From the IMG/VR virus record IMGVR_UViG_3300032246_002207, positions 1-22,490 of that record: a stretch of 22,490 nucleotides of DNA; one strand, given 5' to 3'. Shown here one piece after another: positions 1 through 22,490 of the stretch. Numbering within the stretch: the first letter of the stretch is position 1; each line of letters begins with the position of its first letter. The notes below the pieces were generated by a model. The model saw only the letters and a program-made list of their open reading frames with translations, made no database searches and was not told the origin of the DNA. The position numbers were made by a program, and so were the translations under genes. The DNA is from a virus.

Positions 1-438
1 GTACGTCCCACCAACAACTATGGTATTGGACAGTATGTGGAGAAGCTGATTCCCAAGACCATTAAATATCTGGGTCTGGGTCGCAAGATTCCACTGCACC
101 AGAATGGCGAGCCACGCCGTACTTGGTTGCATGTTGAAGATACTGCGGATGCTGTTATCACCATCATTGAGAAGGGCAGTGTAGGCGAAATCTACAACAT
201 TGCCGGCAACTATGAAACCAGTAACATCGATGTAGTGCAGCAGATTGTGGACAGCATGTTCCTGCACAATGGCGACTATACTCAGTTTGTGGACTTTAAC
301 TATCATCGTCCAGGCGGCGATGTGCGATACAGCATTGACGACAGTAAACTCAAGGCACTGGGTTGGGAGCCCAAGCGTCAGTTCAAAGATGAGTTAATGC
401 CCATCATTGATTACTATCAGGCCAACTTTGTATGGTAA
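1..438 (+). CDS. dTDP-glucose 4,6-dehydratase-like protein, C-terminal part (5' end outside window)
   Basis: The reading frame is open from the first base, so the gene begins upstream and about 145 C-terminal residues are visible. They match the second half of the extended short-chain dehydrogenase family of RmlB type: RPTNNYG near the left edge, EKLIP, and the segment with RRTWLHVEDTADA, which in RmlB helps hold the sugar nucleotide. The NAD-binding glycine motif and the catalytic YxxxK must lie outside the window. RmlB enzymes convert dTDP-glucose to dTDP-4-keto-6-deoxyglucose in the cytoplasm. The stop overlaps the start of an RmlC-like epimerase, which supports a nucleotide-sugar operon. 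Another NDP-sugar epimerase of the same family cannot be excluded. Confidence 0.85.
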   Translation, partial: VRPTNNYGIGQYVEKLIPKTIKYLGLGRKIPLHQNGEPRRTWLHVEDTADAVITIIEKGSVGEIYNIAGNYETSNIDVVQQIVDSMFLHNGDYTQFVDFNYHRPGGDVRYSIDDSKLKALGWEPKRQFKDELMPIIDYYQANFVW

Positions 439-953
439 ACGAAGCAGTCATACTAAAGAACCCGGCATTTTCCGACAACCGCGGAACCTTTCTTGAAACC
501 TGGAGTGACAACTGGAACATTGGCAGTGATGTTAGGTTAAAGCAAAGCAACATTGTCTGGACCAAAGACAAGCTGACCCTGCGTGGATTCCATGCTCAGC
601 GTCCGCCCCGCGCCATGACCAAGGTGGTGAGAGTTCTGCAGGGTGTGATACTGGACATCTATGTTGATGCCCGCAAAGGCAGCAAAGGCTATGGCGATTG
701 GAAGCTATGTCGGCTGGATAATCCAGACACCGCAGTGGTTGTACCCGACGGCTGGTATCACGGTTACCTTACTCTAACCGACGATACCATTGTGCAATAT
801 CATCAAACCGATACCTGGAGCAAGGAACACGAGGTAGGCATCAATTGGCGTAGCGCGCGCTACCTGCTTGACACCTATGTGGACATCAACCAGCTCATAG
901 TCAATGAGCGTGACGACAGTTTTCCTGACTGGACCGATGGATTTAAATTTTAA
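432..953 (+). CDS. dTDP-4-dehydrorhamnose 3,5-epimerase-like protein (RmlC family)
   Basis: This 173-residue protein has the length and cupin layout of RmlC, which epimerises C3 and/or C5 of dTDP-4-keto-6-deoxyglucose. Visible landmarks are LRGFH (His54, the family's catalytic base), MTKVVRVLQG, DARKGS, the VPDGWYHG turn, Tyr123 in the VQYHQT stretch (expected general acid) and KEHEVGINW. A second aromatic position, usually Tyr in RmlC, is Trp129 here, so the stereochemistry could differ from classical rhamnose synthesis. The start overlaps the upstream dehydratase stop by 7 nt with no clear ribosome binding site, suggesting translational coupling. No RmlD reductase is visible, so the end product may be a different deoxysugar. 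Confidence 0.85.
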   Translation: MVNEAVILKNPAFSDNRGTFLETWSDNWNIGSDVRLKQSNIVWTKDKLTLRGFHAQRPPRAMTKVVRVLQGVILDIYVDARKGSKGYGDWKLCRLDNPDTAVVVPDGWYHGYLTLTDDTIVQYHQTDTWSKEHEVGINWRSARYLLDTYVDINQLIVNERDDSFPDWTDGFKF

Positions 954-1165
954 TGTTTACTCAATACGCCAAAGACAGGATGGAGATATGCCGCAGTTGC
1001 GAGCATTATCGACCCATGATAAAGCAGTGCAGCGTCTGCGGATGCTTCATGCCAGCCAAAACCGCATTTAAAGATCAGGAGTGTCCTTTGGATCCTCCAA
1101 AATGGGAGAAGATAATTGAAAGCAAGTATGCTCCACGCACACCTAGATGTTGCCCACAGGTATAG
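953..1165 (+). CDS. small zinc-ribbon phage protein (DUF6171-like)
   Basis: A 70-residue protein dominated by cysteine pairs: CRSC near residue 13, CSVCGC near residue 26, and further Cys in QECPL and RCCP. The pattern CxxCxxY...CxxCGCFM.AK...CP resembles small zinc-ribbon proteins common in T4-type phages. Function is unknown; zinc binding is inferred from cysteine spacing. The start overlaps the RmlC-like stop (TAATG). The 3' end overlaps the dCMP deaminase start by 38 nt or more, so the C-terminal tail is probably poorly constrained. Confidence 0.7.
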   Translation: MFTQYAKDRMEICRSCEHYRPMIKQCSVCGCFMPAKTAFKDQECPLDPPKWEKIIESKYAPRTPRCCPQV

Positions 1166-1547
1166 TCAGTTAAGCAAGGCACGCCGCCTCAAGGTAGGGG
1201 CTGTGGTTGTCAAAGACGATCGCATCATCAGCATTGGCTACAATGGCACACCGCCAGGCTGGGACAACAACTGTGAAGATGAATTACCCGATGGTAGTCT
1301 AAAGACCAAGCCCGAGGTACTGCATGCCGAAGAGAATGCCATAGGCAAGCTAGCCCGTAGTCACGAGAGTGGCGATGGCGCCACCATGTTCCTTACTCAC
1401 GCTCCATGCGCGCAGTGCGCCAAGTTAATTTTAGTCAGTGGTATTCGTCAAGTTTTCTACCGTGATACATATCGCGACGATTACGGTGTACAGTTCCTAG
1501 TCAAGGGCGGAATCGATGTTCAACAACTAAAAGAAGAAACAACATGA
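1128..1547 (+). CDS. cd: deoxycytidylate (dCMP) deaminase
   Basis: Converts dCMP to dUMP, the substrate for thymidylate synthesis, in the cytoplasm. The cytidine-deaminase zinc site is clear: HAEEN supplies the zinc His and the proton-shuttling Glu, and APCAQC supplies the two zinc Cys. KVGAVVVKDDRIISIGYNGTPPG matches the N-terminal half of phage and bacterial dCMP deaminases. I use ATG at 1128. An in-frame TTG at 1116, preceded by GGGAGAAG at about 5 nt, would add four residues (MKAS), and T4 Cd also begins MKAS, so that start is a real alternative. About 139 residues is short compared with the T4 enzyme, which carries an insert. The stop overlaps the next gene (ATGA). Confidence 0.9.
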   Translation: MLHAHLDVAHRYSQLSKARRLKVGAVVVKDDRIISIGYNGTPPGWDNNCEDELPDGSLKTKPEVLHAEENAIGKLARSHESGDGATMFLTHAPCAQCAKLILVSGIRQVFYRDTYRDDYGVQFLVKGGIDVQQLKEETT

Positions 1548-1705
1548 AAACTCATATCGAGTGTCACGGCTGTGACGCTGCCTACAATGTATCCCACGAT
1601 TTAGATCCGCACTACTACAATATTTCGCACTGCACCTTCTGTGGTGAAACTCTGAACAAAGAAGACGATGGGTTTGACCTAGAGGAATTCGAAGAAGACG
1701 AGTGA
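1544..1705 (+). CDS. small acidic zinc-ribbon protein
   Basis: A 53-residue frame starting with the ATGA overlap at the dCMP deaminase stop. It has two CxxC pairs (CHGC at residues 7-10, CTFC at residues 30-33) about 20 residues apart, followed by a very acidic tail (EEFEEDE). This is the layout of a minimal zinc ribbon; the function is unknown. The tight coupling and two perfect zinc knuckles make a chance frame unlikely. Confidence 0.7.
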   Translation: MKTHIECHGCDAAYNVSHDLDPHYYNISHCTFCGETLNKEDDGFDLEEFEEDE

Positions 1706-1713
1706 GATAGATA

Positions 1714-1731
1714 TTCGGTTACCCAACCGGA
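1714..1731 (+). promoter_or_regulatory. hairpin covering the ribosome binding site of the GIY-YIG gene
   Basis: TTCGGTT (1714-1720), loop ACCC, and AACCGGA (1725-1731) can pair over seven bases, the outer two weaker. The likely ribosome binding sequence GGAG (1729-1732) lies in the 3' arm, six bases before the GTG start at 1739. Folding would hide it. Phage GIY-YIG endonuclease genes such as I-TevI are known to have hairpins that sequester the ribosome binding site in one transcript class; that role here is inference. Confidence 0.4.
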
Positions 1732-1738
1732 GATCTAT

Positions 1739-2131
1739 GTGTGGACCTATGATAATCAACCTTTTGATGCACCCAAAGAAGACCAATACGGCTTCGTCTA
1801 TATCATCACCAACAATGTAACAGGACGTCAGTACATTGGTAAAAAGCTCTTCTGGTTTAAAAAGACACGCCAGGTCAAGGGCAAAAAGAAACGCTACCTA
1901 GTTGAGTCAGATTGGCGAGACTACTGGGGCAGCAACGACGAACTCAAAAAAGATATTGAAGAACTCGGCATTGACAAATTCAGCCGGGCTATACTATACT
2001 TGTGTGTAAATAAAGGTGAATGCAGTTATATGGAAGCAAAACTGCATTTTGAATATGATGTTCTCAGATATCCTGACAAATGGTACAATTCCTGGATCAT
2101 GTGTCGCGTACATAGAAAGCATTTAAAATGA
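1739..2131 (+). CDS. GIY-YIG family nuclease
   Basis: A 130-residue single-domain protein. GFVYIITNNVTGRQYIGKK (about residues 18-36) is the GIY-YIG core (VYI...YIG). It is followed by a basic stretch, DWRDYWGS, a Glu in SYMEAKLHFEYDVL and Asn in KWYNSW, which match the family's catalytic Glu and downstream Asn. Proteins of this form, starting with a W-Y motif before the GIY-YIG core and ending in CRxxxxxLK, occur in many marine T4-type phages and may be free-standing homing-like endonucleases. The start is GTG at 1739; a nearby ATG is out of frame. The stop overlaps the next gene (ATGA). There is no obvious DNA-recognition domain. Confidence 0.8.
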   Translation: MWTYDNQPFDAPKEDQYGFVYIITNNVTGRQYIGKKLFWFKKTRQVKGKKKRYLVESDWRDYWGSNDELKKDIEELGIDKFSRAILYLCVNKGECSYMEAKLHFEYDVLRYPDKWYNSWIMCRVHRKHLK

Positions 2132-3237
2132 TATTCGTCGGTCTAATTTTCCTCAGTGCTCTGCTAGTCAGTGGCTGTGCCGCCTTCTTCAGTGTGGCTG
2201 GATTGATTAGCATCTTTAGTAGTGCGCCCCTGGCCACTGGAATCATGGGAGGTAGTCTTGAACTCGCTAAATTGGTTGCTGCAAGTTGGTTGTATCGTAA
2301 TTGGGGCACTGCTCCTGCCGCTCTTCGCTATTATTTTGCTTCCGCGATTGTTATTCTTAGCATCATTACGAGCCTGGGCATTTTTGGTTATCTATCCAAG
2401 GCCCACCTGGATCAGAATGTCATCACGGGCTCGGCCACCGGTCAACTACAAGTCATAGATGAAAAGATAACCACACACAAGGAGAATATCAATGCCAACC
2501 GCAAGGCACTTAAACAGATGGATGAGGCAGTGGACCAGGTTATGGGCCGGAGTAGTGATGAAAAGGGAGCAGATAAAGCCGTGGCTCTCCGTAGGACCCA
2601 GCAAAAGGAACGTGGGCGTCTCCTTGCTGAGATTGAAGCCGAACAGAAGGCTGTTGGCGACCTTAATGAAGCGCGGGCGCCTATCGCCTCTGATGTTCGC
2701 CGGGTGGAGGCCGAGGTGGGTCCGATTAAATATGTCGCGGAACTTATCTATGGGGAGAGCACCGAAGACATGATTGGCAGGTCGGTTCGACTGGTGATCA
2801 TGTGTCTGATCTTTGTATTTGATCCTCTGGCTATCTTGATGGTCATTGCTGGCAACATGACCATGGTACAGCGCCAGACCAAGGCAGAACCAATCTTTGT
2901 TGCCGATGTCACCATGCCCGAACCCGAGCCCAAGCCCAGACGTCAGCGCAAAAAGAAAGAGGTAGCCGAGTTTCAGCAGGTCAAGGCTGAAACCAATGCC
3001 CCAAGCTGGATTAGCGAAGAAACCTTTGAGTATGAAGCAACCAAGAAGGCCGAGGTTGATCCCGACGAAATCAAATTGCACAAGCGCGAAGTGCATCAGA
3101 TCCCACCAGAGATACTGGACCGGGTTTTCAACAATTCTCAGGGCACGCGCCCACAACATCCACACGCAAACGCGCAGCAGCCTCCGCCCCAAGAAGAGCC
3201 TAAGTCATTGATAACATTGAAGAAAAATAGTCAATGA
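2128..3237 (+). CDS. multi-pass membrane protein with long coiled coil, unknown function
   Basis: A 369-residue protein with three hydrophobic segments in the first 90 residues, then a charged, Gln/Glu/Lys/Ala-rich region (about 100-205) likely to form a coiled coil. A fourth membrane segment follows near residues 221-245 (VRLVIMCLIFVFDPLAILMVI), then a long basic and Pro/Glu-rich tail. The start MIFVGLIFLSALLVSGCAA looks like a signal or lipobox (VSGC) but continues into further membrane helices, so I read it as a membrane anchor. Similar coil-containing membrane proteins occur in T4-type marine phages with no assigned role; an inner-membrane location is inferred. The extreme 3' end contains half of an inverted repeat (3205-3246). 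Confidence 0.75.
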   Translation: MIFVGLIFLSALLVSGCAAFFSVAGLISIFSSAPLATGIMGGSLELAKLVAASWLYRNWGTAPAALRYYFASAIVILSIITSLGIFGYLSKAHLDQNVITGSATGQLQVIDEKITTHKENINANRKALKQMDEAVDQVMGRSSDEKGADKAVALRRTQQKERGRLLAEIEAEQKAVGDLNEARAPIASDVRRVEAEVGPIKYVAELIYGESTEDMIGRSVRLVIMCLIFVFDPLAILMVIAGNMTMVQRQTKAEPIFVADVTMPEPEPKPRRQRKKKEVAEFQQVKAETNAPSWISEETFEYEATKKAEVDPDEIKLHKREVHQIPPEILDRVFNNSQGTRPQHPHANAQQPPPQEEPKSLITLKKNSQ

Positions 3238-3246
3238 AATCAATGA
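3205..3246. repeat. imperfect inverted repeat of TCATTGA motifs at the gene end
   Basis: TCATTGATAACATTGA (3205-3220) and TCAATGAAATCAATGA (3231-3246) are complementary at 14 of 16 positions around a 10-nt A-rich loop. Each arm is itself two copies, exact or nearly so, of a 7-bp unit (TCATTGA or its complement) spaced by 2 bp. The reverse complement of the right arm recurs exactly at 11659-11674, before another promoter. It could be a protein-binding site or an RNA hairpin; it is too AT-rich for a standard terminator. Confidence 0.5.
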
Positions 3247-3254
3247 GTTAGCAC

Positions 3255-3271
3255 TGCCTGAAAAACAGGCA
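3255..3271. repeat. stem-loop TGCCTG-AAAAA-CAGGCA, copy 1
   Basis: A perfect 6-bp stem with a five-A loop in the noncoding gap, about 45 bp before a promoter. The same 17 bases plus four more (21 in all) recur at 11584-11604 inside the 3' end of the DUF6433-like gene. There is no T-run after it, so termination is doubtful. Confidence 0.55.
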
Positions 3272-3313
3272 GAAATCAGGCTGCGGAACCCAAGCACGAC
3301 GGGGCGAAAATAA

Positions 3314-3348
3314 GGCTTGACAAAACGGTCAAAGGTGCTATAATAGTA
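3314..3348 (+). repeat. promoter-containing direct repeat, left copy
   Basis: This 35-bp segment, from GGCTTGACA through ATAATAGTA, matches 3676-3710 at 32 of 35 positions. The two copies bracket the GIY-YIG gene at 3351-3671. Confidence 0.75.
3317..3344 (+). promoter_or_regulatory. sigma-70-type promoter of the second GIY-YIG gene
   Basis: TTGACA (3317-3322), a 16-bp spacer and TATAAT (3339-3344) with an extended TGC just before the -10. The predicted start, seven bases after the -10, is 3351, the A of the ATG of the next gene. The mRNA would therefore be leaderless or nearly so. Confidence 0.8.
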
Positions 3349-3350
3349 GC

Positions 3351-3671
3351 ATGAACAGAAAAAAACGATCAGACAGACGCCATATAGTATATGTCATCAC
3401 CAATACCGTGACTGACGAGCGCTATGTGGGCATTACTGCTGGATATTCCCAGAAAGACCTCAAAGTTCGCATCCAGAAGCATGTCTGGAGAGCATTCAAC
3501 GAAGACAAGGGCTGGGCTCTGTGCAACTCAATCGTCAAGTATGGCACCGTAGCCCATACCTATGGCATCTATCAAGTTGTTCGCGGTAAAGAAGCAGCTC
3601 ATGCTTTAGAACGCGAATTGATCGCAATTCACAATCCAGCACTTAACCATACAGGTCGTAAGGGCTTTTGA
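3351..3671 (+). CDS. GIY-YIG family nuclease (cassette between promoter repeats)
   Basis: A 106-residue single-domain protein with a basic N-terminus. IVYVITNTVTDERYVGIT (about residues 12-29) is the GIY-YIG core; Arg in KVRIQKH, Glu in ALEREL and Asn in NPALNH occupy the expected catalytic positions. It is smaller than, and not obviously a copy of, the GIY-YIG protein at 1739. There is no ribosome binding site before the ATG, which coincides with the predicted transcription start. Near-identical promoters on both sides suggest the gene arrived as a cassette. A homing or mobility role is inference. Confidence 0.8.
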   Translation: MNRKKRSDRRHIVYVITNTVTDERYVGITAGYSQKDLKVRIQKHVWRAFNEDKGWALCNSIVKYGTVAHTYGIYQVVRGKEAAHALERELIAIHNPALNHTGRKGF

Positions 3672-3675
3672 AAAA

Positions 3676-3710
3676 GGCTTGACAAAATGGTAAAAGGTGC
3701 TACAATAGTA
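3676..3710 (+). repeat. promoter-containing direct repeat, right copy
   Basis: Right partner of the repeat at 3314-3348, 32 of 35 bases identical, beginning five bases after the GIY-YIG stop codon. Confidence 0.75.
3679..3706 (+). promoter_or_regulatory. sigma-70-type promoter before a small gene
   Basis: TTGACA (3679-3684), 16-bp spacer, TACAAT (3701-3706) with extended TGC. The predicted start near 3713 gives a leader of about 25 nt containing the ribosome binding site AAGGAG (3726-3731) of the gene at 3738. Confidence 0.8.
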
Positions 3711-3737
3711 TGTAAGATGGTTAAGAAGGAGATGAAA

Positions 3738-3950
3738 ATGGTGCAATATTTTGGAATGTACAGCGACGCCGGCAATGAGGCAGTGGCAGATGTAGTAGCA
3801 TTTGCTGGTAAATTGAACATGGATTGGACCGGCGTCTATGGTCTGCTTGTTCAGCTTTCCAAGAAAGAAGAATTTGGCGAAGCAACCGATACCATGGTTC
3901 GTGAGATCGTCTATGATGCCATGGGGTTCACTTCTGATTTTTATGTTTAA
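3738..3950 (+). CDS. small phage protein of unknown function
   Basis: A 70-residue mixed-charge protein with no recognised motif (begins MVQYFGMYSDAGNEAVADVV). The ATG at 3738 is chosen because AAGGAG lies six bases upstream; the earlier in-frame ATGs at 3687 and 3717 lack this site, and the first lies inside the promoter. It is the first gene of a run of small genes likely read from the promoter at 3679. Soluble and cytoplasmic by composition. Confidence 0.65.
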   Translation: MVQYFGMYSDAGNEAVADVVAFAGKLNMDWTGVYGLLVQLSKKEEFGEATDTMVREIVYDAMGFTSDFYV

Positions 3951-3960
3951 GGAGCAGACG

Positions 3961-4143
3961 ATGAGCGACGAAGCAAAAGGCATGGCACTGGTCATGACCA
4001 GTATTCTTCTAGGTCTGGGTATTGTCGGTGGCATAGAAAATGCTGCGGACCTGGATTTTGGTTTGACCATGTCCTATTTTGGACTGGTATTGTTGAGCAT
4101 TGCCACTGGCTTGCTGGGTTTGTCTTATTTGGAGGCTTTATGA
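3961..4143 (+). CDS. small two-helix membrane protein
   Basis: Sixty residues with a hydrophilic N-terminus (MSDEAKGM) and two hydrophobic helices (about residues 9-25 and 37-57) separated by an acidic loop. AAGGAG at 3949-3954 supports ATG 3961, although the frame is open further upstream. Function unknown; two short helices fit a small phage inner-membrane protein, but nothing specific supports a holin. Confidence 0.6.
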   Translation: MSDEAKGMALVMTSILLGLGIVGGIENAADLDFGLTMSYFGLVLLSIATGLLGLSYLEAL

Positions 4144-4457
4144 AATTATTGGTTACTACTCAGGTTTATGAAAACTACGGCGCCCACGACTGGGACGGCA
4201 CCGGTGAGTGCCCTCAGTATTGGAAGGCCAAGGGTGGCAATGATTATGTCATCAAGAACTTCAAGGGCGGTTCCGAACAGGCCACGGCGGCTGTGATGAG
4301 CGTCTGGAATCAGGTAGAGTGTGATACCGTGGCCTTCCGTGAGACCATACTGGGTTGGAACATTGTTGCCGACGACTATCTCACAGAGTTCGAGAAGAGC
4401 CAGCTGGAGTATGAGGGCAAGATTACCTACCCTGCCAAGGAATTGGAGTGGGTATGA
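4140..4457 (+). CDS. conserved phage protein of unknown function
   Basis: A 105-residue protein beginning MKLLVTTQVYENYGAHDWDG and continuing with GECPQYWKAKGG. I recognise this opening from hypothetical proteins of phages and plasmids, but know of no function. It is soluble, with no cysteine pairs or membrane segment. Overlaps of ATGA type with both neighbours place it in the small-gene operon. Confidence 0.7.
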   Translation: MKLLVTTQVYENYGAHDWDGTGECPQYWKAKGGNDYVIKNFKGGSEQATAAVMSVWNQVECDTVAFRETILGWNIVADDYLTEFEKSQLEYEGKITYPAKELEWV

Positions 4458-4732
4458 GTGGATATCAAAGCAAAAAAATAATGGCACAGACGCGTGGCAC
4501 TGGTATTGAGATTACCGGATTGACCCGAGAAGACTGTCTGCTCTTGGACAGGATGTATGGCTTTGTTGAGTTGGAAGACTTAGAAGCCTGGCAGGCCACT
4601 CTGCGACCTGCACTGCAGCGCCGAGTGGAAGATTTGATCAAGATGGTGTTGTTGGCTCATCTTGACAAGGAGATGGAGAGTGTGGAAAGATTCCCTGAAG
4701 CCAATGATTACCTAAGAAAGTTTAGACTATGA
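4454..4732 (+). CDS. small phage protein of unknown function
   Basis: A 92-residue, mostly helical and charged protein that opens with MSGYQSKKIMAQ. A GYxSKKxAA-like opening is seen in several unrelated small phage proteins. ATG 4454 overlaps the previous stop (ATGA); ATG 4481 is an alternative. No motif indicates a function. Confidence 0.6.
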   Translation: MSGYQSKKIMAQTRGTGIEITGLTREDCLLLDRMYGFVELEDLEAWQATLRPALQRRVEDLIKMVLLAHLDKEMESVERFPEANDYLRKFRL

Positions 4733-5094
4733 AAGTTGCAATCAATCGTTGTTTTGGTGGGTTCGGTATCAGTAATGCTGCGTTCGAGAAATTGCTGGAG
4801 CGCAAGGGCGTGGCCTATGAAAAGGTGCCAGCCAAGTATGTGTTTCGTAAAGACGACTCCGATTACTATCATGCCGGCAAGGTCGGTGAAGACGATGCCT
4901 ACTTGTCGGAGCATGACTTCTATTCCAATCGCGCTGATCCAGATCTGATTGCTGTATTGGAAGAGTTAGGTAAAGATGCCTGGGGCACGCATGCCGAGAT
5001 TGTCATTGTAGAAGTACCTGACAATGTTAACTGGCATATCGATGAATATGACGGTCTGGAGCATGTTGCCGAAGACCATAGAACCTGGAGTTAA
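4729..5094 (+). CDS. conserved phage protein (MKVAINRCFGGFG family), unknown function
   Basis: A 121-residue protein with the recognisable opening MKVAINRCFGGFGISNAAFE and closing HIDEYDGLEHVAEDHRTW. These two blocks, with RADPDLIAVLEELGKDAWGTHAEI in between, recur in hypothetical proteins from many large phages. The family has no established activity that I know of. It starts with an ATGA overlap on the previous gene. Confidence 0.75.
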   Translation: MKVAINRCFGGFGISNAAFEKLLERKGVAYEKVPAKYVFRKDDSDYYHAGKVGEDDAYLSEHDFYSNRADPDLIAVLEELGKDAWGTHAEIVIVEVPDNVNWHIDEYDGLEHVAEDHRTWS

Positions 5095-5095
5095 T

Positions 5096-5263
5096 ATGAA
5101 TGAAGAATTGAAGGCGCTGGCATTGCGGGCAGGCGCACCCGCTGAGGTACTGCACCAGCATTGGTTTAACTTATTTTGCATGAAGTTTGCCGATGTGCTG
5201 CTAACCCAGGCTGAAGAAGAAATGTTCAATATCAAGAACCGTCTAGAGGAATTGGAACGATGA
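5096..5263 (+). CDS. small helical protein of unknown function
   Basis: Fifty-five residues, mainly helical, ending in an acidic amphipathic helix (QAEEEMFNIKNRLEELER). GGAG at 5087-5090 lies five bases before ATG 5096; the same frame runs open further upstream, inside the previous gene. The stop overlaps the next start (ATGA). Confidence 0.55.
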   Translation: MNEELKALALRAGAPAEVLHQHWFNLFCMKFADVLLTQAEEEMFNIKNRLEELER

Positions 5264-5490
5264 ATGATGCTTTTATTGCCCAGCAGCGTCGCGAAGAACT
5301 GTCGGAGACCTTGTTCTTCTGCGGGCTCAGCAATACATTTACTCGTGAGCTGGTGCGGGGCAAAAAGGCATACATATTCAAAACGGAGAAATTGTGCTTG
5401 ACAATTTCCGGCAGATCCATTACCATAGACGGTAAGAAGGTGGGTAGTGTGCATGAAGCCAAACATATCATAGCCGAAAGGACCGTTTAA
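5260..5490 (+). CDS. small protein of unknown function
   Basis: A 76-residue protein: a helical N-terminus followed by beta-rich sequence (KLCLTISGRSITIDGKKVGS) ending in HEAKHIIAERTV. It is translationally coupled to the gene before it through an ATGA overlap. No family recognised. Confidence 0.55.
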   Translation: MNDAFIAQQRREELSETLFFCGLSNTFTRELVRGKKAYIFKTEKLCLTISGRSITIDGKKVGSVHEAKHIIAERTV

Positions 5491-5491
5491 A

Positions 5492-5917
5492 ATGGGAACA
5501 GTACTCAACATGCCAAAACGACCAATCTGTGTCAACCACGGATGCAATGCTCCGGTGTCCACTGTCAATGGCAAGATCACAGACCCCAATCCGCGCTGGC
5601 GAGTGCACTGTGGTGCCTGCGTGTTGGCCAGTGCCGGCATCAGGCCACACAAACCCGGAGTAACCCCCTTCAAGACCGGTCGTTGTAAAAATCAAGACGG
5701 ACATCTGGGCTTTGATTGTGTTGTAGATTACGAAAAGACGCCCTGGGCTCAGGGTATGACAGAAATAGATCACAAGAATGGAGACCATACCGACAACCGC
5801 ATCAAGAATCTGGATGAACTATGCCCCATGTGCCACAAGCACAAAGGCCGTTTATCTGGCGACTATGCTCAGTTGCGGTCGGGCGACAGAAAATCAACCA
5901 AAAGGAAACAAGCATGA
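5492..5917 (+). CDS. HNH nuclease-like zinc protein
   Basis: A 141-residue protein with a cysteine-rich N-terminal half (Cys13, Cys18, Cys40, Cys43). A C-terminal HNH motif follows: EIDHKNGDHTDN (Asp93-His94), Asn106 in KNLDEL, then CPMCHKHK (Cys111, Cys114, His115). This fits the HNH beta-beta-alpha-metal fold with an added zinc pair. Such free-standing HNH proteins in T4-type phages may act as homing-like or packaging-related endonucleases; which applies here is not visible. ATG 5492 has AAAGGA about 9 nt upstream; ATG 5510 is an alternative. Confidence 0.75.
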   Translation: MGTVLNMPKRPICVNHGCNAPVSTVNGKITDPNPRWRVHCGACVLASAGIRPHKPGVTPFKTGRCKNQDGHLGFDCVVDYEKTPWAQGMTEIDHKNGDHTDNRIKNLDELCPMCHKHKGRLSGDYAQLRSGDRKSTKRKQA

Positions 5918-6255
5918 GTGTATATGAATTTAAAATGAATAACTGGTCACCCAATTGGTACAAGTCTGCGGATGAAAAAGAACAGGCAGAGTTCCGTGAA
6001 TGGTTTCGCGGTGTGCTGATCAATGAACGAGTCACCCTGACGTTTGTCAAGGCCGATGGAACTGATCGTGTCATGCAGTGTAGCCTGCATCCTGAATTAA
6101 TTCCTGCAGAGAAGTTACAGAAAGAAGAAGCCAGTCCACGCAAACGCAGCGAAGAAGCTCAGGTTGTCTGGGACATTGAAAAGCAGGACTGGCGCAGTTT
6201 CCGATTCGACAGCGTCAAAGAATTTGCCTTTACACTAGGAGCATTGCATGGCTAG
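5914..6255 (+). CDS. SH3-like small beta protein (DUF2693-type)
   Basis: A 113-residue protein. The central block FRGVLINERVTLTFVKADGTDRVMQCSLHPELIP followed by VVWDIEKQDWRSFRFDSV matches a phage and bacterial family of small SH3-like beta-barrel proteins often labelled DUF2693. Its biochemical role is unknown. ATG 5914 is preceded by AAAGGA at a 7-nt spacing and overlaps the HNH stop (ATGA). Confidence 0.7.
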   Translation: MSVYEFKMNNWSPNWYKSADEKEQAEFREWFRGVLINERVTLTFVKADGTDRVMQCSLHPELIPAEKLQKEEASPRKRSEEAQVVWDIEKQDWRSFRFDSVKEFAFTLGALHG

Positions 6256-7321
6256 AGACTCACTGATGGAACCAAAATGGGAAGTCTTTGATTCCACCAA
6301 TCAGGGCAAATTCATGCAGGCCATGAATTGGTATAACTATGAGAAAGACAAGAAAGACGCTCTGGCCTATGCCGGCGCCTGGATTAAAAAGAACTGGCCT
6401 GCGGAATTCAAGGACTGGGCCAAGATTGATGAGAGTCAGTTTAGCCGAACCTATGGCTGGATCGCCCGCATGAAAATGAATGGCACGGTATTTGATACTG
6501 CCACTGACAAACGATTTGCTGCCCATCTGCATGAATGTCTGCAGACTGCCAAGGCTGTGAAAGACGAACCTGCAGTAGTGGTGGCCGCCGTGCCCCGACG
6601 CAGCATTCAAGAAGCCATGGCAGAAAAGCAGGCAGAGTTTCTGGGAGAGATTGATGGCGAGATTGATAATTTTTGTACTAATGCCTATAAGTCTACTGGT
6701 TACAACCTGTACAAGTATTGTCAGTCAGCCAACGTCGCCAAACAATACATGGCAGCAGTTACAGCTCTATGTCAGCGACAATTAGACGAGCTCGAGCTAA
6801 TTGGTACTGATGAGCAGGTGACCGAAGGTTACAAGCATCTGGGCAAACGGGATCTGAAGGCATTTCGAGAATTTCTGCAGAGTCTGATTGATGATGCTGA
6901 CCGATATGCCAACTTTAAGAAGGCCAATCGCAAGGTTAGAGTCAAGAAGCAGAAACCAGCCGGTGAGCAGGTTGCTAAGATGAAGTATCTGCGAGAGTTT
7001 GCCGAGCTCAAACTTAAGAGCGTGCATGCGGCATCCATTATTGGTGCCAACCAGCTCTGGGTATACAATACCAAGAACAAGAAGCTGGGTGTATATAATG
7101 CCTCGGGTACCAGCGGATTCAGTGTCAAAGGTACTAGCCTGCAGGGCTATGATCCCGAGACCAGTGTGCAAAGAACTTTGCGCAAGCCTGACATTGTGAT
7201 TGCTAAAATGATGGCAGCTGGCAAGGTAGCCTTGAGAAAGATCCTGCCGGACCTGACCACTACTGAGACTGCACTCAATGGCCGTTTTAACGAAGACATT
7301 GTATTGTTGAGGGTTATATGA
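6248..7321 (+). CDS. conserved T4-type marine phage protein, unknown function
   Basis: A 357-residue soluble, charged protein. The C-terminal third, with NQLWVYNTKNKKLGVYNASG, GFSVKGTSLQGYDPETS and QRTLRKPDIV before LNGRFNEDIVLLRV, resembles a protein conserved in cyanophage-type myoviruses. That protein has no known function to my knowledge. The middle is helical with a basic patch (KKANRKVRVKKQKP). It overlaps the previous gene by 8 nt and the next small frame by 4 nt. Confidence 0.7.
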   Translation: MARDSLMEPKWEVFDSTNQGKFMQAMNWYNYEKDKKDALAYAGAWIKKNWPAEFKDWAKIDESQFSRTYGWIARMKMNGTVFDTATDKRFAAHLHECLQTAKAVKDEPAVVVAAVPRRSIQEAMAEKQAEFLGEIDGEIDNFCTNAYKSTGYNLYKYCQSANVAKQYMAAVTALCQRQLDELELIGTDEQVTEGYKHLGKRDLKAFREFLQSLIDDADRYANFKKANRKVRVKKQKPAGEQVAKMKYLREFAELKLKSVHAASIIGANQLWVYNTKNKKLGVYNASGTSGFSVKGTSLQGYDPETSVQRTLRKPDIVIAKMMAAGKVALRKILPDLTTTETALNGRFNEDIVLLRVI

Positions 7322-7443
7322 ACATTACCTGGAAAATTCAAGCGTGGATGTACAAAAAGGTGCCAAGACTCTTGACTTTTCTGGAGCAGTTTACTATAAT
7401 AGAGTGGTTCGTAATTATTCTTTTGATTGATTGGCTACTATGA
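7318..7443 (+). CDS. possible 41-residue membrane peptide
   Basis: A short frame linked by ATGA overlaps to both neighbours. The C-terminus is strongly hydrophobic (FVIILLIDWLL) after a basic N-terminus (WKIQAWMYKKVPRLL), giving one possible membrane helix. A sigma-70-type promoter (7372-7400) lies inside it. The region may be a promoter leader that happens to be open; the double coupling is the main argument that it is translated. Confidence 0.4.
   Translation: MNITWKIQAWMYKKVPRLLTFLEQFTIIEWFVIILLIDWLL
7372..7400 (+). promoter_or_regulatory. sigma-70-type promoter
   Basis: TTGACT (7372-7377), 17-bp spacer, TATAAT (7395-7400). The predicted start near 7407 gives a leader of about 33 nt to ATG 7440. 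The block CTATAATAGAGTGG (7394-7407) recurs exactly at 18463-18476. Confidence 0.65.
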
Positions 7444-7883
7444 CAAAAACCGCAATGACCAATGATGAGTTTGACCGCTACATGGTTCAGACCTATCCCG
7501 ATCTGTTCAAGAACAGATTTGCCGATCCCATGGATACGTTGATGTGTTGGGGCTTTTCCGTGAGTCCGGGTTGGCATGACATTCTCGATGCATTGTGTAG
7601 CAACATTCAGCACCACACAGAATGGAACAACAAGCAGTTTAACAAGGGTTATACCCAGTACAAGCAGGTGGAACCCGTGACTGTGGTTCAGGTCAAGGAA
7701 AAGTTTGGCACTCTGCGCTTCTACTATGAAGGTGGAGATGAGCAAATCCGTGGCATGGTAAGCATGGCAGAAAGCATGAGCGCCGTTACCTGCGAGAAGT
7801 GTGGCAAGCCTGGCACATCTACCGGTGGCGGTTGGATTAAAACTTTATGCGATGAACATCGCGAGGAGTATCAAGGTGCTTGA
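7440..7883 (+). CDS. conserved phage protein with C-terminal zinc-knuckle, unknown function
   Basis: A 147-residue protein. GWHDILDALCSNIQHH, then VVQVKEKFGTLRFYYEGGDEQI and a C-terminal CEKCGKPGTSTGGGWIKTLC define a family common in phage and some bacterial genomes, with no assigned activity. The CxxC plus the later LCDEH suggest a small zinc site. ATG 7440 lacks a good ribosome binding site; TTG 7431 and ATG 7455 are alternatives. Confidence 0.7.
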   Translation: MTKTAMTNDEFDRYMVQTYPDLFKNRFADPMDTLMCWGFSVSPGWHDILDALCSNIQHHTEWNNKQFNKGYTQYKQVEPVTVVQVKEKFGTLRFYYEGGDEQIRGMVSMAESMSAVTCEKCGKPGTSTGGGWIKTLCDEHREEYQGA

Positions 7884-8298
7884 ATGTTTAGTATTGGGCG
7901 ATAGCATCGCCGTTGGTGTATCCAAGTATACGCCGCAGTGTGAAATACAGGCTCAGGGTGGCATCAACAGCTGGCAGATGGCTCGCCAGGTCAATGCCTG
8001 GCCCATGGACAAGGCAGTACGTCATACCATTATCAGCATTGGAACCAATGACTATGCCAAGCTCAACACCAAGGAGTATGTAAATCAGATCCGATTTAGG
8101 ATACGTGGACCAGTAACCTGGATTTTACCCAGCCAGGAGATCAAGCCCCAGCAACGAGAGCTTGTTGAAATTGTCGCCAAATTTTGGGGTGACACCATTA
8201 TAACTGTTAAGCCTGAACAGTTGGCCAAGGACCGGATTCATTTGACAGGCACCGGATACAAAGAGATAGCTGAAGAGTTTTTAAATGAAAGAAAATAA
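7876..8298 (+). CDS. SGNH/GDSL-type hydrolase-like protein
   Basis: A 140-residue protein with the SGNH blocks in order: LVLGDSIAVG (block I Ser), GGINSWQM (block II Gly region), ISIGTNDY (block III Asn) and KDRIHLTGTGY (block V Asp-x-x-His). SGNH enzymes are esterases or lipases, including enzymes that remove acyl groups from glycans. There is no signal peptide, so it would act in the cytoplasm, or outside only after lysis or as part of the particle. I chose GTG 7876 because AGGAG (7864-7868) lies 7 nt upstream and the protein then starts just before the first beta strand; ATG 7852 is possible. It overlaps the previous gene by 8 nt. Confidence 0.75.
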   Translation: MLECLVLGDSIAVGVSKYTPQCEIQAQGGINSWQMARQVNAWPMDKAVRHTIISIGTNDYAKLNTKEYVNQIRFRIRGPVTWILPSQEIKPQQRELVEIVAKFWGDTIITVKPEQLAKDRIHLTGTGYKEIAEEFLNERK

Positions 8299-9464
8299 TG
8301 AGTTACTTTATTCGCAATGGCAACACATTCCGAGTGGCAGACAAGGAGGCCATGGATCTGCACGAACATCTGCCTGCCGGCAACTACATTGTCAAGCAAG
8401 ACCAATTTGGTAACCTATTCCTAGAGCATGTTGACGGCTTTGAGCCGCCCAGCAAAATCTACGGCGATACTCTGCGCAATGCAGACCGCATCATCAGCAC
8501 CTTCCTGGATCGTAAGAACAAGGGTACTGGTGTAATGTTGAGCGGCGAAAAAGGCAGCGGCAAGACTTTGCTGGCCAAGACTCTGAGCATTGAGACAGCC
8601 AAGCAGGGCATTCCTACCATCCTAATCAACAGTCCCTGGCGTGGTGATGATTTCAACAAGTTAATTCAGGACATTGATCAGCCTACGGTAATCCTGTTTG
8701 ATGAGTTTGAAAAGGTCTACGACGAAGAACAGCAGGAAGAAATGCTGACCCTGTTAGATGGTGTGTACCCTACTCAGAAGTTGTTTGTACTGACCTGCAA
8801 CGACAAATGGCGAGTGGACAAACATATGCGCAATCGTCCAGGTCGTATCTTCTACATGATGGAGTTCCGTGGTCTAGACCAAGAATTCATTCGTGAATAC
8901 TGCATGGACAATCTCCGGGATGCCAGCCTAAAGAACATCGATCAGATTTGTCAGACTGCCAGCCTGTTTAGCCAGTTTAACTTTGACATGCTCAAGGCTC
9001 TGTGCGAGGAAATGAATCGCTACAACGAGTCACCACGCGAAGCCATGAAGATGTTGAATGCCAAGCCTGAGTTCGACGGTGGCTCAACCTACACAGTAAG
9101 ACTGTTCCGTGGCGACGAAGAATTGAAGATTAACTGGCCCAGCCCTGCTGGCGAATGGACTGGCAACCCCATGAACCTGACCAGCGATGAATATGAGAAT
9201 GGTTCTGTCCGCTTTGGTTGGAGGCTCGGCGGCAAAGAGATTGCTGGCAGGGTTAAAAGCAGGTTGGGTCAGGCCATAGCAGCTCTGGAGGCGGACGAAG
9301 ACGATGACGATGATGAAATCAGCGGCGAAGCCCGATTCAATCAGGACGACCTGATCAAGATTCTGCCAGCCAAGGGACAGTTTGAGTTCGAGAATCGCCA
9401 GGGGTTTACCCTGATTCTAACCAAGCGTGAAAGCAAGATTTTCTACCACCCCGATGCCTTTTAA
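8298..9464 (+). CDS. AAA+ ATPase
   Basis: A 388-residue protein with a central AAA+ domain: Walker A GEKGSGKT (83-90), Walker B VILFDE (131-136), sensor-1-like TCND (166-169) and arginine-rich RNRPGR (178-183) at the arginine-finger position. The N-terminal 60 residues and the region after about 250 are phage-specific. The latter includes an acidic run (residues near 335-342) and a beta-rich end. It most resembles uncharacterised ATPases of large myoviruses. The substrate is unknown; the acidic stretch could be an interaction surface. The start overlaps the SGNH stop by one base (TAATG), suggesting co-expression. Confidence 0.85.
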   Translation: MSYFIRNGNTFRVADKEAMDLHEHLPAGNYIVKQDQFGNLFLEHVDGFEPPSKIYGDTLRNADRIISTFLDRKNKGTGVMLSGEKGSGKTLLAKTLSIETAKQGIPTILINSPWRGDDFNKLIQDIDQPTVILFDEFEKVYDEEQQEEMLTLLDGVYPTQKLFVLTCNDKWRVDKHMRNRPGRIFYMMEFRGLDQEFIREYCMDNLRDASLKNIDQICQTASLFSQFNFDMLKALCEEMNRYNESPREAMKMLNAKPEFDGGSTYTVRLFRGDEELKINWPSPAGEWTGNPMNLTSDEYENGSVRFGWRLGGKEIAGRVKSRLGQAIAALEADEDDDDDEISGEARFNQDDLIKILPAKGQFEFENRQGFTLILTKRESKIFYHPDAF

Positions 9465-9476
9465 AAAGGAGCCAGT

Positions 9477-9734
9477 ATGAGTCATGAAGAAGACAAGTTT
9501 AATCACAGCCGCCGCCTCCATCAAGAACAGGTGGCCATTGATAAACAGGTCAAGATTGCCAAGGAATTTGGCATACCAGTCAAGGAGCCGCACAAGCTGC
9601 ATAAACATCATGTACTGAACTGCGGCAATCCTGACTGCTTCATGTGTGCCAATCCCAGAAAGGTCTGGGGCGAAAAGACCATGCAGGAACGCAGATTTGA
9701 ACAGAAAGAGCGAATACATGATGACAACGATTGA
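9477..9734 (+). CDS. small conserved CGNPxCxxCxNPR protein
   Basis: An 85-residue basic protein. The core HKLHKHHVLNCGNPDC followed by FMCANPRKVWGEKTMQERRFEQ is widely seen in small phage and bacterial hypothetical proteins. The two Cys pairs with flanking His could bind a metal. AAGGAG (9466-9471) is five bases before ATG 9477. The 3' end overlaps the HAD gene by 17 nt. Confidence 0.7.
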   Translation: MSHEEDKFNHSRRLHQEQVAIDKQVKIAKEFGIPVKEPHKLHKHHVLNCGNPDCFMCANPRKVWGEKTMQERRFEQKERIHDDND

Positions 9735-10212
9735 TGTAATTTACCTGGACATGGATGGTGTCCTATCCGACTTCATGTCCAGATATCGGGAACTCAACGG
9801 AGAGTTTAAACGCGACAATGAAGGCAAGCGAAGCACGGCCTGGAATGAGTTCTGTGAAGGCGGTCATTTTGCCAATCTGGATACCTGGCCAGGCTGCACC
9901 GAGCTCATTGAGTTCATCGAAGGCGTACGCGGTGACGTCCGTGTCGAGATCCTGACCAGTACCGGTGGCGCATACCATCATCAGCGGGTCGAAGCCGACA
10001 AGCAGACCTGGTGCGAAGAGCGTGGTATCTTCTACAAGGTCAACGCCGTTCCTGGTCGCTGGAAGAAGAAAGAATGGGCAACACCCCGTTCGATTTTGAT
10101 TGACGACACCGAAGATGTGATCCGAGATTGGACACTGGCTGGCGGCATGGGTATCCTGCATCGGGACAATGATACAACCATTAAATTGTTGAAAAAGTAC
10201 TTGACATTGTAG
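9718..10212 (+). CDS. HAD-family phosphatase, 5'(3')-nucleotidase-like
   Basis: A 164-residue HAD-superfamily hydrolase. Motif I is LDMDGV (nucleophile Asp11, acid Asp13), motif II is LTST (79-82), a motif III Lys lies in RWKKKEW, and motif IV is LIDDTEDVI (Asp129-Asp130). The size and the DMDGVLSDF opening resemble deoxyribonucleotidase-type members, which remove phosphate from nucleoside monophosphates, so a nucleotide-pool role is plausible. The substrate is inferred from family resemblance only. ATG 9718 is used; ATG 9721 is equally possible. Confidence 0.8.
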   Translation: MMTTIDVIYLDMDGVLSDFMSRYRELNGEFKRDNEGKRSTAWNEFCEGGHFANLDTWPGCTELIEFIEGVRGDVRVEILTSTGGAYHHQRVEADKQTWCEERGIFYKVNAVPGRWKKKEWATPRSILIDDTEDVIRDWTLAGGMGILHRDNDTTIKLLKKYLTL

Positions 10213-10229
10213 CAATGTTCATATATAAT
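10201..10229 (+). promoter_or_regulatory. sigma-70-type promoter before the RNase H gene
   Basis: TTGACA (10201-10206), 17-bp spacer, TATAAT (10224-10229), both consensus. The predicted start near 10236 leaves a 22-nt leader carrying AAGGA (10248-10252) five bases before ATG 10258. Confidence 0.85.
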
Positions 10230-10257
10230 AGTAGTACCAATAATTTTAAGGATTAAT

Positions 10258-11160
10258 ATGATCATTGTTGACTTTAACCAGACGGCTATTAGCACGCTCA
10301 TGGGCGAGCTAGCTGGCCGCACCGATGTGGAGATTCGCAAGGACCTGATCCGTCACATGATTATCAACGCCATTCGCAGCTACAAGGTAAAATTTGGAGC
10401 TGAGTTTGGCGAGATTGTCATAGCCTGCGATAACCGCCACTACTGGCGCAAGGATAAATTCCCCTACTACAAGGCCAGCCGTAAAAAGGCTCGCGCCGAT
10501 TCAGGCTTTGACTGGAAGCTGATCTTTGACACCTTGTCGGAGATCCGTGCCGAGCTCAATGCCTTCTTTCCCTATACTGTGATCGATGTTGACGGCGCCG
10601 AAGCCGACGACGTAATTGCCGTGCTAGCCGAATGGACTCAGACCAATGACCTCAGACAAGATGGTATGTTTGGCGAACAGGTGCCACAGCCTGTACTGAT
10701 TCTCAGCGGCGACCACGACTTCATTCAGCTGCAGAAGTTCAAGAATGTGCAGCAGTACAGTCCTATCCATAAAAAATGGATCAAGCCTGACAGCAGCGTG
10801 AACAGCTACCTCATGGAACATATTATCAAAGGCGACAAAGGCGATGGCATTCCTAATATTCTTAGTCCTGATGATTGCTTTATTACTGAGACTCGGCAGA
10901 AACCGATAACAGCTAAAAAGCTCGAAGCCTGGGAGACCATCTCTCCCGATGATTTCCACAACGTGGAATCCAATGTGGATGTGCAGCGCAATTTTAATCG
11001 CAATCGCTACCTCATTGATTTTGAATATATACCTGATCCGGTCCGGAATAACATTCTGGGTGTCTGGGTCGATCGTCCACACAAGGACCGCAGTCAACTG
11101 CTCAATTACTTCATGGAACATAAAATGAAGAACATGATTGATCATCTAGGAGAATTTTAA
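10258..11160 (+). CDS. rnh: RNase H / 5'-3' exonuclease, T4 Rnh type
   Basis: A 300-residue FEN1/T4 RNase H-type nuclease that removes RNA primers from Okazaki fragments. Acidic metal ligands appear in order: Asp5 in VDFNQ, Asp58 in CDNRHYWRKDKFPYYK with the conserved basic helix, Glu115/Asp117/Asp118 in GAEADDVI, Asp152 and Asp154 in SGDHDF, and Asp193/Asp196 in KGDKGDGIPN (helix-hairpin-helix-like region). The length matches T4 Rnh (about 305). It acts with DNA ligase (14489) on the lagging strand. It has its own promoter, and its stop overlaps the next start by one base. Confidence 0.92.
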   Translation: MIIVDFNQTAISTLMGELAGRTDVEIRKDLIRHMIINAIRSYKVKFGAEFGEIVIACDNRHYWRKDKFPYYKASRKKARADSGFDWKLIFDTLSEIRAELNAFFPYTVIDVDGAEADDVIAVLAEWTQTNDLRQDGMFGEQVPQPVLILSGDHDFIQLQKFKNVQQYSPIHKKWIKPDSSVNSYLMEHIIKGDKGDGIPNILSPDDCFITETRQKPITAKKLEAWETISPDDFHNVESNVDVQRNFNRNRYLIDFEYIPDPVRNNILGVWVDRPHKDRSQLLNYFMEHKMKNMIDHLGEF

Positions 11161-11657
11161 TGAGATTGTATATACCAGAAATCCTGCAGCAGGTAGCTGA
11201 TGCTGCACCCGAGGAGCGTGCCCAGATATTAAAGAACAATGCAGGCAATGTGCTGTTAAAAGAAGTACTATTGCTGAACTTTGGACCCGCAGTATTTGAT
11301 CTGCCCGCAGGCAAGGCACCCTACAAGGCCAGTGCCCAGCCTCTGGGTCTGACCGAGACCAATCTCTATGCCGAGAGCCGTCGTCTATATCTGCTGGTCA
11401 AGGATCATCCGCGCCGTCCTAAAAACCTCAAGCGCCTGCAGATTGAGAACATCTTTATTCAGATGCTGGAAGGTATTCATGTATCCGAGGCCAACATGTT
11501 GAATGTCTTGAAAGACAAAGCACTAGCCCAAGCCTATCCTGGGCTGACCGAGGCAGTGGTAAGGGCAGCATTCCCCGATCTTTTGCCTGAAAAACAGGCA
11601 GAAAATGTGGCAGAAACCAGGCGACCCGTGGGACGCCCCCGAAAAGTAGTGGCGTAA
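11160..11657 (+). CDS. DUF6433-like T4-type phage protein
   Basis: A 165-residue protein beginning RLYIPEILQQVADA, with ESRRLYLLVKDHP, IFIQMLEGIHVSEANMLNVLKDKAL and YPGLTEAVVRAAFPD. This matches a family of unknown function (DUF6433) found beside replication genes in T4-type phages. The C-terminal tail ends PVGRPRK, an AT-hook-like basic motif that could contact DNA. The part of the gene coding LPEKQAE carries the stem-loop also found at 3255-3271. It overlaps the RNase H gene (TAATG), so co-expression is likely. Confidence 0.75.
   Translation: MRLYIPEILQQVADAAPEERAQILKNNAGNVLLKEVLLLNFGPAVFDLPAGKAPYKASAQPLGLTETNLYAESRRLYLLVKDHPRRPKNLKRLQIENIFIQMLEGIHVSEANMLNVLKDKALAQAYPGLTEAVVRAAFPDLLPEKQAENVAETRRPVGRPRKVVA
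11584..11600. repeat. stem-loop TGCCTG-AAAAA-CAGGCA, copy 2
   Basis: Identical to 3255-3271, with the match extending four more bases to 11604. Here it lies in the 3' end of the DUF6433-like coding sequence. Confidence 0.55.
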
Positions 11658-11658
11658 G

Positions 11659-11674
11659 TCATTGATTTCATTGA
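11659..11674. repeat. TCATTGA tandem motif before a promoter
   Basis: TCATTGATTTCATTGA is the exact reverse complement of 3231-3246 and matches 3205-3220 at 14 of 16 bases. With the four bases to its left (TAAG), it matches 3201-3220 at 18 of 20. It lies 13 bp before the -35 box of the promoter at 11688. Confidence 0.5.
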
Positions 11675-11687
11675 TGTTTTTTCAGGC

Positions 11688-11716
11688 TTGACAACTGGGT
11701 GAAATGGTGCTATAAT
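11688..11716 (+). promoter_or_regulatory. sigma-70-type promoter
   Basis: TTGACA (11688-11693), 17-bp spacer, TATAAT (11711-11716), extended TGC and the GGC preceding the -35 that is shared with other promoters in this window. The leader to ATG 11747 is about 24 nt. Confidence 0.85.
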
Positions 11717-11746
11717 AATGGTACGTTAAATGAGAAAGGTATCCAA

Positions 11747-12046
11747 ATGTCAAAGCTCACTCACTATACCATTGAAGTCTACAAAGCCGACAAGCGCATC
11801 AAGAAAGATGCCCGCTATGGCAAGGATAAAAAAGGACTGCGTTTCGTAGATGTCATCGATTTTGCTCCCTCAACCAAGGACTATATCGACACTGTGGTCA
11901 AGCGCTATGTTCGCGATGGTTACTTTGCCCAGGCTTTCGAGACCTATGTCATCAAGCAGAATCTCATCGGCGGCAAAGAGTTTGCTGAACGCTATGATAC
12001 ACCGAATTTTTGCTCACCATCCAGCGAGTCTTATTGGAGCATGTAA
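11747..12046 (+). CDS. small basic protein of unknown function (single-gene cassette)
   Basis: A 99-residue basic protein (opening MSKLTHYTIEVYKADKRIKK) resembling hypothetical proteins of other large phages, with no known role. ATG 11747 is selected over upstream codons because it follows the promoter and has AAAGG about 7 nt upstream. It is flanked by the promoters at 11688 and 12050, so it forms a one-gene unit. Confidence 0.6.
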   Translation: MSKLTHYTIEVYKADKRIKKDARYGKDKKGLRFVDVIDFAPSTKDYIDTVVKRYVRDGYFAQAFETYVIKQNLIGGKEFAERYDTPNFCSPSSESYWSM

Positions 12047-12049
12047 GGC

Positions 12050-12078
12050 TTGACATTGCACCAAAATTCTGCTATAAT
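12050..12078 (+). promoter_or_regulatory. sigma-70-type promoter
   Basis: TTGACA (12050-12055), 17-bp spacer, TATAAT (12073-12078), extended TGC. It begins immediately after the previous stop codon. AAGGAG (12087-12092) serves ATG 12099. Confidence 0.85.
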
Positions 12079-12098
12079 ACACACACAAGGAGTAGATT

Positions 12099-12287
12099 AT
12101 GAAAAACTTTGAAATCGCAGTCATTGAAAATGCCCGTTGCTATATCTTCCGCAGGGAAGCTGAGCCCGTGAAAAAAGTTACCAAGGCTGCAGTGCAGCGT
12201 GAGCGCAAGGCCAAGGTTGGCCGAGGACTGAGCAAGTATCGCAACAGCGTGCGCCGTCCCAGTGAAGTCATTGTAACCACATTCTAA
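12099..12287 (+). CDS. small basic protein of unknown function
   Basis: Sixty-two residues, very rich in Lys and Arg (REAEPVKKVTKAAVQRERKAK, then GRGLSKYRNSVRRPSE). Charge alone suggests nucleic-acid or ribosome association, but no family is recognised. It has a strong promoter and an AAGGAG six bases before the ATG, so it should be well expressed early. Confidence 0.6.
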   Translation: MKNFEIAVIENARCYIFRREAEPVKKVTKAAVQRERKAKVGRGLSKYRNSVRRPSEVIVTTF

Positions 12288-12297
12288 GGAGAATAGC

Positions 12298-12609
12298 ATG
12301 AAAAAGATTCTAGTAGCCCTTGCCACAGTTGCCACCTTTGCGGCCGCGCCCGTGCAGGCTCATGCCGATGCCGGCGGAGCATTCATTGGCGGTTTGATCA
12401 TTGGCAATATACTTACCCAGCCCCGCACAGTCTATGTACAACCCGCTCCGGTGTATGTACAGCCTGCACCAGTTTATGTCAATCCCAACCCCTATGGCGT
12501 GCAACCCAATCCATATTTGTATGCCTATCCCCCAACCCGCTATTGCCATCAGGAAGATGTGTATAGCTCAAATGGAACATATCTGGGTCGTCAGCAAATC
12601 TGTAACTAA
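12298..12609 (+). CDS. exported protein with VYVQPAP repeats
   Basis: A 103-residue protein with a textbook signal peptide: MKK, a hydrophobic core (ILVALATVATFAAAPV) and a likely signal peptidase I site after AHA around residue 23. Next come a Gly-rich hydrophobic stretch (GGAFIGGLIIGN), three tandem seven-residue units (VYVQPAP, VYVQPAP, VYVNPNP), more Pro/Tyr/Asn-rich sequence and a C-terminal pair of Cys that could form a disulfide. It resembles small secreted or surface proteins of Gram-negative bacteria rather than phage structural proteins. It is probably periplasmic or at the outer surface of the infected cell. AAGGAG lies about 8 nt before the ATG. Confidence 0.7.
   Translation: MKKILVALATVATFAAAPVQAHADAGGAFIGGLIIGNILTQPRTVYVQPAPVYVQPAPVYVNPNPYGVQPNPYLYAYPPTRYCHQEDVYSSNGTYLGRQQICN
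12430..12492 (+). repeat. three tandem 21-bp coding repeats
   Basis: Units at 12430-12450, 12451-12471 and 12472-12492 each encode VYVxPxP. The first two encode identical residues with different synonymous codons; the third has diverged. Confidence 0.75.
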
Positions 12610-12618
12610 GGAGTTGTT

Positions 12619-12825
12619 ATGATTAATTTGAATAAAATCTTTGGTCTGGAACTGGGCATTGGTATCATGCTGGTGCTGCTTCTTTTTTACTTCATCTTCT
12701 TTCCGTTTGCCGTGGCCTGGGCCCTGAATTATCTGTTCAATTTGACCATTGCCATGAGCTTTGATACCTGGGTAGCCGTCACCATCCTGCACGGCTTCTT
12801 CCATGGTGTTGTCAAGTCAAAATGA
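12619..12825 (+). CDS. small membrane protein
   Basis: Sixty-eight residues with a long hydrophobic N-terminal half (about residues 9-35, GLELGIGIMLVLLLFYFIFF onward) and a second hydrophobic stretch (about 37-60). AAGGAG is seven bases before the ATG. It is adjacent to the exported protein, so both may act at the host envelope (for example exclusion or envelope modification), but that is speculation. The stop overlaps the next frame (ATGA). Confidence 0.6.
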   Translation: MINLNKIFGLELGIGIMLVLLLFYFIFFPFAVAWALNYLFNLTIAMSFDTWVAVTILHGFFHGVVKSK

Positions 12826-12995
12826 AATACTCGGCATTTCGTATCTGGGTGCAGAACATCTGGATGGAAAATAGGGAAGAATACTTGACTTTATCGCAGC
12901 TTCCCTATACAATGAAAGAGTACTGGAGTCGCTATAAGTATTGGCTCAAGCGTGAGTATCGTTATCAAAGGAGTCACCATGACAATGCATCTTGA
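12822..12995 (+). CDS. small aromatic and basic phage protein
   Basis: A 57-residue frame starting in an ATGA overlap: FRIWVQNIWMENREEYL, then TMKEYWSRYKYWLKREYRYQ. The W/Y/R-rich pattern resembles small conserved proteins of T4-type phages. It overlaps the next gene's start by 17 nt and contains a candidate promoter (12885-12913). Confidence 0.55.
   Translation: MKYSAFRIWVQNIWMENREEYLTLSQLPYTMKEYWSRYKYWLKREYRYQRSHHDNAS
12885..12913 (+). promoter_or_regulatory. candidate sigma-70-type promoter inside a small gene
   Basis: TTGACT (12885-12890), 17-bp spacer, TACAAT (12908-12913). One mismatch in each box. It would drive the gene at 12979, whose AAAGGAG is at 12967-12973. Confidence 0.5.
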
Positions 12996-13359
12996 AGGTC
13001 CCTGGCTCAGCATGTCAGGTAAAAAGAAAGGCAAGCACAAGTTCCGCAATGCCACTGAAGCCGCCAAGTCTCGTGAATTGGATGCTGGTTGGAATGAGCT
13101 CATGGCAAAATACCCGCCCATGAAGGTCAAGACACAGAAGCAGACTTTGAAAGATGTGTACAAGCTCACTGTGCCCGAAGGTCGTAGTAGCCGCATCTAT
13201 AAGAGTGTGGATACTGGAGGTGGTTCGACTGCGCCTCAGCCTACCAAGGTGTATACAGGCGATAAGATGAAGGGTATTGGTACCATGCATAAAAGCAATA
13301 TGGTGCCGATTTTTAGTAACCAAGAAGCTGAAGACATCAGTAAAATGCGAAGAGGATGA
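12979..13359 (+). CDS. conserved phage protein of unknown function
   Basis: A 126-residue basic protein. MTMHLEGPWLSMSGKKKGK, then FRNATEAAKSRELDAGWNEL, and a C-terminal block with KLTVPEGRSS, YTGDKMKGIGTMHKSNMVP and EDISKMRR are typical of a family in T4-type phages with no known activity. AAAGGAG is five bases before ATG 12979; a further upstream GTG start is less likely. Confidence 0.7.
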   Translation: MTMHLEGPWLSMSGKKKGKHKFRNATEAAKSRELDAGWNELMAKYPPMKVKTQKQTLKDVYKLTVPEGRSSRIYKSVDTGGGSTAPQPTKVYTGDKMKGIGTMHKSNMVPIFSNQEAEDISKMRRG

Positions 13360-13360
13360 T

Positions 13361-13552
13361 ATGTTGAAACCAACAGCAAGTTTTAAAATGCGCCGGCATC
13401 TCAAGTGGACCTTTGCCGGTATCCATGATGCACATCTGCGTGGAGCCATCAAGCGATCAATGATCGATGCCCAGCTGGCCAGCGAGATCAAAATCAAGGA
13501 TAAACGCAACAAGGACCGCAATAACATGCCAGTGGCAGAAGAGGCAGCATGA
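13361..13552 (+). CDS. small basic helical protein of unknown function
   Basis: A 63-residue protein: SFKMRRHLKW, then DAHLRGAIKRSMIDAQLASEIKIK and a basic end. Similar short proteins appear next to the preceding family in other phages as far as I recall. AGAGGA precedes ATG 13361 by 4 nt. The stop overlaps the next start (ATGA). Confidence 0.6.
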   Translation: MLKPTASFKMRRHLKWTFAGIHDAHLRGAIKRSMIDAQLASEIKIKDKRNKDRNNMPVAEEAA

Positions 13553-13863
13553 ACACAGACAGCATACTAGGCGCCATACTATTTGCCAATGCCGCTGTAT
13601 TTGCATCATTTGCGGCCATTGTCATAGCCATAGCCGTGTTGGTAGTCAACAATTTAATCTACAAGTATTGGAAACCTCTGCAGATTTTGAAATTTGATTA
13701 CTCACCCTATGAAGTAGCAAAAACCATTGAACCCCAACTTGAAACCAAGGAAATAGACCATGAACGTACCAAGCAATCCAGCGGACCGCAAGAAAATCGA
13801 GCAATCCCTGCAGGAAATCAGCAACAGCCTGACAAGAACCGAGGCCGAGCGAGATCTAATTAA
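13549..13863 (+). CDS. small single-pass membrane protein
   Basis: A 104-residue protein with a strongly hydrophobic segment (about residues 6-34, ILFANAAVFASFAAIVIAIA onward) followed by NNLIYKYWKP, a motif seen in small membrane proteins of cyanophage-type viruses. A hydrophilic cytoplasmic tail rich in Glu, Gln and Asn follows. The last 104 nt overlap the DsbA gene in another frame, so the tail is probably dictated by DsbA coding. Confidence 0.6.
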   Translation: MNTDSILGAILFANAAVFASFAAIVIAIAVLVVNNLIYKYWKPLQILKFDYSPYEVAKTIEPQLETKEIDHERTKQSSGPQENRAIPAGNQQQPDKNRGRARSN

Positions 13864-14095
13864 AGAAATCATCAAAGAAACCTGCGACAAGTTTGAACTA
13901 GATAAAAAGATCTTTCGTCGCATGGCCAAGGTCTACCATCGTCGCAACTACAGCGAAGAAGTTGCCGAGCATGAACAGTTTGAATTGTTGTATGAGAACA
14001 TCACCAACACAGCCACGGGTACCATCAAGGCTCAGAGCACCACCAGCTATGCCTATGATCCAGTAGATGAAACCGAAGGCGGGAATCATGATTGA
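13760..14095 (+). CDS. dsbA: DsbA-like double-stranded DNA-binding protein
   Basis: A 111-residue protein resembling T4 DsbA (89 residues), a double-stranded DNA-binding protein linked to late transcription. The match centres on AERDLIKEIIKETCDKFELDKKIFRRMAKVYHRRNYSEEVAEHEQFELLYENI, with the same spacing of the basic FRRMAKVYHR helix and the acidic helix after it. The N-terminus (ADRKKIEQSLQEISNSL) and a Thr/Ser-rich C-terminal tail are extra. AAGGA lies about 9 nt before the ATG. Placement between rnh and the ligase gene fits a replication and late-transcription cluster; T4 also has dsbA near rnh. Confidence 0.75.
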   Translation: MNVPSNPADRKKIEQSLQEISNSLTRTEAERDLIKEIIKETCDKFELDKKIFRRMAKVYHRRNYSEEVAEHEQFELLYENITNTATGTIKAQSTTSYAYDPVDETEGGNHD

Positions 14096-14297
14096 TCAGA
14101 AAGTTGTTCACATCATGGAATACCAGCCCATTGATAGTCTGGGGCGCGGCAAAGAATGGTTGTATGCCGGTATTGCCCAGACCGAAGACGCAGTCACAGC
14201 CAGGATGAAAGAGCTGGCCGATCAGTGGGACAAGAAAGGCAAGAAGATATCATTTCGGTCGCACCGTTATAGCCACGCACATGGAAAAAATGCTTGA
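14088..14297 (+). CDS. small protein of unknown function
   Basis: A 69-residue soluble protein (MIDQKVVHIMEYQPIDSLGRG..., ending in a basic HRYSHAHGKN tail). ATG 14088 overlaps the DsbA stop by 8 nt. The stop codon is embedded in the -35 region of the next promoter. No family recognised. Confidence 0.55.
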   Translation: MIDQKVVHIMEYQPIDSLGRGKEWLYAGIAQTEDAVTARMKELADQWDKKGKKISFRSHRYSHAHGKNA

Positions 14298-14322
14298 CAA
14301 AGAAGGCAAAATCTGCTATAAT
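14294..14322 (+). promoter_or_regulatory. sigma-70-type promoter before the ligase unit
   Basis: TTGACA (14294-14299), 17-bp spacer, TATAAT (14317-14322), extended TGC. The predicted start 14329 is the A of an in-frame ATG (14329); the better-supported start codon is 14353. Confidence 0.85.
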
Positions 14323-14352
14323 AAGGTCATGAACCAACCAGTAGGAGACTAT

Positions 14353-14496
14353 ATGATTGAATTGACCATGAGTAGAATGGAACGGGTAGAAGCAGTGCTA
14401 GCCAATGCCCGCAGTGAATGGGCCAGGCAACACTGGAGTGAAGTATTAAGTTATTTCAAGCGTCAACTACAACAACTGGGAGCCAACTGTGAGTGA
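14353..14496 (+). CDS. small helical protein upstream of DNA ligase
   Basis: A 47-residue protein (MIELTMSRMERVEAVLANAR...), helical and charged. ATG 14353 has AGGAG (14343-14347) five bases upstream; ATG 14329 at the predicted transcription start would add eight residues by leaderless initiation. It overlaps the ligase start (GTGAGTGA), so it may couple ligase translation. Confidence 0.55.
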   Translation: MIELTMSRMERVEAVLANARSEWARQHWSEVLSYFKRQLQQLGANCE

Positions 14497-15823
14497 TATT
14501 CTTGGTATTTTGACGAGCCTGGCTGCTGATAATAGTCGCCTGGCCAAGGAAGCTATCTTAAAAGACAACCTGGATAACCAGTTGCTCAAGGATGTAATCC
14601 GGCTGGCCTTGGATCCATTCACTCAATTTTATATTCGCAAGATTCCCGAATATGTCACAGTGGAGACCAAGAAACAGGATCCACTATACAAGGCCATCCT
14701 GCGTCTCAATCTGCTGAGCAGTCGCACACTAACTGGCAATGCCGGCATCGAACATCTGAGACTGGTGTTGAGCGGCGTTAGTGTCAATGACAGTCGTGTT
14801 ATCGAACGCATCATTGCCAAGGACCTGAAGTGTGGTGTCAGTGAAGCCACAGTCAATAAAATTTGGCCTGGTCTGATAGCCGAATATCCCTGCATGCTGG
14901 CATCAGCCTATGACCAGAAGCTGGTAGACCGGGTAAAATTTCCGGCCATTGCTCAGCTTAAAATGGATGGCATGCGCTTCAATGCCGTGGTAAAGAATGG
15001 TGTCTGCGAATTCCGAAGCCGCAATGGCAAGGAGGTCAATATACCTGATCCCAGCATTGGACTGCCTTTTATTCACATGGCCAACTTCTATGGTCTGGAC
15101 ATGGTGTTTGATGGTGAGCTGGTGGTGGTGGATGCAGCAGGCAAGATCTGCGATCGCAAGACTGGCAATGGCATCTTGAACAAAGCAGTCAAAGGTACCA
15201 TGAGTGTGCAAGAAGCGGTAAATGTACGCGCAACGCTCTGGGACGCCATCAGTCTGGAAGGATTCCAGGCAGGCGTAGAAAAAGAACCCTATCATGCGCG
15301 TCTAGGCAAGTTGTGCAATGCCGTCAGTGACATGAAGGCGGCCAAGGCACATCTGGGACATTATGTGGACATGGTCTACAGCAAGCAGGTAGATGACTTG
15401 TTGAGTGCCCAAAAGTTGTTTAACAAGTTCCTGGCCGAAGGTCAGGAAGGTATCATTCTCAAGACGCGTGATGGCATCTGGGAAAATAAGCGCAGCAAAG
15501 GCCTGATTAAATTCAAGGGCGAGCTGGAATGCGACCTCAGGGTTGTTGGTTGGGAAGAAGGGACAGGAAAAAATGTGGGTCGTCTTGGTGCTTTGGTTGT
15601 TGAGTCTGCTTGTGGTGGTATCCGAGTCAATGTTGGTACGGGCTTTAGCGATCTTGATCGCGATAGCATTTCTGCAGGCAACAGTGTTGGTAGAGTCGTC
15701 GCCATCAAATACAATGCACGAATCAAAGACAAGAATTCAGACGTAGAGAGTCTGTTCTTACCAGTGTTCGTGGAATTCCGAGACGACAAGACCGAGGCAG
15801 ATGATGCCAAGGCGGTAAAATGA
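14489..15823 (+). CDS. 30: ATP-dependent DNA ligase, T4 gp30 type
   Basis: A 444-residue ligase that seals nicks, chiefly between Okazaki fragments after RNase H. The adenylation motif is KMDG with Lys158, close to T4's Lys159. Further nucleotidyltransferase motifs are FRSRNG (motif Ia/III region), MVFDGELVV (IIIa), EGQEGIILK (IV) and LIKFKGE (V), followed by an OB-fold C-terminus (DLRVVGWEEGTGKN to VAIKYNARIKD). The N-terminal 140 residues form the helical T4-type DNA-binding domain. The start is GTG 14489, with GGGAG six bases upstream; no other start fits the N-terminus better. Length is slightly below T4's 487. Confidence 0.93.
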   Translation: MSDILGILTSLAADNSRLAKEAILKDNLDNQLLKDVIRLALDPFTQFYIRKIPEYVTVETKKQDPLYKAILRLNLLSSRTLTGNAGIEHLRLVLSGVSVNDSRVIERIIAKDLKCGVSEATVNKIWPGLIAEYPCMLASAYDQKLVDRVKFPAIAQLKMDGMRFNAVVKNGVCEFRSRNGKEVNIPDPSIGLPFIHMANFYGLDMVFDGELVVVDAAGKICDRKTGNGILNKAVKGTMSVQEAVNVRATLWDAISLEGFQAGVEKEPYHARLGKLCNAVSDMKAAKAHLGHYVDMVYSKQVDDLLSAQKLFNKFLAEGQEGIILKTRDGIWENKRSKGLIKFKGELECDLRVVGWEEGTGKNVGRLGALVVESACGGIRVNVGTGFSDLDRDSISAGNSVGRVVAIKYNARIKDKNSDVESLFLPVFVEFRDDKTEADDAKAVK

Positions 15824-16095
15824 TTGAATACAAATTGATCTGCGATAGGACCAATAACCCCATGAACGAAAGAATTAAACAACTTGCAATAGAAGCAGGA
15901 TACTTGCCTGATATGTTTGGCGTTGGGCATTGGGATATGCCAGAATGTCAAAAGTTTGCCCTATTGATTATTCGAGAATGTGCTCGGATAGCAATATAAA
16001 AGCAGACTAAAAATGACATACTTAATATCGTAAGCGAGAATCCTGCAAAGGATTTTGCCTATGCGTTGGTTGAACATTTCGGAGTTAAAGAATGA
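15820..16095 (+). pseudogene. small MNERIKQL-family protein interrupted by an in-frame TAA
   Basis: The frame starts at ATG 15820 (ATGA overlap with ligase) and encodes 59 residues to TAA at 15997-15999: MNERIKQLAIEAGYLP, then CQKFALLIIRECARIAI. The same frame then stays open for 31 more codons to TGA 16093-16095, ending in DFAYALVEHFGVKE. That ending is the characteristic C-terminus of this common phage family and of the paralogue that follows (IKQHFEVEE). The gene therefore looks whole except for one nonsense codon. Other genes here end in TAA, so codon reassignment is unlikely. The first 59 residues may still be made. ATG 15862 is an alternative start matching the family's usual N-terminus. 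Confidence 0.65.
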
Positions 16096-16292
16096 ATCAA
16101 CGAATTCGAGAGCTCATGCAACAGGCCGGTACCGATACCAGCGGCAAATGGATGGGCGTGGATCATGCCGAGAAGTTCGCCGAACTGATTGTCAAGGACT
16201 GCTATGTAGCATTGTTCCCTGCCTTGCGTGACATGATTAGTCGCGGCCAGGCCTATGACATGATTAAGCAGCATTTTGAAGTTGAAGAATGA
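16092..16292 (+). CDS. small MNQRIREL-family phage protein (paralogue of preceding gene)
   Basis: A 66-residue protein: MNQRIRELMQQAG, then EKFAELIVKDCYVAL and a C-terminal IKQHFEVEE. The pattern MNxRIxxLxxxAG...KFAELIvrEC...I..HFGvE is very common among small phage proteins of unknown function. It begins inside the stop of the preceding broken copy (ATGA), so the two are tandem duplicates. Confidence 0.7.
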   Translation: MNQRIRELMQQAGTDTSGKWMGVDHAEKFAELIVKDCYVALFPALRDMISRGQAYDMIKQHFEVEE

Positions 16293-16354
16293 GTCTTGAT
16301 GTTGATTTACTGGCACCCAAGGATCAGGTTCGTATTCTGCGAGTACACAAAAGA

Positions 16355-16362
16355 TGATAAAT
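16355..16362 (+). promoter_or_regulatory. candidate T4-type late promoter
   Basis: GATAAATA fits the NATAAATA late-promoter pattern of cyanophage-type T4 relatives (TATAAATA in T4). The predicted start would be about 16368, two bases before ATG 16370. One 8-mer by itself is weak evidence. Confidence 0.4.
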
Positions 16363-16369
16363 ACTGGGT

Positions 16370-16654
16370 ATGGCCAGCATCCTACCCTTCCCTCAGCGCC
16401 CCCGGCTCCGTCAAGGACTGGTAATACCCCTCTACACCGATGAAGAAATTGATATCACAGTTGCGGCAATCAATATCCATGGCACCAATCTCGGACGTGT
16501 TACCGTGGACACGCTCAAAGACCTGGATGCAGACTCTGTTCGCCTATGTCTACAGTTGGCCAGCCTGGATTCTATATTTTCAACTAGAGCTCGTAATTTA
16601 CTGCGTAGTATTTTGGCAAACATAGAGTGTGTAGACTATCGACAAAAAATGTAA
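16370..16654 (+). CDS. protein of unknown function
   Basis: A 94-residue protein with a Pro/Arg-rich start (MASILPFPQRPRLRQG), then TDEEIDITVAAINIHG and a helical C-terminus (LRSILANIECVDY). There is no ribosome binding site before ATG 16370. A candidate late promoter ends 8 bases upstream, so it may be read as a leaderless late mRNA. The stop codon overlaps the next promoter's spacer. No family recognised. Confidence 0.55.
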   Translation: MASILPFPQRPRLRQGLVIPLYTDEEIDITVAAINIHGTNLGRVTVDTLKDLDADSVRLCLQLASLDSIFSTRARNLLRSILANIECVDYRQKM

Positions 16655-16667
16655 GTTGTGCTATAAT
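16639..16667 (+). promoter_or_regulatory. sigma-70-type promoter before the UV endonuclease gene
   Basis: TCGACA (16639-16644, one mismatch), 17-bp spacer, TATAAT (16662-16667), extended TGC. The leader to ATG 16691 is about 17 nt and has only a weak ribosome binding site. Confidence 0.7.
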
Positions 16668-16690
16668 AGTGAAACCCCTGAAAGTATATC

Positions 16691-17704
16691 ATGAATAAAA
16701 TTGGATTTTGTTGTAAATGGATTGACACTCCAGAACAGATTGACGGCTTTCACAAAGACGATGCGGCCAAGGCCTTGAATACCCGATGCACCACAGTAGC
16801 CTGGCTTAACCGTCAGGAAAAGAAGGTGGCTGAACAGCGTCTCTGGGACCTAATGGTACATAATATTGACAGCATTGATAGATTGATTGAAAGGGTGGGC
16901 AGCTTAGATGAACAACGTAGGATGGTACGTCTTGGCAGCGATCTGCTGCCAGTTTATACTGAGTCTACTTGGAGCTATTTCTGGCGTCAGGCTGATGTAC
17001 GTGATTATGCCGAAAAACATTTCGCTGCTGTGGGAGACCGTGCTCGAAGGGCTGGTGTTCGTCTCAGCTTTCATCCTGGTCAGTTTTGTGTACTGGCAAG
17101 CCACCATGATGCTATTGTTCAGCGCAGCATAGAGGAGTTTGAATATCATGCAGATATGGCTAGATGGATGGGCTACGGCAAGACTTTCCAGGACTTCAAA
17201 ATCAATGTCCATATCAGCGGACAGCGTGGCGCACAGGGCATCAAAGACGTCTTGGGTAAACTCAGTCCCGAAGCCCGCAATTGCATCACCATCGAAAACG
17301 ACGAAACCAAGCACGGCCTTGACGCCAGCCTCGAACTGGTCGACGATGTCGCGCTGGTTTTAGATATCCATCACCACTGGGTGCGCACCGGAGAATACAT
17401 TGAACCCGACGACCAAAGAGTACAGCGTGTTAAAGATAGCTGGCGCGGTGTGCGCCCTGCTATGCATTACAGCATTAGTCGCGAAGATGTTTTGGTTGAT
17501 CACGATATCAATATACGACCTGATCTCGATAGTCTGCTTCGGTCTGGAGTCAAACGTGGCAACCTGCGCGCTCACAGTGATTACTATTGGAATCAGGCAG
17601 TAAACGAATGGGCCCTGAGCTTTGCCCCAGATTTTGATATTCAATGCGAAAGTAAAGCCAAGAATCTTGCCCGAGACCGGCTCATTAACACTGTAACCTT
17701 ATAA
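16691..17704 (+). CDS. uvsE: UV damage endonuclease, UvsE/UvdE family
   Basis: A 337-residue TIM-barrel repair enzyme that nicks DNA 5' to UV photoproducts. Metal-site residues are visible in family order: SFHPGQF (His128), NVHISG (His174), IENDE (Glu202), LVLDIHHHW (Asp225 and the His cluster after it), MHYS (His259) and the C-terminal RAHSDYY (His). The family opening IGFCCKW with later TTVAWLNR is also present. The length is slightly above bacterial UvsE (about 300-320). The enzyme would let the phage repair its DNA independently of host excision repair, useful in sunlit water. It has its own promoter. Confidence 0.92.
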   Translation: MNKIGFCCKWIDTPEQIDGFHKDDAAKALNTRCTTVAWLNRQEKKVAEQRLWDLMVHNIDSIDRLIERVGSLDEQRRMVRLGSDLLPVYTESTWSYFWRQADVRDYAEKHFAAVGDRARRAGVRLSFHPGQFCVLASHHDAIVQRSIEEFEYHADMARWMGYGKTFQDFKINVHISGQRGAQGIKDVLGKLSPEARNCITIENDETKHGLDASLELVDDVALVLDIHHHWVRTGEYIEPDDQRVQRVKDSWRGVRPAMHYSISREDVLVDHDINIRPDLDSLLRSGVKRGNLRAHSDYYWNQAVNEWALSFAPDFDIQCESKAKNLARDRLINTVTL

Positions 17705-17707
17705 ATA
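17700..17707 (+). promoter_or_regulatory. candidate T4-type late promoter
   Basis: TATAAATA is an exact match to the T4 late consensus. It overlaps the UV endonuclease stop codon and ends five bases before ATG 17713, so transcription would start at or next to the A of that ATG. Confidence 0.55.
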
Positions 17708-17712
17708 ACCGT

Positions 17713-17973
17713 ATGCCAACCTATACCTACAAATGTGAAAAATGTGAACACGATTTTGAACGATTTCGCTCAATAGCTGACATGCACCTACCTACTACAG
17801 AGCCTTGTCCTGAATGCCAGGCGGAAGGAACAGTTATCAAAACTATCGGCGGTGCAGCTGCAATTGGTGATCCCGTGAGATTAGGTCTTAGGAAGCATGA
17901 CAATGGTTTTAAAGAAGTGTTGCAGCGCATAGGTGCCGCTAACATTCATTCCAACCTCTACAAAAAATGGTAA
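17713..17973 (+). CDS. FmdB-type zinc-ribbon protein
   Basis: An 86-residue protein. PTYTYKCEKCEHDFERF, then EPCPECQAEGTVIKTI is the FmdB-type zinc ribbon (two CxxC knuckles about 25 residues apart). The second half (DPVRLGLRKHDNGFKEVLQRI) is phage-specific. Despite the regulatory name of the family founder, the phage function is unknown; metal binding is inferred. No ribosome binding site precedes the ATG, but a perfect late-promoter motif does. The gene is followed by a strong terminator, so it seems to end a transcription unit. Confidence 0.75.
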   Translation: MPTYTYKCEKCEHDFERFRSIADMHLPTTEPCPECQAEGTVIKTIGGAAAIGDPVRLGLRKHDNGFKEVLQRIGAANIHSNLYKKW

Positions 17974-18004
17974 CTCGTTGACTGCACGCAAACGAATAAC
18001 ACGG

Positions 18005-18046
18005 CCCAGACTGGAGCTTATTAGCTCTACGTCTGGGTTTTTCTTT
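18005..18046 (+). terminator. strong intrinsic terminator
   Basis: CCCAGAC (18005-18011) pairs with GTCTGGG (18031-18037), and GAGC (18014-18017) with GCTC (18024-18027) around the loop TTATTA. The stem is followed directly by TTTTTCTTT. It lies in the 109-nt gap between the FmdB-type gene and phoH. This is the only clear rho-independent terminator in the window and isolates the upstream late gene from phoH. Confidence 0.9.
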
Positions 18047-18082
18047 GGGCAGTCCAAACATAAATCAAACAAAAGGGCAACC

Positions 18083-18841
18083 ATGGCTAAGAAAAATACT
18101 CAACCCGCTCTGCACCTAGCTCCCGCCGTTACACTGCAATCCAAGCCCAACCAACGCCTAAAGGTAAGCCTGGATGATCTGGTAACTATTCAACCCTTGA
18201 CGGAGAATCAAAAAAAGTTTTTTGAGTTATACAAATCTGGTACCGAATGCATGCTACTCCATGGTGTGGCTGGCACAGGTAAGACATTCATTGCCCTCTA
18301 CAAGGCACTAGAAGAAGTTCTAAACAAGCAATCAACCTATGAACGCGTAGTGTTGGTTCGAAGTGCAGTGCCTAGCCGTGACATTGGTCACCTGCCTGGC
18401 GATGAAAAAGAAAAAACGGAGGTCTATACCGCTCCTTACATTGACATCTGCAGTCGTCTATTCTATAATAGAGTGGATGCCTATCAGAGACTGCAGGAAC
18501 AGAAGGTAGTCAATTTCATGATCACGAGTTTTGTGCGTGGCATTACCTTGGATGATGCCATCATCATTGTAGATGAATGCCAGAACATGACTGACATGGA
18601 ATTGAACAGTGTAATGACCCGGGTAGGTGATCGCAGTAAGATCATCTTCTGTGGCGACTTCCGTCAGACTGATCTGTACAAGAAAGGCGACTTGAGTGGT
18701 TTGAAGAAATTCATGGCCATAGCCGATGCCATGCCCAGTTTTAAGAATGTGGAGTTTGAGGTCAATGACATCGTGCGCAGCTCGATTGTCAAGGAATATA
18801 TACTTGCACGCATGGAGTATGAGTCTCGACATATAGGATAA
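18083..18841 (+). CDS. phoH: PhoH-like P-loop ATPase
   Basis: A 252-residue protein with the PhoH core: Walker A GVAGTGKT (61-68), RVVLVRSAVPSRDIGHLPGD, Walker B IIIVDECQN (160-168) and IIFCGDFRQTDL (187-198). PhoH proteins are ATPases, possibly RNA-linked, and are frequent in marine phages; the precise role in infection is unsettled. I use ATG 18083 with AAAGGG upstream; the frame is open to before the terminator, but that extension would run through the hairpin. A consensus promoter sequence (18441-18469) lies inside the gene. Confidence 0.9.
   Translation: MAKKNTQPALHLAPAVTLQSKPNQRLKVSLDDLVTIQPLTENQKKFFELYKSGTECMLLHGVAGTGKTFIALYKALEEVLNKQSTYERVVLVRSAVPSRDIGHLPGDEKEKTEVYTAPYIDICSRLFYNRVDAYQRLQEQKVVNFMITSFVRGITLDDAIIIVDECQNMTDMELNSVMTRVGDRSKIIFCGDFRQTDLYKKGDLSGLKKFMAIADAMPSFKNVEFEVNDIVRSSIVKEYILARMEYESRHIG
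18441..18469 (+). promoter_or_regulatory. perfect sigma-70 consensus inside phoH
   Basis: TTGACA (18441-18446), exactly 17 bp, TATAAT (18464-18469). The -10 and following bases (CTATAATAGAGTGG) are identical to the promoter at 7372. Transcripts would run through the rest of phoH into the glycan cluster. It sits in coding sequence, so function is unproven. Confidence 0.45.
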
Positions 18842-18856
18842 AATTTTAGGTGAAAT

Positions 18857-19762
18857 ATGAAAAGAACATTGATATCGCATTTTTACAATGAAGAATACCT
18901 GTTGCCATGGTTTTGTAAACATCATAAACCGATGTTTGACCATGGCATCATGGTTGATTATGCCAGCACAGACCGCAGCAGAGAAATCATCAAGGAGATT
19001 TGCCCTGAATGGGAAATCCGTCCTAGCCGCAACGAGTACTGTATTAGTCCTGGTGTTGAAGAAGAAATCATGGAGATTGAAGCTGGTATTGACGGCTGGC
19101 GCATCTGTCTTAACACCACAGAGTTCCTTACTGGCAACTATGATTACCTGGATGAGCAAGCAGCCTTGGGCACACCTCAGATGCTGCTACAGAGTCTGAC
19201 ATTCTTGGACACCAAGAAAAATCGTAGCTTTGATCATAACATCCCCTTGCACGACCAAATCAAATTTGGTGCCTGGTGGAAGGATGCACCCTACATCAGA
19301 AATTGTCGCAGCATCCATAGTTATCCAGTATCATATTGTGCAGGCAAACACTGGTGGAGCAGTGACTCGGCCATTACTTTTGGCGATGAGAAAAATCAAC
19401 AAATACTACAACGCTCGGCCAATCCCGATACCGAAGATCTGATCATCTTTTACTATGGCTGGGCTCCCTTCAATGACCTAGCCATTGAAAGAAAAATTGG
19501 CATGGGGGTAAAATTTCCTCCGCACGCTGCCATGGGCCGACATCATGTCACTGATAGGAAGACACTGATCCATCGCGCCGCCCATGAAATCATGCCTCAT
19601 TGTCGAGATCTAACCACCGAGGTAGACAGATATATAACTGCGCATAATAAGAGCCGCAAGGCCGGTGAGCCATTGACCAGTGTCTCGGTTGCTCCAGATC
19701 CATCAAAATTACGTGTCAGTTTAAACGATGATCTTAATCTGTATATAAAAGCCAAGGATTGA
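18857..19762 (+). CDS. glycosyltransferase (GT2/GT92-like)
   Basis: A 301-residue protein whose N-terminus, MKRTLISHFYNEEYLLPWF then HGIMVDYASTDRSREII, is the nucleotide-sugar binding start of a GT-A glycosyltransferase of the type annotated as family 2 or 92. The downstream ITFGDEKNQQI, FYYGWAPFND and a conserved Trp/His-rich part would form the acceptor side. No secretion signal, so cytoplasmic. It opens a four-or-more-gene cluster of glycan genes and probably transfers a sugar to a phage or host surface glycan; donor and acceptor are unknown. AGGTG precedes the ATG weakly. Confidence 0.75.
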   Translation: MKRTLISHFYNEEYLLPWFCKHHKPMFDHGIMVDYASTDRSREIIKEICPEWEIRPSRNEYCISPGVEEEIMEIEAGIDGWRICLNTTEFLTGNYDYLDEQAALGTPQMLLQSLTFLDTKKNRSFDHNIPLHDQIKFGAWWKDAPYIRNCRSIHSYPVSYCAGKHWWSSDSAITFGDEKNQQILQRSANPDTEDLIIFYYGWAPFNDLAIERKIGMGVKFPPHAAMGRHHVTDRKTLIHRAAHEIMPHCRDLTTEVDRYITAHNKSRKAGEPLTSVSVAPDPSKLRVSLNDDLNLYIKAKD

Positions 19763-19763
19763 A

Positions 19764-20150
19764 ATGAACATTCAAGTGCCAGTCAGCGTCGGTGAACTCA
19801 TCGACAAGATTACCATTCTCAGCATCAAACTCAAACATATTCGCGATCCAGAAAAATTGCGCAATATCAGCTTTGAGATTTCTAAACTCAATGACATCTT
19901 GGAAGCCAATGATATCATACAACGTCCTGAGTTTGATGATCTCTATGCCCGACTGGTGATAAGCAATCAGCGACTCTGGGACCTGGAAGACCGAGTTCGC
20001 GAACTGATGTCGGCATTGAAATATGATGCTGAATTCATTGATGTGGCTACCAGCATACATCATACCAACGACGAACGCAGTCGTATCAAACGCGAAATTA
20101 ATCTCATATATAATTCGGCGATCGTCGATGAAAAATCATACAAGGAGTGA
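19764..20150 (+). CDS. DUF6165-like protein in glycan cluster
   Basis: A 128-residue helical protein. VPVSVGELIDKITILSIKLKHI followed by DPEKLRNI is the signature of a family (DUF6165) that I recall near glycosyltransferases and capsule or LPS genes in bacteria and phages. Its function is unknown. AAGGA is five bases before the ATG. It lies between a glycosyltransferase and a sugar methyltransferase, supporting a glycan-related role. Confidence 0.75.
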   Translation: MNIQVPVSVGELIDKITILSIKLKHIRDPEKLRNISFEISKLNDILEANDIIQRPEFDDLYARLVISNQRLWDLEDRVRELMSALKYDAEFIDVATSIHHTNDERSRIKREINLIYNSAIVDEKSYKE

Positions 20151-20152
20151 AG

Positions 20153-21367
20153 ATGAAAAAAGTATTGAGCCTGGGCGAACACTATGTCAGTGATTTTGTC
20201 ACAGAACAACCCGTGGACCGTAAAAAGTATAGTCTGGATCTGTTTGTAGATAAGAAATATGGTACAGCAAGACTAGGCACTGAATTGCCGCCACATGACA
20301 CCATGTGGGGACAGTATTGGTATCGCAGTGGCATCAATGCCAGCATGACCAAAGAACTGCAGGGCATTGTGCGCGAGATTACCGACCGTGTTAAACTCAA
20401 AGACGGTGATGTCTGGTTGGACATTGCCTGCAATGACGGCACCTTGCTCAAGGCAGTGCCCGACAACATTACCAAGATTGGTATTGATCCCTGCGACGAC
20501 ACCTACTATGCAGAAAGCAGCAAGGTAGCCACAGTAGTGCAGGACTACTTTAACAAGGCCAACTTTGACAAGGTAAGCAGCAAGAAGGCCAAGGTGATTA
20601 CCTGCATCGCCATGTTCTATGACCTGGACGATCCCCGCCCCTTTGCCGACGATCTTTTAGAATGTCTGGATGACGACGGTGTCCTGGTGCTGCAGATGAG
20701 CTACACGCCACTGATGTTGGAACAGATGGCCTTTGACAACATCTGTCATGAACACGTCTACTACCACAGCCTAATTAGCATTGGCGACATTTTCTGTGAC
20801 CACGGTTGGAAGATGGTGGATGCCAACTTAAATGAAACCAATGGCGGCAGCATGCGTGTATACCTGCAGAAGCAGACGGCCGTGCCCAATAGCTTTGGTA
20901 GCGAACCTTTCCGTGACACCTGCCAGTTCCGTCTGGATGCTTTGCTTGAAATGGAATTCGCTCGCTATGATCTAACCAATCCCAAGCTATGGAAACAGTT
21001 CCAAGATGCCATTGATGTGCTCAAAGATCAGGTGGTGGGATTCATTCGTGCTGCCCGCGCCGATGGCAAGACAGTCTGGGGCTATGGCGCCAGCACCAAG
21101 GGCAATACATTACTACAAGTATTTGGATTGACCAATCAGGACATAGATGCCATTGCCGAGCGTTCACCCTATAAGTTTGGGCTGAGAACCATTGGCACTG
21201 ATATACCAATCAAGAGCGAAGAAGAAATGCGTGCTGCCAAGCCTGACTATCTGCTGGTACTGCCCTGGCACTTTATCGCTGAGTTTGTTGAACGCGAACA
21301 AGAATTTTTAAACAATGGCGGTGGCTTCATTGTACCCTGCCCACAATTCAAGGTGATTTATAAATGA
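20153..21367 (+). CDS. SAM-dependent sugar C-methyltransferase
   Basis: A 404-residue protein of the class that methylates carbon 3 of 4-keto deoxysugar nucleotides (TylC3/NovU-like). Motif I is LDIACNDGT (89-97), the active-site block is DNICHEHVYYHSL (195-207), and the C-terminal domain carries WGYGASTKGNTLLQ (309-322). Family members usually begin with a CxxC zinc site; this protein starts directly at VLSLGEHYVSDF, the segment after that site, so the first zinc knuckle is missing. The substrate could be the 4-keto sugar made by the RmlB-like enzyme at the other end of the window. ATG 20153 has AAGGAG at 5 nt; GTG 20147 is an alternative. Confidence 0.82.
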   Translation: MKKVLSLGEHYVSDFVTEQPVDRKKYSLDLFVDKKYGTARLGTELPPHDTMWGQYWYRSGINASMTKELQGIVREITDRVKLKDGDVWLDIACNDGTLLKAVPDNITKIGIDPCDDTYYAESSKVATVVQDYFNKANFDKVSSKKAKVITCIAMFYDLDDPRPFADDLLECLDDDGVLVLQMSYTPLMLEQMAFDNICHEHVYYHSLISIGDIFCDHGWKMVDANLNETNGGSMRVYLQKQTAVPNSFGSEPFRDTCQFRLDALLEMEFARYDLTNPKLWKQFQDAIDVLKDQVVGFIRAARADGKTVWGYGASTKGNTLLQVFGLTNQDIDAIAERSPYKFGLRTIGTDIPIKSEEEMRAAKPDYLLVLPWHFIAEFVEREQEFLNNGGGFIVPCPQFKVIYK

Positions 21368-22287
21368 ACATAGTATTTTTTAATCAGTATCACAATGGCG
21401 ATTGCTTTGTAGGCAAGGGCTGGGTTCGCAATATCATGCAGCAGATTCCCGAAGCCAAGTACTACTATGCACATAAGAATTGGAGCACCATTGTCAAGGA
21501 TCTGGGTTGTGAACATCTGCATGTTGATGAGCTAGGTCCAGTCAATAATATGACACGCCTGGCCAATGACGATGAAGGCAACCTCTACATCAATACCTGG
21601 TGTGGTGCCTTTCAGGGTGAGGTATTTGGATTTGGCGAACACAGCAACTATATTCGTCAGCATCGCATCTATGAACTATACTGCCAGATGTTGAGTAAAC
21701 AGCTGGGTCGTCCTATTACACAGACTACCAATCCACATGACTATCTTCCATTCCAGGATTTTAGTGTGCATGATCTGACCAAGGCCGATGCCTTTATTGC
21801 CAGCATCGGCGACCGTAGAATGGTGCTGATGTGCAATGGCAGTGCCATGAGTGGACAGAGCCAGATGGGTGACATGACCAATATCATTGATAGCCTGGCC
21901 AGACAATTTCCCGAAACGGTGTTTGTTGCCACCAACAAAACCAGAGGCAATGGACCCGACAACATCTACTACACGCAGGATATCTTTAACATGGAGTCAG
22001 ACATCAATCAGATTGCCTATCTGAGTCGGCGTGCCAGTTTGATTGTGGGCAAGAATAGCGGACCATTCAGCTATTGCCAGTTCAAAGAAAATTTAATGGA
22101 TCCCAGCAAGACATTCTGGAATTTTAGTACACGGTTGACCGACTGTTTAACTGCTGGTCTGGAGTTCCCCAGCATCAATAAATTCAGCGACCAGACACAT
22201 GACCCCTTGGTCATAGGCATGCTCGGTCGCCATTTAAACAGCACCGATGCCCGCTATAAGACCGGCATGCAACACATAACTGTATAA
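21364..22287 (+). CDS. putative glycosyltransferase-like protein of glycan cluster
   Basis: A 307-residue soluble protein. The opening MNIVFFNQYHNGDCFVGKGW, alternating strands and the late segment RRASLIVGKNSGPFSY suggest a Rossmann-type, GT-B-like fold as in heptosyltransferase or fucosyltransferase relatives. This is a fold-level impression, not a family match. It overlaps the methyltransferase stop (ATGA) and so belongs to the same operon. It may add the modified sugar, but the activity is not established. Confidence 0.5.
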   Translation: MNIVFFNQYHNGDCFVGKGWVRNIMQQIPEAKYYYAHKNWSTIVKDLGCEHLHVDELGPVNNMTRLANDDEGNLYINTWCGAFQGEVFGFGEHSNYIRQHRIYELYCQMLSKQLGRPITQTTNPHDYLPFQDFSVHDLTKADAFIASIGDRRMVLMCNGSAMSGQSQMGDMTNIIDSLARQFPETVFVATNKTRGNGPDNIYYTQDIFNMESDINQIAYLSRRASLIVGKNSGPFSYCQFKENLMDPSKTFWNFSTRLTDCLTAGLEFPSINKFSDQTHDPLVIGMLGRHLNSTDARYKTGMQHITV

Positions 22288-22297
22288 TAGGAAGATC

Positions 22298-22490
22298 ATG
22301 AGACCAACATTCATTGTAACCAGTGCCATTGATACCAACATTGGCGTTTATGCACCAGACATTCGCATTCTGCAGACACATGAGACTGTGAACAGCATTC
22401 AAAAGTATTTCCCCGATGCCCTGCTAATTCTAGTAGAGGGTGGACGCCCTGACTTCATCAAGGCCAAACATCCTAATTTTGAACAGCTAA
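22298..22490 (+). CDS. glycan-cluster protein, N-terminal part (runs off window)
   Basis: The frame opens at ATG 22298, with GGAAG eight bases upstream, and is still open at the window end; 64 residues are visible (MRPTFIVTSAIDTNIGVY..., then PDALLILVEGGRPDF). The beta-alpha-beta start with TSAI resembles phage hypothetical proteins that accompany glycosyltransferases. No function can be assigned from this fragment. Confidence 0.6.
   Translation, partial: MRPTFIVTSAIDTNIGVYAPDIRILQTHETVNSIQKYFPDALLILVEGGRPDFIKAKHPNFEQL

Follow-up and report, generated by a model that had tools for sequence, protein, structure and literature searches.

Hairpin, IHF-type sites and early promoter recur together at gene boundaries as a putative regulatory cassette of T4-type phages

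Two distant loci in a stretch of viral DNA from IMG/VR (22,490 nucleotides, hereafter the window) share a hairpin, a TCATTGA-containing element and a strong early promoter. Judged from sequence comparison, these loci, A and B, are probably copies of one composite regulatory cassette for the early genes of a T4-type phage, with a putative role for the host protein IHF. The T4-type character of the 22.5-kb window is evident from its RNase H, DUF6433 and SegE-like GIY-YIG proteins; the nearest named-phage homologues of the RNase H, from cyanophages and the Methylophilales phage Melnitz, are about 47-49% identical to it. A nucleotide search of named phages with the region of locus A (2100-4200) gave no match, and a text search of the literature for the sequence of the element returned nothing relevant. 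On this reading the cassette sits where one gene ends and the next begins, and combines a hairpin at the 3' end with one or two IHF-type sites (YAANNNNTTGATW with an A/T-tract) and a strong early promoter of the sigma70 type. Host IHF would bind the site and bend the DNA immediately before the -35 box, always on the same helical face, and the bending would shape the activity of the early promoter. The hairpin, joined in relatives by a true terminator, would close or stabilise the upstream transcript. Recombination between cassette copies would swap small early genes in a tolerated crossover zone, leaving the neighbours intact because the cassette supplies stop codons, a promoter and often a leader and ribosome-binding site.

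Locus A is bracketed by two GIY-YIG genes, at 1739-2131 and 3351-3671. It holds two IHF-type cores arranged head to head, A1 (TAAGTCATTGATA, 3201..3213, plus strand) and A2 (TAACTCATTGATT, 3238..3250, minus strand), with an A5 tract after A1 that is common to both. Together the paired sites form a single 52-nt palindrome (3200..3251), overlooked in the earlier note, which is conserved in relatives and folds as RNA at -17.4 kcal/mol (z -7.6). The upstream ORF (orf2128, 2128..3237, plus strand) enters the palindrome with its final codons (..PKSLITLKKNSQ*) and takes its stop from it. Next come the noncoding hairpin copy A (CTGCCTG-AAAAA-CAGGCAG, 3254..3272, plus strand), without a U-tract after it, and a sigma70-like early promoter (TTGACA-16-TATAAT, 3317..3344, plus strand) with an extended -10 TG. 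The cargo gene of this locus encodes a GIY-YIG endonuclease-like protein (3351..3671, plus strand), and its ATG stands about 7 nt past the -10 box, so that its transcript may be leaderless. The spacing between this ATG and the -10 box (3338-3353 in the window) is similar in relatives.

At locus B, the DUF6433 gene (11160..11657, plus strand; PF20025 match, E 7.7e-21, which bears out an earlier assignment) carries hairpin copy B (11584..11600, plus strand) within the 3' end of its coding sequence, where it reads LPEKQAE. The TAA stop of this gene forms the first three bases of a single IHF-type core, B (TAAGTCATTGATT, 11655..11667, plus strand). A T6 tract (11677..11682, plus strand) lies at A-tract spacing from core B, comparable to that of the lambda H' site. 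The early promoter (TTGACA-17-TATAAT, 11688..11716, plus strand) has 19 bp between the end of core B and its CTTGAC, and its hexamers, like those at locus A, match at 12/12 positions. Its cargo gene, orf11747 (11747..12046, plus strand), stands behind other genes in relatives. The elements that the earlier note had described as shared were all recovered: the identical 21-nt segment TGCCTGAAAAACAGGCAGAAA at 3255-3275 and 11584-11604, the motif TCATTGATTTCATTGA at 3231-3246 (minus strand) and 11659-11674 (plus strand), its imperfect 14/16 copy TCATTGATAACATTGA at 3205-3220, and the promoter GGCTTGACA..TGCTATAAT at 3317-3344 and 11688-11716.

The sharing of hairpin segment, TCATTGATTTCATTGA motif and early promoter by both loci far exceeds chance. 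When the window was Markov-shuffled 300 times, no k-mer of at least 19 nt was ever repeated; the mean number of tract-bearing IHF-type sites was 0.07 (3 observed), and GCTTGACA-type promoters were absent (5 observed). The same type of promoter is also found at 3679, 12050 and 14294, there without the TCATTGATTTCATTGA motif, so the novelty shared by loci A and B is limited to the hairpin and the TCATTGA element. The element was also considered as a host repeat; this candidate was rejected, as the 17-mer is present in 3 of 369 class-mate genomes and resembles the phage element in only one.

The best reading of the TCATTGA element is that it is a predicted host IHF-type site. Core B, TAAGTCATTGATT, is the reverse complement of AATCAATGACTTA and fits the 13-bp IHF consensus WATCARNNNNTTR perfectly, and both cores of locus A match this consensus as well. 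In strong IHF sites the consensus WATCARNNNNTTR is preceded by an A-tract (PMC8421141); core B of the window is followed by a T-tract at IHF spacing. As a positive control, the 601 bp around lambda attP were scanned with the pattern [CT]AA....[TC]TGAT[AT], which matched three times and no more (TAAGTAGTTGATT, TAATATATTGATA and CAACAAATTGATA..GCTTTTTT). The three matches lie at the places of H1, H2 and H', the established IHF sites of attP. In IMG/VR, TAA[GC]TCATTGATTTCATTGA occurs in at least 118 contigs and the reversed pattern in none; among the matches listed, positions +23 to +27 are A/T-rich in 57 cases with unrelated flanks. To see whether the unit behaves as a binding site or as a copied repeat, all four N positions of the IHF consensus were freed (TAANNNNTTGATTTCATTGANNTTTT), which retrieved at least 119 stretches from IMG/VR; among the matches listed, the freed block takes 30 different tetranucleotides in 68 unrelated contexts. 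The earlier claim that the 7-bp repeats are an extra element thus holds, and consensus match, variable N4 block and lambda control account for them as IHF-type sites. No gene of the HU/IHF family was found in the window, in a 166.9-kb relative (G003) or in Aeromonas phage Ah1, so the IHF of the host would be the one used.

The IHF-type unit is not confined to such cassettes. In many unrelated IMG/VR virus contigs it lies amid short iterated repeats resembling replication or regulatory regions, and adjacent cores in unrelated contigs are often about 25-27 or 36-38 bp apart among the matches listed. A promoter is near the site in 26% of cases vs 16% of noncoding controls (among at least 119 unrelated virus sites), a modest increase which indicates that the unit has other uses too. 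Plasmid pACP3.1 of Acidovorax carolinensis (L209, 12185-13857) has 63-nt iterons containing GCTAAGTCATTGATTTCATTG; they adjoin ParB/AAA ATPase and replication genes, and the array is interrupted by an IS481-family transposase gene. Two of the three reading frames through the TCATTGA element end within a few codons. A purposeful stop was nevertheless rejected for the TAA of the core, which is in frame at locus B and out of frame in orf2128 and in geneX, a gene that precedes the orf11747 homologue in several relatives; the stop is probably incidental.

The hairpin appears to be a real stem, with moderate support from ten sequences. It folds at -10.5 kcal/mol, and its variants CTGCCT..AGGCAG, GTGCCT..AGGCAC and GTGTCT..AGACAC all keep pairing. 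Two of the pairs have changed on both sides and 93% of cells are paired vs 86% in shuffles (5/500), a signal that is abolished by sliding the partners. Folding of the locus-B IHF-type site is no better than that of shuffles. An intrinsic terminator consists of a G+C-rich stem and a U-tract; as GAAA follows both window hairpins (3255-3271 and 11584-11600), and neither is among the sites called by a scan of the window, their reading as intrinsic terminators was rejected. The hairpins of the window are stable and have no U-tract; relatives at locus A have a U-rich terminator, CCCTAC..GTAGGGTTTCT. At several boundaries (L005, L008, L172, L026 and L028), a further shared A/T-rich block (TCTTAATAATTTAATAATATT, GCTAATAT) lies 3' of the hairpin.

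It had been suggested that locus A is the decayed 3' end of a DUF6433 gene. The frame LPEKQAEIRLRNPSTTGRK* is indeed open there (stop-to-stop 3221-3313, without a start codon), but beyond the common hairpin the suggestion lacks support. The frame is not kept in three relatives (L019, L020 and L023): L023 reads LPKKQAESPLQSQAPRGENKA* and L020 stops early. The stretch from hairpin to promoter (GCGGAACCCAAGCACGACGGGGCGAAAA) aligns with the same locus of L023 and with noncoding DNA 3' of DUF6433 in L005, L008 and L172 (GCAGAGCCAAGCAGATCAAGGCGAAA), and it does not match the window's own GRPRK tail. The pseudogene reading was therefore rejected. Since locus A resembles noncoding DNA and its frame is not kept, it is better read as a cassette copy, the LPEKQAE reading coming from the hairpin sequence alone. 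Of the earlier interpretation, the likeness to the promoter early stem-loop (PeSL) cassettes and the extra repeats stand and the decayed gene end falls.

Freshwater relatives were retrieved from IMG/VR with the GIY-YIG gene of locus A, the upstream ORF and DUF6433. The full palindrome TAACCCATTGATAACATTGAAGAAAAACATCAATGAAATCAATGACTTA precedes the GIY-YIG gene in many close relatives, and is followed there by often one or two hairpins TGCCTAAAAAACAGGCA, sometimes the terminator named above, and then CTTGAC..TATAAT. In G003, IHF-type sites occur at five places, four of them before promoters (30215, 30846, 47142 and 156723) and the fifth a site pair at 57323-57384 without a promoter match; most early promoters of the window and of G003 have no IHF-type site. 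Among distinct cassettes of the freshwater group in which the tract side faces the promoter, the nearest site is mostly 18-19 bp before CTTGAC, also 29 or 38 bp; where the core side faces it, the distance is 7, 16 or 38-40 bp. Locus A of the window and one relative (L184) are exceptions, with 64-65 bp. Taken over all sites of the freshwater group, helical phasing does not reach significance (p 0.08 and 0.13), and the cassettes of this group share descent.

The genes behind the cassette change from relative to relative. Behind RNase H-DUF6433, about nine different genes come next in 12 relatives, in which the promoter and leader GGTACGTTAAATGAGAAAGG are mostly kept. It is only in the window that orf11747 follows DUF6433; its place is behind geneX in several relatives and behind GIY-YIG in L054. 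Between geneX and the orf11747 homologue, relatives have the same kind of site and promoter. Likewise, the homologue of orf3735, which is behind GIY-YIG in the window, is found behind DUF6433 in L008, L190 and L174. By this comparison the cassette is retained while the downstream gene changes, as in PeSLs, a pattern from which we infer recombination. The search for stem-loop and motif that had been proposed for the genome and its relatives finds both repeatedly at gene borders, accompanied by sigma70-like promoters, and the downstream genes swapped between relatives, which upholds the suggested PeSL likeness.

Among named phages, the best matches of the 30-nt unit (E 0.2 or better) are in phages of Rhizobium, Aeromonas, Methylophilales, Yersinia, Burkholderia, Stenotrophomonas and Caulobacter, and hardly any of them falls inside an annotated gene; Staphylococcus phages are among those with weaker matches, which lie within genes there. 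The T4-like Stenotrophomonas phage DLP6 (KU682439) has 30 exact TAANNNNTTGATT sites and none of the reversed pattern. Most of them form tandem pairs at a spacing of 25-26 bp and immediately precede CTTTAC..TATAAT promoters, and a site lies within 32 bp upstream of 9 of the 11 such promoters that point in gene direction. In eight of these cassettes the nearest core is 10, 11, 20, 20, 21, 21, 21 or 31 bp from the promoter, distances that correspond to one helical face (Rayleigh R 0.96, p about 7e-4); in the ninth the site is in the opposite orientation, 5 bp away. Some DLP6 cassettes have a G+C-rich hairpin ending at the -35 box (e.g., CCCCCGAAAGGGGGCTTTACTTTT), and so the same composite is present in this phage. 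The IHF footprint is about 35 bp. Because the DLP6 cores are 25 bp apart, less than this footprint, and the site pairs lack the A-tract, another factor or partial binding is possible. According to the promoter data given in PMC5349666, DLP6 has 25 PHIRE-predicted 'phage promoters', 22 of them in groups of two before gene clusters. Like these, the 30 IHF-type cores are mostly paired. Unlike in the PHIRE reading, the pairs are taken here as IHF-type sites upstream of CTTTAC..TATAAT promoters; the PHIRE promoters are probably such tandem sites in front of ordinary sigma70-like promoters.

Four copies of the extended motif occur in Aeromonas phage Ah1 and three in Aeromonas phage Aeh1. In both (Ah1, L208 17.8-18.1 kb; Aeh1, L410 2.8-3.1 kb), a long, terminator-like inverted repeat, AAGACAAAATA..TATTTTGTCTT, follows the IHF-type sites and is repeated between genes 54 and 26. 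The extended motif was found in none of T4, RB49, RB43, 44RR, KVP40, three cyanophages, Melnitz and an Ochrobactrum phage. Host IHF alone was rejected as the cause of its presence, since IHF-bearing hosts have T4-type phages without it (T4, RB49, RB43, 44RR and KVP40); the feature is thus sporadic. We tentatively suggest, with less confidence than for the window itself, that the early-promoter cassettes of several T4-type lineages include as standard an IHF-type site (one alone, a tandem pair or a head-to-head pair), which lies on one helical face upstream of the promoter and travels with promoter and hairpin as the unit of early-gene exchange, and that the 'phage promoters' of DLP6 are these sites.

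Three other explanations were weighed. It is rather unlikely that another host or phage regulator binds these IHF-consensus-like sites in a cassette otherwise as described. Such a regulator would suit the spacer TTCATTGA, which is often kept too, beyond the E. coli IHF consensus, the 25-bp tandem pairs of DLP6 and the core distances of about 25-27 and 36-38 bp elsewhere, as well as the presence of the site in only some T4-type lineages. What favours IHF over it is that precisely the four N positions vary when freed, that the tract is at IHF spacing, that the lambda control succeeds, and that the best named-phage matches are intergenic, nearly without exception, and in Pseudomonadota phages.

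Palindrome and hairpin could instead act mainly as RNA, as 3'-end hairpins or terminators of the upstream transcript, with the IHF match secondary. The folding energies of palindrome A and hairpin, the compensatory changes in the latter and the terminator CCCTAC..GTAGGGTTTCT between palindrome and promoter in locus-A relatives all agree with this, yet single sites (locus B, G003 30264 and 47190, and most contigs) cannot form a hairpin and recur as widely, and both window hairpins are without a U-tract; we regard this alternative as improbable. Least likely of all is a selfish dispersed repeat (REP-like or homing-associated) without regulatory role, spread with neighbouring GIY-YIG genes. Such genes do lie on both sides of locus A, and copies are in gene 3' ends in different frames; against this, unrelated flanks and a degenerate N4 block elsewhere fit a binding site rather than a repeat that has been copied, and the DLP6 sites are helically phased to promoters. 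The cassette with a putative role for host IHF remains our preferred reading.

Temperate phages, transposons and plasmids are the classic users of IHF as a co-factor. A literature search combining T4-like phages, IHF and early promoters, of incomplete coverage, found no report of a role for IHF in T4-type early transcription. If our reading is true, these phages rely on a DNA-bending protein of the host in early transcription and in gene exchange, and the published promoter set of a cultured phage, DLP6, needs re-reading. The cassette of the relatives, at several gene borders with different genes, suggests how early genes may be swapped and switched on.

The closest known system is that of the PeSL cassettes, reportedly described in the T4-type phages RB49/phi1 (Arbiol 2010, Comeau 2014). 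These are said to consist of a terminator-type stem-loop beside an early promoter, in several copies, with shuffled genes and with mini-circles arising from recombination between copies. The cassette described here likewise has a strong sigma70-like early promoter, a stem-loop, several copies at gene boundaries (five places in G003, about 15 in DLP6) and shuffled downstream genes. It differs in the added IHF-type sites, helically phased in DLP6 and absent in their extended form from the PeSL phage RB49, and in a window hairpin that has no U-tract and is within coding sequence in one copy. The gene-shuffling pattern of PeSLs is among the material cited in PMC4503421. The IHF sites of lambda attP (H1, H2 and H') share the YAANNNNYTGATW core, and in H' a T6 tract is likewise found at this spacing. 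Unlike them, the sites here are upstream of early promoters of virulent-type phages and not at an attachment site, are single, tandem or head to head, and often keep the spacer TTCATTGA. In activation of the Caulobacter gene transfer agent promoter, IHF assists a dedicated activator, GafY (PMC11150451). As proposed for the cassette, host IHF is bound there upstream of the sigma70 promoter, in that case of a phage-derived gene cluster, and bending is thought to assist initiation; GafY is at a degenerate -35 box in that system, whereas the cassette described here has no known activator site and its -35 and -10 boxes are near consensus.
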